Part shown: in pieces, positions 1 through 64,000 of the stretch
Position numbering within the stretch: position 1 is the first letter of the stretch
How the letters are laid out: each line of letters begins with the position of its first letter
Assembly: GCF_036030735.1 (NCBI RefSeq)
Contig: NZ_CP107928.1
Span: 2,666,001-2,730,000, forward strand
DNA from: Streptomyces sp. NBC_00425
Lineage (GTDB): Bacteria; Actinomycetota; Actinomycetes; Streptomycetales; Streptomycetaceae
DNA: 64,000 nt
Reading direction: 5' to 3'
Translations under genes and position numbers: made by a program
Notes under the pieces: model-generated
The model's input: the letters and a program-made list of their open reading frames with translations, nothing else
Told to the model about the DNA's origin: nothing
Databases searched by the model: none

Positions 1-2
1 GG

Positions 3-203
3 GTCGAGGGGCGGGCCCGGCGGCTGGCCGAGCGGTTCGCTCTGGTGCTCCAGGGGTCGCTGCTGGTGCGTTTCGCGCCGCCCGCCGTGGCGGACGCGTT
101 CTGCGCCTCGCGGCTGGGCGGGGACGGGGGCGCCGGCTTCGGGACGTTGCCGCACAGCCTGGACCTGGCGGCGCTCGTCGAGCGGGCCGCTCCCGGGGAG
201 TGA
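3..203 (+). CDS. AidB-like acyl-CoA dehydrogenase, C-terminal fragment (gene begins outside the window)
   Basis: The last 66 codons of a gene that enters from the left edge and stops with TGA at 201-203. The residues RRLAERFALVLQGSLLVRF followed by PPAVADAFCASRLGGD match the C-terminal helix and tail of the AidB/DNA-alkylation-response branch of acyl-CoA dehydrogenases as I recall it. These are FAD-dependent flavoproteins of about 540 residues, so roughly 470 residues lie outside the window. A strong hairpin terminator follows 52 bases after the stop. The assignment rests on the tail only; another acyl-CoA dehydrogenase subfamily is possible. Confidence 0.6.
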   Translation, partial: VEGRARRLAERFALVLQGSLLVRFAPPAVADAFCASRLGGDGGAGFGTLPHSLDLAALVERAAPGE

Positions 204-255
204 CGTCCCGGTCTGCCCCGGCCTCGCGCCTTTGAGGAAACCGTGGAAACAGGAA

Positions 256-293
256 GCGGGGGTGGTGCTGCGCCGACACGGCACCACCCCCGC
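256..293 (+). terminator. Hairpin terminator after the AidB-like gene
   Basis: Perfect 13-bp inverted repeat: GCGGGGGTGGTGC at 256-268 pairs with GCACCACCCCCGC at 281-293, with a 12-base loop. It has no T-run, as is usual in Streptomyces. It lies 53 bases after the upstream stop and well before the next start (533). The rest of the 204-532 gap has a TTGACA box at 485-490, but no convincing -10 at the right spacing. Confidence 0.7.
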
Positions 294-532
294 CGCAATG
301 GCCCTGCGAGGCCAGAATCGCCGCTCGGGACGACGTGGCTCAAGTTTCAAACAGCCTGTGGACGTTCACCAGGGTTGCAGGGGGTTGCAACTTCTCGGTG
401 GTTGTGACCGGAGTGTGCCCCTCCGTCACGGGCGGACGGCAAGATGGGGGTCCCAGTAAGACCGGAAACAGTCGGCGCAGGCGCTTGACATCTGTTTCTC
501 AGCCTGTGTCCAGCCCGGGAGGCCCAGTGGCG

Positions 533-1819
533 ATGCCACCGATGAACGTGCCGCAGCTCGCGGCCGTCGACGCCGCGCGGGCGGCGCGGGTGCTCAACCA
601 GGTCCGTGACGCCCGGCTGGCCGGCCGGCGGGTGCGCGTCGCGCCGCGTCCGGTGATCGAGCAGTCCTGGGAACGCCTGCTGCGCAGTGGCGTCGATCCG
701 GAGCGTGATGTCCGGGCGGGGCTGCTCAGCGCCGACGAGGTGCGGCGGCGGCGCGAGGAGTCGCCGCTGCGCGAGGTGCTGCCGGTGTTGAGGGAGGGGT
801 TGCTGTCGGTCGCGGACGTCGCTCACCACATCATGGTGGTGGCCGACGGGGAGGGCCGGGTGCTGTGGCGCGAGGGCTGTGGCCCGGTGCTGCGCAAGGC
901 CGACGGGCTCGGCTTCGAGCTGGGCGCGGACTGGGGCGAGGCGGTGGTGGGCACCAACGGCGTGGGCACGCCGGCGGTGGTGCGCCGGCCCGTCCAGGTG
1001 TTCGCCGCCGAGCATTTCGTCCGCTCGCACGCCGCCTGGACCTGCGCGGGCGCGCCGATCACGGACCCGCGCAACGGCCGGCTGCTGGGTGTCGTCGACG
1101 TCAGCGGGCCGCTGGAGACGATGCACCCGGCCACCCTGGCGTGGGTCGACTCGGTGGCGAAGCTCGCCGAGTCCAGGCTGCGCGAGAGGCACCTCGGTTC
1201 GCTGGAGCGGTTGCGCGCGGTGGCGGCGCCGGCGCTGGCCCGGATCGGCGGCCGGGCCGCGGCCGTGGACGGCGAGGGCTGGACGGCCGCGGTGACCGGA
1301 ATGCCGTACACGAGCCGGATCGCGCTCGCCAAGTCGCCGTCCCCGGGGCGTCGGTGGCTGCCGACGCTCGGTCTGTGCACCCTCGAGCCGCTGGCCGGGG
1401 GTTGGCTGGTGCGGTCGGTGGACGAGGCGGCCGGACGGCCGTCGAGCGGTGCGAGCCGGATCGTGCTGGACCTGACCAGAGCTCGGCGCTGGTCGGTGAC
1501 GGTGTCGGGGGACGCGGGCTCGTGGTCGCACGAACTCAGTCCCCGGCATGCGGAATTGCTGTATCTGCTGGCGGCGCAGCGCGGTGGGCGCAGTGCTGCG
1601 GAGCTCGCGCTGGACATGTTCGGCGACTCGGACCGCACGGTGACGGTGCGGGCGGAGATGTCCCGCGTGCGGCGTTACCTGGGGGCGTTTCTGGAACACC
1701 GGCCGTATCGTTTCTGCGAGGACGCCGAGGTCGACGTGCTTCTGCCTGCGGAACCCGGGGGGCTGTTGCCCCATTCGACCGCGCCGGCGGTGGTCAGAAA
1801 CAGAACGCCGTCACCGTGA
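533..1819 (+). CDS. GAF-domain transcriptional regulator with C-terminal winged-helix-like region
   Basis: 428 residues. The N-terminal part has a GAF sensor domain of the kind found in AcoR/DhaR-type activators; the GTNGVGT segment and the CAGAPITDPRNGRLLGVVD segment are its typical strands. There is no AAA+ domain. The C-terminal 100 residues (ELSPRHAELLYLLAA, then TVTVRAEMSRVRRYLG) look like a winged-helix DNA-binding or response-effector fold. The ATG at 533 is chosen because a GGGAGG box lies at 517-522 with 10-base spacing; GTG at 527 and ATG at 542 are in frame and also possible. Such proteins are common in Streptomyces, often near alcohol or aldehyde metabolism genes. Ligand and targets are unknown. 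Confidence 0.7.
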   Translation: MPPMNVPQLAAVDAARAARVLNQVRDARLAGRRVRVAPRPVIEQSWERLLRSGVDPERDVRAGLLSADEVRRRREESPLREVLPVLREGLLSVADVAHHIMVVADGEGRVLWREGCGPVLRKADGLGFELGADWGEAVVGTNGVGTPAVVRRPVQVFAAEHFVRSHAAWTCAGAPITDPRNGRLLGVVDVSGPLETMHPATLAWVDSVAKLAESRLRERHLGSLERLRAVAAPALARIGGRAAAVDGEGWTAAVTGMPYTSRIALAKSPSPGRRWLPTLGLCTLEPLAGGWLVRSVDEAAGRPSSGASRIVLDLTRARRWSVTVSGDAGSWSHELSPRHAELLYLLAAQRGGRSAAELALDMFGDSDRTVTVRAEMSRVRRYLGAFLEHRPYRFCEDAEVDVLLPAEPGGLLPHSTAPAVVRNRTPSP

Positions 1820-1984
1820 AAACGATGACTCATCCGCTTTTTTCGATAGCGCCTTCCGCATATTTGCGCGGACTTCGTCCTCCGGGGCGGCTGACTGCCG
1901 TAGCATCCCTCTACGGGTCACCCCACCTGCTCCTCTGTCAACGTATGGATCATCAGGCGCAGTTGGCCCGCCTCGGGAGGGCGA

Positions 1985-3322
1985 ATGAGACAGCGCGGCC
2001 GACACCGCCGGCGCAGGCGCGGCAGGGCACTGCGGGCGTTTCTGTCCGGAACCGCTCTCGCCCTCACCGCTGCCGCCACCGTGATCAGTGCTTCCCAGGC
2101 GACGGTCACCCACGACGGCCCGGGGGACCTGAAACCGCTCTCCGCGGCGTCCGAGGTCGCTGAGCTGCGGCTGACGGAGAACATGGTGCCGCAGGCCTCC
2201 CTGGACCGGCTCGCGGCCGGGATGGGCCGCCCGGTCGGCGTCAGCGCGGTGCTGGACGGCGCCGACCGCACCCTGCGGGACGCCGTCGACTGCTCGCCCG
2301 CAGAGCGCCGGGCCCTGCCGGTCGCTCCCACGGCCACGCGCGCGTACTGCTGGAACACCGACGACACGGCCGGCTGGCGGCCGGGCGCGGTCACCACGTC
2401 GGGGGACGCGGACGACGACGGCGTGTGGGGCTCGAACCGGGTGATCCTCTCCGGCTGGTCGCGCAGCGGCGGCGCGGCGGCGGACCGGGGCCTGGCCCGG
2501 GTCGGCTTCGTGAACGCCGCCGATCTCGGCCACCTCTCCTACACCTGGGCCCTGCTCGCCGTCCCCGTGGACGGCGGCCGGGACTATCGCGGGCTGGTCT
2601 CGCACGTCTCCGGCATGGTCTGGTACCAGGACAAGCTGCTGGTCACCGCCGACGACGGGGACCGGTCCGCGCTGTATGTGTACGACATGAACCGCGTGCA
2701 GCGCGCCACGGTCGCCGCCGACGCGGTGGGCCGGGTGCCGGGCGGCTGGTCGGCGCACGGGTACGGGTTCGTGCTGCCGGCCGTCGGCTCCTACGAGCTG
2801 AGCGGCGGCCCCGGCGCACCGCGTCCCTCGACCGTGTCCCTCGACCGCAGCACCGCGCCGGACAGTCTGGTCGCCGGGGAGTGGACGCTCGACGACGGCG
2901 ACCGCGGCGCCCGTCTGTGGCGCTACCCGTTCAGCACCGCGGCCGGCCACGCGGGTCTGCTCTCCGCCGGTCCGAACGGGCGGGTGACGGCGTCCGAGGC
3001 CTACTCGACGAAGGTCACGGGGGTGCGCGGCGTGCTCTCCTACGACGCGCAGTGGTACGTGACCCGCGCCGCCGGCCCGCACGACGACGACCACGGGACG
3101 CTGTGGCGGCAGAGCCCCGGCGGGACGGACGACGCACGCAGCACGGCCGGCGGGGACGGCGGCTCGGGCGCAGCGGTGTGCGGCGCGGCGGACCGGCACA
3201 GCTGTTGGAGCACGCAGACGGAGTCCCTGTCCTACTGGGCGGCGACCGGCGAGGTCTGGACGCAGTCGGGCCGGTCCCTCTTCGCGCTGCCGCTCGCCTC
3301 GATCGACAGAATGTCGCAGTGA
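1985..3322 (+). CDS. Secreted protein of unknown function
   Basis: 445 residues. The N-terminus is strongly basic (about 10 Arg/His in the first 17 residues) and is followed by a hydrophobic stretch (ALRAFLSGTALALTAAATVIS), so it is a signal peptide or anchor. The mature part is polar, rich in Gly, Asp and Trp, and has recurring short segments such as WRYPFS and LWRQSPGG with no catalytic motif I recognise. The start has an ideal GGGAGG box at 1975-1980, four bases upstream. The GNAT gene follows after 16 bases, so the two may share a transcript. I recognise it only as a conserved Streptomyces-type exported protein; a beta-propeller-like fold is a guess from the repeated aromatic segments. 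Confidence 0.75.
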   Translation: MRQRGRHRRRRRGRALRAFLSGTALALTAAATVISASQATVTHDGPGDLKPLSAASEVAELRLTENMVPQASLDRLAAGMGRPVGVSAVLDGADRTLRDAVDCSPAERRALPVAPTATRAYCWNTDDTAGWRPGAVTTSGDADDDGVWGSNRVILSGWSRSGGAAADRGLARVGFVNAADLGHLSYTWALLAVPVDGGRDYRGLVSHVSGMVWYQDKLLVTADDGDRSALYVYDMNRVQRATVAADAVGRVPGGWSAHGYGFVLPAVGSYELSGGPGAPRPSTVSLDRSTAPDSLVAGEWTLDDGDRGARLWRYPFSTAAGHAGLLSAGPNGRVTASEAYSTKVTGVRGVLSYDAQWYVTRAAGPHDDDHGTLWRQSPGGTDDARSTAGGDGGSGAAVCGAADRHSCWSTQTESLSYWAATGEVWTQSGRSLFALPLASIDRMSQ

Positions 3323-3338
3323 TGATTCCCTGACGGGC

Positions 3339-3911
3339 ATGACGAACATCCCCGTGACCACCTGGTCTCTGGAGCAGACCGATCCCGGCGACCTCCTCCC
3401 GGCCGCCGCGCCCGAGGGCGACGTCCGGATCGTCCGCTCCGAGGTCCCCTCCCCCGAGTTCAGCCGTTTCCTGTACGCGTCCGTCGGCGGGGACATTCGC
3501 TGGATCGACCGGCTGCGCTGGACACACGCGCAGTGGCGGGAGCACCTGGAGCGTCCCGGGGTCGAGACGTGGGTCGCCTACGAGCGGGGCACGCCGGCCG
3601 GGTACGCAGAGCTGGAGCCGCAGGACGACGGGGTCGTCGAAATCGTGTACTTCGGTTTGCTGCCGGCCTTCCGTGGTCGGCGGATCGGCGGGCACCTGCT
3701 GTCGTACGGCGCCGCCCGGGCGTGGGATCTGACCGACCGCTGGCCGGGGCTGCCGCAGACCAAGCGGGTGTGGTTGCACACCTGCAGCCTGGACGGCGAG
3801 CACGCGATGGAGAACTATCAGCGGCGCGGTTTCACGCTTTTCGACACGAAGGTCGAGGAACAGGCAGAGGTGTCGGCGCCGGGCCCCTGGCCGGGCGCGT
3901 TCCCCGTCTGA
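3339..3911 (+). CDS. GNAT-family N-acetyltransferase
   Basis: 190 residues. The GNAT acetyl-CoA-binding motif A is visible as LLPAFRGRRIGGHLL at about residues 107-121, preceded by a motif with VEIVYFGL. The tail (MENYQRRGF) is the usual motif B end. The protein transfers an acetyl group from acetyl-CoA to an amine; the substrate cannot be read from sequence. It starts 16 bases after the secreted protein gene, with no clear ribosome binding site of its own, and ends before a strong terminator at 3975-4009. Confidence 0.85.
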   Translation: MTNIPVTTWSLEQTDPGDLLPAAAPEGDVRIVRSEVPSPEFSRFLYASVGGDIRWIDRLRWTHAQWREHLERPGVETWVAYERGTPAGYAELEPQDDGVVEIVYFGLLPAFRGRRIGGHLLSYGAARAWDLTDRWPGLPQTKRVWLHTCSLDGEHAMENYQRRGFTLFDTKVEEQAEVSAPGPWPGAFPV

Positions 3912-3974
3912 ACCGCTTTCCCCTACCCGTGGTGACCTGCGCGGACAAGAGACCTCGCACGTCGTGTGACAGAT

Positions 3975-4009
3975 GACACCCTTGTCTCGCATTCCGGGAC
4001 AAGGGTGTC
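3975..4009 (+). terminator. Hairpin between the GNAT gene and the sulfur operon
   Basis: Perfect 12-bp inverted repeat: GACACCCTTGTC at 3975-3986 and GACAAGGGTGTC at 3998-4009, with an 11-base interior that can add a U-G and a C-G pair. It lies 64 bases after the GNAT stop and 54 bases before the leader peptide start. The simplest reading is a terminator for the upstream gene. Because it is a clean palindrome just upstream of the sulfur operon leader, an operator role is also possible. Confidence 0.6.
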
Positions 4010-4062
4010 CGCATCGCGGACGAAGCTGGACTGTGTCCAGATCGCCGTGACACGCTTTCGTC

Positions 4063-4146
4063 ATGTCCGGAACTGGAATTGCCTTGGTGAGTCGGCGGCA
4101 CGTCGACCTCGGCCGCATGTCCAGCGCCATCTGTTCGGCGCGCTGA
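4063..4146 (+). CDS. Leader peptide of the sulfur assimilation operon
   Basis: A 27-codon reading frame, ATG to TGA. It begins MSGTGIALVSRRHVDLGRM and continues with SSAICSAR. It matches the short leader peptides annotated before sulfite reductase genes in many Streptomyces genomes as I remember them (the core ALVSRRHVDLGRMSSA is the recognisable part). There is a single Cys codon (TGT) four codons before the stop. I see no Shine-Dalgarno box, so it may be translated leaderlessly. The sulfite reductase start is 172 bases downstream and hairpins lie between. In mycobacteria, Cys-containing short ORFs attenuate cysteine biosynthesis operons; the same logic is inferred here, not shown. Confidence 0.7.
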   Translation: MSGTGIALVSRRHVDLGRMSSAICSAR

Positions 4147-4205
4147 CGAGCCGCAGCTCCGCCCGACATCTGAGTACAGCCTCCCGCCTGCGCAACGAGG
4201 CGCAC

Positions 4206-4239
4206 GGCTCCTGTGCGCCCGTACGCGCAGGTCGGAGCC
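4206..4239 (+). promoter_or_regulatory. Hairpin between leader peptide and sulfite reductase, candidate attenuator
   Basis: Outer arms GGCTCC (4206-4211) and GGAGCC (4234-4239), inner arms TGCGC (4214-4218) and GCGCA (4225-4229). A second, weaker pairing, CCTTC (4286-4290) with GAAGG (4303-4307), would cover the Shine-Dalgarno box of the sulfite reductase gene. Position after a Cys-containing leader peptide suggests attenuation or translation control. This is inferred from layout and base pairing only. Confidence 0.4.
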
Positions 4240-4318
4240 TCTCGCCCGTCACCCGACCACCGCCGGACGGCGCTGCGCGCCGACACCTTCCGCTGCTGTC
4301 CCGAAGGACGTATCAACC

Positions 4319-6016
4319 ATGGCCGCCACCCCGCAGAAGCCTGCAGCCGCGACTCCCCGCCGCAAGGTGAGCCGTCACCGCGGCGAGGGCCAGTGGGCCG
4401 CGGGGCACCACACCCCGCTCAACGGCAACGAGCAGTTCAAGAAGGACGACGACGGTCTCAATGTGCGGACACGCATTGAGACGATCTACTCCAAGCGGGG
4501 CTTCGACTCGATCGACCCCAATGATCTTCGCGGCCGGATGCGCTGGTGGGGTCTGTACACCCAGCGCAAGCCCGGGATCGACGGCGGCAAGACCGCGATC
4601 CTGGAGCCGGAGGAGCTGGACGACAAGTACTTCATGCTGCGCGTGCGCATCGACGGCGGTGCGCTGACCACGCAGCAGCTGAGGGTCGTCGGCGAGATCT
4701 CGCAGGAGTTCGCGCGAGGCACCGCCGACATCACCGACCGGCAGAACGTGCAGTACCACTGGATCCGCATCGAGGACGTGCCCGAGATCTGGAACCGTCT
4801 GGAGGCGGTGGGCCTGTCCACGGTCACCGCGTGCGGCGACACCCCCCGTGTGATGATCGGCTCCCCCGTCGCCGGCATCTCCGAGGACGAGATCATCGAC
4901 GGCACCCCGGCGCTGGAGGAGATCAAGCGCCGCGTCCTCGGCAACAAGGCGTACTCGAACCTGCCGCGGAAATTCAAGACGGCGATCTCGGGCTCCCCCG
5001 TGCTGGACGTGGTCCACGAGATCAACGACGTCGCGTTCGTCGGCGTCCGCCACCCCGAGCACGGGCCGGGCTTCGACCTGTGGGTCGGCGGCGGGCTGTC
5101 CACCAACCCCAAGCTGGGCGTGCGGCTGGGCGCCTGGGTGCCGCTGGACGAGGTCCCGGACGTCTACGAGGGCGTGCTGTCGATCTTCCGTGACTACGGT
5201 TACCGGCGGCTGCGCACCCGCGCCCGGCTGAAGTTCCTGGTCGCGGACTGGGGACCGGAGAAGTTCCGTCAGGTGCTGGAGGACGAGTACCTGCAGCGCA
5301 AGCTGGTCGACGGCCCGGCCCCGGACCAGCCGGTGGGCCGGTGGCGCGACCACGTCGGCGTGCACCGGCAGAAGGACGGCCGTTTCTACGTCGGTTTCGC
5401 ACCACGTGTCGGCCGGGTGGACGGCACCACCCTGACGAAGATCGCGGAGCTCGCGGAGGCGCACGGCTCGGGCCGCGTCCGGACCACCGTCGAGCAGAAG
5501 ATGATCGTCCTCGATGTCGAGGAGGCGCAGGTCGCCTCGCTCGTCGAGGGCCTGGAGGCGCTGGACCTGACCGCCCGACCCTCGACCTTCCGGCGCGGCA
5601 CCATGGCGTGCACCGGCATCGAGTTCTGCAAGCTGGCCATCGTCGAGACCAAGCAGCGCGGCTCCCAGCTGATCGACGAGCTGGAGCGCCGCCTGCCGGA
5701 CTTCGACGAGCCCCTCACCATCAATCTCAACGGCTGCCCGAACGCCTGCGCCCGCATCCAGGTCGCGGACATCGGTCTCAAGGGCCAGCTCGTCCTCGAC
5801 GAACGGGGCGAGCAGGTCGAGGGCTACCAGGTGCACCTGGGCGGCGCGCTCGGACTCGAAGCCGGTTTCGGCCGCAAGGTCCGCGGTCTGAAGGTCACCT
5901 CGGACGAGCTGCCGGACTACGTGGAACGCGTTCTCAAGCGGTTCCAGGAAGAGCGCGAGGACGGCGAGCGGTTCGCCGCCTGGGCCTCGCGCGCCAGCGA
6001 GGAGGCCCTTTCATGA
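4319..6016 (+). CDS. sir: Ferredoxin-dependent sulfite reductase (nitrite/sulfite reductase family)
   Basis: 565 residues, full length for the NirA/SirA family. It reduces sulfite to sulfide with six electrons, using siroheme and a 4Fe-4S cluster. The cluster and siroheme cysteines are visible as CTGIEFC (about 431-437) and CPNAC (about 471-475). Two ferredoxin-like half domains precede the cluster region. It is first in a tightly packed sulfur assimilation operon: its stop overlaps the next start (ATGA). The ATG at 4319 has a GAAGGA box at 4303-4308. Nitrite reduction is the main alternative, but the APS reductase and sulfurylase neighbours make sulfite the likely substrate. A CbiX chelatase at the operon end would supply siroheme. 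Confidence 0.92.
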   Translation: MAATPQKPAAATPRRKVSRHRGEGQWAAGHHTPLNGNEQFKKDDDGLNVRTRIETIYSKRGFDSIDPNDLRGRMRWWGLYTQRKPGIDGGKTAILEPEELDDKYFMLRVRIDGGALTTQQLRVVGEISQEFARGTADITDRQNVQYHWIRIEDVPEIWNRLEAVGLSTVTACGDTPRVMIGSPVAGISEDEIIDGTPALEEIKRRVLGNKAYSNLPRKFKTAISGSPVLDVVHEINDVAFVGVRHPEHGPGFDLWVGGGLSTNPKLGVRLGAWVPLDEVPDVYEGVLSIFRDYGYRRLRTRARLKFLVADWGPEKFRQVLEDEYLQRKLVDGPAPDQPVGRWRDHVGVHRQKDGRFYVGFAPRVGRVDGTTLTKIAELAEAHGSGRVRTTVEQKMIVLDVEEAQVASLVEGLEALDLTARPSTFRRGTMACTGIEFCKLAIVETKQRGSQLIDELERRLPDFDEPLTINLNGCPNACARIQVADIGLKGQLVLDERGEQVEGYQVHLGGALGLEAGFGRKVRGLKVTSDELPDYVERVLKRFQEEREDGERFAAWASRASEEALS

Positions 6017-6201
6017 GCGAGCGGGCCGCCCCTTTCTACTGCCCCTACTGCGGCGACGAGGACCTGCGTCCGAGCGAGGCCCTGGAGGGCGGTCACGGCG
6101 CCTGGGAATGCGCGGCGTGCAATCGCGCATTCCAGCTGAAGTTCCTCGGGCTGCTGTCCCGGGGGGTTCAGCGCACCGAAACGGGAGGGGACCGGATATG
6201 A
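6013..6201 (+). CDS. Small zinc-ribbon-like protein in the sulfur operon
   Basis: 62 residues. It contains CPYC near residue 10 and CAAC near residue 34, a four-cysteine arrangement typical of a zinc ribbon or rubredoxin-like metal site. The start overlaps the sulfite reductase stop (ATGA at 6013-6016) and its stop overlaps the cysH start (ATGA at 6198-6201), so translation is coupled at both ends. A small hypothetical gene sits at this place in other Streptomyces sulfur operons as I recall. A role in electron transfer, cluster delivery or sulfide handling is inferred from position only. Confidence 0.8.
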   Translation: MSERAAPFYCPYCGDEDLRPSEALEGGHGAWECAACNRAFQLKFLGLLSRGVQRTETGGDRI

Positions 6202-6908
6202 CGACGCTTCAGGAAGGCCGTACCACCGACGAGTTGAAGGCGCTGGCCGAGCAGGCGGGCCGCGACCTCGAGGACGCCTCGGCGCTCGAGATCCTGCAGT
6301 GGGCGGTGGACACCTTCGGCCGGCAGTTCTGTGTGACCTCCTCCATGGAGGACGCCGTGGTCGCCCACCTCGCGTCCCGCGTCCTCAAGGGCGTGGACGT
6401 GGTGTTCCTCGACACCGGTTACCACTTCCCCGAGACCATCGGCACCCGGGACGCGGTCGAGGCCGTGATGGACGTCAACGTCATCACGCTCACCCCGCGT
6501 CAGACGGTCACCGAGCAGGACGCCGAGTTCGGGCCGAAGCTGCACGACCGCGATCCGGACCTGTGCTGCAAGCTGCGCAAGGTGCAGCCGTTGGAGGAGG
6601 GGCTCCGCGGGTACCGCGCCTGGGCCACCGGCCTGCGGCGCGACGAGTCGCCGACCCGGGCGAACACCGCGGTCGTCGGCTGGGACGAGAAGCGGCAGAA
6701 GGTCAAGATCTCGCCGATCGCCCGCTGGACGCAGGCCGACGTCGACGCCTACATCACGGAGCACGGCGTACTCTCCAACCCCCTTCTGATGGACGGCTAC
6801 GCGTCCGTCGGCTGCGCCCCGTGCACCCGCCGGGTCCTCGAGGGCGAGGACGCGCGCGCCGGGCGCTGGGCCGGACGCGGGAAGACCGAGTGCGGACTGC
6901 ACGGCTGA
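6198..6908 (+). CDS. cysH: APS reductase (assimilatory, thioredoxin-dependent)
   Basis: 236 residues. It reduces adenosine 5'-phosphosulfate to sulfite. The PP-loop fold is followed by the cluster cysteines C123-C124 (DLCCKLRK) and C206-C209 (GCAPCT), which bind a 4Fe-4S cluster and mark the enzyme as an APS rather than PAPS reductase. The catalytic cysteine is C232 in the terminal ECGLH motif. The start overlaps the zinc-ribbon gene stop and has a strong GGGAGGGG box at 6183-6190. The gene just downstream is an APS kinase, so the operon codes for both the APS and PAPS branches. Confidence 0.93.
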   Translation: MTTLQEGRTTDELKALAEQAGRDLEDASALEILQWAVDTFGRQFCVTSSMEDAVVAHLASRVLKGVDVVFLDTGYHFPETIGTRDAVEAVMDVNVITLTPRQTVTEQDAEFGPKLHDRDPDLCCKLRKVQPLEEGLRGYRAWATGLRRDESPTRANTAVVGWDEKRQKVKISPIARWTQADVDAYITEHGVLSNPLLMDGYASVGCAPCTRRVLEGEDARAGRWAGRGKTECGLHG

Positions 6909-6985
6909 CCGCCATGACCGCGACCTCCACGAACAGCGCCGCCCACGGCAACGCCCCCCATCCCCCTACCAACCGGGAGAACCAC

Positions 6986-7522
6986 GTGACGACCGGAGCC
7001 ACCGTCTGGCTCACGGGTCTGCCGAGTGCCGGCAAGACCACCATCGCGTACGAGCTGGCCGGCCGGCTGCGCGAGGAGGGCCACCTCGTAGAGGTGCTCG
7101 ACGGCGACGAGATCCGCGAGTTCATCTCCGCGGGCCTCGGTTTCAGCCGTGAGGACCGGCACACCAATGTGCAGCGCATCGGTTTCCTGGCCGAACTGCT
7201 GGCCCGTAACGGAGTCAAGGTGCTCGTCCCGGTGATCGCGCCGTACGCGGACAGCCGTGAGGCCGTGCGCAAGCGGCACCAGGAGAGCGCAACCGGTTAC
7301 CTGGAGGTGCACGTGGCGACTCCGGTCGACGTGTGCTCGGTCCGCGACGTGAAGGGCCTGTACGCCAAGCAGGCCGCGGGCGAGCTGACCGGGCTCACCG
7401 GGGTCGACGACCCCTACGAGGCGCCCGAGTCGCCCGATCTGCGGATCGAGTCCCAGGACCAGACCGTGCAGGAGTCCGCGGCGTCGGTGTACGCCCTGCT
7501 CAGCGAGAGGGGACTGGCATGA
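6986..7522 (+). CDS. cysC: Adenylylsulfate (APS) kinase
   Basis: 178 residues from the GTG at 6986. It phosphorylates APS to PAPS. The P-loop GLPSAGKTT lies at residues 11-19, and the family segments DGDEIR and GFSREDR follow. GTG at 6986 is preferred because GGGAGA lies at 6975-6980 and because the family usually starts a few residues before the first strand. An upstream in-frame ATG at 6914 would add 24 low-complexity residues. The stop overlaps the cysD start. PAPS would serve sulfation or an alternative reduction route; the main flux probably goes through APS reductase. Confidence 0.9.
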   Translation: MTTGATVWLTGLPSAGKTTIAYELAGRLREEGHLVEVLDGDEIREFISAGLGFSREDRHTNVQRIGFLAELLARNGVKVLVPVIAPYADSREAVRKRHQESATGYLEVHVATPVDVCSVRDVKGLYAKQAAGELTGLTGVDDPYEAPESPDLRIESQDQTVQESAASVYALLSERGLA

Positions 7523-8457
7523 CGACGACCGTCGCCGAGACCGAGGAGGGCACGGTCAGCCCGTACACCCTCAGCCATCTGGACTCGCTGGAGTCCGAGG
7601 CGGTGCACATCTTCCGTGAGGTGGCGGGTGAGTTCGAGCGGCCGGTGATCCTGTTCTCCGGCGGCAAGGACTCCATCGTCATGCTGCACCTGGCGCTGAA
7701 GGCGTTCGCCCCGGCCGCCGTCCCCTTCTCGCTGCTGCACGTGGACACCGGGCACAACTTCCCCGAGGTCCTGGAGTACCGCGACCGGGTGGTAGCCGAG
7801 CACGGGCTGCGCCTCCATGTGGCCTCCGTGCAGGAGTACATCGACCGCGGAGCGCTCCGGGAGCGTCCGGACGGGACCCGTAACCCGCTCCAGACGCTGC
7901 CGCTCACGGAGAAGATCCAGGCCGAGAGGTTCGACGCGGTCTTCGGCGGGGGCCGGCGCGACGAGGAGAAGGCGCGCGCCAAGGAGCGCGTGTTCTCCCT
8001 GCGCGACGAGTTCTCGCAGTGGGACCCGCGCCGCCAGCGGCCCGAGCTGTGGAACCTGTATAACGGCCGCCACGCCCCCGGCGAGCACGTCCGGGTCTTC
8101 CCGCTCTCCAACTGGACCGAGCTGGACGTCTGGCAGTACATCGCCCGCGAGGGCATCGAACTGCCGGAGATCTACTTCGCGCACGAGCGGGAGGTGTTCC
8201 GGCGGGCCGGCATGTGGCTGACCGCCGGCGAGTGGGGCGGCCCCAAGGACGGGGAAACCGTCGAAAAGCGTCTCGTGCGTTACCGCACCGTCGGTGACAT
8301 GTCCTGCACCGGTGCCGTCGACTCCGACGCCGTGACGCTGGACGACGTCATCGCCGAGATCGCCGCCTCCCGGCTGACCGAGCGCGGCGCGACCCGCGCC
8401 GACGACAAGATGTCCGAGGCCGCGATGGAAGACCGCAAGCGCGAGGGGTACTTCTAA
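7519..8457 (+). CDS. cysD: Sulfate adenylyltransferase subunit 2 (small, PP-loop subunit)
   Basis: 312 residues. With CysN it makes APS from sulfate and ATP. The PP-loop motif SGGKDS is at residues 47-52, followed by the family segments HVDTGHNFPE and GGGRRDEEKARAKER. The C-terminus (KREGYF) is the usual end of CysD. The ATG at 7519 overlaps the cysC stop (ATGA). cysN begins two bases after its stop. Full length for the family, no oddities seen. Confidence 0.95.
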   Translation: MTTTVAETEEGTVSPYTLSHLDSLESEAVHIFREVAGEFERPVILFSGGKDSIVMLHLALKAFAPAAVPFSLLHVDTGHNFPEVLEYRDRVVAEHGLRLHVASVQEYIDRGALRERPDGTRNPLQTLPLTEKIQAERFDAVFGGGRRDEEKARAKERVFSLRDEFSQWDPRRQRPELWNLYNGRHAPGEHVRVFPLSNWTELDVWQYIAREGIELPEIYFAHEREVFRRAGMWLTAGEWGGPKDGETVEKRLVRYRTVGDMSCTGAVDSDAVTLDDVIAEIAASRLTERGATRADDKMSEAAMEDRKREGYF

Positions 8458-8459
8458 GC

Positions 8460-9794
8460 ATGAGCACCATCACCGCCGAGGAACTCTCGGCCACGACCCT
8501 GTTGCGGTTCGCCACCGCGGGCTCCGTCGACGACGGCAAGTCCACCCTGGTGGGCCGGCTGCTGCACGACTCCAAGTCGATCCTGAGCGACCAGCTGGAG
8601 GCCGTCGAGCGCGCCTCGGCGAGCCGCGGGCAGGAAGCGCCCGACCTGGCGCTCCTCACCGACGGGCTGCGCGCCGAGCGCGAGCAGGGCATCACCATCG
8701 ACGTGGCCTACCGCTACTTCGCCACGCCCAGGCGGCGGTTCATCCTGGCCGACACGCCGGGCCATGTGCAGTACACCCGCAACATGGTGACGGGCGCCTC
8801 CACTGCGGAGCTGACGGTGATCCTGGTCGACGCCCGCAACGGCGTCGTCGAGCAGACCCGCCGGCACGCGGCCATCGCGGCCCTGCTCCGGGTTCCGCAC
8901 GTCGTGCTCGCCGTCAACAAGATGGACCTGGTCGACTACCGGGAGCCGGTGTTCGCGGCGATCGCCGAGGAGTTCACGGCGTACGCGAGCGAGCTGGGCG
9001 TGCCCGAGGTGACCGCGATCCCGATCTCGGCGCTGGCCGGCGACAACGTGGTGGACCCGTCGGCCAACATGGACTGGTACGGCGGCCCGACGTTCCTGGA
9101 ACACCTGGAAAAGGTTCCGGTCAGTCACGACCTCGCGCACTGCCACGCCCGGCTGCCCGTCCAGTACGTGATCCGGCCGCAGACCGCCGAGCACCCGGAC
9201 TACCGGGGCTACGCGGGCCAGATCGCGGCGGGCACCTTCCGGGTCGGCGAGGCGGTGACCGTGCTGCCGTCCGGTCGCACGTCGACGATCTCCGGCATCG
9301 ACCTGCTGGGCGAGCCGGTGGACGTGGCGTGGACGACGCAGTCGGTGACCGTGCTGCTCGCGGACGACGTCGACGTCTCGCGCGGCGACCTGATCGTGCC
9401 CACCAAGGACGCGCCGGCCACCACCCAGGACGTCGAGGCGACCGTGTGCCATGTCGCCGACCAGCCGCTGACCGTCGGGCACCGGGTGCTGATCAAGCAC
9501 GGCACCCGCACCGTCAAGGCGATCGTGAAGGACATTCCGTCCCGTCTCACGCTCGACGACCTGTCCCTGCACCCGCACCCGGGACAGCTCGTCGCCAACG
9601 ACATCGGCCGGGTGAAGATCCGCACGGCACAACCGCTGCCGGTGGATTCCTACGCCGACTCGCGCCGTACCGGCTCGTTCATCCTGATCGACCCCGCCGA
9701 CGGCACGACGCTCACCGCGGGCATGGTCGGCGAGTCGTTCGCGTCGCCGGAGCCGGTCAAGGACGCCGCCGACGACGACGGCTGGGACTTCTGA
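8460..9794 (+). CDS. cysN: Sulfate adenylyltransferase subunit 1 (GTPase subunit)
   Basis: 444 residues. It couples GTP hydrolysis to APS formation by CysD. GTPase motifs are clear: GSVDDGKST at 21-29, DTPGH at 98-102 and NKMD at 153-156. EF-Tu-like beta-barrel domains follow. No CysC fusion is present at the C-terminus, in line with the separate cysC gene upstream. The start lies two bases after the cysD stop. About 235 bases separate it from the transporter genes; I see no strong terminator there, so the operon may read through. Confidence 0.95.
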   Translation: MSTITAEELSATTLLRFATAGSVDDGKSTLVGRLLHDSKSILSDQLEAVERASASRGQEAPDLALLTDGLRAEREQGITIDVAYRYFATPRRRFILADTPGHVQYTRNMVTGASTAELTVILVDARNGVVEQTRRHAAIAALLRVPHVVLAVNKMDLVDYREPVFAAIAEEFTAYASELGVPEVTAIPISALAGDNVVDPSANMDWYGGPTFLEHLEKVPVSHDLAHCHARLPVQYVIRPQTAEHPDYRGYAGQIAAGTFRVGEAVTVLPSGRTSTISGIDLLGEPVDVAWTTQSVTVLLADDVDVSRGDLIVPTKDAPATTQDVEATVCHVADQPLTVGHRVLIKHGTRTVKAIVKDIPSRLTLDDLSLHPHPGQLVANDIGRVKIRTAQPLPVDSYADSRRTGSFILIDPADGTTLTAGMVGESFASPEPVKDAADDDGWDF

Positions 9795-10030
9795 CCGTGG
9801 CCGCGACCGACGTCTACGCGACGTTCGCGAAGGAGGGCGGCCGGATCGGCAGCGGCGCCCTCGGCAGCGGGCAGGGCGGAGTCGCGCGATGTGCGGGCTG
9901 ACGTACGCGCACCGCCTGCGCGCCCGACCGCCCCGCCCGCCGTCGTGGAAACGACGAGAACCCTTTGCCGAGCTCCCGGCCACGACCTGAGAGACCGTGA
10001 CCGCCGGGCCGACGAGAGGAACCCCTCCCG

Positions 10031-11161
10031 GTGCCTGCCAGTCTCCCCACGTCACGGCTTCGCCGCGGCGTCGCGGCCCTAGCGGCCCTGCCCCTGCTCG
10101 CCCTCGCGGCCTGCGGCTACGGTTCGCAGGCCAAGGACGGCAACGCCGACGAGCGGGTCGCCGCCGGGGCGCAGAAGATCGACGGGCTCGACTCCGTGCG
10201 GATCGGTTACTTCGGCAACCTGACGCATGCGACCGCGCTGGTCGGCCGTGAGCAGGGCATCCTCCAGAAGGCACTGGGCGCCACCAAGGCGTCGTACGCG
10301 ACGTTCAACGCGGGCCCCTCGGAGATCGAGGCGCTGAACGCCGGTTCTCTCGACATCGGCTGGATCGGTCCGTCCCCGGCGATCAACGGGTACGCCAAGT
10401 CCCACGGCAAGAGCCTGCGCATCGTGGGGGGTTCGGCGTCCGGCGGGGTGAAGCTGGTGGTGAACCCGGACAAGGTCGCCTCGCTCGAGGACGTCAAGGG
10501 CAAGCGGATCGCGACGCCTCAGCTCGGAAACACGCAGGATGTGGCGTTTCTGAACTGGATCGCGAAGCAGGGCTGGACGGTGGACGCGCAGAGCGGCAAG
10601 GGTGACGTCACCGTCGTCCGCAGCGACAACAAGGTGACGCCGGACGCGTTCCGGTCGGGGTCGGTCGACGGCGCCTGGGTGCCGGAGCCGACCGCCTCGA
10701 AGCTGCTCGCCGAGGGCGGCAAGGTGCTGCTGGACGAGGCGTCGCTGTGGCCCGACAGGAAGTTCGTGATCACGAACGTCATCGTGTCGCAGAAGTTCCT
10801 CGAGCGGCACCCGAAGGTGGTGGAGGCCGTGCTGAAGGGCTCGGTGGAGACCAACAGGTGGATCGGCGCCAACCCGGCGAAGGCGAAGGCCGCGGCGAAC
10901 AGGCAGCTGGAGACGGACTCCGGCAAGGCACTGCCCGCCGACGTGCTGGACCCGGCGTGGCGGTCTATCCGGTTCACCGACGACCCGCTGGCGGCCACCC
11001 TCGGCGCCGAGGCGGCGCACGCGGTCGACGCGGGTCTGCTGGAAAAGCCCGACCTCGAGGGCGTCTACGACCTGACGATCCTGAACAAGGTCCTCGAGGC
11101 CGAGGGCGAGTCCGCTGTCGACGACGCCGGTCTGGGTGTCGACCGACCGAAGTCCCGATGA
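10031..11161 (+). CDS. ssuA: Substrate-binding lipoprotein of a sulfonate-type ABC transporter
   Basis: 376 residues, GTG start with GAGGAA about ten bases upstream. The N-terminus has a basic region, a hydrophobic core and a lipobox (LALAACG at about residues 21-27), so it is lipid-anchored outside the membrane. The body matches the SsuA/NitT/TauA periplasmic-binding fold (IGYFGNLTHATALV, later DIGWIGPSPAIN and VPEPTASKL). The ATPase and permease genes follow directly. The ligand is inferred as aliphatic sulfonate or sulfate from the cys operon context; nitrate or taurine cannot be excluded. Confidence 0.85.
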   Translation: MPASLPTSRLRRGVAALAALPLLALAACGYGSQAKDGNADERVAAGAQKIDGLDSVRIGYFGNLTHATALVGREQGILQKALGATKASYATFNAGPSEIEALNAGSLDIGWIGPSPAINGYAKSHGKSLRIVGGSASGGVKLVVNPDKVASLEDVKGKRIATPQLGNTQDVAFLNWIAKQGWTVDAQSGKGDVTVVRSDNKVTPDAFRSGSVDGAWVPEPTASKLLAEGGKVLLDEASLWPDRKFVITNVIVSQKFLERHPKVVEAVLKGSVETNRWIGANPAKAKAAANRQLETDSGKALPADVLDPAWRSIRFTDDPLAATLGAEAAHAVDAGLLEKPDLEGVYDLTILNKVLEAEGESAVDDAGLGVDRPKSR

Positions 11162-11181
11162 GTTCCCAGGAGGTGACGACC

Positions 11182-11970
11182 ATGGCCACGACCTTCGCCA
11201 AGGCCGCCGAGCCCACCGAGTCCGTGACGTACGCGGCACGCCTCGACCACGTCTCGAAGTCCTTCGCGGGTCCGGGCGGGCAGCAGCTCGTCCTGGACGA
11301 CATCACCCTCGACGTCGCGCCCGGCGAGTTCGTCACCCTGCTCGGGGCGTCGGGCTGCGGCAAGTCCACCCTGCTGAACCTGGTGGCCGGCCTCGACCGG
11401 CCCACCGTCGGGTCCATCACGACGAACGGCCGCCCGGCGCTGATGTTCCAGGAGCACGCGCTGTTCCCGTGGCTGACCGCGGGCAAGAACATCGAACTCG
11501 CCCTGAAGCTGCGAGGGGTCGCGAAGCCCGAGCGGCGCGGCAAGGCCGAGGAGCTGCTCGAGCTGGTCCGGCTGAAGGGCGCTTACGGAAAGCGTGTTCA
11601 CGAGCTTTCCGGCGGTATGCGGCAGCGGGTGGCGATGGCCCGCGCGCTGGCCCAGAAGAGCCAACTCCTGCTGATGGACGAGCCGTTCGCGGCGCTGGAC
11701 GCCATCACGCGGGACGTGCTGCACGACGAGCTCACCCGGATCTGGGAGGAGACGGGGCTGTCCGTCCTGTTCGTGACGCACAACGTGCGGGAGGCGGTGC
11801 GGCTCGCACAGCGCGTCGTCCTGCTGTCCTCCCGGCCGGGCCGGGTGGCGCGCGAGTGGACGGTGGACATCCCTCAGCCGCGCCGGATCGAGGACGCCCC
11901 GGTGGCGGAACTGTCCCTCGAGATCACCGAAGTCCTGCGTGGGGAGATCCGCCGTCATGGCCAGCACTGA
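11182..11970 (+). CDS. ssuB: ABC transporter ATP-binding protein (SsuB/TauB type)
   Basis: 262 residues. Walker A GASGCGKST at 55-63, signature LSGGM at 142-146, Walker B LLLMDEP at 162-168, followed by the D-loop. It powers import with the binding protein upstream and the permease downstream. ATG at 11182 is chosen because GGAGG lies eight bases before it; the in-frame ATG at 11158 overlaps the ssuA stop but has no ribosome binding site. The end overlaps the permease gene by 14 bases. Confidence 0.93.
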   Translation: MATTFAKAAEPTESVTYAARLDHVSKSFAGPGGQQLVLDDITLDVAPGEFVTLLGASGCGKSTLLNLVAGLDRPTVGSITTNGRPALMFQEHALFPWLTAGKNIELALKLRGVAKPERRGKAEELLELVRLKGAYGKRVHELSGGMRQRVAMARALAQKSQLLLMDEPFAALDAITRDVLHDELTRIWEETGLSVLFVTHNVREAVRLAQRVVLLSSRPGRVAREWTVDIPQPRRIEDAPVAELSLEITEVLRGEIRRHGQH

Positions 11971-12916
11971 GACGAAGACGACGGGAACGAAGACGACCGT
12001 GGGCGGGACGACCGGGACGAGGCCGACGGTGTCGGAGGGCACGGCGACGGAGGCGAACGCCACCGGGCTGGCCGGCGTGGAGGCGGGTCTCGACGCGCTG
12101 GACGTCGTCGCGCCCACCGCGCGGACGCCCTTGCGGCGGACCTTCGTCGACAAGATCCTGCCGCCGGTCGTCGCGACGGCGCTGCTGCTGGCCGTCTGGC
12201 AGATCACCTTCAAGACGGTCGACGACCCGACCAAGCTGGTGTCCCCGCTGGACGTCTGGCACACGCTCCGCCAGGCATGGCTCCAGGGCGAGCTGCTCGG
12301 CTACATCTGGACGAGCGTCTCCCGCGGACTGCTCGGCTTCGCGTTCGCCCTGACGATCGGCACCCCGCTGGGTCTGCTGGTGGCGCGGGTGAAGTTCGTG
12401 CGGGCGGCGATCGGGCCGATCCTGTCCGGCCTCCAGTCGCTGCCGTCGGTGGCGTGGGTGCCGCCGGCGGTGCTGTGGCTGGGTCTGAACAACTCGATGA
12501 TGTACGCGGTGATCCTGCTGGGCGCGGTGCCGTCCATCGCCAACGGGCTGGTCTCCGGGGTCGACCAGGTGTCGCCGCTGTTCCTGCGGGCGGGCCGCAC
12601 GATGGGGGCGACGGGGCTGAAGGGAACCGTGTACATCACGTTGCCGGCCGCGTTGCCGGGGTATGTGGCGGGTCTGAAGCAGGGCTGGGCGTTCTCGTGG
12701 CGTTCGCTGATGGCGGCGGAGATCATCGCCTCGTTCCCCGACCTCGGCGTCGGTCTCGGACAGTTGCTGGAGAACGGGCGCAACGCCAGTGACATGTCGA
12801 TGGTCTTCGAGGCGATCCTGCTCATCCTGTTCGTCGGCATCGCGATCGACCTGCTGATCTTCAGTCCGCTCGAGCGGTGGGTGCTGCGCAGCCGCGGCCT
12901 GCTGGTGAAGAGCTGA
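11957..12916 (+). CDS. ssuC: ABC transporter permease (SsuC/TauC type)
   Basis: 319 residues. About 65 polar, Thr-rich N-terminal residues precede the membrane part, which has about six hydrophobic segments and the EAA-loop region near GATGLKGTVYITLPAALPG. It forms the membrane channel of the sulfonate/sulfate importer. The ATG at 11957 lies inside the end of ssuB, with GGGGAGAT at 11941-11948 as ribosome binding site. The long Thr/Gly-rich N-terminal extension is unusual for the family; a start further in is possible but no better initiation site is seen. Confidence 0.9.
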   Translation: MASTETKTTGTKTTVGGTTGTRPTVSEGTATEANATGLAGVEAGLDALDVVAPTARTPLRRTFVDKILPPVVATALLLAVWQITFKTVDDPTKLVSPLDVWHTLRQAWLQGELLGYIWTSVSRGLLGFAFALTIGTPLGLLVARVKFVRAAIGPILSGLQSLPSVAWVPPAVLWLGLNNSMMYAVILLGAVPSIANGLVSGVDQVSPLFLRAGRTMGATGLKGTVYITLPAALPGYVAGLKQGWAFSWRSLMAAEIIASFPDLGVGLGQLLENGRNASDMSMVFEAILLILFVGIAIDLLIFSPLERWVLRSRGLLVKS

Positions 12917-12922
12917 CGTCCC

Positions 12923-13672
12923 ATGCACAAGAAGCCGGTTCTCCCCGCCCTGGTGGTCATCGCCCACGGCAGCCGTGATCCACGGCATGCCGCGACCGTC
13001 CACGCCCTGGTGCGGCGGGTGCGGTCGCTGCGGCCCGGGTTGCGTGTAGAGACCGGTTTCCTCGATTTCAACGTGCCGTCCGTGCACGGGGTGCTGGAAT
13101 CGCTGGCGGCGGACGGCGTCCGTGACGTCGTGGCGCTGCCGCTGCTGCTGACCCGCGCGTTCCATGCGAAGGCGGACGTCCCGGCGGTGCTGCGGGACGC
13201 GCCGCCGCAGTTGCGGATCAGGCAGGCCGAGGTGCTCGGCCCCTCGCCGTTGCTCCTCTCCGCGCTGGACCGGCGGCTGTACGAGGCGGGGCTGTCGCCC
13301 GCCGACAAGTCCTCGACCGGGGTCGTGCTGGCCTCGGCGGGGTCCTCCGACCCGGAGGCGATCGCAGTGATCGCAGATATCGCGCGGGAGTGGCGGCGCA
13401 CCGGTTGGTGTGCCGTGCGGCCTGCGTTCGCCTCCGCCTCTCTGCCGCGCACCGAGGACGCGGTCCGCGAACTGCGGGCGCTGGGGTGTGCGCGGGTCGC
13501 CGTCGCGCCGTACGTCCTGGCCCCCGGGTTCCTGCCGGACCGTATCGCGCGCGGAGCGACCGAGGCGGACGTCCTGGCCGGCGTGCTGGGCCCGGCGCCC
13601 GAGGTGGCCCGGGTGCTTCTGGAACGTTACGAAACAGCTCGGACCCCGGCTCTGGCTGCTGTGGGGGCGTGA
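12923..13672 (+). CDS. CbiX-type sirohydrochlorin chelatase
   Basis: 249 residues. The metal-binding N-terminal motif AHGSRDPRH is at about residues 14-22, and the protein has two similar halves as in long CbiX/SirB proteins. It inserts Fe2+ (or Co2+) into sirohydrochlorin. Its place at the end of the operon, six bases after ssuC, points to siroheme supply for the sulfite reductase 8 kb upstream. It is convergent with the DinB-like gene; GTGTGGC (13766-13772) and GCCACAC (13796-13802) could form a weak shared terminator. Confidence 0.85.
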   Translation: MHKKPVLPALVVIAHGSRDPRHAATVHALVRRVRSLRPGLRVETGFLDFNVPSVHGVLESLAADGVRDVVALPLLLTRAFHAKADVPAVLRDAPPQLRIRQAEVLGPSPLLLSALDRRLYEAGLSPADKSSTGVVLASAGSSDPEAIAVIADIAREWRRTGWCAVRPAFASASLPRTEDAVRELRALGCARVAVAPYVLAPGFLPDRIARGATEADVLAGVLGPAPEVARVLLERYETARTPALAAVGA

Positions 13673-13824
13673 GGAGGCGGAGCCGCGGCTGACGGGCCGC
13701 GGCCACAGCCGACGGGCAAGCGGCGGTCCGAGCCGGCGGACGGGCGGCTGCATGGGCCGGCGGGCGTGTGGCCCCTGGCGCTCGGCGAGGCCCCCGCCAC
13801 ACACGCCACGGGACGGACCGGCCG

Positions 13825-14424
13825 TCAGCCTTGCGTTCGGACGGTGCCCTGGCGCGGGTCGCGGCCGCTCGCCGCGAGCGCCCGTTCGAACACCGGCGCG
13901 TCCTGCGCCACCGGCACCGCCTGCGCGAAGCCGTCGTAGCGGCGGTAGAGGTCGCCGTGCCGTTCGACGACGTCGAGGACGAACCGGGCCGCGTCGTCGG
14001 AGAGCCGGAACTCCTGGCCGGTGGCGACCGCCACGTCCCACCCGTGCACCGCCGTCTCCTTGACGATCAGCGAGGCCACCTCGGCGGCGGGCATCGCGGC
14101 CGTCCCGAGGTCGATCTCCCCCTCCCACACGGCCGGGTGCGCCCACGCGGCGACGGCCCGGTCGAGCTGCTCGGCGTACGCCGTCGCCCAGTGCGGGTCG
14201 GCGGTGAAGTCGCGGCCGGTCAGGTCGTCGGGCAGCGGCTTGCGCAGGGCACGGTGCTCCAGGCCGTGGGAGGTGTACAGGACCCAGTGGTCGACCAGGG
14301 CGCGCAGGGTCCAGCCGGGGCAGTGCGTGGGGTCGTTCAGCCGTTCCGCGGGCACGCCTCGGGCGACGCGGGACGCCTCGGCGGCGCATTCGGACAGGTA
14401 CCGGTGGGTCTCGTCGTGCTTCAT
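13825..14424 (-). CDS. TIGR03086/DinB-like mycothiol-dependent metal-binding protein
   Basis: 199 residues. The motifs HCPGWTLRALVDHWV near residue 33 and KETAVHGWDVAVATG near residue 125 carry the histidines of the DinB/YfiT-like metal site found in mycothiol-dependent maleylpyruvate isomerase relatives. Such proteins are thought to catalyse mycothiol S-transfer in actinobacteria; the substrate is unknown. The start (14424) is the first ATG before the conserved MKHDETHRYL. It lies five bases downstream of the ketopantoate reductase-like gene on the same strand, so the two are probably co-transcribed. Confidence 0.8.
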   Translation of the reverse strand: MKHDETHRYLSECAAEASRVARGVPAERLNDPTHCPGWTLRALVDHWVLYTSHGLEHRALRKPLPDDLTGRDFTADPHWATAYAEQLDRAVAAWAHPAVWEGEIDLGTAAMPAAEVASLIVKETAVHGWDVAVATGQEFRLSDDAARFVLDVVERHGDLYRRYDGFAQAVPVAQDAPVFERALAASGRDPRQGTVRTQG

Positions 14425-14429
14425 GCCGC

Positions 14430-15473
14430 TCACGCTACGGAGCGGGGTCCCTGGGAATCTTGAAGAAACGCGACAGCTGTGTCGACCAGCGCGAGCAGGT
14501 CCGGCAGCGGCAGGGAACCGGGCGCCCGCCGCTCCCGGGCGAACTCGTTCGCAAGCCGTTGCAGCAACTCGTTCAGCGGGGTGGGCACGCCGTGCAGGCG
14601 GCCGAGGAGCACGATCTCGCCGTTGAGGTGGTCGGCCTCGATGGTCCCGGTGCCGCGGCTGAGGGACTGCCAGGAGGAGCCGCCGCCCCGTGGGGCGCCG
14701 TCGAGCGGGACCAGGGTGATCTTGTCGCTGCGTACGGCCCGCTCCTCGTCGGTGCTCGCATAGGGGATGCCGGCGGCGCGCAGCACGCTCTCGCCCTCGG
14801 CCCGCACGCGCGCGTACAGCGCATCGGCACGGGGGTCGCCGACCGGCCCGCTCACCGCTTCCAGGGCGTTGGCGAGGTTCGACAGGAGTTTGGCGTACTG
14901 CCAGCGGGAGACGTCCGGTACGACGGGCGCCTCGAAGCACGCCTTCTCCAGGTCGGCGGCGACACGGCGGACGGTGTCGTCGACGCCGTGCGGATGGCGG
15001 CCGAGGTGCAGGATGCCGGTGAGCGGGCTGCCCGCGGCGGCGACGACGCCGGGGTCGACATGGGTGGACGGCAGCCAGACGCACACGCCGTAGACGTGCC
15101 GGAAGCGGCGCAGTGCCAGTCGCGGGCTCTCCACGCCGTTCTGCGCGCAGAACAGCGGCAGTCGCTCGGCCGCGGTGGCGCCGCCCTCGACCGGGGCCGG
15201 GCCCCATGTCCGCAGGGCGGACTCGGCGTCCTGGGTCTTGACGGCGAGGACGAGGACGTCGTCGGCGCGCAGTGTGCCGAGGTCGGCCGGGCTCTCGACC
15301 ACGGGCAGCCGGAACGTCAGCAGGCCCTCCGGGACGCGCAGCCGCAGTCCTTGCTCCGCGAGCGCCGCCCGGTGCGGGCCGCGCGCCACCAGCACGACCT
15401 GCTGCCCGGCCTCCGCCAGCCTTCCGGCGATCGTGCCCCCGACCGCCCCTGCCCCGATGATGACGTAGCGCAT
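14430..15473 (-). CDS. 2-dehydropantoate 2-reductase family protein
   Basis: 347 residues. The NADP-binding GAGAVGG motif is at residues 7-13, and the PanE/ApbA catalytic Lys region appears as WQYAKLLSNLANALE. It would reduce ketopantoate to pantoate for coenzyme A synthesis; paralogues of unknown substrate are common, so panE is not certain. Upstream in an apparent two-gene unit with the DinB-like gene. The ATG at 15473 begins directly at the Rossmann strand (MRYVIIGAG). Confidence 0.82.
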   Translation of the reverse strand: MRYVIIGAGAVGGTIAGRLAEAGQQVVLVARGPHRAALAEQGLRLRVPEGLLTFRLPVVESPADLGTLRADDVLVLAVKTQDAESALRTWGPAPVEGGATAAERLPLFCAQNGVESPRLALRRFRHVYGVCVWLPSTHVDPGVVAAAGSPLTGILHLGRHPHGVDDTVRRVAADLEKACFEAPVVPDVSRWQYAKLLSNLANALEAVSGPVGDPRADALYARVRAEGESVLRAAGIPYASTDEERAVRSDKITLVPLDGAPRGGGSSWQSLSRGTGTIEADHLNGEIVLLGRLHGVPTPLNELLQRLANEFARERRAPGSLPLPDLLALVDTAVAFLQDSQGPRSVA

Positions 15474-15991
15474 GGGTCGAGCCTCGCACAGCCGTCCAGG
15501 TGCGCGGGCGGGATTCGCCGACGGGAGTGTGCCGACTCCCGCTGGTCAGGGGCCTGATGGTGAAAGCCCTGATGGTGCGGGGCCTGTTGGTGCAGGGTCC
15601 GGCGAGCGGCACACCCACAGACGCCTGTAGCCACCCCCGACGACGCCAGCCACGGCCACGGCCACTGCCACCCCGAGGGCCACGGCACGGCCACGATCGT
15701 CCTGACCCGGCCGGCTGCCCGGTGTCCACGCCGTACCGCCCGGTGTCCCCGCCGTACCGGCGACCCGGCCCACGCCGGGTGCGAGCCGCGCGCGAGCCGG
15801 ATGCGGGCCGCGCGGGCCGAGTGCGCCCCTGCCGCCACGAAGGCGGAGCCCCCGCCGTCCCTGACGCGCCCGGTCCACGGCCGCTGTCGATGCCCGGTCA
15901 CGGCAGTCGTCGGTGCCCCGTCACGACGGCCGTCGGTGTCCGAGCACGACCGCCGTCGGCCCCGCGTCACGGCTGCCGCCCGTCCCCCGGG
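15474..15991. other. 518-base gap with repetitive GC-rich sequence
   Basis: No gene I can support. Short direct repeats are visible: CTGATGGTG/CTGTTGGTG at 15552-15592, GCCACGGCCAC copies at 15650-15690, and CCGTACCGCCCGGTG/CCGTACCGGCG at 15730-15763. A reverse-strand frame at 15546-15878 codes for a hydrophobic Ala/Val/Gly stretch that could be one membrane helix, but the flanks are Arg/Pro-rich and look like chance translation. Confidence 0.4.
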
Positions 15992-16540
15992 TCAGGGCCG
16001 TGTCATCTCCACCAGCTTGAGGACGGTGTTCCAGTTGCGGGTGGTGGCGATCAGCCCCTTGTTCACGCGGGGCCTCGCGAGCTGCTCGGCGAGTCTGGAG
16101 CGGCCGAGGCCGACGGGGGTGTACAGGTACAAAACGCGGTCGCCGAGCCGGAATTCCTCGGGAAGGTGGGCGGCGCGGTCGATGCCGGCGAAGCGCTCCT
16201 CGTCGACGGGCCCGGAGAAGTAGGTGGCGTGGAGCTGCTTGGCCTCCAGTTCGGCGGCCGGGAAGGGGCAGGCGTCGGCGACGGCCCGCAGATAGGCGTG
16301 GGCGCGCACGAGCACGTCCACGGCGAAGCCGAAGCGCTTCTCGATCGCGGTCGTGAGCTCCGCGGCGAGGCTCTCCTCGTCCCCGCGGGTGCTGGAGAAG
16401 ACGGCCTGGCCGCTCTGGAGGTAGGTGCGCACGTCGCCGTGGCCGAGCTCCTCGAGCAGGGCGCGCAGGTCGGCCATGGGGAGCTTCCGGTTGCCGCCCA
16501 CGTTGATGCCGCGCAGCAGGGCCGCGTACGTCGTCGTCAT
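15992..16540 (-). CDS. DUF1697 domain protein
   Basis: 182 residues, full length for DUF1697. The characteristic start (YAALLRGINVGGNRKLPMADLR) and the YLQSGQAVF and NWNTVLKL segments are present. The family is conserved and soluble, with no known activity. It is divergent from the MMPL transporter gene; an 11-bp hairpin lies 18 bases upstream of its start. Confidence 0.88.
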   Translation of the reverse strand: MTTTYAALLRGINVGGNRKLPMADLRALLEELGHGDVRTYLQSGQAVFSSTRGDEESLAAELTTAIEKRFGFAVDVLVRAHAYLRAVADACPFPAAELEAKQLHATYFSGPVDEERFAGIDRAAHLPEEFRLGDRVLYLYTPVGLGRSRLAEQLARPRVNKGLIATTRNWNTVLKLVEMTRP

Positions 16541-16557
16541 CCGCTCAGCCTATGCGG

Positions 16558-16588
16558 CCGCCGTGCCCCGTGGGGGTGGGCACGGCGG
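16558..16588. repeat. Perfect 11-bp inverted repeat in a divergent intergenic region
   Basis: CCGCCGTGCCC at 16558-16568 and GGGCACGGCGG at 16578-16588, loop of nine bases. Both neighbouring genes start away from this site, so it does not end any gene seen here. It may be a 5'-UTR hairpin of the DUF1697 gene or an operator. The remaining 345 bases of this gap up to 16933 hold no gene; no clear promoter pair was found. Confidence 0.5.
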
Positions 16589-16933
16589 TCGCGGCCCGGA
16601 CGAGGGGCCGGGCGAAACTCTTGCCGATCGATGGCCGGCGGGGCAACCTCTGACGGACTTCTCCACAGGCCTGTGACGTGTTGAGCAAACTTTCGAAACG
16701 ACGATTGCGGTCTTCACCGGCGACCGCACCCTGATCGCCGTCCCCGAGACAGACCGATAGGTGTAAGGGGTCACTGTCCTACTCAGCGGTGAGACGCCGC
16801 GGTCCGAGGGGAGGACTCGCGTGCCCGGCACTTCACCGGGCAGCACGACGAGAGGGGTTTATCCAGGCCATACCTTCGAATCGGAAGGTGGCGGCAGGGG
16901 GCTTCCACCGCATCTCAAGAGGGCAGGCCCGTC

Positions 16934-19201
16934 ATGGGGAACGGAGATACAAGGGTGCGGGGCTTCGCCGCGCGGGCCGGCGGCTGGAGCGCCCGGCATC
17001 GATGGGCCGCTGTGGGCATCTGGGTGCTGTTCGTCGTCCTGGCCATGGGGATCGGCTCGGCGGCCGGCACGGTCGAGGTGAAGGAGAGCGACCAGCTCGG
17101 GGGCGAGACCCACACCGCCGCCAAGATCATCGAGGACGCCGGGATCGAGGAGCCGGCCAGCGAGACCGTGCTCATCCAGGCGAAGAGCGGCTCGCTCAAG
17201 GCCACCGACCCGGAGTTCAAGGCCGCCGTCACCGCGGTCGTCGCCGCCGTCGGCAAGACCGGTGCGGCCACCGACGTGACCTCGCCCTACGACACCCAGA
17301 CGATCTCCAAGGACGGCCGCAGCGCGCTGGTGCAGTTCGACATGCGCGGCGACTCCGACACCGCGGGCGAGCGGGTCGAGCCGGTTCTCGACGCCGTCGC
17401 GGGCGTGCAGAAGGAGCACTCCTCGCTGCGGATCGAGGAGATCGGCGGCGCCAGCATGATGAAGACGTTCGACGACGCGTTCGGCGACGACTTCCAGCAG
17501 GCCGAGTACTCCGCGGTGCCGGTGGCGCTGGGCATCCTGCTGATCGCCTTCGGCGCGCTGGTGGCGGCGCTGCTGCCGGTGGCCCTCGCGGTCACCGCGA
17601 TCATGGCGACGATGGGCCTGATGAGCATCGTCAGCCACTTCCAGCCGATGGACGACACCGCGAGTTCGGTGATGCTGCTGGTCGGGCTGGCCGTGGGCGT
17701 CGACTACTGCCTGTTCTACCTCCGTCGGGAGCGCGAGGAGCGGGCCGCGGGACGTGATCCGGAAACCGCTCTCAGGATCGCCGCGGCGACCAGCGGCCGT
17801 GCCGTGATCGTCTCCGGTGTCACCGTGTGCGTGGCGATGGCGGGCATGCTGTTCACGGGGCTCGCCACGTTCGAGGCGATGGGTCTGGCCTCTCTGATGG
17901 TGGTCGCGGTCGCCATGGTCGGTTCGGTGACCGTGCTGCCGGCGCTGCTCTCGCTGCTCGGCCATCGGGTGGAGAAGGGCCGGATCCCGTTCCTGCACCC
18001 CGACAAGCGCCGCAGGAACGGCAAGGGCGGTCGTGCCGCGGAGGGCAGCCGGTTCTGGAGCGCGGTGCTGAAGGTCGTCCTCGCCAAGCCCGGCGTCTCG
18101 CTGGTCGTCGCGGCCGGCGCGCTGCTCGCGATCGCCGCTCCGGCGGTCGGCATGAAGACCCAGAACCTCACCCTGGACCAGGAGTTCGGCGACTCGCTGC
18201 CCATCGTGCAGACGTACAACCGGGTCAACGACGCCTTCCCGGGCGGCTCCGAGCCGGCCGAGGTGATCGTCAAGGCGGACGACATCAACTCCGCCGACGT
18301 CAAGGGCGCGCTGCAGGCGTTCAAGGAGCAGGCCGTGAGTTCGGGCGCCTCCCGGGGGCCGGTCGAGATCAAGCTGCACGACGCGCAGAACATCGCGTAC
18401 GTGTACGTGCCGCTGGTCGGCGGCTCCGACCTGGACAAGGCGGGTGCGAGCCTGACGAAGCTGCGCGACGAGGTGCGTCCCGCCACGCTCGGCAAGGTGG
18501 ACGGCGTCCAGGCGCCCATCACCGGACAGGTGGCCGGTTCGCAGGACTTCAACGACCAGCTGGCCGGAGCGGTCACCCCGGTCTTCGCGTTCGTCGTCGT
18601 CTTCGCCTTCCTGCTTATGCTGCTGTCGTTCCGCTCGCTGACGGTCGCGATCACCTCGATCGTGCTCAACCTGCTGTCGGTGGGCGCGGCCTACGGCATC
18701 CTCGTCGCGGTGTTCCAGCACGGCTGGGGTGCGTCGTTGGTGGGCGCGGAGGGCGTCGGCGCGATCATCACCTGGCTGCCGCTGTTCCTGTTCGTGATCC
18801 TGTTCGGTCTGTCGATGGACTACCACGTGTTCGTCGTCTCCCGGATCCGCGAGGCGCGGCTGCGGGGGCGCACGACGAACGAGGCCATCGAGCACGGCGT
18901 GGTCACCACGGCGGGCGTGGTCACCAGCGCCGCCGTCATCATGGTCGCCGTGTTCGCGATCTTCGGCACGCTGTCCATGCAGTCGATGAAGCAGATGGGC
19001 GTGGGCCTCGCGGCGGCGGTCCTGATCGACGCGACGATCATCCGCGGTGTGCTGCTGCCTGCCGTGATGGCGCTGCTCGGCGAGCGCAACTGGTATCTGC
19101 CGAAGTGGCTGCACTGGCTGCCGGACATGACGCACGACGAGTCGCCGGAGGCGGTCGCGCCGGTGGCGCGGGACGACGAGGGCCGGCCGGTGGGGGTCTG
19201 A
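16934..19201 (+). CDS. MMPL-family RND transporter
   Basis: 755 residues. It has an N-terminal membrane helix, a large external loop, a block of five to six helices, a second loop and a second helix block, as in MmpL/ActII-3 exporters. The paired Asp-Tyr motifs of the proton relay are visible in GVDYCLFYLRRERE (near residue 255) and LSMDYHVFVVSRIREA (near residue 630). It would export a hydrophobic or lipid-linked compound using proton motive force. No TetR-type regulator or biosynthetic gene is adjacent, so the cargo is unknown. The start has a GAGG box about 11 bases upstream. A double terminator follows. Confidence 0.92.
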   Translation: MGNGDTRVRGFAARAGGWSARHRWAAVGIWVLFVVLAMGIGSAAGTVEVKESDQLGGETHTAAKIIEDAGIEEPASETVLIQAKSGSLKATDPEFKAAVTAVVAAVGKTGAATDVTSPYDTQTISKDGRSALVQFDMRGDSDTAGERVEPVLDAVAGVQKEHSSLRIEEIGGASMMKTFDDAFGDDFQQAEYSAVPVALGILLIAFGALVAALLPVALAVTAIMATMGLMSIVSHFQPMDDTASSVMLLVGLAVGVDYCLFYLRREREERAAGRDPETALRIAAATSGRAVIVSGVTVCVAMAGMLFTGLATFEAMGLASLMVVAVAMVGSVTVLPALLSLLGHRVEKGRIPFLHPDKRRRNGKGGRAAEGSRFWSAVLKVVLAKPGVSLVVAAGALLAIAAPAVGMKTQNLTLDQEFGDSLPIVQTYNRVNDAFPGGSEPAEVIVKADDINSADVKGALQAFKEQAVSSGASRGPVEIKLHDAQNIAYVYVPLVGGSDLDKAGASLTKLRDEVRPATLGKVDGVQAPITGQVAGSQDFNDQLAGAVTPVFAFVVVFAFLLMLLSFRSLTVAITSIVLNLLSVGAAYGILVAVFQHGWGASLVGAEGVGAIITWLPLFLFVILFGLSMDYHVFVVSRIREARLRGRTTNEAIEHGVVTTAGVVTSAAVIMVAVFAIFGTLSMQSMKQMGVGLAAAVLIDATIIRGVLLPAVMALLGERNWYLPKWLHWLPDMTHDESPEAVAPVARDDEGRPVGV

Positions 19202-19204
19202 CCG

Positions 19205-19274
19205 ACGCCCTGCGGCGTCCCCGCAGGGCGTGAGCCCTGAGGGCCCGTTGACTTCCGAGGGAGTCGACGGGCCC
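19205..19274 (+). terminator. Double hairpin terminator after the MMPL gene
   Basis: First stem: ACGCCCTGCGG (19205-19215) with CCGCAGGGCGT (19221-19231), 11 bp perfect. Second stem: GGGCCCGTTGACT (19241-19253) with AGTCGACGGGCCC (19262-19274), 13 bp with one G-U pair, followed by TTCCTC. The site lies between convergent coding sequences and may stop transcription from both sides. Confidence 0.85.
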
Positions 19275-19310
19275 TTCCTCGTGCCTGGTTCAGCGGCGTG
19301 TCCTGTCGAG

Positions 19311-19640
19311 TTACGCCTCGACGAGGTCCGCCGCCCGCGGTGTGCCGCCTTCCGCCGCCATCTCCGCCTGGACTTCCTCGAGCCGGCGGGCCACCCCAAG
19401 ATCGTCGACGAGTGCGAGGGCGGCCTCGCACAGGGTCTCGGCCGTGGCGTCCGCCCCGTCGATCCGCCGGGCCACGCCGAGCCCCTGGAGGACGTCCGCG
19501 GTGCCGAACCGGTCCACGGCCTGCGGTACGGCGATCATCGGCGCGGCCGTGTCCAGACCCTCCTGGCTGCCGCCGGCGCCCGCGTGGGTGACGAACAGGT
19601 CCGCCTGCCGCAGCACCGCCGGCTGCCCGAATGCGACACT
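19311..19640 (-). pseudogene. Remnant of a macrolide-type (MGT family) glycosyltransferase, C-terminal part only
   Basis: About 109 residues matching the end of UDP-glycosyltransferases of the macrolide-inactivating family. The acceptor/donor-binding segment [20 protein letters not shown] and the following [17 protein letters not shown] are recognisable, and the tail [16 protein letters not shown] is a normal end. The N-terminal 280 or so residues are missing: upstream of residue 1 the sequence runs straight into the promoter region of the divergent phosphotransferase gene. TAA stop at 19311-19313. Presumably a deletion remnant of a resistance-type enzyme. Confidence 0.75.
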
Positions 19641-19719
19641 GCACGAATGCGGCGCTGACCGTCGGACGGCCGGATCAGGCAGTCGGCGGGCCGGGCGGGC
19701 AACAAAAGGGAGGCGGACG

Positions 19720-20583
19720 ATGGACGAGGCGCGGGCGCGGGAGGTACTGGCCGCGGCGGGTGTGCTGCCCGGACCGGCGGAGGACGCGCGGCTGCTCGCC
19801 CTGGGGGAGAACGCGGTGTTCGCCGCCGGCTGCCTGGCGGTGAAGGTCGGCCGGGACGCCGAGCTCCTCGACCGGGCCCGGCGCGAGCTCGACGTCGCGG
19901 CCTGGCTGGCCGAGGCGGGCGTGCCCGCGGTGCGGGCGGCCGAGCCGAAACCCCTGCTGGTCGAGGGGCATCCGGTGACGGTGTGGCACCGGCTGCCGGA
20001 CCCGGTGCGGCCGGCCGGGCCGGGCGACCTGGCCGCACTGCTGCGTCTGGTGCACGCCCTGCCCGCCCCCGCCTTCGCCCTGCCGCCGCGGGATCTGCTG
20101 TCGGGAGTCGAACGCTGGCTGCGGCTCGCGGGCGACGCGATCGACCCGGCGGACGCGGCCTTTCTGCGCGCGCGGCGCGACGGCTTCGCCGAGGCCGCCT
20201 CCGCTCTCACCCCGCGGCTGCGGCCCGGCCCGATCCACGGCGACGCGCTGGCGCGCAATGTGCACATCGGCCCCGACGGTCCGGTCCTGGTCGACCTGGA
20301 GACCTTCTCCGCCGATCTGCGCGAGCACGACCTCGTCGTCATGGCGCTCTCCCGCGACCGGTACGGTCTGCCCTCCGAGGCCTACGACGCGTTCACCGAG
20401 GCCTACGGGTGGGACGTGCGGGAGTGGGAGGGCTGTGCGGTGCTGCGGGGCGCGCGCGAGACCGCGAGCTGCGCCTGGGTCGCCCAGCACGCGCCGGCGA
20501 ACCCCGCGGCCGCGGCGGAGTTCCGGCGCCGGGTGGCGTCACTGCGCGACGGGGACGAGGCGGTGCGCTGGTACCCGTTCTGA
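19720..20583 (+). CDS. Aminoglycoside phosphotransferase (APH)-family protein
   Basis: 287 residues. The catalytic loop [11 protein letters not shown] has the Asp and Asn of APH/choline kinases, and VDLE supplies the metal-binding Asp. The protein would transfer a phosphate from ATP to a small hydroxyl substrate that cannot be named from sequence. ATG at 19720 has an AAAAGGGAGG box six bases upstream, which settles the start. It is divergent from the glycosyltransferase remnant, perhaps a leftover of a larger resistance or inactivation locus. Confidence 0.85.
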
Positions 20584-20644
20584 GGACGGCAGCACCACCG
20601 GGAACGAGGCCCCGCCGGGGATACTCCCCTCGCCGGTGCCACCG

Positions 20645-20669
20645 GGCGCCCGGGCCTACCGGGGGCGCC
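20645..20669. terminator. Hairpin between convergent genes
   Basis: GGCGCCC at 20645-20651 pairs with GGGCGCC at 20663-20669, with two further G-C pairs possible in the interior. It lies between the stops of the APH-family gene (20583) and the exonuclease gene (20717), the expected place for a bidirectional terminator. Confidence 0.45.
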
Positions 20670-20716
20670 GACGCCAGGCGAGGGCCGCGGCCTGACCGGC
20701 CCCGCCCGGCCCCGCC

Positions 20717-21442
20717 TCACACGCTGGGGCTGTCGGCCGGCTCCCGTACCGGCCAGGACCCGTCCACCACGGCTTCCGCGTCGCCCTTGCGGCGCAGGAA
20801 ACCCTGGAAGTCCGCCGCCCACTCGGCGTACCACTCGATCTGACGGCGGTGCAGCTCCGCCGGGCCGAGGCCCGCGACCTTGGGGTGGCGGGCCGCTATC
20901 GCCCCGGCCAGCCGGGCGGCGGCGAGGGCGTCGGCGGAGGCGTCGTGCGCGGAGTCGAGGCGGACGCCGTACTCGGCGCAGACCGCTTCGAGGTTGCGCT
21001 TGCCGCGCCGGTAGCGGTCGACCGAGCGGTCGATGGTGTACGGGTCGACCACCGGCGCGGGGTCGAGGCCGCCGAGGCGTTCGCGCAGCGAGGGCAGCCC
21101 GTGGCGGCGCAGTTCGGCCGACAGCAGCGTGAGGTCGAAGGCGGCGTTGTAGGCGACGACCGGGACCCCGGTGCGCCAGTAGCCCACGAGGACGTCGGCT
21201 ATCGCGTCCGCGACCCGGTCGGCCGGAGCGCCGTCGGCGGCCGCCCGCTCGTTGCTGATCCCGTGCACCGCCACCGCGTCCGCCGGGATCTCGACGCCCG
21301 GGTCCGCCAGCCACTCGCGATGCCCCAGGACCTGCCCGTCCCTGACCTCGATCACGGCTGCCGTGACGATGCGCGCCTCACGCGGGTCCGTCCCGGTGGT
21401 CTCCAGGTCGAAGCCGATCAGCAGCTCCTGGTGCCAGGCCAT
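20717..21442 (-). CDS. DEDDh 3'-5' exonuclease (DnaQ-like)
   Basis: 241 residues. ExoI motif FDLETTG near residue 10, ExoII around VVAYNAAFDL, and ExoIII as HDASADALA, which fits the DEDDh class. Similar stand-alone proteins in Streptomyces are annotated as exonucleases or DNA polymerase III epsilon-like. The start at 21442 (MAWHQELL) is chosen because the conserved domain begins there; 26 upstream in-frame residues look like non-coding sequence. The next gene on the same strand lies 107 bases upstream. Confidence 0.88.
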   Translation of the reverse strand: MAWHQELLIGFDLETTGTDPREARIVTAAVIEVRDGQVLGHREWLADPGVEIPADAVAVHGISNERAAADGAPADRVADAIADVLVGYWRTGVPVVAYNAAFDLTLLSAELRRHGLPSLRERLGGLDPAPVVDPYTIDRSVDRYRRGKRNLEAVCAEYGVRLDSAHDASADALAAARLAGAIAARHPKVAGLGPAELHRRQIEWYAEWAADFQGFLRRKGDAEAVVDGSWPVREPADSPSV

Positions 21443-21549
21443 GTCGGCCCCCCTTCTCGGTGGTGCTTCCCCCAGTGGTCCCCACCTTCCCACGCCCCAC
21501 TGACAATCAGAGGAGCGCACTGCGCTTACCGGAAGCAGAACCGGACGTT

Positions 21550-22788
21550 TCAGGACACCGGCCGCGAGTCCGCCCAGGCCAGCTCGAACTCCTCGCGATA
21601 TGCCGGGAAGAGTCCGGCTTCGTCCACCTCGCCCGGCTTGACCACCCGGCTGCCGCCCCTCAGCACCAGCACCGGCGCCTCCATGCCGCGCATACGCCGC
21701 AGATAGGACTGGATCACCGCGATGCCGTCGGCGCCGTCGCCGTCGACGAGGTAGGCGGTGAAGCGGGGCGTCTCGTCGTACACCTGGATCTGGAAGGCGC
21801 CGGGATCGCGCAGCCGGGACCGGACGCGGCGCATGTGCAGGATGTTCATCTCCACGGACCGGCTCAACTCGCCCCGTCTCATCCCGAGTTCGCGTTCGCG
21901 GCGCTTGACGGAGCTGGAGGCGGGATTGAGGAAGAGCAGCCGGATGCGGGCGCCGCCCTCGGCGAGGCGGACCAGGCGGCGGCCGGAGAAGTTCTGCACG
22001 AGCAGGTTGAGGCCGATGCCGATGGCGTCGATCCGGCGGGAGCCGTCGAAGATGTCCTCGGCGGGGAACTGGCGAAGCAGCCGCACCCGGTCGGAGTGGA
22101 CGGCGACCACGTCCGCGTACCGGTCGCCGACCAGGTCCTCGACGGCGTCGACGGGCAGCCGGCGCGCGGAGGGCACGTCGCCGCTGGTGCCGAGCATCTC
22201 CAGCAGGCGCGCGGAGGCCCGTTCGGCCTGGTTCAGGACGGCTTCGGAGAGCGCCCGGTTGCGGGAGACGACGTTACGGGTCACCTCCAGCTCGTCCAGG
22301 GCGAGTTCGACGTCGCGGCGGTCGTCGAAGTACGGCTCGAAGCAGGGCCAGTGCTGCACCATCAGCTCGCGCAGCTGGGGCAGGGTGAGGAAGGAGATCA
22401 CGTTGTCGTCGGCCGGGTCGAGCAAGTAGCCCTTGCGGCGGCTGACCTCGCGTACCGCGACGGCGCGCTGCACCCATTCCTGGCCGGCGGGACCGGCCGC
22501 GGCGACCACCCACTCGTCGCCGTGGACGGGTTCGTAGATGGGGCGCAGCACGGCGGCCACGACGGCGCGCAGCCGCTGCTCGACGAGGTTCAGCCAGATG
22601 TAGGCCCGCCCGGCCCGCTGGGCTCGGGTGCGCACCTCCCGCCAGGCTTCGGTGTCCCAGTCCAGCTCCGGTCCGATGGCGTTCGTCTCCATCGGCCGGG
22701 CCAGGGACACCGTGCCGGGCGGGACGTCTGCGGAGCCCCCCTCGTGACCCTCGTCACCAGGGGGCAGCTCCAGCCCTCCCGAGCCCAC
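21550..22788 (-). CDS. SAV2148-type HEPN domain-containing protein
   Basis: 412 residues from a GTG start that begins VGSGGLELPPGDEGHEG, a segment I recall as conserved at the N-terminus of this Streptomyces family. The family carries a HEPN-like helical domain; the segments RAYIWLNLVEQRLRAVV and DDRRDVELALDELEVTRN are the recognisable core. No signal peptide. HEPN domains are often RNases or nucleotide-binding helices in toxin-antitoxin or defence settings, but no partner gene is seen here. An upstream TTG at 22830 is less likely. Function unknown. Confidence 0.7.
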   Translation of the reverse strand: MGSGGLELPPGDEGHEGGSADVPPGTVSLARPMETNAIGPELDWDTEAWREVRTRAQRAGRAYIWLNLVEQRLRAVVAAVLRPIYEPVHGDEWVVAAAGPAGQEWVQRAVAVREVSRRKGYLLDPADDNVISFLTLPQLRELMVQHWPCFEPYFDDRRDVELALDELEVTRNVVSRNRALSEAVLNQAERASARLLEMLGTSGDVPSARRLPVDAVEDLVGDRYADVVAVHSDRVRLLRQFPAEDIFDGSRRIDAIGIGLNLLVQNFSGRRLVRLAEGGARIRLLFLNPASSSVKRRERELGMRRGELSRSVEMNILHMRRVRSRLRDPGAFQIQVYDETPRFTAYLVDGDGADGIAVIQSYLRRMRGMEAPVLVLRGGSRVVKPGEVDEAGLFPAYREEFELAWADSRPVS

Positions 22789-22890
22789 CCGCGCACCGCC
22801 TTCCGCTCCCCCGAGCACTCCCCGTCCCAACGATCAAGGAAGGGTACTCCGCGAGCGGCGGGCGGTGCAGCCGGATGGACAGGTCGTTTC

Positions 22891-24228
22891 TCAACTACCG
22901 TTGTTCGGCTGTCCGTTCTGTCCCGCGAGGGCGGAGGGAGTGAGCGGATTCATGGCGGTGACGTCCCTCGGGGCGAGCGAGAAGCCCTGCCAGTGGACCG
23001 GCATGGGCTGCTGGTCCTCGTCGCGGGCGACATGGTGGAAGCCCACGTTCACCCAGGCCACGGGGTGGGTGAGGGCCTGGCCGTTCACCCACTTGTCGAC
23101 CGAGTACCCGTGCAGCGGGCTGCCGCAGTCGCGCACGTTGTTGCTGGCGTACTGCTCGCACTTGTTGTACTGCGTGAAGTAGACGTCGTGCCGGGTGAAC
23201 GGGCGTCCCGAGTACTTGGAGGTGGCGCCGGGGACGAACTCGTAGGAGCGGGCGTGGCCGTCCTTGTTCTTGCCGGTCGCGCTGACCACCCGCCACCAGC
23301 GCAGGTTCGCCGCGTCGCCCGCGAGTTCCTTGGTGACGGCGGTGCGGGTGGTCTTGGTGGTGGGGCCCTGCTGTGCGCCGGCGGGCGGACTGACCACCGA
23401 GTCGTACTGTTCCACCTTGCCGGTCGAGGAGCCGTCGAGACCGAAGTCGAGCCGCCAGAACACGTTGTGGTTGTGGCTGGTGGCGTAAGCCTTGGCACCC
23501 TTGCCCAGGGGCCAGCCGCGGCCGTCGCCGGCGTCGTAGTCGAAGGGCGAGAGGCTGCCCGTGGCGCCGACGTTCATGTTGATCGCGCCGTCGTCGGAGA
23601 AGCGCCACTCGGTGATGTACTCGTACCAGCCCACCTTGTTGACGGTGTAGATGAGCAGGTCCTTGCCCTGGGCCTGGAAGACCTTGTTGTTGTCGGCCTG
23701 CATGCGGTAGGCGTGGCCGCGCGAACGGGTCGTCGTGCACAGGCCCTTGACGTTGGGGCTCCCGGTGAACGAGTCGGGGACCTTCACCGTGCGGATGGTG
23801 CCGCCGGGGCACTCGGCGGGGGTCATGTTGACCAGGCCCGAGCCGAAGTTGTAGTCGGTGATGTCGTTGTACTCGTTCTTGCCGTCGTCGTAGGGCACAT
23901 GGATCTGGGCGATCTTGGCGCTGTTGAGGACGCGGATCGGCTTGGCCTCGCCGGGCGGCTGGTAGGAGACCTTCTCGAGGACGAGCCCGGACTTGGCCTC
24001 GAAGCGCCAGCACATGCGCCAGGTGGTGCCGGTGGAGAGCTTCTGTTCGATGCGGTAGGCGGCGCTGCAGTCGGCGGCGGCCGCGGGGGCGGCCTTCGGC
24101 CGGGCGGCGGCCGGGCCGGCGCCGGCGACCGCGCCGGCGGCGAGCGTCGCCACACAGAGGCCGACGGCCGCGCCGGTGCGGGCGGCGCCCTGCGACCGTG
24201 GGCCGCGCTTCAGAAACGGAACGCGCAT
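22891..24228 (-). CDS. Secreted copper amine oxidase-like catalytic domain, stand-alone
   Basis: 445 residues with a signal peptide (RSQGAARTGAAVGLCVATLAAGAVAG). The rest aligns by eye with the C-terminal catalytic domain of copper amine oxidases. The copper ligands appear as H252-x-H254 (SHNHNVFWRLD) and His398/399 (VGFHHVARDED); MPVHWQGF and DVTAMNP are typical of the end. The topaquinone Tyr would be Tyr202 in GWYEY, but the usual Asn before it is Trp, and the usual base Asp region (YFDTGEY-like) reads YNFGSG with Asn127. ATG 24228 has an AAAGGAG box ten bases upstream. The N2/N3-like domains are in the next gene upstream (24346-25164). Activity is uncertain given the changed residues. Confidence 0.7.
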   Translation of the reverse strand: MRVPFLKRGPRSQGAARTGAAVGLCVATLAAGAVAGAGPAAARPKAAPAAAADCSAAYRIEQKLSTGTTWRMCWRFEAKSGLVLEKVSYQPPGEAKPIRVLNSAKIAQIHVPYDDGKNEYNDITDYNFGSGLVNMTPAECPGGTIRTVKVPDSFTGSPNVKGLCTTTRSRGHAYRMQADNNKVFQAQGKDLLIYTVNKVGWYEYITEWRFSDDGAINMNVGATGSLSPFDYDAGDGRGWPLGKGAKAYATSHNHNVFWRLDFGLDGSSTGKVEQYDSVVSPPAGAQQGPTTKTTRTAVTKELAGDAANLRWWRVVSATGKNKDGHARSYEFVPGATSKYSGRPFTRHDVYFTQYNKCEQYASNNVRDCGSPLHGYSVDKWVNGQALTHPVAWVNVGFHHVARDEDQQPMPVHWQGFSLAPRDVTAMNPLTPSALAGQNGQPNNGS

Positions 24229-24345
24229 GACGACGTGACTCCTTTGCATCCCTCTGCAGGAGGCAGGCGGGGCGACGAACGGACGGACGGGAGGGCGTGG
24301 ACCGGCAAAGGCCCACGCGTCGGTTCGGGACGGTGCGGGGCCGGC

Positions 24346-25164
24346 TCAGCCGGTGATGCGGGCCACCTTGCGGGCGCTGAGGTCGATCACCAGGCTGCGG
24401 GTGTCGATCCACGGTCCGTTCTTGACCTTCGACAGCAGCCGTACGCAGCGGTGTTCGCCGCACTTGGCGAGGGCGGCCGGGCCCGCGCCCGGCGTCGCCC
24501 GGTACACCATGCCGGCGAGCTGCAGCTGGTCGGGGGAGGTGAGGGCCTTGCCGGTGGCGTCCTTGAAGTCGGCCTTGAGGCCGGCGCCCAGCGGGTCGGC
24601 GATCAGCAGGGCGGCCGCCTCGTTCTGCTCGGCGGTGCCGAGCGGCGGCTGGACGCCGTGCTGGGAGCCGGTGGCCTCGACCTTGCCGGTGGCGAGGTTG
24701 ACGGTCTTGGTGACGAGCGTGTCGGTTCCGTAGTCGTAGAACGACACCTCCGCGCGCCGGGGGGCGTCGGGGTCGTCCACCTCGGCGGCCTCGGGGTCGG
24801 CGAGGTCCACGCCGAGGCGCTGGGGGCCGCGGTCGCCGTCCACGTCCTTCGCGGCGGTGAGCGGCTGCTGGTTGAGGGCGATCTTCTCGACGCGCGCGAT
24901 CTCGTCGTCGGTCAGCGGGTCGCGCCCGGTGCCCTTCGCGCCCTCGGCGGGCGCCTCCTCGACGACGCCGGGCCGCACCGCCGCCGTGTCCCCCTGCCGT
25001 CCGTCGGCCGCCTGCCCGGCGCTCTGTGCGTTCTTGCCGCCCCCCGTGTCGTCCGCCCCCGCCGTGCCCGGGAGGGTGATCCCGACCATCACGGCTGTCG
25101 CGGCCACCGCTATGGCCGTTCCCGCCACCACCTTGCCGAGGTGGCGGCGCACCGTCGTGCGCAC
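24346..25164 (-). CDS. Secreted protein resembling the N-terminal (N2/N3) domains of copper amine oxidase
   Basis: 272 residues, GTG start with a GGGGGAG box a few bases upstream. The signal peptide is about residues 1-37. After a Gly/Ala/Glu-rich linker, DPLTDDEI (82-89) matches the usual beginning of the N2 domain (HPL-S/T-xxEI), and HGVQPPL (169-175) matches the N3 motif before the catalytic domain. The catalytic-domain protein is encoded 117 bases downstream on the same strand. The lengths add up to one normal bacterial amine oxidase of about 640 residues. The domain match is by eye and should be treated as a strong suggestion. Confidence 0.55.
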   Translation of the reverse strand: MRTTVRRHLGKVVAGTAIAVAATAVMVGITLPGTAGADDTGGGKNAQSAGQAADGRQGDTAAVRPGVVEEAPAEGAKGTGRDPLTDDEIARVEKIALNQQPLTAAKDVDGDRGPQRLGVDLADPEAAEVDDPDAPRRAEVSFYDYGTDTLVTKTVNLATGKVEATGSQHGVQPPLGTAEQNEAAALLIADPLGAGLKADFKDATGKALTSPDQLQLAGMVYRATPGAGPAALAKCGEHRCVRLLSKVKNGPWIDTRSLVIDLSARKVARITG

Positions 25165-25357
25165 AATCTCCCCCTACTCCCCCTGTTGCCCGGGAGTACG
25201 TCTGCCCCACTGGTTCGGCATGCGGTGTTCGTTTGTCTCCGCATGCACCGGTCATTGGGTAAGAGGGGCGTAAGTCACGGGTGGTTCCCTCAGATTCCGG
25301 GAGACTCGGGCGGCAAGGCGACCCCGCCGCGGCGGCACACCTGAAAGAGTCGTATCC

Positions 25358-27466
<2,109 letters not shown>

Positions 27467-27624
27467 GCCGCTCCCGGCCGGCCCGGGACGGCTCGGGACC
27501 GGCGAGGGGACGGCATGGGGACCGGCGACGGGAGCGGCGCCGGGCGGCGGCAGGACGGACCCGATCCGCACCGTCGGGGGAAGGCGGTGACACGAAACGC
27601 GGCGGGGCGGGTACGTAGGGTGTC

Positions 27625-29976
27625 ATGACCCCTGAGCGACGTGACGCCCCCGTCCCCGTGCCGCCGACGGCGACCTACCGGCTGCAGCTGCAGCCCGGGT
27701 TCCCCTTCGGGGCCGCGGCGGCGGCCGTGCCGTACCTGGCCTCGCTCGGCGTCTCGCATCTGCACCTCTCCCCCGTCCTGGAAGCCGTGCCGGGCTCCCT
27801 GCACGGCTACGACGTCACGGATCCCACGCGCGTGCGTGCGGAGCTCGGCGGGGAGGAGGGGCTGCGCGCGCTGGCGCACACCGCGCGGGAGCACGGTCTC
27901 GGCCTGGTCGTGGACATCGTGCCGAACCACATGGCGATGTCGCCGCGCCACAACCGCCCCCTGTGGGAGGTGCTGCGGGAGGGCCCCGGCTCGCCGTACG
28001 CGCGCTGGTTCGACGTCGACCGCGAGGCGCAGGACGGCCGGATCCTGCTGCCGGTGCTCGGCGGTCCCGTCGGCGGGGAGCTGGAGCACCTGCGGGTGGA
28101 CGGCGACGTCCTGCGCTACCACGACCACGTCTTCCCGCTGCGCGAGGGCACCGGCGGGCTGCCGCTGCCGCAGTTGCTGGACGCCCAGTGGTACCGCCTC
28201 GCCTGGTGGCGGCTGGCCCGCACCGAGCTGAACTACCGGCGCTTCTTCAGCATCTCGGAGCTCATCGGGGTGCGGGTGGAGGACCCGGTGGTGTTCGAGG
28301 CCACCCACGGCACGATCCTGCGGCTGCTGCACGAGGGCGTGCTCGACGGCCTGCGCGTGGACCATCCGGACGGCCTCGCCGACCCGGACGGCTACCTGGA
28401 GCGGCTGCACGCGGCGAGCGGCGGCCGGTGGACGGTCGTCGAGAAGATCCTCGCGGACGGGGAGCGGCTGCCGGACTCCTGGCCCGTCGCCGGCACGACC
28501 GGCTACGACGCCCTGCGCCGCGTCGACGGCCTGTTCACGGACCCCGCAGGGGCCGGGGAGCTCCTGACCCGCTACCGGCGCTTCGCGGCCCCGCAGACGG
28601 ACCGGGGCGGCGACTGGGCGGCGACCGTGCGGCGGGCGGCCCACCAGGTGCTCGCGCACGAGCTGGCGGCCGAGACGGACCGGCTGACGCGGACGGCCTC
28701 CCGGGTGTGCGCCGCCTCCTGCGACCCCGCGCTGCGCGACCGGGCGCCGTGGGCGCTGCGCCAGGCGCTGGTGGAGCTGCTGGTCCGTATGGAGGTCTAC
28801 CGGCCCTACGCCTCGGGCGACCCGGCGGCCGTCGTCACCGAGGCGGCGGCGCAGGAGGCCCGGCAGACGTTCGCGGTGCCGCAGGAGGCGGGCGCCGTCG
28901 ACGTGGTGCGGGGGCTGGTGCTCGGCGGGGAGGACGGGGCGGGGGCGGAGTTGCGGGCGCGGTTCGCGCAGACGTCGTCCGCGCTGCGCGCCAAGTCGGT
29001 GGAGGACACGGCGTTCTACCGGTACGTGCCGCTGCCCGCGGCGAACGAGGTGGGCGGCGACCCCGGCTCCCCGGGCGTGTCGCCGGCCGCCTTCCACGCG
29101 TACTGCGCGCGCGTGCAGCGCGACTGGCCGACCACCGGGACGGTCGTGTCGACGCACGACACCAAGCGCAGCGCCGACGTGCGCGCCGCGCTCGCCGTGC
29201 TCACCGAGTGCCCGGAGCGCTGGTCCGACGTCCTGGAGGAGGTCTCCGGCGCGCACGAGGGCGCGGTGGACGGGCAGCTGGCGTGGGCGGCCTGGCAGAC
29301 GGTCTTCGGGCTCGGCCCGGCGGCACCGGAGCGCGTCCGGGAGGCGCTGCTCAAGCACGCGCGCGAGGCGGGCCTGTACACGAGCTGGACGGAGCAGGAG
29401 CCGCCGTACGAGGACGCGGTGGCCGCGTTCACGGCGGCGGGACCGTGCGGGCCGCCCGGCGAGCGGGTGGCCGCGCTGCGCCGCGCGCTGGCGCCGCACA
29501 TCCGGGCGAACGTGCTCGGCACGGCGCTGGTGCATCTGACGATGCCGGGCGTGCCGGACGTCTACCAGGGCGCCGAGTGCGAGTCCCGGACGCTGGTCGA
29601 CCCGGACAACCGGCGCCCGGTGCACTTCCCGCCCGAGGACCCCGACACCAAGGCGGCCGTGACCGAGGCGGCGCTGTGGCTGCGCCGGCGGCGTCCGGAG
29701 GTCTTCGGGGAGTCGGCGACGTACGAGCCGCTGCCCGCCGAAGGGGCGGCGGCGCAGCACTGCCTCGCGTTCGCACGCTCCGGCCGGGCGGTCACGGCCG
29801 TCACCCGGCTGTCGCTGCGGCTGGCGGAGGCGGGCGGCTGGCGGGAGACGCGGCTGGCGCTGCCGCCGGGACGCTGGGTCGACGCGCTGGCCGGGGAGCG
29901 GGAGTTCAGCGGCCACGCGCGCGTGGCCGACCTGTTCGAACGGCTGCCGGTGGCGCTGCTGGAACGGATCGGCTGA
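27625..29976 (+). CDS. treY: Malto-oligosyltrehalose synthase
   Basis: 783 residues, normal for TreY. It converts the reducing-end alpha-1,4 bond of maltodextrins into a trehalose linkage. GH13 motifs: VDIVPNHMA (about 96-104), nucleophile Asp246 in LRVDHPDG, Glu273 in VVEKIL, and STHDTKRSADVRAAL near 510-525. TreZ, encoded at 34336, would release trehalose. The two are normally adjacent; here about 4.4 kb with peptidase, inhibitor and FHA genes separates them. Confidence 0.95.
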   Translation: MTPERRDAPVPVPPTATYRLQLQPGFPFGAAAAAVPYLASLGVSHLHLSPVLEAVPGSLHGYDVTDPTRVRAELGGEEGLRALAHTAREHGLGLVVDIVPNHMAMSPRHNRPLWEVLREGPGSPYARWFDVDREAQDGRILLPVLGGPVGGELEHLRVDGDVLRYHDHVFPLREGTGGLPLPQLLDAQWYRLAWWRLARTELNYRRFFSISELIGVRVEDPVVFEATHGTILRLLHEGVLDGLRVDHPDGLADPDGYLERLHAASGGRWTVVEKILADGERLPDSWPVAGTTGYDALRRVDGLFTDPAGAGELLTRYRRFAAPQTDRGGDWAATVRRAAHQVLAHELAAETDRLTRTASRVCAASCDPALRDRAPWALRQALVELLVRMEVYRPYASGDPAAVVTEAAAQEARQTFAVPQEAGAVDVVRGLVLGGEDGAGAELRARFAQTSSALRAKSVEDTAFYRYVPLPAANEVGGDPGSPGVSPAAFHAYCARVQRDWPTTGTVVSTHDTKRSADVRAALAVLTECPERWSDVLEEVSGAHEGAVDGQLAWAAWQTVFGLGPAAPERVREALLKHAREAGLYTSWTEQEPPYEDAVAAFTAAGPCGPPGERVAALRRALAPHIRANVLGTALVHLTMPGVPDVYQGAECESRTLVDPDNRRPVHFPPEDPDTKAAVTEAALWLRRRRPEVFGESATYEPLPAEGAAAQHCLAFARSGRAVTAVTRLSLRLAEAGGWRETRLALPPGRWVDALAGEREFSGHARVADLFERLPVALLERIG

Positions 29977-30100
29977 CGCGGCGAGCCGGGGCTCCGGCGC
30001 AGGCACGGGCGGCTCTCGCGACGGGCGGCCGGACGGGGAGGGCGCGCTGCCCGACGGCGCAACCGGGAGCCGGGCGACGGCGAACGGCGCGGACGTCCGT

Positions 30101-30119
30101 GCGGGCGTCGGACGCCCGC
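30101..30119 (+). terminator. Short palindromic hairpin after treY
   Basis: GCGGGCGTC (30101-30109) and GACGCCCGC (30111-30119) form a 19-base palindrome that folds to a seven-pair stem with a TCGGA loop. It lies 125 bases after the treY stop and 140 bases before the M14 peptidase start. Confidence 0.4.
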
Positions 30120-30198
30120 GCCCACGGCCGTGACGTCGGCCCGCCCCTCTCCGCCGACACGCGCTTCGAGCGCCCCTGGAGCCTGCCCGCGGGCGTTC

Positions 30199-30227
30199 TT
30201 GACAGTTCTCAGAGACCGTGGGGTACT
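30199..30227 (+). promoter_or_regulatory. Candidate promoter of the first M14 peptidase gene
   Basis: TTGACA at 30199-30204 and GGTACT at 30222-30227 with 17 bases between. The coding start is at 30261. The -10 match is partial, so this is a suggestion based on the perfect -35 box and spacing. Confidence 0.35.
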
Positions 30228-30260
30228 GCGGAGGCGAAGGCCGGGCGGACGAATACGGGG

Positions 30261-31511
30261 GTGAGTCTCCTGCCGGAGCTGCGCTACCCCACGGTGACCG
30301 AATTGACCTCTTCTGTCCGGGCTCTGGCCGCGCGCCAGCCCGGCACGTGCACGCTGCGACAGGTGGGGGTCTCCCGTGCGGGCCGGCCGCTGCACCTGCT
30401 GTCCGTGGGGCACGCCCGGCGGGCCGTGCTGGTCGTCGCGGGCGCCCACGCCAACGAGCCGACCGGCGGGTGCACGCTGCTGGCGCTCGCCGAACGGGTG
30501 CTGTACGAACGCGAGCTGCGCGACGGCACGTCCTGGCACTTCCTGCTGTGCGCGGACCCGGACGGGGCGAATCTGCACGTCACCCCCGCGCCCCGCAGTC
30601 TGCTGGAGTACCACCTCGGCTTCTTCCGTCCGGCGGGCCCGGAGCAGCCGGAGTGGTCCCCGGCGGTCCTGCCGCCGGACCGGCTGCCGCCCGAGACGCG
30701 CGCGCTGACCCGGGTCATCGACGAGTTGCGCCCCTACCTCCAGGTCACCCTGCACGGGACCGAGCTGGGCGGCAGCTGGGTGCAGTTGACGAAGGACATC
30801 CCGGGGCTGGCCGAGCCGTTCGCCAAGTCCGCCGCACAGCTGCACATCCCGGTCGAGACGGGCGCCTCCGACGCGGCGGGGTGGCCGGCGTCCGGGCCCG
30901 GCGTGCACGTGATGCCCGCCGCCGGCGCGGAGGCCGCCTACCCGAGCATGCCGGACGACGCCCGGCACAGCACCTGGTACCACGCCCACCGCTACGGCGG
31001 TCTGACGGCGGTGGTGGAGGTGCCGATGTGGGCGAGCGATCTGGTGGACGACCCCGCCCCGCATCCCGCCCCGGCCGCGGCCATCCGGCGCCTGGCGCGG
31101 CGGCTGCTGCGGGACGCGACGGAGGTGGAGCGGGTGCTCGTCGAGGTGCTGCCGCGGCTGGAGGGCGTCGACGGGCCGCTGCTGCGGGCGGCCAGATGGG
31201 CGCTGGAGCTGGTGCCCGGGCTGGCCGCGGACTGGACCCACACCCCGCCGGCCGACACGACGATGGCGTACGTCGGCAGCGTGGACGCGTTCGCCCGCCG
31301 GCTGCCGCTGCGGGCGGCCGCGATGCTGTGGCGGGTCCTGCAGGAGTACGACGACGACGCGGCTCCGCGCCTGGAGCACCTCGTCGCGACCTGGAGCGAC
31401 GCTTTCGCCGACCGTTTCCACGCCCGCTGGGTCCCCCTGGAGCACCAGGTCGAGCACCAGTCCCGGACGGTCGTCGCGGCGGCCCTGCACGCCCGGGACC
31501 GCGCGGCGTAG
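30261..31511 (+). CDS. M14-family zinc carboxypeptidase-like protein
   Basis: 416 residues, GTG start. Zinc ligands of the M14 family: His63 and Glu66 in GAHANEPTGG and His165 in VTLHGTELGG. The general base is probably Glu253 in AVVEVPMW. No signal peptide is seen, so it is probably cytosolic. It is a paralogue of the gene at 32174-33559: both share HRYPTVDEL/LRYPTVTEL near the start, a VGVSRAG strand and the same zinc motifs. The ribosome binding site is weak (GGGG directly before the GTG). Substrate unknown; a C-terminal amino acid or a gamma-glutamyl bond would fit the family. Confidence 0.82.
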   Translation: MSLLPELRYPTVTELTSSVRALAARQPGTCTLRQVGVSRAGRPLHLLSVGHARRAVLVVAGAHANEPTGGCTLLALAERVLYERELRDGTSWHFLLCADPDGANLHVTPAPRSLLEYHLGFFRPAGPEQPEWSPAVLPPDRLPPETRALTRVIDELRPYLQVTLHGTELGGSWVQLTKDIPGLAEPFAKSAAQLHIPVETGASDAAGWPASGPGVHVMPAAGAEAAYPSMPDDARHSTWYHAHRYGGLTAVVEVPMWASDLVDDPAPHPAPAAAIRRLARRLLRDATEVERVLVEVLPRLEGVDGPLLRAARWALELVPGLAADWTHTPPADTTMAYVGSVDAFARRLPLRAAAMLWRVLQEYDDDAAPRLEHLVATWSDAFADRFHARWVPLEHQVEHQSRTVVAAALHARDRAA

Positions 31512-31601
31512 CCCCACGGACGGCCGCCGGACCCGGAGAGGGCAGGTGCGGTCCCCCCGCGGGCCGGTGCGGTCCCGACGGCGGGCGGCCCGCGGACGGG
31601 G

Positions 31602-31631
31602 CGGCCCCGGGAGCGCGGGCTCCCGGGGCCG
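31602..31631. terminator. Hairpin terminator between convergent M14 peptidase and SSI genes
   Basis: Perfect 13-bp stem: CGGCCCCGGGAGC (31602-31614) with GCTCCCGGGGCCG (31619-31631), loop GCGG. It lies 91 bases after the M14 stop and 88 bases beyond the SSI stop, so it can serve both transcripts. Confidence 0.75.
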
Positions 31632-31718
31632 GGCCGAGGCGGGCCGGACAGGCCCGAGCCGCGCAGACACGGCCGAGCCGGGCAGGCACAGCCCGAGCCG
31701 GCAGACACGGGCCGACGG

Positions 31719-32177
31719 TCAGACCTCGGGCACCTCTTCGTCGTCCAGGGCGAAGACCGGGCCGGTCAGCGCCTCCCGCTCGCAGTCGTTGCTGTAGGTG
31801 TGGCTGTAGTCGACCGGGCGGCCGTTCCAGCGTCCCTGGGCGCGGACCGTCACCGGGGCGTAGACCAGCGGGCAGACGCGGCCGGTGTCGCGCGGGACGG
31901 CCTCGACGTCGCCGCCGGACCTGGCCAGGGCGTCGCAGGCCTCCGCGGCCCGCGCGTGCCCCTGCGGCGGGTCGCACAGCAGCAGGGTGCCGCGCGTGTC
32001 GCTGGAGCGGGCGTCGCCGCGGGTGACGGTGAGCTGGAGCCAGTTGCCGGGGAGGGCGTCGTGGGGGGCGGCCAGGGCCGCCGGGGCGGCGCCGGCGGCG
32101 AGGAGGAGGGCGGCCGCGGCCGGCAGGACGCGCCGTACCGCCCGGGCCGGCCGGAGATCGGTGAGGAAGTGCTTCAT
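31719..32177 (-). CDS. Streptomyces subtilisin inhibitor (SSI)-family protease inhibitor
   Basis: 152 residues with a signal peptide of about 37 residues. The mature part has the four SSI cysteines (C68, C81, C102, about C127) and the family core GHARAAEACDAL. The reactive loop is CPLVY at 102-106, so the P1 residue is Leu104, where the classical inhibitor has Met. SSI proteins are secreted and block subtilisin- or trypsin-like serine proteases. The ATG overlaps the stop of the M14 peptidase gene upstream (ATGA at 32174-32177), so translation is coupled. A possible target, a subtilase, is encoded at 46986-48800, but that link is inferred. Confidence 0.88.
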   Translation of the reverse strand: MKHFLTDLRPARAVRRVLPAAAALLLAAGAAPAALAAPHDALPGNWLQLTVTRGDARSSDTRGTLLLCDPPQGHARAAEACDALARSGGDVEAVPRDTGRVCPLVYAPVTVRAQGRWNGRPVDYSHTYSNDCEREALTGPVFALDDEEVPEV

Positions 32178-33559
32178 TCCCGGTGCATCGGCACGACGGG
32201 CTGGGAACCCCAGTCCGACTCACCCGAACGGGCACCGGCCAGATGGAACGCGGCGAGGACGACCCGTGCCTGGTACTCGGCCTGACGCGCCACCGGGATC
32301 CAGCGCGCCCCGCAGTCGTCCCGGTAACCGGCGCACCACCCGTCGATGAGCGCGTCCAGCTCCGGCAGCGCCCCGGCCGGGTCGCGTCCGGCGCCGGTGA
32401 CGAGCTGGTGGAGCAGGCCGGCCGTGCGGACGGCGATCCGGCCGCCGGCGATCCGCAGGGCCGTCAGATGGGCGGTGCTCAGCGGTGGCAGCGGGCGCAG
32501 CGGATCGGCGGTGTCGGGGTCCCAGGCGTCCGCGAGACCGGGGCAGACCAGCAGGTAGTCGTCGACCGGGGCGAGCAGACGGGCCGCGTCGGGCACGCCC
32601 TCGAGATGGGGCCGCACGCGCGCGAGGATGCCTTCCAGCACCCGCGCGTCGCGGCGCAGGGCGTGACTGACGGTCCGCAGCGCCCCGTCCCGGTCGGCGG
32701 GCGCGGAGCCGTCCGCCACGGCGGCGACGCCCCACATGGGCGCCTCGACGACCGCGGTGACCGTGCCGTGCCGCTGCGGGTGGTACCAGGTGGACTCGAC
32801 GGCGGCCTCGGTGATGGCCGCGGCGAGGTCGCGCGGGCAGGGCGGCGGGATCCGGTAGACGGCCGGCCCGAGGCGCGGCCAGTACAGGGTGTCGTAGGGA
32901 CCGAGCTCGAGGGGGATGCCGAGGCGGGCGGCGGCGTGGGCGACGCGACGGCACAGTCCGGGCAGGTCGCGGGTGAGCTCCACGAAGGCGCCGCCGACGT
33001 CGACGCCGTGCAGCGAACACTGGAAGAAGGGCTTCAGCTCGTCCTGGAGGCGGAGCAGCGCACGGGTCTCCGGCAGGGCGGCGCCGTCCGCGCCGTCGGG
33101 CAGCCACTCGGGCTGTTCCAGGAAGCCGGGCCGGAAGAAGTGCCGGAAGTGGCGGCCGAGGGTGTAAGGGCCGTTCAGCCAGCCCTCGTTGCGGCGCAGG
33201 CCGTCCGGGTCGAGACAGAGCAGCAGGTTCCAGGTGGCGTCCGCCCCCGCGGTGAGCCGCGGGTCGGCGAGGACCCGTTCGGCCAGCCGCAGCACGGTGG
33301 CGCCGCCGACGGGCTCGTTGGCGTGCGGCCCCGCGACGACGAGGGCCTGACGGGCGCCCCGGCCGACGGAGAGCAGCCACAGCGGTGTGCCCGCGCGGGA
33401 GACCCCGACGCGGCGCAGCCGGACGTCCCCGGAGCTGCGGACGGCGAGCGCGGCCGCGCGGGCCGCGAGTTCGTCCACGGTCGGGTAGCGGTGGAGGGGC
33501 GGCAGGGCACACCTCCGCAGGGGCGCCGTCGATTCACCGGGCGTATCTGGTGTACGCAC
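32174..33559 (-). CDS. M14-family zinc carboxypeptidase-like protein, paralogue
   Basis: 461 residues from GTG 33559. Zinc ligands appear in GPHANEPVGG (His, Glu) and CSLHGVDVGG (His), and the base Glu in AVVEAPMW. No signal peptide. It resembles the convergent gene at 30261-31511 along its whole length. The stop overlaps the SSI gene start. The start has a poor ribosome binding site; the first 25 residues are unlike the paralogue, so an internal start near the conserved LHRYPTVDEL is possible, but no better initiation codon stands out. Confidence 0.82.
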   Translation of the reverse strand: MRTPDTPGESTAPLRRCALPPLHRYPTVDELAARAAALAVRSSGDVRLRRVGVSRAGTPLWLLSVGRGARQALVVAGPHANEPVGGATVLRLAERVLADPRLTAGADATWNLLLCLDPDGLRRNEGWLNGPYTLGRHFRHFFRPGFLEQPEWLPDGADGAALPETRALLRLQDELKPFFQCSLHGVDVGGAFVELTRDLPGLCRRVAHAAARLGIPLELGPYDTLYWPRLGPAVYRIPPPCPRDLAAAITEAAVESTWYHPQRHGTVTAVVEAPMWGVAAVADGSAPADRDGALRTVSHALRRDARVLEGILARVRPHLEGVPDAARLLAPVDDYLLVCPGLADAWDPDTADPLRPLPPLSTAHLTALRIAGGRIAVRTAGLLHQLVTGAGRDPAGALPELDALIDGWCAGYRDDCGARWIPVARQAEYQARVVLAAFHLAGARSGESDWGSQPVVPMHRE

Positions 33560-33618
33560 AGTGAGTCATCGTTCCGGGGTACGTCAACACCACGTCGCGG
33601 CAAGGGACTTGAGCGGTT

Positions 33619-34170
33619 TCAGTTCGCCGAGAGACGGAACCCCGTGCGGCCGAAGGCGACCTGGTCGCCCTCGCGCACCACGGCCGCGCCGATGACGCGC
33701 CGCCCGTTGACGGTCGTGCCGTTCGTGGACCCGAGGTCGCGCAGCACCCACACCCCGCCCTGGCGGATGAGTTCGGCGTGCACCCGCGAGACGCTCTCGT
33801 GGGTCAGCCGCAGACCGTTCACCGGGTCGCGGCCGATGCGCAGCGCGTGCGCGGTGCCCGGGTGCGGCAGCAGCAGCTTGGGCAGCCGCTCGGCCTGCCA
33901 GGCGCGGCGCAGTCGCACGGTGAAGCCGGAGACCGCCTCGACCGCGCCGAAGACGACCCGCGAGAAGCGGTTCTCCTCGGACAGGTCGGCGGTGAGGACG
34001 GCGAGCTCGTCCGGGCGTCGGGCGGCGAGCGCCAGCTCCATGCGCCGGATGAACGTGTCGTGCGACAGGCGCCCCAGGGCGACGCCGTCGCGCAGCACCT
34101 TCAGCGCCCGGTCGCGCTCCGCGTCGGACAGCCGCGCGGGGTACGTGTTGAACTCGAAGGACGACGTCAC
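33619..34170 (-). CDS. DUF1707 and FHA domain protein
   Basis: 183 residues. Residues 8-65 match DUF1707 (RLSDAERDRALKVLRDG, then the RMELALAARRPDEL segment). The C-terminal half is an FHA phosphothreonine-binding domain with IGRDPVNGLRL, SRVHAEL and DLGSTNGTTVNG. No membrane helix. FHA proteins read Ser/Thr kinase signals; no kinase gene is in the window. It is divergent from treZ. Confidence 0.9.
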   Translation of the reverse strand: MTSSFEFNTYPARLSDAERDRALKVLRDGVALGRLSHDTFIRRMELALAARRPDELAVLTADLSEENRFSRVVFGAVEAVSGFTVRLRRAWQAERLPKLLLPHPGTAHALRIGRDPVNGLRLTHESVSRVHAELIRQGGVWVLRDLGSTNGTTVNGRRVIGAAVVREGDQVAFGRTGFRLSAN

Positions 34171-34335
34171 GGTGGTGATTGTCGGTCAGCGGGCTCCGGG
34201 TGTCCAGAAGACGGATGAACGCCCCCCGCACGGGTGGCGCGCCGATGGGAGTGTTCCCGGGCCGGATCGATCTCCGGTGGAGCACGATGGACGTGACGGG
34301 CTACATCACGGTGAGCAGACGAAGGGGAGCCGTCC

Positions 34336-36081
34336 GTGCAGTTCGAGGTGTGGGCACCGCAGGCCGGACGCGTGACGCTGCGATGCGGCGGCGCCACGCG
34401 CGCGTTGGAGCGCGATCCGGAGCGGGCGGGGTGGTGGACGGGCGAGGCGGAGGCCGAGGACGGCACCCGGTACGGCTTCGCGGTGGACGACGGCCCGCTC
34501 CGGCCCGATCCCCGCTCGCGCCGCCAGCCGGACGGGCCGGACGGGCTGAGCGCGGTCGTCGACCAGAGCCTGTACCAGTGGCGCGCACAGTGGTCCGGAC
34601 GCCCGCTGCCCGGCGCCGTCCTCTACGAGCTGCACGTGGGCACCTACACCCCCGAGGGGACGCTGGACGCGGCCGCCGAGCGGCTCGGCCATCTCGCCGA
34701 ACTCGGGATCACACACGTGGAGTTGATGCCCCTGTGCCCGTTCCCGGGCCGGCACGGCTGGGGGTACGACGGGGTGTCCCCGTGGGCGGTGCACGAGCCG
34801 TACGGCGGCCCCGAGGGCCTGAAGCGGTTCGTCGACCGGGCCCATGCTCTCGGTCTGGGCGTGGTCCTGGACGTGGTGCACAACCATCTGGGCCCGTCCG
34901 GCAATCACCTGCCCTCCTTCGGCCCGTACTTCACCGAGACGCACCACACGCCATGGGGCGCCGCCGTGAACCTGGACGCCCCCGGCTCCGACGAGGTGCG
35001 CGCCTACCTGCTGGACAGCGCACTGGCCTGGCTGCGCGACTACCGGCTCGACGGGCTGCGCCTGGACGCCGTGCACGCGCTGGCGGACACGCGCGCGTAC
35101 CCCTTCCTGGAGGAACTGTCGGCGGCGGTGGACGCCCTCGCCGCCGAGACGGGCCGCCCGCTGTTCCTGATCGCCGAGTCCGACCTGAACGACCCACGGC
35201 TCATCACCCCCCGCCGGCAGGGCGGCCTGGGCCTGCACGCGCAGTGGAACGACGACTTCCACCACGCCCTGCACACCGCGCTCACCGGCGAGTCACAGGG
35301 CTACTACGCCGACTTCGCGCGCGACCCGTTCGCCGCCCTCGCCAAGACCCTGACCGGCGGCTACTTCCACGACGGCGTCCACTCCGGCTTCCGGGGCCGG
35401 CGCCACGGCCGCCCGCTGGACCGGGCCCGCGTGCCCGCGCACCGGCTGCTCGGGTACGGCCAGACCCACGACCAGGTCGGCAACCGCGCCCAGGGCGACC
35501 GTCTCTCGGCGTCCCTCCCGCCCGGGCTGCTGGCGTGCGCGGCGGCGCTGACACTGACCGCGCCGTTCACGCCGATGCTGTTCATGGGCGAGGAGTGGGC
35601 GGCGGGCACGCCCTGGCAGTACTTCACCGACCACACCGACCCGGAGCTCGCCGAGGCCGTGCGACGGGGCCGGCGGCGGGAGTTCGCGGCCCACGGCTGG
35701 GCCGAGGAGGACGTGCCCGACCCACAGGACCCGGCGACCCGCGAGCGCTCCTGCCTGGACTGGTCCGAGCCGCGGCGCGAGCCGCACGCGCGCGTACTGG
35801 CCTGGTACCGCGAGCTGATCGCCCTGCGGCACGCCCACCCCGACCTCACCGATCCCGATCTGGCCGACATCAAGGTCGCCCATGACGTCGGGGGCCGCTG
35901 GCTGGCCTTCCGGCGCGGCGACGTCCGGGTCGCCGTGAACCTCGGCAAGGAGGCGGCCGCCATCCCGCTGGGCCCGCGCCCCGCGCGCGTGCTGGCCGCC
36001 TGGGTGCCGGTGGACGCCCCGGGCCCGGACGGCCTGCTGCATCTGCCCGGGGAGGCATGCGTCGTCCTGGAGCAGGAGTAA
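34336..36081 (+). CDS. treZ: Malto-oligosyltrehalose trehalohydrolase
   Basis: 581 residues, full length. It cuts trehalose from the end of the TreY product. N-terminal beta-domain (QFEVWAPQAG), GH13 barrel with DVVHNHLGP (about 179-187), nucleophile Asp244 in LRLDAVHAL, acid Glu281 in FLIAESDLND, and HDQVGNRAQG later. GTG start with AAGGGGAG at 34322-34329. The stop (36081) is immediately followed by a minisatellite array. Confidence 0.95.
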   Translation: MQFEVWAPQAGRVTLRCGGATRALERDPERAGWWTGEAEAEDGTRYGFAVDDGPLRPDPRSRRQPDGPDGLSAVVDQSLYQWRAQWSGRPLPGAVLYELHVGTYTPEGTLDAAAERLGHLAELGITHVELMPLCPFPGRHGWGYDGVSPWAVHEPYGGPEGLKRFVDRAHALGLGVVLDVVHNHLGPSGNHLPSFGPYFTETHHTPWGAAVNLDAPGSDEVRAYLLDSALAWLRDYRLDGLRLDAVHALADTRAYPFLEELSAAVDALAAETGRPLFLIAESDLNDPRLITPRRQGGLGLHAQWNDDFHHALHTALTGESQGYYADFARDPFAALAKTLTGGYFHDGVHSGFRGRRHGRPLDRARVPAHRLLGYGQTHDQVGNRAQGDRLSASLPPGLLACAAALTLTAPFTPMLFMGEEWAAGTPWQYFTDHTDPELAEAVRRGRRREFAAHGWAEEDVPDPQDPATRERSCLDWSEPRREPHARVLAWYRELIALRHAHPDLTDPDLADIKVAHDVGGRWLAFRRGDVRVAVNLGKEAAAIPLGPRPARVLAAWVPVDAPGPDGLLHLPGEACVVLEQE

Positions 36082-36085
36082 CGAG

Positions 36086-36420
36086 CGGCGCTACGGCCCG
36101 GGCAACCGCTTGCGCGTGTTTCGGTTGGTCCGAGGGGTGGGCGGCGCGAGGAATCGCTTACGCCTGTTTCCTGAGTGCGAGCGGCGCTGCGGCCCGGGAA
36201 TCGCTTACGCGTGTTGCGGTGTCTCTGAGCGGTGCGCGGCGCCGGCAAACGCTTTCGCCTGTTTCCGCGTGTCCGAGCGGCGCTGCGGCGGGGGAAACGC
36301 TTACGCCTGTTTCAGCGCGTACGCCTGGCGCCCGGAGCGAGGAGACGCTTACGCCTGTTTCCGTGTGCAAGACCGGCGCTGCGGCGCGGGCAACCGCATA
36401 CGCCCGTTTCGGGCGCGTCC
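36086..36420. repeat. Seven-copy minisatellite, period 47-49 bp
   Basis: Seven imperfect copies of a unit that contains AANCGCTTACGCCTGTTTC followed by a GAGCGGCGCTGCGGC-type spacer. The core cgctt/cgcat begins at 36107, 36154, 36201, 36249, 36297, 36345 and 36394, giving intervals of 47, 47, 48, 48, 48 and 49 bases. It fills most of the gap between treZ and the convergent phosphotransferase-like gene. Copies differ by point changes. No cas genes or spacer-like variation, so not a CRISPR. Translations in either direction are repetitive and not credible as genes. Confidence 0.85.
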
Positions 36421-36439
36421 CCGTCCGCCGTGCTTCGTC

Positions 36440-37414
36440 CTACCCGTCCTCCTCCGGGTCGTCGGCGCCGTCCCCGTCCTCGCGGAACTCCGTGACCCGC
36501 TCCAGCAGGATCGCCTCCCAGGCACGCCGCAGCCGGGTCCGCGGGAGGGCGAGGGCGTCGGCGTCCCGCGGGCCGGACCTGCGACCTTCGAGGCGCTGGG
36601 CGAGGTGGACGACCGTGTCGCAGCGGGCGAGCCACAGGCCGCGCAGGCAGGGGCGGGCGCCGTAGCCGGCGAGGGTGGCGGCCCGCACGGCGGCCCCGGC
36701 GCCGACGGCGAGGGCCAGGCCGGCGATGTCCTCGGCGGGGTCCCCGAGGACCGCGTCGGTCCAGTCGAGGACGCCGCGCACCCGTCCGTCGGCGCTCACC
36801 ACGAGATGCTCGCCGCGCAGCGCGTGGTGGACGAGGACCGCGGGGGCGGCCTGGGCGGCGAGCTGGGCCGCGCCCGCCGGAGTGAGCTGGTGCAGCCGGG
36901 CGGGGTCGAACTCGTCGGCGCGGCCGAGGCGTTCGGCGGCGGCGACGGCCATCCGGCGCAGCGCCTCCAGGGAACGCGGGGCGGCCCGCGGCACGCCGAG
37001 CGCGTCCGCCTGCCGGGCCGGCACCTCGCGCAGCCCGCTGAGCAGTCCGGCGAGGTCGGCCTCGCCGACGGCCGACACGTCGTGCTCCTCTGCCGTGCCG
37101 CCGGGCAGCCTGGCGTCGAGGGTGTAGGCCAGCCCCGGGGACCACTCGCCGTGCGCGACACCGGCCGGCACGGCGATCGGGACGTGCTGCCGGACGAGGT
37201 CGCGCAGCCGCAGTTCGCGGCGGCGGCGCACGGTCGCCTCGCGGTCGGGGGCGAGCCGCAGCACATGGCGGGCGCCGACCCACCAGGTGGTGGGCGCGTC
37301 GCCCTCGGTGACGGGCCGTACCTCCGGTCCGGGGCCGCTCGCCCCGTTCTCCTCGAGGAGCGCACGGACCAGTCGGCGGACGGTGTCCGCGGTGGGTGTC
37401 GGTGCCTGGGTCAT
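36440..37414 (-). CDS. APH-family phosphotransferase-like protein lacking the catalytic Asp
   Basis: 324 residues. The APH fold is clear from the C-terminal half: HHALRGEHLVV (196-206) and VLDWTDAVLGDP (215-226). In related Streptomyces proteins the third position of the first motif is Asp (HHDL or HGDL type); here it is Ala198. The metal-binding Asp217 in DWTD is kept. The protein may therefore be inactive as a kinase or use another residue. The C-terminus is acidic (DGDGADDPEEDG). It is convergent with treZ across the minisatellite, and its ATG lies 50 bases from the stop of the aminopeptidase gene upstream. Confidence 0.75.
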   Translation of the reverse strand: MTQAPTPTADTVRRLVRALLEENGASGPGPEVRPVTEGDAPTTWWVGARHVLRLAPDREATVRRRRELRLRDLVRQHVPIAVPAGVAHGEWSPGLAYTLDARLPGGTAEEHDVSAVGEADLAGLLSGLREVPARQADALGVPRAAPRSLEALRRMAVAAAERLGRADEFDPARLHQLTPAGAAQLAAQAAPAVLVHHALRGEHLVVSADGRVRGVLDWTDAVLGDPAEDIAGLALAVGAGAAVRAATLAGYGARPCLRGLWLARCDTVVHLAQRLEGRRSGPRDADALALPRTRLRRAWEAILLERVTEFREDGDGADDPEEDG

Positions 37415-37463
37415 GATCGCGCCGTTGCCGTTCGGGTGGGTGCCGGGGACTCCTGGGGGCGGG

Positions 37464-38591
37464 TCAGTCCACTATGACCAGCTCGCGGGTGGTGTCGTTG
37501 AGGCGTCGGCCGCCGTCCTCGGTGACGGTGACGATGTCCTCGATGCGCACACCGAAGCGGCCGGGCAGGTACACGCCGGGCTCCACGGAGAAGCACATTC
37601 CGGGCACGAGGGGCTGCTCCTCGCCCTCGATCATGTACGGCGGCTCGTGGGTGGTGACGCCGATGCCGTGGCCGGTGCGGTGGATGAAGTTCGCGCCGTA
37701 GCCGGCGGCGGTGATGACCGCGCGGGCGGCTCTGTCGATCTCCTGGCAGGCGACACCGGGCCGCACCGCCCGGAAACCGGCCTCCTGCGCCTCGCGCACC
37801 AGGTCGTGCACCCGGCGTTCCTCGTCGGTGGGCTCGCCGACGTGCACGGTGCGGGAGGTGTCGGAGCCGTAGCCGTCCTTGAGGCCGCCGAAGTCGAGGA
37901 CCACCATGTCGCCGTGCTCGATGACGCGGTCGCCGACCTCGTGGTGCGGGTTGGCGCCGTTCGGCCCGGAGGCGACGATGGTGAAGTCGACCTGGGAGTG
38001 GCCGAACCTGCGCAGGAGTGCGGCGAGCTCTGCGCCGACCTCCGTCTCCCTGCGCCCGCCGAAGGGAACCCGCCGGATCTCCTCGAACACCCGGTCCGCG
38101 GCCGCGCCCGCCGCCGCCATCAGCTCCAGTTCGGCGGCGTCCTTGACGGCGCGCAGCATGGGCAGGGCCTCGGTGAGGGAGGCGTAGGAGGTGTCGGGCA
38201 GTGCATTCTGCAGGACCAGCAGGTGCATCGCCCAGGCGTTGTCGCTGATCCCGAACCGCCCTCGGTCGTCGAGGAGGGCGACGGTGGCGGCGTAGGGGTC
38301 CTTGCCGTCGGTCCAGTCCCGCAGCGTGAGCACGGGGGCGCCGACCGCTTTCGCGGCGTCGGGGGCCTCGAGGGCCGGCACGAGGAGAACCGGGTCCCGG
38401 CCGGCGGCGAGGACGAGCAGGGTGAGCCGCTCGGTGGCCGCGGGCGGCGCGTAGCCGGTGAGCCAGACGAGGTCGGGTCCGGGCGCCACGAGGAGTCCGG
38501 CGAGTCCGGCGTCGGCTGCCTCCCGCGCGGCGCGTTCCATACGGGCCCGGTAGTCGTCGGCGGTGAAGGGCGCGGGGGCGGTGCCGGTCAT
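37464..38591 (-). CDS. Aminopeptidase P / Xaa-Pro peptidase family protein (M24)
   Basis: 375 residues. N-terminal creatinase-like domain, then a pita-bread domain with metal ligands in VVLDFGGLKDGYGSDTSRT (two Asp), HRTGHGIG (His), FSVEPGVY (Glu) and RIEDI (Glu). It would remove N-terminal residues next to proline. ATG 38591 has GGGAGG upstream. A six-copy 9-bp tandem repeat lies 23-76 bases upstream of the start, in what should be the promoter or 5'-UTR. Confidence 0.92.
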   Translation of the reverse strand: MTGTAPAPFTADDYRARMERAAREAADAGLAGLLVAPGPDLVWLTGYAPPAATERLTLLVLAAGRDPVLLVPALEAPDAAKAVGAPVLTLRDWTDGKDPYAATVALLDDRGRFGISDNAWAMHLLVLQNALPDTSYASLTEALPMLRAVKDAAELELMAAAGAAADRVFEEIRRVPFGGRRETEVGAELAALLRRFGHSQVDFTIVASGPNGANPHHEVGDRVIEHGDMVVLDFGGLKDGYGSDTSRTVHVGEPTDEERRVHDLVREAQEAGFRAVRPGVACQEIDRAARAVITAAGYGANFIHRTGHGIGVTTHEPPYMIEGEEQPLVPGMCFSVEPGVYLPGRFGVRIEDIVTVTEDGGRRLNDTTRELVIVD

Positions 38592-38613
38592 CCGGGCCTC
38601 CCAGGAGGGACGT

Positions 38614-38667
38614 GGTGACTGAGGTGACTGAAATGACTGAGGTGACTGAGGTGACTGAGGTGACTGA
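38614..38667. repeat. Six tandem copies of a 9-bp repeat
   Basis: Unit GGTGACTGA at 38614, 38623, 38632 (variant AATGACTGA), 38641, 38650 and 38659. It is located directly upstream of the aminopeptidase P gene on the reverse strand. A slippage-prone sequence whose copy number may vary between strains. Confidence 0.85.
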
Positions 38668-38812
38668 TGATGCCCATGCCGATGCCGACGCGGCTGCTGA
38701 CGGGTGACGGACGAGGCGACGCCGGCGAGATGACCACGGGCAGCATCCTGCCCGTCCGGCGGGGGTCGCGCGAGCCGGTCGACAAGGGTTTCGGGCGGAC
38801 GGCCCGCCCAGG

Positions 38813-39153
38813 TCAGCCGTCCAGGGCCAGGCGCAGGCCGAGAAGCAGCAGCACCCCGCCGGAGACCTGCTCCGGGCGGCGGCGCGCCCCGGCCCGGGAG
38901 AGCACGCGCTTCATCCGGCCCACGAACCACACGTAGGGGCTGTAGTAGCCGACCTCGTAGACGTCAGTCCGAAGGCGGCGACCACGCCCCAGACGAACAC
39001 CCCGGTCTCGTTGCCGAGCACCGTCAGGAAGCCGGAGCGGCGGCTGCGCAGCGACTGCTTCACGATCAGGACGGTGCTGGGTCCGGGCGAGGCCGCGACG
39101 AGGGTACAGGCGCCCAGGAAGGCCGGGAGGGAGGAGGTCGGCATGGCGCTCAT
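38813..39153 (-). pseudogene. LysE-family amino acid exporter, internally deleted and frameshifted
   Basis: The first 62 codons from ATG 39153 give a normal LysE/RhtB start (LGACTLVAASPGPSTVLIVKQ, then FVWGVVAAFGLT). Just after GLT the frame changes: the next frame reads DVYEVGYYSPYVWFVGRM and ends LLLLGLRLALDG at a TGA on 38813-38815, which is a normal LysE C-terminus. About 90 residues between the two parts are missing. In the original frame the protein stops at 38911. The gene is therefore a remnant left by an internal deletion of about 270 bases. Confidence 0.8.
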
Positions 39154-39253
39154 GGTGGCGCAGCGCGGACGGCGGGCGCCACTGGTCCGCCGGACCGTAC
39201 CCGCGCGGGGCGCGTCGACGGCCCGCGGGCCCTGACGGCCGTCCAGGGCCGCC

Positions 39254-40000
39254 TCAGGTGACGATCCCGGGGACGACCGTCACCTTCCGGTGCCCGCCGT
39301 CGCCGCGATGGCGGACCGTCACCTCGACCTGAGCTCCGGGGCGCGCCCGGTCGACCGCGCGGGCGAGGTCGGTCGCCGAGCCGATCTCGGCGCCGCCGAA
39401 CGTCAGCAGGACGTCGCCGCGGACCAGACCGGCCGTGAATGCGGGACCGGGGACGTGGACGGCGACGATCTCGGCGCCCGTCCTTCCGGCGTCCACAGCC
39501 TCGAGCCCCAGGCTCGCCTCGGCGGCGCGCGACGACGCCCCGGCCCCGGCGTACGCCCCGGCGCCTGCGGACGCGCCGGACCGGCCCTGCGTCGGCGCTC
39601 CGCCCGGCCCGGACCGCGTCGCCGTTCCCCCGTCCCGCGCACGGCCCGGCGCCTGCGGCCGACCCGACGGCCCCACCGGCACCTTCGCCCCCACCGACCC
39701 CACCGGCCCGGTCTGCTCCTCCGGCCCGGTCTGCTCCTCCGGCCCTGCCCGTCCTCCTGGCTCCGCCTGCCGCTGCAGCTCGGCCAGCCTGCTCATGCCG
39801 ATCACGGTCGCCCCCACGGTGCCCAGGCCGACGCCGGACAGGACGAGGACCGTGCCGGCGAACAGGCCTGCCACCAGGGTCGCCAGGCCTCGTCGGCGGC
39901 GGCGTGCGGTGTGCGGACGGTGGCCCGGGCCGCTCGGCAGGGCGGCGCCGTCGGGGTCCTGGCCCGGCAGGGGCTTGGGACGCAACGCTGTCTGTTCCAT
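39254..40000 (-). CDS. Membrane-anchored PDZ domain protein
   Basis: 248 residues. A basic cytosolic start is followed by one membrane helix (LATLVAGLFAGTVLVLSGVGLGTVGATVIG at about 39-68), then about 100 low-complexity residues rich in Gly, Pro and Ala with a duplicated GPEEQT segment, and a C-terminal PDZ domain (PAFTAGLVRGDVLLTFGGAEI, residues about 188-208). HtrA-type proteins combine such a PDZ with a trypsin-like protease domain; here the protease domain is absent. It might bind exposed C-termini of exported proteins. A 12-base palindrome (GCACCCGGGTGC) lies at 40031-40042 upstream of the start. Confidence 0.75.
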   Translation of the reverse strand: MEQTALRPKPLPGQDPDGAALPSGPGHRPHTARRRRRGLATLVAGLFAGTVLVLSGVGLGTVGATVIGMSRLAELQRQAEPGGRAGPEEQTGPEEQTGPVGSVGAKVPVGPSGRPQAPGRARDGGTATRSGPGGAPTQGRSGASAGAGAYAGAGASSRAAEASLGLEAVDAGRTGAEIVAVHVPGPAFTAGLVRGDVLLTFGGAEIGSATDLARAVDRARPGAQVEVTVRHRGDGGHRKVTVVPGIVT

Positions 40001-40253
40001 GGATCGCCTCCGGCTGGTGCTCTACCCGGCGCACCCGGGTGCCACGAGCCACGAACGAGTGAGACTGACCCGGGTGCAAAGGAGGTACAAACGCCCCGCG
40101 CACGGCGCACGGCACGCGTGCGCGTCAGGCGTCACGCGGCATGCGCGCAGATGGCGCGCGAACCCGCCCCCACGACGCCGTCCGTGGCCTTTGCGCCTCG
40201 CGCGCGGGGACGGCGCGAACGCGGCCCTCGGACGACGTCCAGGGCTTCTGCGC

Positions 40254-41126
40254 TCACGCGCGCGTGGCCAGCGCCTCCATCACAGCGCGGGCCGCGCCGC
40301 CGGGCGGCGCAGCGGCGTGCACGATCTCGACCCGGTGCACGACCCGCGGCTCGACGACCGGGACGGCGACCGCCCCCGGGACTCCCGCGGCGACCGAGCG
40401 GGGCAGCAGGGTCAGGCCGTGGCCGGCCGCGGCGAGGGCGGTCAGCAGCCTGACGTCGCAGCCGTCGTACCGCAGGGCGGCACGGAAGCCGTGACCGCCG
40501 CCGGCCGCGGCACGCAGCTGGGGCAGCGGCAGACCGGCGTCGGGTGCGTCCAGCCAGCGCGCGTCGACGAGGTCGCCGAGACGCAGACCGCTGCGGCGGG
40601 CGAGCGGATGAGCGGCGGGCAGCAGGACGCTGACGGGCTCCTCACCGACGCCTCGCGCGGTCAGCGGCGCCACGTCGGGCAGCCGCAGCGGGTCGCTGGG
40701 CGCGGCCAGGCCGTCGACGAGCCCCAGGTCGGCGGTGCCCTCGGCGACGGCGGCGACGACGTGGTCACGGCCTAGCACGCGCAGCGTCACTCCGGCGGCC
40801 GGGAGCGCGGCGAGGGCGGCGGGGCCCAGCGCGGTGGGCGAGACGGCCAGCGTCAGCCCGTGGGAGGGCGCGACGGCGAGCCGGACGACGTCCGCGCGGG
40901 CGGCGGCGAGACGCAGCAGCAGCGGTGCCGCGTGCTCGAGGAGACGGTCGCCGGCCGGCGTGGGGGCGACCGGGCGGCGGGTGAGCAGCGGCGATCCGAG
41001 GTCCTGTTCGAGGGCCGCGATGTGCTGGGAGACGGCGGACTGGGTGTAGCCGAGTTCCCGTGCGGCGTCGGAGAAGGAGGCGAGCCGGGCGACGGTGACG
41101 AAGGTGCGCAGGAGGTGCGGGTCCAT
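40254..41126 (-). CDS. LysR-family transcriptional regulator
   Basis: 290 residues. N-terminal winged helix (MDPHLLRTFVTVARLASFSDAARELGY at its start), followed by a LysR substrate-binding domain. Divergent from the amidotransferase-like gene, the usual LysR arrangement, so that gene is the likely target. Two in-frame ATGs are possible (41126 and 41141); both sit in a near-perfect 25-bp palindrome at 41125-41149. 41126 is chosen because the conserved domain begins there. Confidence 0.88.
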   Translation of the reverse strand: MDPHLLRTFVTVARLASFSDAARELGYTQSAVSQHIAALEQDLGSPLLTRRPVAPTPAGDRLLEHAAPLLLRLAAARADVVRLAVAPSHGLTLAVSPTALGPAALAALPAAGVTLRVLGRDHVVAAVAEGTADLGLVDGLAAPSDPLRLPDVAPLTARGVGEEPVSVLLPAAHPLARRSGLRLGDLVDARWLDAPDAGLPLPQLRAAAGGGHGFRAALRYDGCDVRLLTALAAAGHGLTLLPRSVAAGVPGAVAVPVVEPRVVHRVEIVHAAAPPGGAARAVMEALATRA

Positions 41127-41149
41127 GCGTCCAGGATCCATGGACGCAT
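41125..41149. promoter_or_regulatory. Palindromic candidate operator of the LysR regulator
   Basis: ATGCGTCCA (41125-41133) and TGGACGCAT (41141-41149) are perfect 9-bp inverted arms around a 7-base centre that contains GGATCC. It overlaps the start codons of the LysR gene and lies 72 bases upstream of the divergent gene. The size and position fit autoregulation; not proven. Confidence 0.45.
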
Positions 41150-41220
41150 CAGTTCTGCTTATCGACTGTGCAGTAATCATCGTTGGACGTGAACCGGCGG
41201 GCGCGCCCAGGATGAGGCGC

Positions 41221-41940
41221 ATGACCGGCATCGCAGCTCAGACCGCTCGGGTCGCCCTGGTGGGCGACCGCTCCTCCAACGTCGTGTCCCACACGCGGAT
41301 ACCGCTTCTGCTGGACGCCCTGGCCGCCCGGGACCGGCTGGTCCTCGACGCCTACTGGATCCCCTCGGAGGAGGCGCAGGCCGAGCACGCGGTGCGGGGC
41401 TTCGACGCGGTGTGGGTGGTCCCGGGCAGCCCCTACCGGAGCGAGGCGGGCGTCCTGTCGGCGATCCGCACGGCGCGCGAGGAGGGCATCCCGTTCCTCG
41501 GCACCTGCGGCGGCTTCCAGCACGCGCTCCTGGAATACGCCCGCACGGTCTGCGGGCTGTCGCGCGCGGCGCACGCCGAGAACGATCCCGACGCCGACGA
41601 CCCGCTCATCGAGCCGCTGGCCTGCTCCCTGGTGGGCCACGAGGGGACGGTGGCGCTCGAGCCGGGCTCGCTCGCCCACACGGTGATCGGCTCGGAGCGC
41701 ACGGTGGAGCGCTACTTCTGCGCGTACGGGCCGTCCCGTCATCTGGACGTCCTGCGCGCCCACGGCCTGCGTTTCACCGGCCACGACGAGCAGGGCCGGC
41801 CCCGGGTCGCCGAGGTTGCGGACCATCCCTTCTTCCTGGCCTCCCTCTTCCAGCCGGAGCTGTCCGGCGACGGCTCGCGCCCGCACCCGGTCGTGCGGGC
41901 GCTGGCCCGGGCCGCGGTCGGGCACGCGGCCCGGCGGTGA
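41221..41940 (+). CDS. CTP-synthase C-terminal-related glutamine amidotransferase-like protein
   Basis: 239 residues. The class-I amidotransferase nucleophile Cys96 is present in GTCGGFQHALLEY, the motif type of CTP synthase. The position where the triad His-Pro-Glu should be reads Gln211-Pro-Glu (LFQPEL), so the catalytic His is absent. Stand-alone members of this group are known as CTP synthase C-terminal-region-related proteins, without known function. Divergent from the LysR gene. Its stop lies one base from the convergent geosmin synthase stop. An in-frame ATG at 41212 is an alternative start. Confidence 0.72.
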   Translation: MTGIAAQTARVALVGDRSSNVVSHTRIPLLLDALAARDRLVLDAYWIPSEEAQAEHAVRGFDAVWVVPGSPYRSEAGVLSAIRTAREEGIPFLGTCGGFQHALLEYARTVCGLSRAAHAENDPDADDPLIEPLACSLVGHEGTVALEPGSLAHTVIGSERTVERYFCAYGPSRHLDVLRAHGLRFTGHDEQGRPRVAEVADHPFFLASLFQPELSGDGSRPHPVVRALARAAVGHAARR

Positions 41941-41941
41941 G

Positions 41942-44122
<2,181 letters not shown>

Positions 44123-44335
44123 CTACCCGGGGGTCCGAGCGGGCATCCGCCGGGCGACGGATGATCACACCATCGCGTGAATCGCCGGGAAGCGGGCAAC
44201 GCGAGGGGAGCCCGCCTGCGCCGTACCCTCGCCCGCGCATCGTCTGCCGCCTCCCGCGCCCGGCCCTGCGCGCCACGGCCGGAGTTCGGGCGCGGAGTCG
44301 GGGCGCGGGAAGGATGCTAGAGGCCGTCCGTCGCC

Positions 44336-45556
44336 TCACCGCCGGACCTGGATCAGCGCGTGCGTGCCGCCGGTGCGCCAGCGCTGCCCCTCGGACGCGA
44401 CCAGGGCGGCCTCCGTGCCGGCGTCGAGACCGGTGATGACGTCGGACTTCAGCGTGCGCAGCGCCGCGACCGGGCCGGGGAAGTACGCGGTGACGTCGGC
44501 GAAGGGGGTGGTGGGCTCCCAGCGGCTGTCGCCCACCAGCCGGCGGTAGTTGAGGTCGCCCTTCACGATCGTCAGCGTGGCCGCGGCGAACTCGGCCCGC
44601 AGGTCGTCCGGCATCCGCGCGTAGGGCAGCGGGGCGGCGGAGAACGGGTGGGCGCGGACCGTGAGCGTGCCGTCCGCCATGGCCCGCCACAGCCGGCGGC
44701 CGTGTTCGGCGGCCGCTCCCCGTGCCCCCGACAACTTCCGCACCGCGTCGACGACGTCGGCGGTCGTGGCGTCCGAGACGTAGTACGGGTACGGCTTGAC
44801 GTGCAGGACGACCCGCCCGCACCGCCGGTGTTCGAGCAGGTGGGCGGCCAGGAGCAGGTCGGGCACCAGTTCCCGTCCGGCGTTGTCCGCGACGAGGCAC
44901 ACGGTGCCGCTGCCGAAACCGGTACCGAAACCGAAGTCCATACCGCTGTCCGCCCCGGCCTGCGGCAGGAGCTCCCAGAAGCGCTCGCTGTCGTCGGCGA
45001 CGAGTCCCGGCACGGCGGCACGCTGCTCGGCCTCGGCGTCGGAGAGCCGGAAGCCGAGGTCGGCGCGGTTGCCCCAGAGGGACCCGTGCAGCAGAGCGCG
45101 GGCCTGTTCCTCGACCGGGCGGCCCTCGAGGGCGTCGAGCGCGGCCAGTTCCTCGTCGGTCTCGGGTGCCTCGAGCTCGGCCAGCTTGAACGGGCGGAAC
45201 GGGTCGATGCCCTGCCACGGCCCGGGCCCGAAGTAGCCGACCGCTTCGAGGAGTCGACGGTAGAAGTAGCTCTCCGACCACAGCCACGGCACGTCGAACC
45301 AGGAACTGCCCGTGTGCTCGTCGAGGCCCCAGACACGCCACCTGTCGCGGTCGTGCGCGTCGGCGGGCAGCGGGTCGATCACGCCGTCGGTGCAGGCGGC
45401 CAGCAGTGTGTCGAGGCCTCGGTGGAGGCCGGGGCCGTAGGGGAAGGCCTCCCGCACCTGCCGGATGATCGCCGGATGCCGTTCGGCCAGGACACTGTGG
45501 GGGAACGAGCCCGGCTCGTTGCCGAGGATCACGGGCGGAGCGGCGGCGTGGGGCAT
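44336..45556 (-). CDS. ARMT1/DUF89-family protein (damage-control phosphatase-like)
   Basis: 406 residues. DUF89 metal-site motifs are visible as ADNAGREL and VKGDLNYRRL. Eukaryotic and archaeal members are metal-dependent phosphatases acting on damaged phosphometabolites, and ARMT1 was described as a carboxyl methyltransferase. Substrate here unknown. The start MPHAAAPPVILG (45556) is taken because the conserved region begins there. It is on the same strand between the CprB homologue and geosmin synthase genes, with gaps of 164 and 222 bases. Confidence 0.82.
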   Translation of the reverse strand: MPHAAAPPVILGNEPGSFPHSVLAERHPAIIRQVREAFPYGPGLHRGLDTLLAACTDGVIDPLPADAHDRDRWRVWGLDEHTGSSWFDVPWLWSESYFYRRLLEAVGYFGPGPWQGIDPFRPFKLAELEAPETDEELAALDALEGRPVEEQARALLHGSLWGNRADLGFRLSDAEAEQRAAVPGLVADDSERFWELLPQAGADSGMDFGFGTGFGSGTVCLVADNAGRELVPDLLLAAHLLEHRRCGRVVLHVKPYPYYVSDATTADVVDAVRKLSGARGAAAEHGRRLWRAMADGTLTVRAHPFSAAPLPYARMPDDLRAEFAAATLTIVKGDLNYRRLVGDSRWEPTTPFADVTAYFPGPVAALRTLKSDVITGLDAGTEAALVASEGQRWRTGGTHALIQVRR

Positions 45557-45720
45557 ACGGTTCACCGTATCGCGGAGCCGCACACCGCACCCGGCGGCCA
45601 CACCCTCCGCCGCGTCCGGCAGCCCGCGATCACCCGCCCTTCACTGCCGGCAGCCCGCGACCGCGCGCCCTCACGACGGGGAGCGGGGGTGCGGGCCACC
45701 CCTCCACTGCGGCGAGGCCG

Positions 45721-46371
45721 TCACACTGCCGCCATGGTCTCCCGCTCGAGTCGGGCTGCGAGGCTCACATAGCGCGGGCGACGGGGTACCGGTACCAGGC
45801 CCCGGATGAGGACGTGCCACATCTCGGCCATCCGGCGGGGCAGCCGGCCGGTGGGTTCGCGGGAGCGGCCGACGACGCGGGTGCCGACGAAGAAGCAGAC
45901 CAGCGAGTGGGCGACGGCGTCGAGGTCGACGTCGGCGTGGATGTCGGACTCCTTCACCGCGCCGCCGAGGCGTCGGGAGATCAGGTCCAGCAACTCCGTG
46001 AAGGGGTGCGGCAGCGGGGGCCTGACCGCGACTCCGCCGGTGGCCAGGCGCAGGCCGGCACGGGCGATCGGCCCCTCGACGGAGAGCCGTGTCAGCGCGA
46101 ACGTCAGGCGCATCAGGGCTTCGAGGGAGGTTCCGCCGCGGTCGTCGATCTCGCCGGCGATCCGGCGGGCGGCCTTGGACTGCAGCTCCATGATGGCGTG
46201 GGCCAGGTCCTCCTTCGCCGCGAAGTGGAAGTAGAGGGCTCCCTTGGTGACATGGGCGTGCGCGACGATGTCACTGAGGCTGGTGGACTCGTAGCCGTAC
46301 CGGTCGAACAGGTCGGCGGCAGCCGTGATGATCGTCGTGCGGGTCTGTTCGGCGCGTAACTGCCTCGCCAT
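45721..46371 (-). CDS. cprB: CprB-type gamma-butyrolactone receptor homologue (TetR family)
   Basis: 216 residues. N-terminal TetR helix-turn-helix (TIITAAADLFDRYGYESTSL, then VTKGALYFHFAAKEDLAH) and a ligand domain that resembles S. coelicolor CprB closely as I recall (EALMRLTFALTRLSVEGP, VRPPLPHPFTE). These receptors bind A-factor-like butyrolactones and release DNA, controlling differentiation and antibiotic production. No AfsA-like butyrolactone synthase is in the window, consistent with CprB-type orphans. A GTGTACAC palindrome lies at 46428-46435 upstream. Orthology to cprB rests on memory of its sequence and on the neighbouring geosmin synthase gene. Confidence 0.82.
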   Translation of the reverse strand: MARQLRAEQTRTTIITAAADLFDRYGYESTSLSDIVAHAHVTKGALYFHFAAKEDLAHAIMELQSKAARRIAGEIDDRGGTSLEALMRLTFALTRLSVEGPIARAGLRLATGGVAVRPPLPHPFTELLDLISRRLGGAVKESDIHADVDLDAVAHSLVCFFVGTRVVGRSREPTGRLPRRMAEMWHVLIRGLVPVPRRPRYVSLAARLERETMAAV

Positions 46372-46985
46372 CGACTGGTACTCCCCCGGGCCGGTAAAGA
46401 ACGGGTCATGCCGTTTTTTCTTACTCCGTGTACACCATAGCTCACCCTGCGAGTGAGCCGGCAGGGCGCGAGCGCGCGGTCGACTCCCCTTGCGCGCCCC
46501 CTACTTGCCCATGCTCAAGGGCTTCACAGGCAACAGCCTGCCACAGCGGACGCATGTGAGGCACGGTCGGGGTGACGATCAAAAAAGACGGGGTGCGCGG
46601 TTTCTGACGCTGTTTCATGGCGGCCGGGCGGGTGGAAGAGAGGGCCGACACGTGTCACCTCCATGCGGAAGGGCCGCTGTCGGGGAGAGACGTGCCCGCA
46701 TCATCGGGCGTGCACCCGCTCCCGGCAACAGGCCGGAAAACGGTTGTGGACCGGGGAAAGTGCGGAAACAGAAAGTACCGCGGTAACAGAAAGTACCGCG
46801 GCAACAGACTGCAGGGCGGAAGACAGAAAGCAAGACGGAACCACAAAGCAGGGGCGGAAACAGAAAGCAAGGAGGAAACAGAAGCGAGCGGAAACAGAAG
46901 CAGGGCGGGTCGGCCGGTGTCTCACACCGGCCGACCCGCCCCTCCGTCCGTTCGTCGCCCACGGCGACGGCGGTGGAAGCCGCTT
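46372..46985. other. 614-base gap with purine-rich repeats and a strong terminator
   Basis: The upstream region of the CprB homologue (46372-46440, with a run of T at 46413-46419 and GTGTACAC at 46428-46435) is followed by unremarkable sequence. From 46755 to 46902 the top strand is purine-rich and repetitive: an 18-bp unit AACAGAAAGTACCGCGG(T/C) occurs at 46767-46784 and 46785-46802, then many GGAAACAGAAGC-like copies. The subtilase terminator ends the gap. No gene seen. Confidence 0.6.
46903..46941 (-). terminator. Terminator of the subtilase gene
   Basis: Perfect 18-bp inverted repeat, GGGCGGGTCGGCCGGTGT (46903-46920) and its complement at 46924-46941, with a CTC loop. It begins 45 bases beyond the subtilase stop. 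On the transcribed strand it is followed by a long U/C-rich tract made by the purine-rich repeats, so this is close to a classical intrinsic terminator, rare in Streptomyces. Confidence 0.85.
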
Positions 46986-48800
<1,815 letters not shown>

Positions 48801-49184
48801 GAGCGTGCCTTTCGGTGGCCGGCCCCGGACAGGGCGGAGCGGCGGTCGATTCGCTTCGGCGTCGAAGCGGCAGGGGTGAATCGGCGGGGGGTGAATCGAA
48901 GAGCAGCGCAGAAGGCCGGCCGGGCGCGGGGAAGCCGATCCGCTCGGGGTCACCTGTAGTTCGGCTGTGAACGAACGATAGGCAAAGGAACAGTCATGCG
49001 GATACAGGGGAAACCCTCGACCCCGGGGACCGCTCCCCCGCGGCGCGCACGATCGGCCGGTGATCGACCGATTTGGTTCGGTGGTACAGGCCAATGGGGA
49101 CCTGTGCGGGCGGGTTGAACGCCGGCGGCCGCGTTCCCGTACTGACGGCAGACCGTTCCCGCGCCGGCCGAGGAGACGTCCCCG
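48801..49184. other. Divergent promoter region of subtilase and LPMO genes
   Basis: 384 bases without a gene. GGTGGTACAGGCCAAT at 49080-49095 matches 10 of 16 positions of the DasR-binding site consensus (ACTGGTCTAGACCAGT as recalled), which would fit chitin- or GlcNAc-linked control of the LPMO. The match is weak. No clear -10/-35 pairs were found. Confidence 0.3.
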
Positions 49185-50129
49185 ATGCCCCGCACGACCG
49201 CACACCGCACCGCAGCGCTGGCCACCGCCGTGGCAGGGCCGCTCCTGCTGGGCCTGTGGGCCGCCGCACCGGCCCAGGCGCACGGCGCGCCGACCGACCC
49301 GGTCAGCCGGGTGTACGCCTGCTCGCCCGAGGGCGGTGCCGACGCCGGTTCCGCGGCCTGCCGGGCGGCCGTCAGGGCGGGCGGGACGTCCTTCGCCGCC
49401 TGGGACAACCTGCGCGTGGCCGATGTGAACGGCCGTGACCGGCAGACCGTCCCCGACGGGCAGTTGTGCAGCGGGGGTCTGGCCGCCTACCGGGGGCTGG
49501 ACCTGGCCCGCGCCGACTGGCCGTCCACGCGGCTGAAGCCGGGGGGCACGCTGCGGATGACGTACGCCTCGACGATCGCGCACGAGGGCACGTTCAAGCT
49601 GTACCTGACCAAGCCGGGGTACGACCCGTCGAAACCGCTCACCTGGTCCGATCTGCCGGAGCGTCCGTTCGCACAGGTGAGGAACCCGGCGCTGACGAAC
49701 GGCGCCTACCGTTTCACCGCGAAGCTGCCCGCCGACCGGACGGGGCGTCAGGTGCTGTACACGATCTGGCAGAACAGCAGCACGCCCGACACCTACTACT
49801 CGTGCTCGGACGTCGTGTTCCCGCAAGCGGTTACGGAAGGGAAGGCGGACAGCACGCCCGCGACCGGGGCGCCTGCCACTCCGGCGACCCGTACGGCGTC
49901 CTCGAGTCCGACGCCCACGCCCACGGCGAGCCCCGTCTCCGCAGACCCGTCGGTGTCGGCGGCCTCCGGGGCCACGCCTGCCCAGGCCGCCGCGGCGCCG
50001 GAGAGCACCCCGGTGGCCTCGGACGCGGACGGCTCCGGGCCGTCCGCGCCCATGCTGGCGGGCGGCGCCGCCACGGTGCTGGTACTCACCGGCGGCGCCG
50101 CCCTGGCCGTGCGCCTGCGTCGGCGTTGA
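49185..50129 (+). CDS. AA10 lytic polysaccharide monooxygenase with C-terminal membrane anchor
   Basis: 314 residues. The signal peptide ends in AQA before His33, so the mature protein would start with the histidine of the copper histidine brace. The second ligand is His133 in TIAHEGTFKLYLTK. The catalytic domain runs to about residue 215, followed by a Thr/Ser/Pro/Ala-rich linker and a C-terminal hydrophobic helix ending in RLRRR. This places the enzyme on the cell surface rather than free. There is no LPXTG motif and no separate carbohydrate-binding module. It oxidatively cuts chitin or cellulose. ATG 49185 has AGGAGA about eight bases upstream. Confidence 0.9.
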   Translation: MPRTTAHRTAALATAVAGPLLLGLWAAAPAQAHGAPTDPVSRVYACSPEGGADAGSAACRAAVRAGGTSFAAWDNLRVADVNGRDRQTVPDGQLCSGGLAAYRGLDLARADWPSTRLKPGGTLRMTYASTIAHEGTFKLYLTKPGYDPSKPLTWSDLPERPFAQVRNPALTNGAYRFTAKLPADRTGRQVLYTIWQNSSTPDTYYSCSDVVFPQAVTEGKADSTPATGAPATPATRTASSSPTPTPTASPVSADPSVSAASGATPAQAAAAPESTPVASDADGSGPSAPMLAGGAATVLVLTGGAALAVRLRRR

Positions 50130-50177
50130 GACTCGGGTCGCACGGCGTTCAGTGGTTCACGTCAGTGCGTCAGTGCG

Positions 50178-51502
<1,325 letters not shown>

Positions 51503-52168
51503 ATGGCCTCGTCCCCGGACGTCAGTTCGTCCGCCGACAACACCCCCGAGAACCCCGAAAGCGGTTCCGTAGAGAGACGCGGCCGGGTCCGGCTGCGCCG
51601 GGCCGCCGTCATGGCGGTGCCCGCCACCTTCGTCGCCGCGGGGCTCGCGGTCCTCACCGCTCAGGGCGCCCTGGGTGTGCAGTTCGCGATCTCCGGGATG
51701 CCGTTCGTGGTGACCGCCGACCGACTCGACGGTGAGGGTTTCGCGCAGTTCGGCGCACTCGACAACATGATCGAGAACAGCCCCAACCAGGGTGACACCG
51801 GTGGCCAGGTCCTGGTCATCACCTCGGTCGTGAAGAACGGCAAGATCACCAACATGTGCCAGAGCGTCGACCTCGGCGGCATCCAGCTCGTCCTCCGGGC
51901 CGGCGGGGGCTCCACGCCGGTGAGCGTGAAGAACCTGGCCATCGACTCCGACGAGGTCTCGGGTGACGCCGAGATGACCAACATCGAGATCGGCCGCGAC
52001 TCGAGCACCTTCGACAAGGTCCCGATCCAGGGTCCCGCGGGCGTCTACGGCCAGCAGGCCGACACGGTCGTCATCAAGAACCTGTACCAGCACAACTACG
52101 CGGCCACCGCCGCCGTCTTCAAGCTTCCCGGACTGAAGATGAGCTTCTCCGGCGAGGGCTGTAAGTAA
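51503..52168 (+). CDS. DUF6230 family membrane-anchored protein
   Basis: 221 residues. About 35 polar residues, one hydrophobic helix (AAVMAVPATFVAAGLAVLTA at about 33-52), then an exported domain with two cysteines (NMCQSV and the terminal GEGCK) that could form a disulfide. Often paired with DUF6114 in Streptomyces, function unknown. ATG 51503 is chosen because GGGAG lies five bases upstream; the ATG at 51491 is in frame but lacks a ribosome binding site. Its TAA overlaps the DUF6114 ATG (TAATG). Confidence 0.82.
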   Translation: MASSPDVSSSADNTPENPESGSVERRGRVRLRRAAVMAVPATFVAAGLAVLTAQGALGVQFAISGMPFVVTADRLDGEGFAQFGALDNMIENSPNQGDTGGQVLVITSVVKNGKITNMCQSVDLGGIQLVLRAGGGSTPVSVKNLAIDSDEVSGDAEMTNIEIGRDSSTFDKVPIQGPAGVYGQQADTVVIKNLYQHNYAATAAVFKLPGLKMSFSGEGCK

Positions 52169-52629
52169 TGACCTTCACCCAGTGGCGGGACCGCTTCCGC
52201 GCATGGAGAGGCCGGCGGCCCTTCGCGGGCGGCCTGATGCTCGTCCTGGGCGGCGCCGAGATCCTGGTGACCATGAAGGCTCCGCTTCCGGTCATCCTGC
52301 ACGTCGGCATGCAGGGTCTGGCGGGTTACCTCCTGCCCACCCTGATGGTGCTCTGCGGCCTGCTGATCCTGTTCAACCCGGCTCAGCGGCTGTTCTACTC
52401 GATCATCGCCATCCTGCTCTCTCTGGGCACCTGGCTCACCTCCAACATCGGCGGCTTCGTCGTGGGCCTGCTGCTGGGCGTCCTCGGCAGTTCGGTGGCC
52501 TTCGGATGGCTGCCCGACCAGGAGCCTCGCGTGAGCCGCCGCAAGCGGCGCGAGGAGAAGCAGGGTCCGTCGACGACGGAGACGTTTGTGAAGAGCGGAC
52601 CGCTGCCCGACGCGGGCAAGACCGCCTGA
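52168..52629 (+). CDS. DUF6114 family multi-pass membrane protein
   Basis: 153 residues with about four hydrophobic segments (for example FAGGLMLVLGGAEILV, then LAGYLLPTLMVLCGLLILF and FYSIIAILLSLGTWL) and a basic, polar C-terminal tail. Translation is coupled to the DUF6230 gene by a one-base overlap. It probably acts as membrane partner of the DUF6230 protein. Function unknown. Confidence 0.85.
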   Translation: MTFTQWRDRFRAWRGRRPFAGGLMLVLGGAEILVTMKAPLPVILHVGMQGLAGYLLPTLMVLCGLLILFNPAQRLFYSIIAILLSLGTWLTSNIGGFVVGLLLGVLGSSVAFGWLPDQEPRVSRRKRREEKQGPSTTETFVKSGPLPDAGKTA

Positions 52630-52649
52630 CGACGGCCGCACCTCACCTC

Positions 52650-52703
52650 ACCGGCGGGGCCGGGACGACCTGCGCACAGCAGGCCGCCTCCGGCCCCGCC
52701 GGT
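52650..52703 (+). terminator. Nested hairpin terminator after DUF6114
   Basis: Outer 14-bp perfect stem ACCGGCGGGGCCGG (52650-52663) with CCGGCCCCGCCGGT (52690-52703); inside it CCTGC (52669-52673) pairs with GCAGG (52679-52683). It starts 20 bases after the stop. Confidence 0.75.
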
Positions 52704-52804
52704 CGTGCGCCGAACCCGCCGGTCGTGCGGCGTCTCTGGGGCCCATGCCGACGCCGTCCCGGCCGCCGCTCCCCCGCACCCGGACGCTGCACCCGGACTC
52801 GGCG

Positions 52805-52846
52805 GTCAGCAGTCAGCAGTCAGCAGTCAGCAGTCAGCAGTCAGCA
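52805..52846. repeat. Six perfect tandem copies of a 7-bp repeat
   Basis: GTCAGCA repeated six times without change, in a 720-base gap (52630-53349) that contains no convincing gene. Perfect 7-bp repeats are slippage-prone and could be a strain marker. Confidence 0.92.
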
Positions 52847-53224
52847 CCGAGAACTCCGCACCGCGCACCAGGTATCGGGCCGCAGCATGACGGGGCACGG
52901 CGCATCCGGCGGCCCGCCGGGGCGGCGCGGTTCTCCCGCACCCGACCCGGTCACCCCGGCCGGCGACCCGCGCGGATCGACCATCGGCGGTCCCTGCCAG
53001 GAAGGCGCGAGGCGGCTCGAAGGGCGGGAAACCGCGCGGAAGGAGATCACGCCTGCCCAGGGCGCGTGATGTGCGGGGCGGCGGGACGGGCGGCGCTCGG
53101 GAACGGATTCCGCCTGGACTGACCAACGGTCAACCCACCTGCGCACTTACGCCCGGACACCCCGGCCCACCGCGTTCCGGATCACAATGCGGCAGCGGCT
53201 GTTCACACCTGGTGGGTGCTCACT

Positions 53225-53263
53225 TGACTACCAGTGGTCACACACGGTTGGCTCCGAGCCAAC
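53225..53263. promoter_or_regulatory. Two adjacent palindromes upstream of the conservon-linked binding protein
   Basis: TGACTACCAGTGGTCA (53225-53240) is an imperfect palindrome; GTTGGCTC (53247-53254) and GAGCCAAC (53256-53263) form a perfect one with a single central base. The first overlaps a TTGACT -35-like hexamer at 53224-53229. Size and symmetry fit binding sites of a LacI- or TetR-type regulator. The coding start is 87 bases downstream. Confidence 0.4.
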
Positions 53264-53349
53264 GCATGTCCTCCGCCGGTGCAACCCCTGCGTTCCGGCG
53301 GCGCTCGCCCCGTCCTCCTGCTCTGCCGCACAGCGAGGTGCAGCCCCCC

Positions 53350-54363
53350 ATGAACACTCCCGTTCCCGCTCCCGTCGTTCCGTGTCCCCGCGGATCCCTG
53401 CGTCTGGCCGCCCTCGCCGCGGCCTGCTGCCTCCTGCTCGCCGGCTGCACCGGCGCCGCGTCGTCCGGCTCGGACGCGGAGGGGGCGAACGGCACGGGCG
53501 GCCGGATCAAGGTCGCCCTGGTCACCCACGGCGGCGAGAAGGACGCCTTCTGGGAACTGGTGCGCAAGGGCGCGCAGGCGGCGGCCGCCAAGGACGGCAT
53601 CGACCTGACCTACGCCAGCGACTCCGACCCCGCCGGACAGGCCGAACTGGTGCGGGACGCGATCCGCGACCACGTCGACGGCATAGCGGTGACCCTGGCC
53701 AAGCCGCAGGCCATGAGGAGTCCGGTGGCCGAGGCCAAGGCGGCCGGCATCCCCGTCGTCGGCTTCAACTCCGGCATCGACGCCTGGCGTTCGCTGGGAC
53801 TCCTGGAGTACTTCGGCCAGGACGAGAGCGTCGCGGGCCGCGCCGTCGGCGAGAAGCTCGACGCTCTGCGCGTCAGACACGCCCTGTGCGTCATCCACGA
53901 GCAGGGCAACGTCGCGCTGGAGGCGCGCTGCGCGGGCGTGAAGAAGACCTTCGACGGCGAGACCCGGATGCTCTACGTCGACGGGACGGACATGGACGCC
54001 ATGACCGCCGCACTGACGACCCGGCTGCGGCAGGACCCCGACATCGACGAAGTCATCACCCTCGGCGCGCAGTTCGCGCTCGCCGCGGTGCAGGCGGCCG
54101 GCAAGGCCGACAGCAAGGCCGAGGTCGCCACCTTCGACCTCGACAAGGACCTGGTCACCGCGGTCCGCGACGGCCGCGTGCAGTTCGCGGTGGACCAACA
54201 GCCCTACCTGCAGGGGTATCTGGCCGTGGACGCCCTGTGGCTCCACAAGACCAACGGCAACGTCAGCGGCGGCGGCGTCGCGCCCGTGCTGACGGGGCCG
54301 GCCTTCGTCACGAAGACCAACGTCTCCGACGTCGCCCGCCTGGCCACCGCCGGAACCCGCTGA
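53350..54363 (+). CDS. Orphan periplasmic-binding lipoprotein (sugar-type) upstream of a conservon
   Basis: 337 residues. Signal peptide with lipobox LLAGC at about residues 29-33. The body matches the type-1 periplasmic-binding (RbsB-like) fold: IKVALVTHGGEKDAFW, then IAVTLAKPQAM, GIPVVGFNSGID and DLVTAVRDGRVQFAVDQQPYLQGYLAVDALW. No permease or ATPase gene is adjacent. It begins 48 bases upstream of CvnA and points the same way, so it may sense a ligand for that signalling system rather than serve transport. The ligand is unknown; a sugar or a cyclitol is typical of the fold. Confidence 0.82.
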   Translation: MNTPVPAPVVPCPRGSLRLAALAAACCLLLAGCTGAASSGSDAEGANGTGGRIKVALVTHGGEKDAFWELVRKGAQAAAAKDGIDLTYASDSDPAGQAELVRDAIRDHVDGIAVTLAKPQAMRSPVAEAKAAGIPVVGFNSGIDAWRSLGLLEYFGQDESVAGRAVGEKLDALRVRHALCVIHEQGNVALEARCAGVKKTFDGETRMLYVDGTDMDAMTAALTTRLRQDPDIDEVITLGAQFALAAVQAAGKADSKAEVATFDLDKDLVTAVRDGRVQFAVDQQPYLQGYLAVDALWLHKTNGNVSGGGVAPVLTGPAFVTKTNVSDVARLATAGTR

Positions 54364-54410
54364 CCCGTCTTCGACCGCCCCCCTCCCCCGCTGATCGCCC
54401 TAGGACGACT

Positions 54411-57254
54411 ATGTCTCCACGGACAGGTGCCCGGCGCCGCCGTCTCGGCTCCATACGTCTCTCGTTGTTCCTCCTCGCGCTGGTGCCCAGCGTCACCCTG
54501 GCCGCCATGTGGGGTGTGACGACGACGCAGATGTTCTCGGAGGGACTGCGGCTGCGCGAGCAGACCGAACTCAGTCGCTCCACCGGCGCCATGGGCACCG
54601 AGGCGACGCTCGCGCTGCAGCAGGAACGCAGTCTGTCTGCCGTGTGGCTGGCCTCGGGGCCGGCCGGCTCCCGGGCCGCGCTGGAGGCGCAGCGCGTGAA
54701 GACGGACGCGGCGGTCGCCAAACTGGTCGCCCGCGCGGACGACATCCAGCGGGCGCCGGCCCGCGTCCGGGACCGGCTTTACTCGGTCGTCGCCTCCGTG
54801 GGCAGTCTCGAGTACTACCGTGGTCAGGTGGACGCCCCGGTCGACATCACCGCCGCGCAGGCACTGGACCAGTACACCTCGATCATCGACGGCCAGATCC
54901 ACGCCTTCCAGGAGCTGTCCCAGGTCGACGACGGCGATCTCACCTCGGAGGCCGGACCGCTCGTCGCTCTTGAGCACGCGGCCGAGCTGGTCTCCGAGGA
55001 GGACCTCAACCTGACGCTGGCCGGGCCCGCGGGACGGATGGACGACAAGGCGTGGGCCGAGTTCGCGCAGTTGGTGAACAGCCGGCGCTGGCTCGTGCAG
55101 GACCAGATCGTGCCCTCGCTGACCGGCGCCGCGAAGACGCAGACCGAAGAGATCCTGACGAGTTACCAGTGGCAGACCCTGGAGGCCGTCGAGGACAAGG
55201 TGCTCTCGGCCCGGGCCCGGCAGAGCGAGAACGGCGACATCGCGCTGCCGGACGTGCAGAAGGAATGGCGCGCCGCCCTCATCGACGTCTCCGCCCAGTA
55301 CGAGAAGCTGATCCGGCAGCAGACCGCGCACCTGCTGCAGCGCAGCGCGGACGAAGCGCGCGGACTGCTGATCACGGCCGCCTCGCTGAGCGCCGGCGGT
55401 CTCGTCGCCCTGCTGGTGTGCGTCGGCATGTCCTGGCGGATAACCCGCTCGCTCTCCCGGCGGCTGCGCGGACTGCGCATCGCCACGCTGGGACTCGCGC
55501 ACGAGCGGCTCCCGGACGTGGTGGCCCGGCTGGATCGCGGGGAGACCGTCGACGTGGACGCGGAGACTCCTCCGCTGGACTACGGCGGCGACGAACTCGG
55601 TCAGGTGGCGCAGGCGTTCAACACGGCGCAGCGCACGGCCGTGCTCACCGCGGTGGAACTCGCCGACACCCGGCGCGGCTTCGAGAAGGTCATCCTCGGC
55701 ATCGCCCGGCAGAGCCAGAACCTGGTCAACCTCCAGCTCAGCAAACTCGACGCGTTGGAACGCCGGCACCAGGACCCGGACGTCCTCGCCGGTCTGTACG
55801 AACTGGACTCCACGGCAAGCCAGTTGCGCCGCTACGAGGAGAACCTCGTCATCATCAGCGGTGGCCGTCCCGGACGCAGCTGGTCGGAGCCGGTGGCCCT
55901 GGTCGACATCCTGCGCAGCGCCGTCGGGGAGGTCGCCGAGTACCAGCGGGTGGAGGTGCACACGGAGGAGGAGGTGTGCATCGCGCCGCCGGCCGTGGCG
56001 GACGTGATCCATCTGCTCGCCGAACTCATCGACAACGCGACCTCGTACTCGCCGGCGCCCGGGCCGGTCGGGGTGCGGGCCACCCTGGTCGCCAAGGGGC
56101 TCGCGATCGAGGTCGAGGACCGCGGCCTCGGCATGTCCGAGGAGGACTATGCGTCGTTCAACGCCCAGCTGGCGGTCCCTCCCCAGTTCGACGTGGTGGC
56201 GCTCGCCGACGACCTGCGGCTGGGCATGTTCGTGATCGCCCGGCTGGCGACGCGGCACGGCATCGGCGTGACCCTGCGCTCCTCGCCGTACGGCGGCACC
56301 ACCGCGATCGTGCTGCTGCCGCACGAGGTCGTGGTCCGTGAGTCCCCGGACGGCGAGGACCCGGATGCCGGTATCTCCCGCACGGCGACGCCCGCCGGAC
56401 CCGCTGCCGAGGCCGGCGTCGGCAGCGGCGTCGGCCAGGGGGCGTCCGACGTCCCGCCTCCCGGGCACGGCGCGCCGGACGGGGCGCGGAAGGGGCGTGA
56501 CAGCGCGCGGGAGGCCGGCGGCGAGGCGGCGCAGGAGTCCCCCGGCGCGGCGACCGAGGCCGCCCGCACGGCGCACGGCGACTCCGGTGCGCCGCAGGAG
56601 GGCGGCGAGGGCGCGTCTTGCGGCCCCGACCGCGCCCGGCACCCGGCACCGGAGCGCGGCGGCCACGGCGGCGACCGGGACCGCAACGCCCCGGGCCGGA
56701 CCCAGGAGCCGGGCAGGGACGAGGACCCGGGCCGGGCCGAAGAACTCGGCAAGGACGACGGCCCGGGCAGGGACGAGGACCCGGGCAAGGACGACGGCCG
56801 GCCCGAACGCCGGACCTCGTCCTCCCTCCCGGTCCGCAAGACCTCCGTCCCGCCACACGAGTCGTCCCCGCTCCCGGTCCGCAGCACCTCCGCCCCGGCG
56901 CACGAGTCGTCCTCCCCGGCGGTGGGCGTGCCCGTGGGGGCCGGCTCCGGCCCCGGCGGCCTCACCCCGCTGCCGCGCCGGGTCCCGCAGACCAGCCTCG
57001 CCGGTGAACTGCGCGAGGATCCCTCGTCCGCCGGAGCCGTCGAGGACGACCGTGTCCTGGACGACTTCACCGCCGAGCGGGCCGCGTCGTCCCTCGCCGG
57101 ATTCCAGCGCGGCACGCTGCGGGCACACGCCGACGCCGACGCCGACGAGCCGCCGTCCGACCCCCCGGAGACGACCGCCGAGGAGGCCCCCGGCCCGCCG
57201 GTCACCGCCGCGGGCGCCGCCAAGACCCCGACACCGCCCGCCGACCGCTCATGA
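54411..57254 (+). CDS. cvnA: CvnA: sensor histidine kinase-like protein with nitrate/nitrite-sensing-type extracellular domain
   Basis: 947 residues. TM1 at about 15-37, a helical extracellular domain of NIT type (about 45-315), TM2 about 319-341, a HAMP-like region, and a HATPase domain with N-box Asn542 (ELIDNATSYS) and Asp570 in EDRGLGM. The segment that normally carries the phospho-acceptor His reads LYELDSTASQLRRYEENL (about 462-479) with no His. The last 300 residues are low complexity, rich in Gly, Asp, Pro and Arg. First gene of a four-gene conservon; CvnB overlaps its stop (ATGA). Confidence 0.88.
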   Translation: MSPRTGARRRRLGSIRLSLFLLALVPSVTLAAMWGVTTTQMFSEGLRLREQTELSRSTGAMGTEATLALQQERSLSAVWLASGPAGSRAALEAQRVKTDAAVAKLVARADDIQRAPARVRDRLYSVVASVGSLEYYRGQVDAPVDITAAQALDQYTSIIDGQIHAFQELSQVDDGDLTSEAGPLVALEHAAELVSEEDLNLTLAGPAGRMDDKAWAEFAQLVNSRRWLVQDQIVPSLTGAAKTQTEEILTSYQWQTLEAVEDKVLSARARQSENGDIALPDVQKEWRAALIDVSAQYEKLIRQQTAHLLQRSADEARGLLITAASLSAGGLVALLVCVGMSWRITRSLSRRLRGLRIATLGLAHERLPDVVARLDRGETVDVDAETPPLDYGGDELGQVAQAFNTAQRTAVLTAVELADTRRGFEKVILGIARQSQNLVNLQLSKLDALERRHQDPDVLAGLYELDSTASQLRRYEENLVIISGGRPGRSWSEPVALVDILRSAVGEVAEYQRVEVHTEEEVCIAPPAVADVIHLLAELIDNATSYSPAPGPVGVRATLVAKGLAIEVEDRGLGMSEEDYASFNAQLAVPPQFDVVALADDLRLGMFVIARLATRHGIGVTLRSSPYGGTTAIVLLPHEVVVRESPDGEDPDAGISRTATPAGPAAEAGVGSGVGQGASDVPPPGHGAPDGARKGRDSAREAGGEAAQESPGAATEAARTAHGDSGAPQEGGEGASCGPDRARHPAPERGGHGGDRDRNAPGRTQEPGRDEDPGRAEELGKDDGPGRDEDPGKDDGRPERRTSSSLPVRKTSVPPHESSPLPVRSTSAPAHESSSPAVGVPVGAGSGPGGLTPLPRRVPQTSLAGELREDPSSAGAVEDDRVLDDFTAERAASSLAGFQRGTLRAHADADADEPPSDPPETTAEEAPGPPVTAAGAAKTPTPPADRS

Positions 57255-57700
57255 AGGACACCGCGATGACACCCTCCCTCCCCGGCACGAACACCCAGCT
57301 CGACCAGTTGCTCACCGGTCTCGTGGACCGCGTCGCCGACGTCAACCAGGCCGTGGTCCTCTCCGAGGACGGACTGGTCGTCAGCAAGTCCACCGGCTTC
57401 CTGCGCGAGGACGCCGAACGGCTGGCGGCGACGGCGTCCGGGCTGATGAGCCTCAGCAAGGGCGTCAGCATGGACTTCCGGGGCGGCCCGGTGCGCCAGG
57501 CCCTCATCGAGATGGCCCACACCTACCTGATCCTGACCTCGGCCGGTCCGGGCGCCCATCTCGTCGTGCTGGCCGGCAAGAACGCGGACGTCGGCGTGGT
57601 GGCGTACCAGATGAACATGCTGGTGAAGAAGATCGGCGAGCACCTCAGCGCGGCGCCGCGGGCCCATGTCGGTCCCGCCGTGCGCACCCACGGCGGGTGA
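57251..57700 (+). CDS. cvnB: CvnB: roadblock/LC7 domain protein
   Basis: 149 residues, full-length roadblock/LC7 fold: LDQLLTGLVDRVADVNQAVVLSEDGLVV is the usual beginning, followed by ATASGLMSLSKGV. In Streptomyces conservons the B protein binds the D GTPase and the A protein at the membrane, possibly as an exchange or activating factor. Start overlaps the cvnA stop. Confidence 0.92.
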   Translation: MKDTAMTPSLPGTNTQLDQLLTGLVDRVADVNQAVVLSEDGLVVSKSTGFLREDAERLAATASGLMSLSKGVSMDFRGGPVRQALIEMAHTYLILTSAGPGAHLVVLAGKNADVGVVAYQMNMLVKKIGEHLSAAPRAHVGPAVRTHGG

Positions 57701-58064
57701 GGTGAGCGGAGGCGACGAAGCGGGCCGGCTCGTCCGACCGTTCGCCCTGACCGGTGGACGGACCCGGCCCAGCCGCGCCGACTTCACGCTCATCACGACG
57801 GTCACCGCGGTGCAGCCGCCGCCCGCCCGGGTGGCGCGGCCGCAGCCGGAGTACGCCCGGATCCTGCGGCTGTGCGCCCGGCCCGTCGCCGTGGCGGAAC
57901 TGGCGGCCCATCTCGACCTGCCGGTGAGCGTGGTCGTCATCATGCTCTGCGACCTGCTGGAGGCCGGCCTGATCACGGCCCGGCCGCCCCGCTCGGTCAC
58001 CGGCTCCGCGGACCTGGACCTGGACCTGCTGCAGAAAGTGAGGGACGGCCTTGGCCGGATCTGA
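57666..58064 (+). CDS. cvnC: CvnC: DUF742 protein
   Basis: 132 residues from ATG 57666 (overlapping cvnB by 35 bases) or 120 residues from GTG 57702, where the conserved DEAGRLVRPFALTGGRTRP follows shortly. The DUF742 core is a winged-helix-like segment: LCARPVAVAELAAHLDLPVSVVVIMLCDLLEAG. Neither start has a good ribosome binding site, so translation is probably coupled to cvnB. C component of the conservon; its role may be in DNA or protein contact. Confidence 0.88.
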   Translation: MSVPPCAPTAGEVSGGDEAGRLVRPFALTGGRTRPSRADFTLITTVTAVQPPPARVARPQPEYARILRLCARPVAVAELAAHLDLPVSVVVIMLCDLLEAGLITARPPRSVTGSADLDLDLLQKVRDGLGRI

Positions 58065-58656
58065 CGGCGCCGCTCCCGCCACCGGGTCGGCGGCGGCGCC
58101 CGACACCGTGAAGATCCTCGTCGCCGGTGGTTTCGGCGTCGGCAAGACCACCATGGTCGGGGCGGTCAGCGAGATCGCGCCGCTGCGCACGGAGGAGCCG
58201 CTGACGGTCGCCGGGCTGGACGTCGACGATCTGAAGGGCATCGAGGCCAAACGGTCCACCACCGTGGCCCTCGACTTCGGGCGGATCACCATGGGCGAGG
58301 ACCTGGTGCTGTACCTCTTCGGCACGCCGGGCCAGCAACGTTTCTGGTTCATGTGGAACGACCTGGCGATCGGTGCGCTCGGGGCGGTGGTCCTCATCGA
58401 CGTGCGCCGGCCCGAGTGCAGTTTCGCCGCCGTCGACTTCTTCGAACGCCGGGGCATCCCGTTCGTCATCGCGGTGAACGGCTTCCACGGGCTGCACCCC
58501 TATCCCACGCAGGACATCAGGGAGTCACTCGCGCTGCCGGCGCACGTTCCGGTGCTGCTCTGCGACGCGCGCGAGCGGGACTCCTGCCGGGAGGTGCTGA
58601 TCGCGCTGATCGACCATCTGATCGACGACGTCACCGCCTCGGCTCGGCGGGGTTAG
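58051..58656 (+). CDS. cvnD: CvnD: Ras/Rab-like small GTPase
   Basis: 201 residues from TTG 58051, overlapping cvnC by 14 bases, with GAGGGA about eight bases upstream. P-loop GGFGVGKTT at 26-34, switch II as GTPGQQRFW at 91-99. The NKxD base motif is replaced by a VNGFHG segment, as in other conservon D proteins as I recall. Output GTPase of the system; conservons influence development and antibiotic production in S. coelicolor. Confidence 0.92.
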   Translation: MAGSDGAAPATGSAAAPDTVKILVAGGFGVGKTTMVGAVSEIAPLRTEEPLTVAGLDVDDLKGIEAKRSTTVALDFGRITMGEDLVLYLFGTPGQQRFWFMWNDLAIGALGAVVLIDVRRPECSFAAVDFFERRGIPFVIAVNGFHGLHPYPTQDIRESLALPAHVPVLLCDARERDSCREVLIALIDHLIDDVTASARRG

Positions 58657-58680
58657 CGCCTCTCGTCCGCGTCAGCGCGT

Positions 58681-59097
58681 TCAGCGGGCTCCGGCCTCGC
58701 GCAGTACGGCGATCGTCTCCGGGTGGGGCCCCGCGGTCGCCCACTGGAGGGGCGTCAGGCCCGTGCCGTGGTCCTCGCGGAGGCCGGGATCGGCGCCGTG
58801 GGCGAGGAGGACGCGGACGGTGTCGACGTAACCCCAACAGGCCGCCGCGCACAGGGGAGTTCCCTCGGCGCCGAGTCCTGCGCTCTCGGCGTCGGGCGGC
58901 GCTCCGGCCTCCAGCAGTCTGCGGGCCGTGTCGGCTCGGCCCTGAACGCAGGCCGCGTACAACGGAGTCGTCCCCTCGGCGTCGGCCGCCGCAGGGTCGG
59001 CGCCGGCTTCGAGCAACCGGTCGACGCTCTTGCCGTCCTCGAAGCGGGCCGCCCGGATCAGACGCGCCGTCAGTTTCTTCTGCCGTCTCCTGTTCAC
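58681..59097 (-). CDS. Ankyrin-repeat protein
   Basis: 138 residues from GTG 59097 (VNRRRQKKLTARLI). Three to four ankyrin repeats: VDRLLEAGADPAAAD, then ADTARRLLEAGAPPDAES, VDTVRVLLAHGADPGLRED and the capping helix ETIAVLREAG. No signal peptide. It probably works in a protein-protein contact role. It is convergent with the conservon, with 24 bases between stops. Confidence 0.85.
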   Translation of the reverse strand: MNRRRQKKLTARLIRAARFEDGKSVDRLLEAGADPAAADAEGTTPLYAACVQGRADTARRLLEAGAPPDAESAGLGAEGTPLCAAACWGYVDTVRVLLAHGADPGLREDHGTGLTPLQWATAGPHPETIAVLREAGAR

Positions 59098-59247
59098 AGG
59101 TGAGGACCCTAGTCCGGCGCGGTGCGGACGTCGCCGGCATTTCCCATGAGCGGCACACAGGAAAGCGGCGGGAAACCGCCAAGCGTGTCCCAGTGATTGA
59201 CCTGCGTCCCTCCCGCCCCTACCTTCTGACCGACTCGCCGAACTCGG

Positions 59248-59261
59248 TTCGAAATATCGAA
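59248..59261 (+). promoter_or_regulatory. Small inverted repeat upstream of the arabinosidase-like gene
   Basis: TTCGA-AATA-TCGAA, with 5-bp arms and a 4-base centre, 49 bases upstream of the coding start. CGAAA-type palindromes occur in front of hemicellulase genes in Streptomyces, bound by LacI-type repressors. The match is short, so only a candidate operator. Confidence 0.35.
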
Positions 59262-59309
59262 TCATGTCGGCTGTATCCGGGCACCCCGCTGCATCCCCCT
59301 GGAGCGCAC

Positions 59310-60680
59310 ATGACCCCCAACCCGTCCCGCCGCCTCTTCCTCGGCGCCGCCGCGTCCGTCCCCCTGGCCCTCACTCTCGGCGTCCCCTCCGCCCGCGCGG
59401 CCGACTCCGCGTACGTGATGGCCTATTTCACCGAATCGACGAATCTCGGCGACGGCACCGACTACGGCCTGCACCTGGCCGTCAGCACGGACGGGCTGCG
59501 CTGGATGCCGCTGAACCAGAACAACCCCGTGGTCACCCCCACCGAGGGCGCGCTCGGACTGCGCGACCCGTTCATCCTGCGCAAGCAGGACGGCACCTTC
59601 GTCGTGCTCGCCACCGACCTGAAGGGGACCGACTGGAACTACGTCAGCCAGTACGTCCACGTCTGGAACTCCACCGACCTGCGCACCTTCACCGGATACC
59701 ACCGGCTGAAGCTGCACGACATGAACACCCACAGCTGGGCGCCGGAGGCCTTCTGGGACGCGGGCCGCGGCCAGTACGCGCTCATCTACTCCGCCGTCAA
59801 CAGCAGCGGGCACAACGTCATCATGGTCAACTACACGACCGACTTCGTCAGCGTCTCGGCCCCCGAGGTCTTCTTCGACCCCGGCTACGACGTGATCGAC
59901 GGTGACATGGCCGTGGGCGTGAACGGGGTCAACTACCTCTACTTCAAGAAGAACGGCACCCTCCTCGGCGCCCGGTCCACCTCCCTGAACCCCGGCAGTT
60001 TCACACCCTTCAGCACCGCCGTCTCCCACGGCGGCACCGAGGCCCCGACGCTGGTCAAGTCCCTCACCTCCGGCACCTGGTACCTGTGGGGCGACACCTA
60101 CACCCCCAACGGGGTCTTCTACGCCTGGCAGTCCACCGACCTGTCGGCCGGCACCTGGACCGCACTGGACCAGAAGACCTACACCCAGCCCGTCAACTCC
60201 AAGCACTGCGGCATCACGACGATCACGTCGACCCAGTACGACAACCTGGTGGCCAAGTGGGGCGCCCCGGCCTGGAACCGGCTGAAGTCCTACAACTTCC
60301 CCGCCCGTTACGTGCGCCACTCCGACTACGTCGGCCGGATCGACGAGTACCCCGTCGAGCCGTACAAGGACTCGCAGTGGACCCTGGTGCCGGGCCTCGC
60401 GGACAGCTCCGGCGTCTCCTTCCGGTCCGTGAACTACCCGACCCGGTACCTGCGGCACTACAACTACGCGCTCCAGCTCGACGTCAACGACGGCACGTCG
60501 ACGTTCGCCGGGGACGCGACGTTCTACCGGACGGCGGGACTGGCGGACGCCGGCTGGTCGTCGTTCCGCTCGTACAACAACCCGACCCGGTACATCCGGC
60601 ACGCCAACTACGTCCTGCGCATCGATCCCGTCTCGACGGCGACGGACAAGCAGGACGCCACGTTCTACGTGGGGTACTGA
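59310..60680 (+). CDS. Tat-exported GH43-like arabinosidase with AbfB (CBM42) domain
   Basis: 456 residues. Twin-arginine signal (PSRRLFLGAAASVPLAL) and cleavage near ARA-AD. Residues about 35-320 form a five-bladed GH43-like propeller: LRDPFILRKQDG has the Asp of the second acid position and HSWAPEAFWD the usual Trp-Ala-Pro-Glu. The C-terminal 140 residues contain three AbfB repeats, each with a NYPTRYLRH- or NNPTRYIRH-like segment, which bind arabinose side chains. It would release arabinose from arabinan or arabinoxylan outside the cell. The ribosome binding site is GGAG nine bases before the ATG. Confidence 0.85.
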   Translation: MTPNPSRRLFLGAAASVPLALTLGVPSARAADSAYVMAYFTESTNLGDGTDYGLHLAVSTDGLRWMPLNQNNPVVTPTEGALGLRDPFILRKQDGTFVVLATDLKGTDWNYVSQYVHVWNSTDLRTFTGYHRLKLHDMNTHSWAPEAFWDAGRGQYALIYSAVNSSGHNVIMVNYTTDFVSVSAPEVFFDPGYDVIDGDMAVGVNGVNYLYFKKNGTLLGARSTSLNPGSFTPFSTAVSHGGTEAPTLVKSLTSGTWYLWGDTYTPNGVFYAWQSTDLSAGTWTALDQKTYTQPVNSKHCGITTITSTQYDNLVAKWGAPAWNRLKSYNFPARYVRHSDYVGRIDEYPVEPYKDSQWTLVPGLADSSGVSFRSVNYPTRYLRHYNYALQLDVNDGTSTFAGDATFYRTAGLADAGWSSFRSYNNPTRYIRHANYVLRIDPVSTATDKQDATFYVGY

Positions 60681-60704
60681 GCCGGGCCGCTTCGGCGGCC
60701 TCAC

Positions 60705-62858
60705 TCACAACCGTGCGAGGAGCGGCAGCAGTTCGGTGGCCGCCGTCACGTCGTCGGTCAGGGGGCGGTCGTCCGTGCCCGCGGGCAGGGCGGCCGCCGC
60801 CACGGCGAAGGCGGCGACCGGCGGCGACCCGGGCAGCATCCTCAACGCCCTTACCGCGGCGACGAGTTCGCAGGCGAGGACGACGCTGTAGGCGTTCGCC
60901 GCGCGCAAGGCCTGGCGGGCGGCCTGACCGGCGAAGCTTGCGGCCTCCTCCAGGCCCCGCGACAGGACCGCGTGTCCCGCCGATGCGGGCGTCGCGCAGG
61001 AACGCAGCTCCGCGAGCGCCGAGTTGGCGGTGTACTCGAGGATCATCGCGCCCGAGCTGCTCGCGGGGCCGCCACCGAGGAAGGCGGGCAGTCCGGTCAG
61101 CCCGGGGTCGCCGAGCGCGGTCAGGCGAGCGGCGGAGAGCTGTGCGGTCTGCAGCAGCGCGAGTCCGGCCGCGTCCAGGGCGAGGCCCAACGGGGCGGCG
61201 AAGAACCCGCCGTGGTGGTAGGCCGCCGCGCCGTCGGGATCCATGAGGGGGTTCTCCGACGGGCAGTTGATCTCCACCTCGACGATCTCGCGCAGCCGTT
61301 CGGAGGCGTCCAGGGCACAGCCGTGCACCTGGGGGAAGGCGCGGAAGCCGAAGGGGTCCTGGACCCGGCCGCCCGGGCGGGGCGGCGGCCGGCCGGGCAG
61401 TCCGAGCAGCCGCCTCACCTCACCCGCCGCGTGGGCCGCCCCGGGATAGGGCCGCAGGGCGTGCACCGGCGCCGCGTACGCCTCCGGCGACCCGGACACC
61501 GCGACGAGCGAGAGCGCGGCGACGGCGTGCGTGGCCCGCAACAGCATCCCGGCCTCCCCCTGCGCCAGCGCCGCCTGCGCCAACGCGAGGGCATTGCTGC
61601 TGAGCAGCGCGAGGGCGTCTCCGGCCTGCAGGACGACGGGAGCCGGGACCCGGCCGGGGAGCGGCGCGCGGGAGCGGCCCGGCGCGGAGACGACGCAAGC
61701 CCGCTCGGGCCGGGTCACCGGCTCGGACGGCGGGGCGGGCAACGGGGCGCGGACGAAAGAGAGTTGAGCACCACCGGTGATCCGGGCGGCGGGGACGGCG
61801 GTATCGGCGGGTGCACCACTACCGGCGGGTGCGCCGCTATCCGTGAGCGCGCCGGTACCGGTGAGCGCGCCGGGCCCGCCGGGGACAGCAGTACCGGCGG
61901 GCGCGCCGGGCCCGCCCTGGAGGGCAGTACCCGTGGGCGCGCCGGGCCCGCCCTGGAGGGCAGTACCCGTGGGCGCGCCGATACCGGTGGAGACGTCCGC
62001 GACCACAGGCGCCTGGCCGACCGGTCCGTCGGTCACCCCCTCGTCGCTGCCGCCGCCCGCAACCGCACCCCCGTCCACCTCACCCGCGGCGATCGCCGCC
62101 ACGGGCACGGCAGGCTCCGCGAGCGCGGCGGGCGCCTCGGACACCTCGGGCCTCGCAGGCGCCGCGGCCATCTCGGGCACCGCAGGGACCGCAGGGACCG
62201 CAGGGACCGCAGGGACCGCAGGGACCGCAGGGACCGCAGGGACCGCAGGGACCGCAGGGACCGCAGGGACCGCAGGGACCGCAGTCAGCTCAAGCGGATC
62301 GGTAGTGTCTTCCAACCCCTCCCCTGCCCAGGGCCGTTCGCCGAGGAGGGTGAGCGCCGTCTGGGCCAGTGCCGTCAGGTCGCCGGTGCCGACGCCCCCG
62401 TACTCGTTGACGGCCGGGTGGACGCGAAGCCGCAGTGCCTCGGTGAGGGCGTCGACGAAGGCCGGCTGGATGCCGGAGCCGCCGGCGAGGAGCTGGTTGG
62501 CGCGGATCGCGAGCATCGCCCGGACCTGACGGACGGGCAGCAGGTCGCCCGCCCCACCGGCGTGGCTGCGCAGCAGGCGCAGTCCGTGCGCGACCTCGTC
62601 GTCCTCGTCGACCGCCACGGAGCGCTGCGCGCCCACGCCGGTGCCGCGGCCGTACAGCCGCCCGGCGGCGGCGAGCCGCTGGGCCGTCCGCCAGGAGCGG
62701 ACGGCCCGCTCACGGGCCTCGGGGGCCACCGAGGGCACGGCCGCACCGTCGGCGAGCGCGATCAGCTCGCCGACGGTGAGGGCGTTTCCGTTCAGGACGA
62801 CCCTGGGGCCCTCGTGGTGCGGGGAGACCCGGGCCGTTCCGTCTGCCGGCGTGTCCAA
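60705..62858 (-). CDS. Aromatic amino acid ammonia-lyase (HAL/PAL)-like protein with repeat-rich insertion, no MIO serine
   Basis: 717 residues from TTG 62858; the family is usually about 510. Conserved features are Tyr69 in [31 protein letters not shown] and HHGGFF. The cofactor site that normally reads Ala-Ser-Gly (GASGDL) reads GVGTGDL at 155-161, so the MIO serine is absent. Between about residues 190 and 410 lies a low-complexity insertion: 12 VPA units coded by a 9-bp repeat, then Ala/Gly-rich sequence with 12-residue repeats ([12 protein letters not shown]). No good ribosome binding site. Whether the protein is an active lyase is doubtful. Convergent with the arabinosidase-like gene. 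Confidence 0.72.
61866..61985. repeat. 36-bp repeats coding a 12-residue unit
   Basis: Two near-identical copies and one diverged copy of a 36-bp unit, coding [12 protein letters not shown] on the reverse strand, inside the ammonia-lyase-like gene. It keeps the reading frame. Confidence 0.8.
62179..62284. repeat. Twelve-copy 9-bp tandem repeat in a coding sequence
   Basis: ACCGCAGGG repeated 11 full times plus a partial copy, almost without change. On the reverse strand each unit codes Val-Pro-Ala. Near-perfect copies indicate recent slippage; all changes in copy number keep the frame. Confidence 0.95.
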
Positions 62859-62895
62859 CGGTTCAGTGCGTAGGTTCGAACGGGTCGGGCCGGGC

Positions 62896-63855
62896 TCAGT
62901 CCAGGCCCGCGGACTTCAGCCAGGCCTTGGCCACGTCCAGCGGGTCCTTGCTCTCCAGCTGCACCTGGGAGTCCAGGTCGAGCAGCGTCTTCGTGTCGAG
63001 CTTGGCGGAGACGGCGTTGAGCGCGTCGACGCCCTCCTTGGAGAGGCCGCTCTTGTAGACGAGGGGCGTCACGTTCGCGAAACCGAAGAGGTTCTTCGGG
63101 TCCTGGAGGACGACGAACTTCTCCTTGGTGATGGTCGGGTCCGTGGTGAAGATGTCCGCGGCCTGCACGGTGTTCTTCTTCAGCGCCGCCCGGGTCAGCG
63201 GACCGCCCGCGTCGAGCGCCTTGAAGTTCTTGAACTTCAGCCCGTACACCGACTCGAGACCGACCATGCCCTGCTGCCTGGTCTGGAACTCGGGCGAACC
63301 GCCGAGAACCAGGTCGGGGGCGGCGTCCTTGAGGTCGGCGAGCGTGGACGCCGAGGTGAGGCTGTACTTCTTCGCGGTCTCCGCGTTGATCGTGACGGAG
63401 TCCTTGTCCTCGGCGGGCGACGACTCCAGCAGCGTCAGCTTGGAGTCGAGCTTCGTCTTCACCGCGGCGTTCACGGTCGCGAGCGAGGTCTGCGCGGCGT
63501 CCTTGTCCAGGTAGGCCAGCAGGGAGCCGTTGTACTCCGGCAGGACGGTGATGGAGCCGTTCTTGAGCAGCCCGTACGTGGTCTCGCGGCTGCCGATGTT
63601 GGGCTTGTAGGACACCTTGACGCCCTTGGCCTTCAGGGCCTCGCCGTAGATGTCGGCGAGCAGGATGCTCTCGGGGAAGTTGTTGGAGCCGACGACCACC
63701 GTGTCGCCGGCCGCCTTGTCGCCGGCGAGCGGGTCGTCGGTGTCACCGCTCTGCGAACCACATCCCGCCAGCAGGACCGTCATCGCGGCCAGGGCGACGG
63801 CCGCCGCGCCGGGGTGGTTCCTCAAGGACCTGCTGCTGTGAGCGTTGGAAGTCAC
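62896..63855 (-). CDS. Glycine betaine/choline-type ABC transporter substrate-binding lipoprotein
   Basis: 319 residues from GTG 63855. Lipobox LLAGCG near residue 31. The body matches OpuAC/OsmF-type binding proteins: VVVGSNNFPESILLADIYGEALKAKG, then IGSRETTYGLLKNGSITVLPEYNGSLL, and QAADIFTTDPTI. It should bind a quaternary ammonium compound for osmoprotection. ATPase and permease genes are not in the window; partner genes may lie beyond the right edge. The gap to the ammonia-lyase-like gene downstream is 37 bases. Confidence 0.86.
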   Translation of the reverse strand: MTSNAHSSRSLRNHPGAAAVALAAMTVLLAGCGSQSGDTDDPLAGDKAAGDTVVVGSNNFPESILLADIYGEALKAKGVKVSYKPNIGSRETTYGLLKNGSITVLPEYNGSLLAYLDKDAAQTSLATVNAAVKTKLDSKLTLLESSPAEDKDSVTINAETAKKYSLTSASTLADLKDAAPDLVLGGSPEFQTRQQGMVGLESVYGLKFKNFKALDAGGPLTRAALKKNTVQAADIFTTDPTITKEKFVVLQDPKNLFGFANVTPLVYKSGLSKEGVDALNAVSAKLDTKTLLDLDSQVQLESKDPLDVAKAWLKSAGLD

Positions 63856-64000
63856 GGTTCCCGTTCCGAGCTGGGGGGTTGATGAGAACTCAAACACTTG
63901 TGTCCTGATCCAATCCATCCGCTTCTCGATCGGTCAAGAGCAACCGTGTTACCGATCGGCGTCGATCCGTGATCGACGGCAGGTGGACCGGGAGACGCCC
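63856..64000. other. Upstream region of the betaine-binding protein gene, to the window edge
   Basis: 145 bases with lower GC than the surroundings between 63880 and 63920, as for a promoter. No gene or clear -10/-35 pair seen. Confidence 0.4.

Follow-up and report, generated by a model that had tools for sequence, protein, structure and literature searches.

A copper amine oxidase divided between two genes

In the window, a 64,000-nt stretch of the genome of Streptomyces sp. NBC_00425, we found a copper amine oxidase whose chain is split between N3 and D4 so that two proteins are exported, a finding well supported by profile comparisons, fold, gene neighbourhood and co-inheritance. With a probability of roughly 0.6, these two proteins, here called A and B, together make up a copper quinoprotein oxidase that works outside the cytoplasm and in which A completes the substrate entrance of B. 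Gene A (24346..25164, reverse strand, GTG start) encodes a 272-aa exported protein with N2-N3 (D2-D3) domains, as judged from its open reading frame, profile-profile comparison and fold. Gene B (22891..24228, reverse strand) encodes a 445-aa exported protein with the catalytic D4 domain, as judged from its open reading frame and Pfam. An earlier note on this DNA had proposed a split amine oxidase made of two adjoining same-strand open reading frames, each with an export signal of its own. The reading frames (A 25164-24346 and B ending at 22891, both on the reverse strand), the separate predicted signals on A and B and the split at the N3/D4 boundary were all borne out; the suspected loss of the base Asp was not.

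The two genes are separated by an intergenic region of 117 nt (24229..24345, reverse strand, from the list of open reading frames and the sequence). The open reading frame of B, which ends at 22891, can be read as 452 aa from 24249 or as 445 aa from 24228. The 445-aa start looks better because AAAGGAG, a candidate ribosome-binding site read directly from the sequence (24239..24245, reverse strand), precedes the ATG at 24228 by 10 nt but comes 1 nt downstream of the one at 24249. Residues of B are numbered throughout according to the 452-aa form. The host genome is a 9.8-Mb single contig in which B is the sole PF01179 match, and the closest named relatives of both A and B are from Streptomyces.

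The catalytic domain and its active site

Protein B matched Cu_amine_oxid (PF01179) with an E value of 1.8e-41 and 142.8 bits against a cut-off of 27, and Pfam and profile-profile comparison placed the D4 catalytic domain at residues 63-435 (22945..24063, reverse strand). This match and the invariant H259-x-H261 agree with the earlier description of B as the catalytic domain with an HxH copper motif. The comparison of residues drew on 53 split rows aligned with 37 ordinary ones, on 247 rows of B that comprise 237 distinct sequences and on two sets of 120 B relatives (the listed best of 582 and best of 448), the 247 rows and both sets leaning to close relatives; L001 (a duplicate) and L052 and L053 (incomplete ordinary genes) were dropped before counting. 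Tyr209, His259, His261, His406, Asp129, Tyr120 and Met416 were invariant in 247/247 rows and in 120/120 further relatives, and all 53 split rows kept Tyr120, Asp129, Tyr209, Tyr211, His259, His261, His406, Glu411, Met416 and Pro417. The copper ligands predicted from this conservation are His259 and His261 (ligands 1 and 2, 23467..23475) and His406 (ligand 3, 23032..23034, both on the reverse strand). Tyr120 (23890..23892, reverse strand) presumably takes the place of Tyr284 in the Arthrobacter globiformis phenylethylamine oxidase (AGAO). Many further positions that are invariant in ordinary enzymes differed in the split rows.

The base Asp had been read as Asn in the earlier note, and this was wrong. 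Asp129 (23863..23865, reverse strand) aligns with the catalytic base and was Asp in 247/247 B rows, 120/120 further relatives, 53/53 split rows and 37/37 ordinary rows. The Asn taken for the base is N128, the neighbour of Asp129, at a position where relatives vary between D, S, N, Y, Q and H.

The exchange of Asn for Trp before the topaquinone-precursor Tyr was correctly noticed. At Trp208-Tyr209 (23623..23628, reverse strand), Trp was present in 246/247 and Tyr in 247/247 B rows, and both were present in 120/120 further relatives. The position before the Tyr was Asn in 36/37 ordinary rows, compared to Trp in 52/53 split rows and Tyr in one (L023). The topaquinone-site consensus described in PMC3382800 includes Thr, Asn, Tyr and Glu/Asp; its Thr was replaced by Lys or Gln in 46/53 split rows, with Tyr and Glu/Asp kept. 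In the Arthrobacter enzyme the Asn beside the quinone is described as key to keeping the productive orientation, and in AGAO the Asn381Ala mutation made TPQ biogenesis 180-fold slower, lowered kcat 160-fold and let the quinone flip (PMC9491219). The corresponding Asn404Ala mutant of HPAO-1 yielded just 5-10% TPQ (PMC3382800). As these Asn mutants are badly impaired, a Trp at this position could cripple B. W208 is the most specific clue to an altered chemistry in B, and we read it as a probable adaptation rather than decay, because the Trp is nearly invariant and the remaining active site is kept. An LTQ-type cofactor formed via the Lys four residues before the Tyr was considered but is not general, Gln being found there in 23/53 rows. 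L161, an ordinary amine oxidase (row C_L161_34), has Val and not Asn before the Tyr.

The N2 and N3 domains in protein A

Profile-profile and fold comparison placed N2 (D2) at about residues 80-170 of A (24655..24927) and N3 (D3) at about residues 176-271 (24352..24639), both on the reverse strand and with approximate boundaries. The N2/N3 features that had been claimed for A were not recovered by single HMMs. Protein A gave no Pfam match up to an E value of 1, and its one match in NCBIfam, to positions 16-122 of the PRK11504 profile (E 5.6e-4), was far under the cut-off. For this primary-amine oxidase subfamily the cut-off is 651, compared to 126.7 bits for B and 18.5 for A. A search of PDB sequences with the A profile found no amine oxidase. 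The similarity was found by profile-profile and fold comparison, and the check for it does not speak against a divided oxidase. Residues 80-270 of A aligned to residues 22-204 of ordinary amine oxidases (11 rows) with a probability of 95.5 and an E value of 1.4e-8, and a Foldseek search with A alone gave 46 matches at E<=0.001, every one of them an amine-oxidase chain. The fold alignment covered residues 9-190 of the Arthrobacter enzyme and residues 17-209 of the Hansenula enzyme.

Sequence comparison further drew attention to CGEHRC at residues 235-240 of A (24445..24462, reverse strand). The pattern C-x-x-x-R-C was kept in 22/22 A proteins found outside Streptomyces, and its cysteines probably form a disulfide. 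CGxHRC as a copper site was rejected, since several non-Streptomyces A proteins carry Q, D or E in place of the His and still keep C-x-x-x-R-C.

Model of the linked chains

To model both proteins as one chain, A was joined to B through the intergenic stretch, using 88 rows, all of the split family and none from ordinary enzymes. The model had a mean pLDDT of 78.0 and a pTM of 0.79, with the artificial linker (238-315) below pLDDT 50. If only B were confidently placed, the pTM formula would by our own estimate give a value near 0.6, so that the value of 0.79 suggests that A is positioned relative to B. The model matched AGAO across the A and B parts alike, aligning from residue 9 to 627 with 523 residues at 4.2 Å; the Foldseek rmsd of the whole linked model against AGAO (2cfd_A) was 11.4 Å over 718 columns including the linker, which counts against the placement. 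The docking of A in the usual D2-D3 place may also be a memory of ordinary amine oxidases, because AlphaFold has seen whole ones. The model thus gives indirect support to an A-B assembly, and within its reach the second refuting outcome named in the earlier note, a missing interface, did not come about.

Export and signs of a cell-surface location

An N-terminal export signal or signal anchor is predicted at about residues 1-36 of A (25057..25164, reverse strand) from hydrophobicity in relatives: the best hydrophobic 19-mer had a mean KD of 2.08 over 120 relatives and lay near the N terminus. A loosely defined A-x-A site was present in 120/120 A relatives, and both a cleaved signal and an anchor fit this pattern. 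Close relatives of A carry the source name 'Tat pathway signal sequence domain protein'. Tat export of A was not supported, with the pattern [ST]RR-x-hydrophobic in 0/120 relatives and RR within the first 15 residues in 57/120.

Some B relatives carried additional domains or tails. Ig-like PF16640 domains were found in 15/120 (best 120 of 448), and among eight B relatives scanned, Big_3_5 was above the cut-off in three and DUF4214 in one, after the catalytic domain. In one family the C terminus of B consists of an LxxTG-like motif, a hydrophobic segment and Arg residues (4/4 loci).

Two genes rather than one

A was located upstream of B on the same strand in 46/46 loci, the window included, with an A-to-B frame of 0, 1 or 2. 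Named Streptomyces loci, taken as the 80 best of 260 hits with A, showed the three frames 36, 24 and 20 times. These 126 loci were picked via A, B or both and show the arrangement, not its frequency. A single gene that was interrupted or mis-sequenced, or a single product of read-through or frameshifting, has in its favour that A and B share a frame in the window with one TGA between them. The frame differs between species, however, so that the pair is not one read-through gene, and joining by read-through or frameshift was rejected on the occurrence of frames 0, 1 and 2. B furthermore has its own likely ribosome-binding site and signal and the arrangement recurs in five other families, and we regard the probability of a single gene as practically negligible.

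We screened 101 Streptomyces genomes and found A in 44 and PF01179 in 47. Split-type B was present in 42 of them with 45 copies (tallied by hand), each adjoined by a same-strand A. The five PF01179 genomes without split-type B were G018, G031, G045 and G090, with ordinary enzymes only, and G001, with a weak, partial and unclassified match. The other two A-bearing genomes hold fragments: G009 has a short B tail fused to an A remnant between the usual neighbours, and G063 has no B. Split-type B was encoded in 40 of 394 genomes of the class. Of these 40, 23 are not Streptomyces and fall into five other families; A was upstream of B on the same strand in 22 of these 23 loci, and none of the 23 showed an A-B fusion. 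Conservation of the split pair, for which the earlier note had proposed a survey, thus amounts to an adjoining A in 42/42 Streptomyces genomes with B and in 22/23 elsewhere, and its presence in five other families excludes a chance arrangement.

Among 240 listed B proteins the position of the precursor Tyr ranged over 172-224, compared to 383-429 in ordinary enzymes, so that there is no room for D2-D3 in front of it. A search for fusions with the A profile found none among 120 listed B proteins, a weak result as this profile detects D2-D3 in just 2/17 ordinary enzymes. In G405, B was found without A in the genome using the Streptomyces A profile, which may miss a very divergent A and did find A in G381 of another family; A may therefore be dispensable there. 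The B of G405 (L209, 6550-8013) has a lipobox and is a lipoprotein by its N terminus. Upstream of it on the same strand is a gene for a long protein of acidic repeats that has an LPDTG-like sequence at its end.

A second, divergent A-B pair was present in 3/101 Streptomyces genomes (L018, L019 and L020 in G069, G055 and G096, respectively) at another location. Its A is 38-40% and its B 45% identical to those of the window, and the split and the Trp-Tyr are kept. In G377, G434, G473, G515 and G570 one in-frame TGA falls inside the match, possibly where the profile reaches upstream of the B start. Split-type B was in two open pieces in G197, a genome of the order-wide sample, which was searched for B, and G148 had a weak partial PF01179 match that fits neither the split nor the ordinary group.

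Distribution and copper-related neighbours

Named B relatives among the matches listed came from Motilibacter, Jiangella, Microbacterium, Agromyces, Georgenia, Aeromicrobium, Mumia, Nocardioides, Micromonospora, Actinoplanes and Planomonospora, all identified through B. A sample of 396 genomes across the phylum gave 6 matches, all in Streptomyces. In a tree built from 37 ordinary rows and a choice of 30 split ones, the split rows fell on one side of a branch with 100/100 support; branches between the groups are long and the root is a midpoint root only.

Outside Streptomyces, a DUF305 gene was found downstream of B on the same strand in 12/23 loci (L171-L173, L176, L210, L212, L213, L215, L216, L218, L220 and L221), 0.1 to 0.85 kb past the catalytic domain. 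At one further locus the contig ends where this gene would follow. A CopC-CopD gene was present in the fetched stretch of four loci (L176, L212, L215 and L221). The Streptomyces pairs, by contrast, had no DUF305 gene next to them, and the nearest of three DUF305 matches in the host genome is more than 1.6 Mb from it. DUF305 is also the Pfam family of Synechocystis CopM, a copper binder outside the cytoplasm, which serves copper resistance and for which no link to an amine oxidase is stated in the available part of the source (PMC4335983). In many relatives outside Streptomyces, the exported DUF305 protein may supply or buffer the copper.

Proposed assembly and alternatives

In an oxidase of two subunits, B, the D4 domain, would hold one copper by H259, H261 and H406, and Y209 would be converted to a topaquinone-type cofactor with D129 as base, as the conservation of these residues suggests. 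A would provide the D2-D3 cap, which in ordinary enzymes is part of the one chain. After export by a signal of its own, it would dock on B at the D2-D3 site and leave the amine entrance between the two chains. Position 155 of HPAO-1 presumably lies in D3, and that part of the channel lining would accordingly come from the second protein. It is one of few channel positions conserved among ordinary enzymes (PMC3382800). B probably pairs via D4 like the known homodimers of the family, giving A2B2. The Trp beside the quinone may alter ring rotation, and with it substrate range or rate, as the published Asn-to-Ala mutants would suggest. The enzyme would probably oxidize amines at or outside the cell surface to an aldehyde and H2O2, and the split may permit lid exchange or large substrates.

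B might instead no longer be an amine oxidase and serve as a copper-binding or otherwise non-enzymatic surface protein that keeps the fold, with A as its retained partner. The Trp in place of a nearly invariant Asn, the lost consensus Thr, the impairment of published mutants at that Asn and the change of many positions that are invariant in ordinary enzymes would all fit such a protein. A mere copper site, however, needs neither the Tyr nor the base Asp, yet these residues are invariant together with the three His, Tyr120 and Met416 (247/247 and 120/120 rows), and this set is kept across several families. We therefore consider the loss of enzymatic function unlikely, and a binding protein derived from an amine oxidase, the alternative in the earlier note, would be less likely because the catalytic residues are invariant. 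It is quite unlikely that B acts alone or as B2 with a wide-open site of the lysyl-oxidase type on large surface substrates, with A as a separate regulator or placer at the membrane. The lipoprotein B of G405, for which no A was found with the Streptomyces A profile, the Ig-like or Pro/Thr-rich tails and surface anchors of some B relatives, and the channels of some amine oxidases that admit peptides (PMC3382800) are consistent with this. On the other hand, 42/42 and 22/23 genomes keep A, a D2-D3 pair, together with B, and the linked model places it as in ordinary enzymes.

A further variant, which we find rather unlikely, would make the pair a distinct actinobacterial branch of copper quinoproteins, with two chains as an old design, in which a conserved Trp replaces the Asn gate, the cofactor or chemistry is other than topaquinone, A is a removable lid and DUF305 donates copper outside Streptomyces. 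The quinone could then be Trp-shielded, for example, or the enzyme could be a copper-tyrosyl oxidase with surface polymers as its substrates.

Relation to known amine oxidases

A and B together resemble AGAO in the D2-D3 and D4 folds in the same order, the copper His, the precursor Tyr and the base Asp. They differ from it in consisting of two chains instead of one, in having Trp instead of Asn before the Tyr and in about 50 residues between D3 and D4 that have no counterpart in AGAO. The human amine oxidase AOC3/VAP-1 is anchored in the membrane through its N terminus. Provided that the signal of A is retained as an anchor, A would share with AOC3/VAP-1 a hydrophobic N-terminal segment before D2-D3; AOC3 is one polypeptide, in contrast to the separate A and B. 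The copper amine oxidases solved until 2012 are described in a review of that year as one-chain homodimers with D1-D4 in a row (PMC3382800). The family has D2, D3 and D4 on a single polypeptide of about 70-80 kDa, whereas here D2-D3 is in A and D4 in B. The pair lacks two defining family features, the one chain and the consensus Asn, and shows all others that could be tested, and we class it as a two-chain variant of the copper amine oxidases rather than an ordinary member.

A check of the open-licence literature turned up no paper that describes a split copper amine oxidase. The word 'Streptomyces' does not occur in the available part of PMC12058724. A copper amine oxidase is described as co-occurring with graspetide group 41 (PMC13097080), and PMC4448552 deals with lysyl oxidases.

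Separately exported halves and an altered residue beside the catalytic Tyr, in Streptomyces and several other actinobacteria, represent a natural test of how this active site is built. As this clade leaves both norms with the other catalytic residues kept, the contribution of D2-D3 could be tested by adding or withholding A, and so could the holding of the quinone, or an alternative product, when the Asn is Trp. If the two-subunit reading is true, genes of this clade annotated as 'copper amine oxidase' or 'primary-amine oxidase' may need co-expression with a differently named partner.

Alpha-glucan genes beside the pair

The main pair of Streptomyces is flanked by a gene for a 426-aa protein and by two genes that we take, from their sequences, to be GlgX and TreY. 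GlgX was present in 80/80 and the 426-aa protein in 76/80 named Streptomyces loci (best 80 of 260). In the window the 426-aa neighbour is located at 21550-22830 and is possibly, we assume, a HEPN-type protein. The pairs at L018-L020 and L023 lie elsewhere, and the GlgX and 426-aa neighbours were not found there. In one family outside Streptomyces, 6/7 loci (L175, L207, L211, L214, L217 and L222) had the order GlgE-TreS-maltokinase-A-B-GlgB, where GlgB alone was tested with Pfam and GlgE, TreS and maltokinase are presumed names. The link of the pair with trehalose and glycogen genes is only positional. The pair is thus found in two different alpha-glucan neighbourhoods, GlgX-TreY in Streptomyces and GlgE-TreS-maltokinase-GlgB in the other family.
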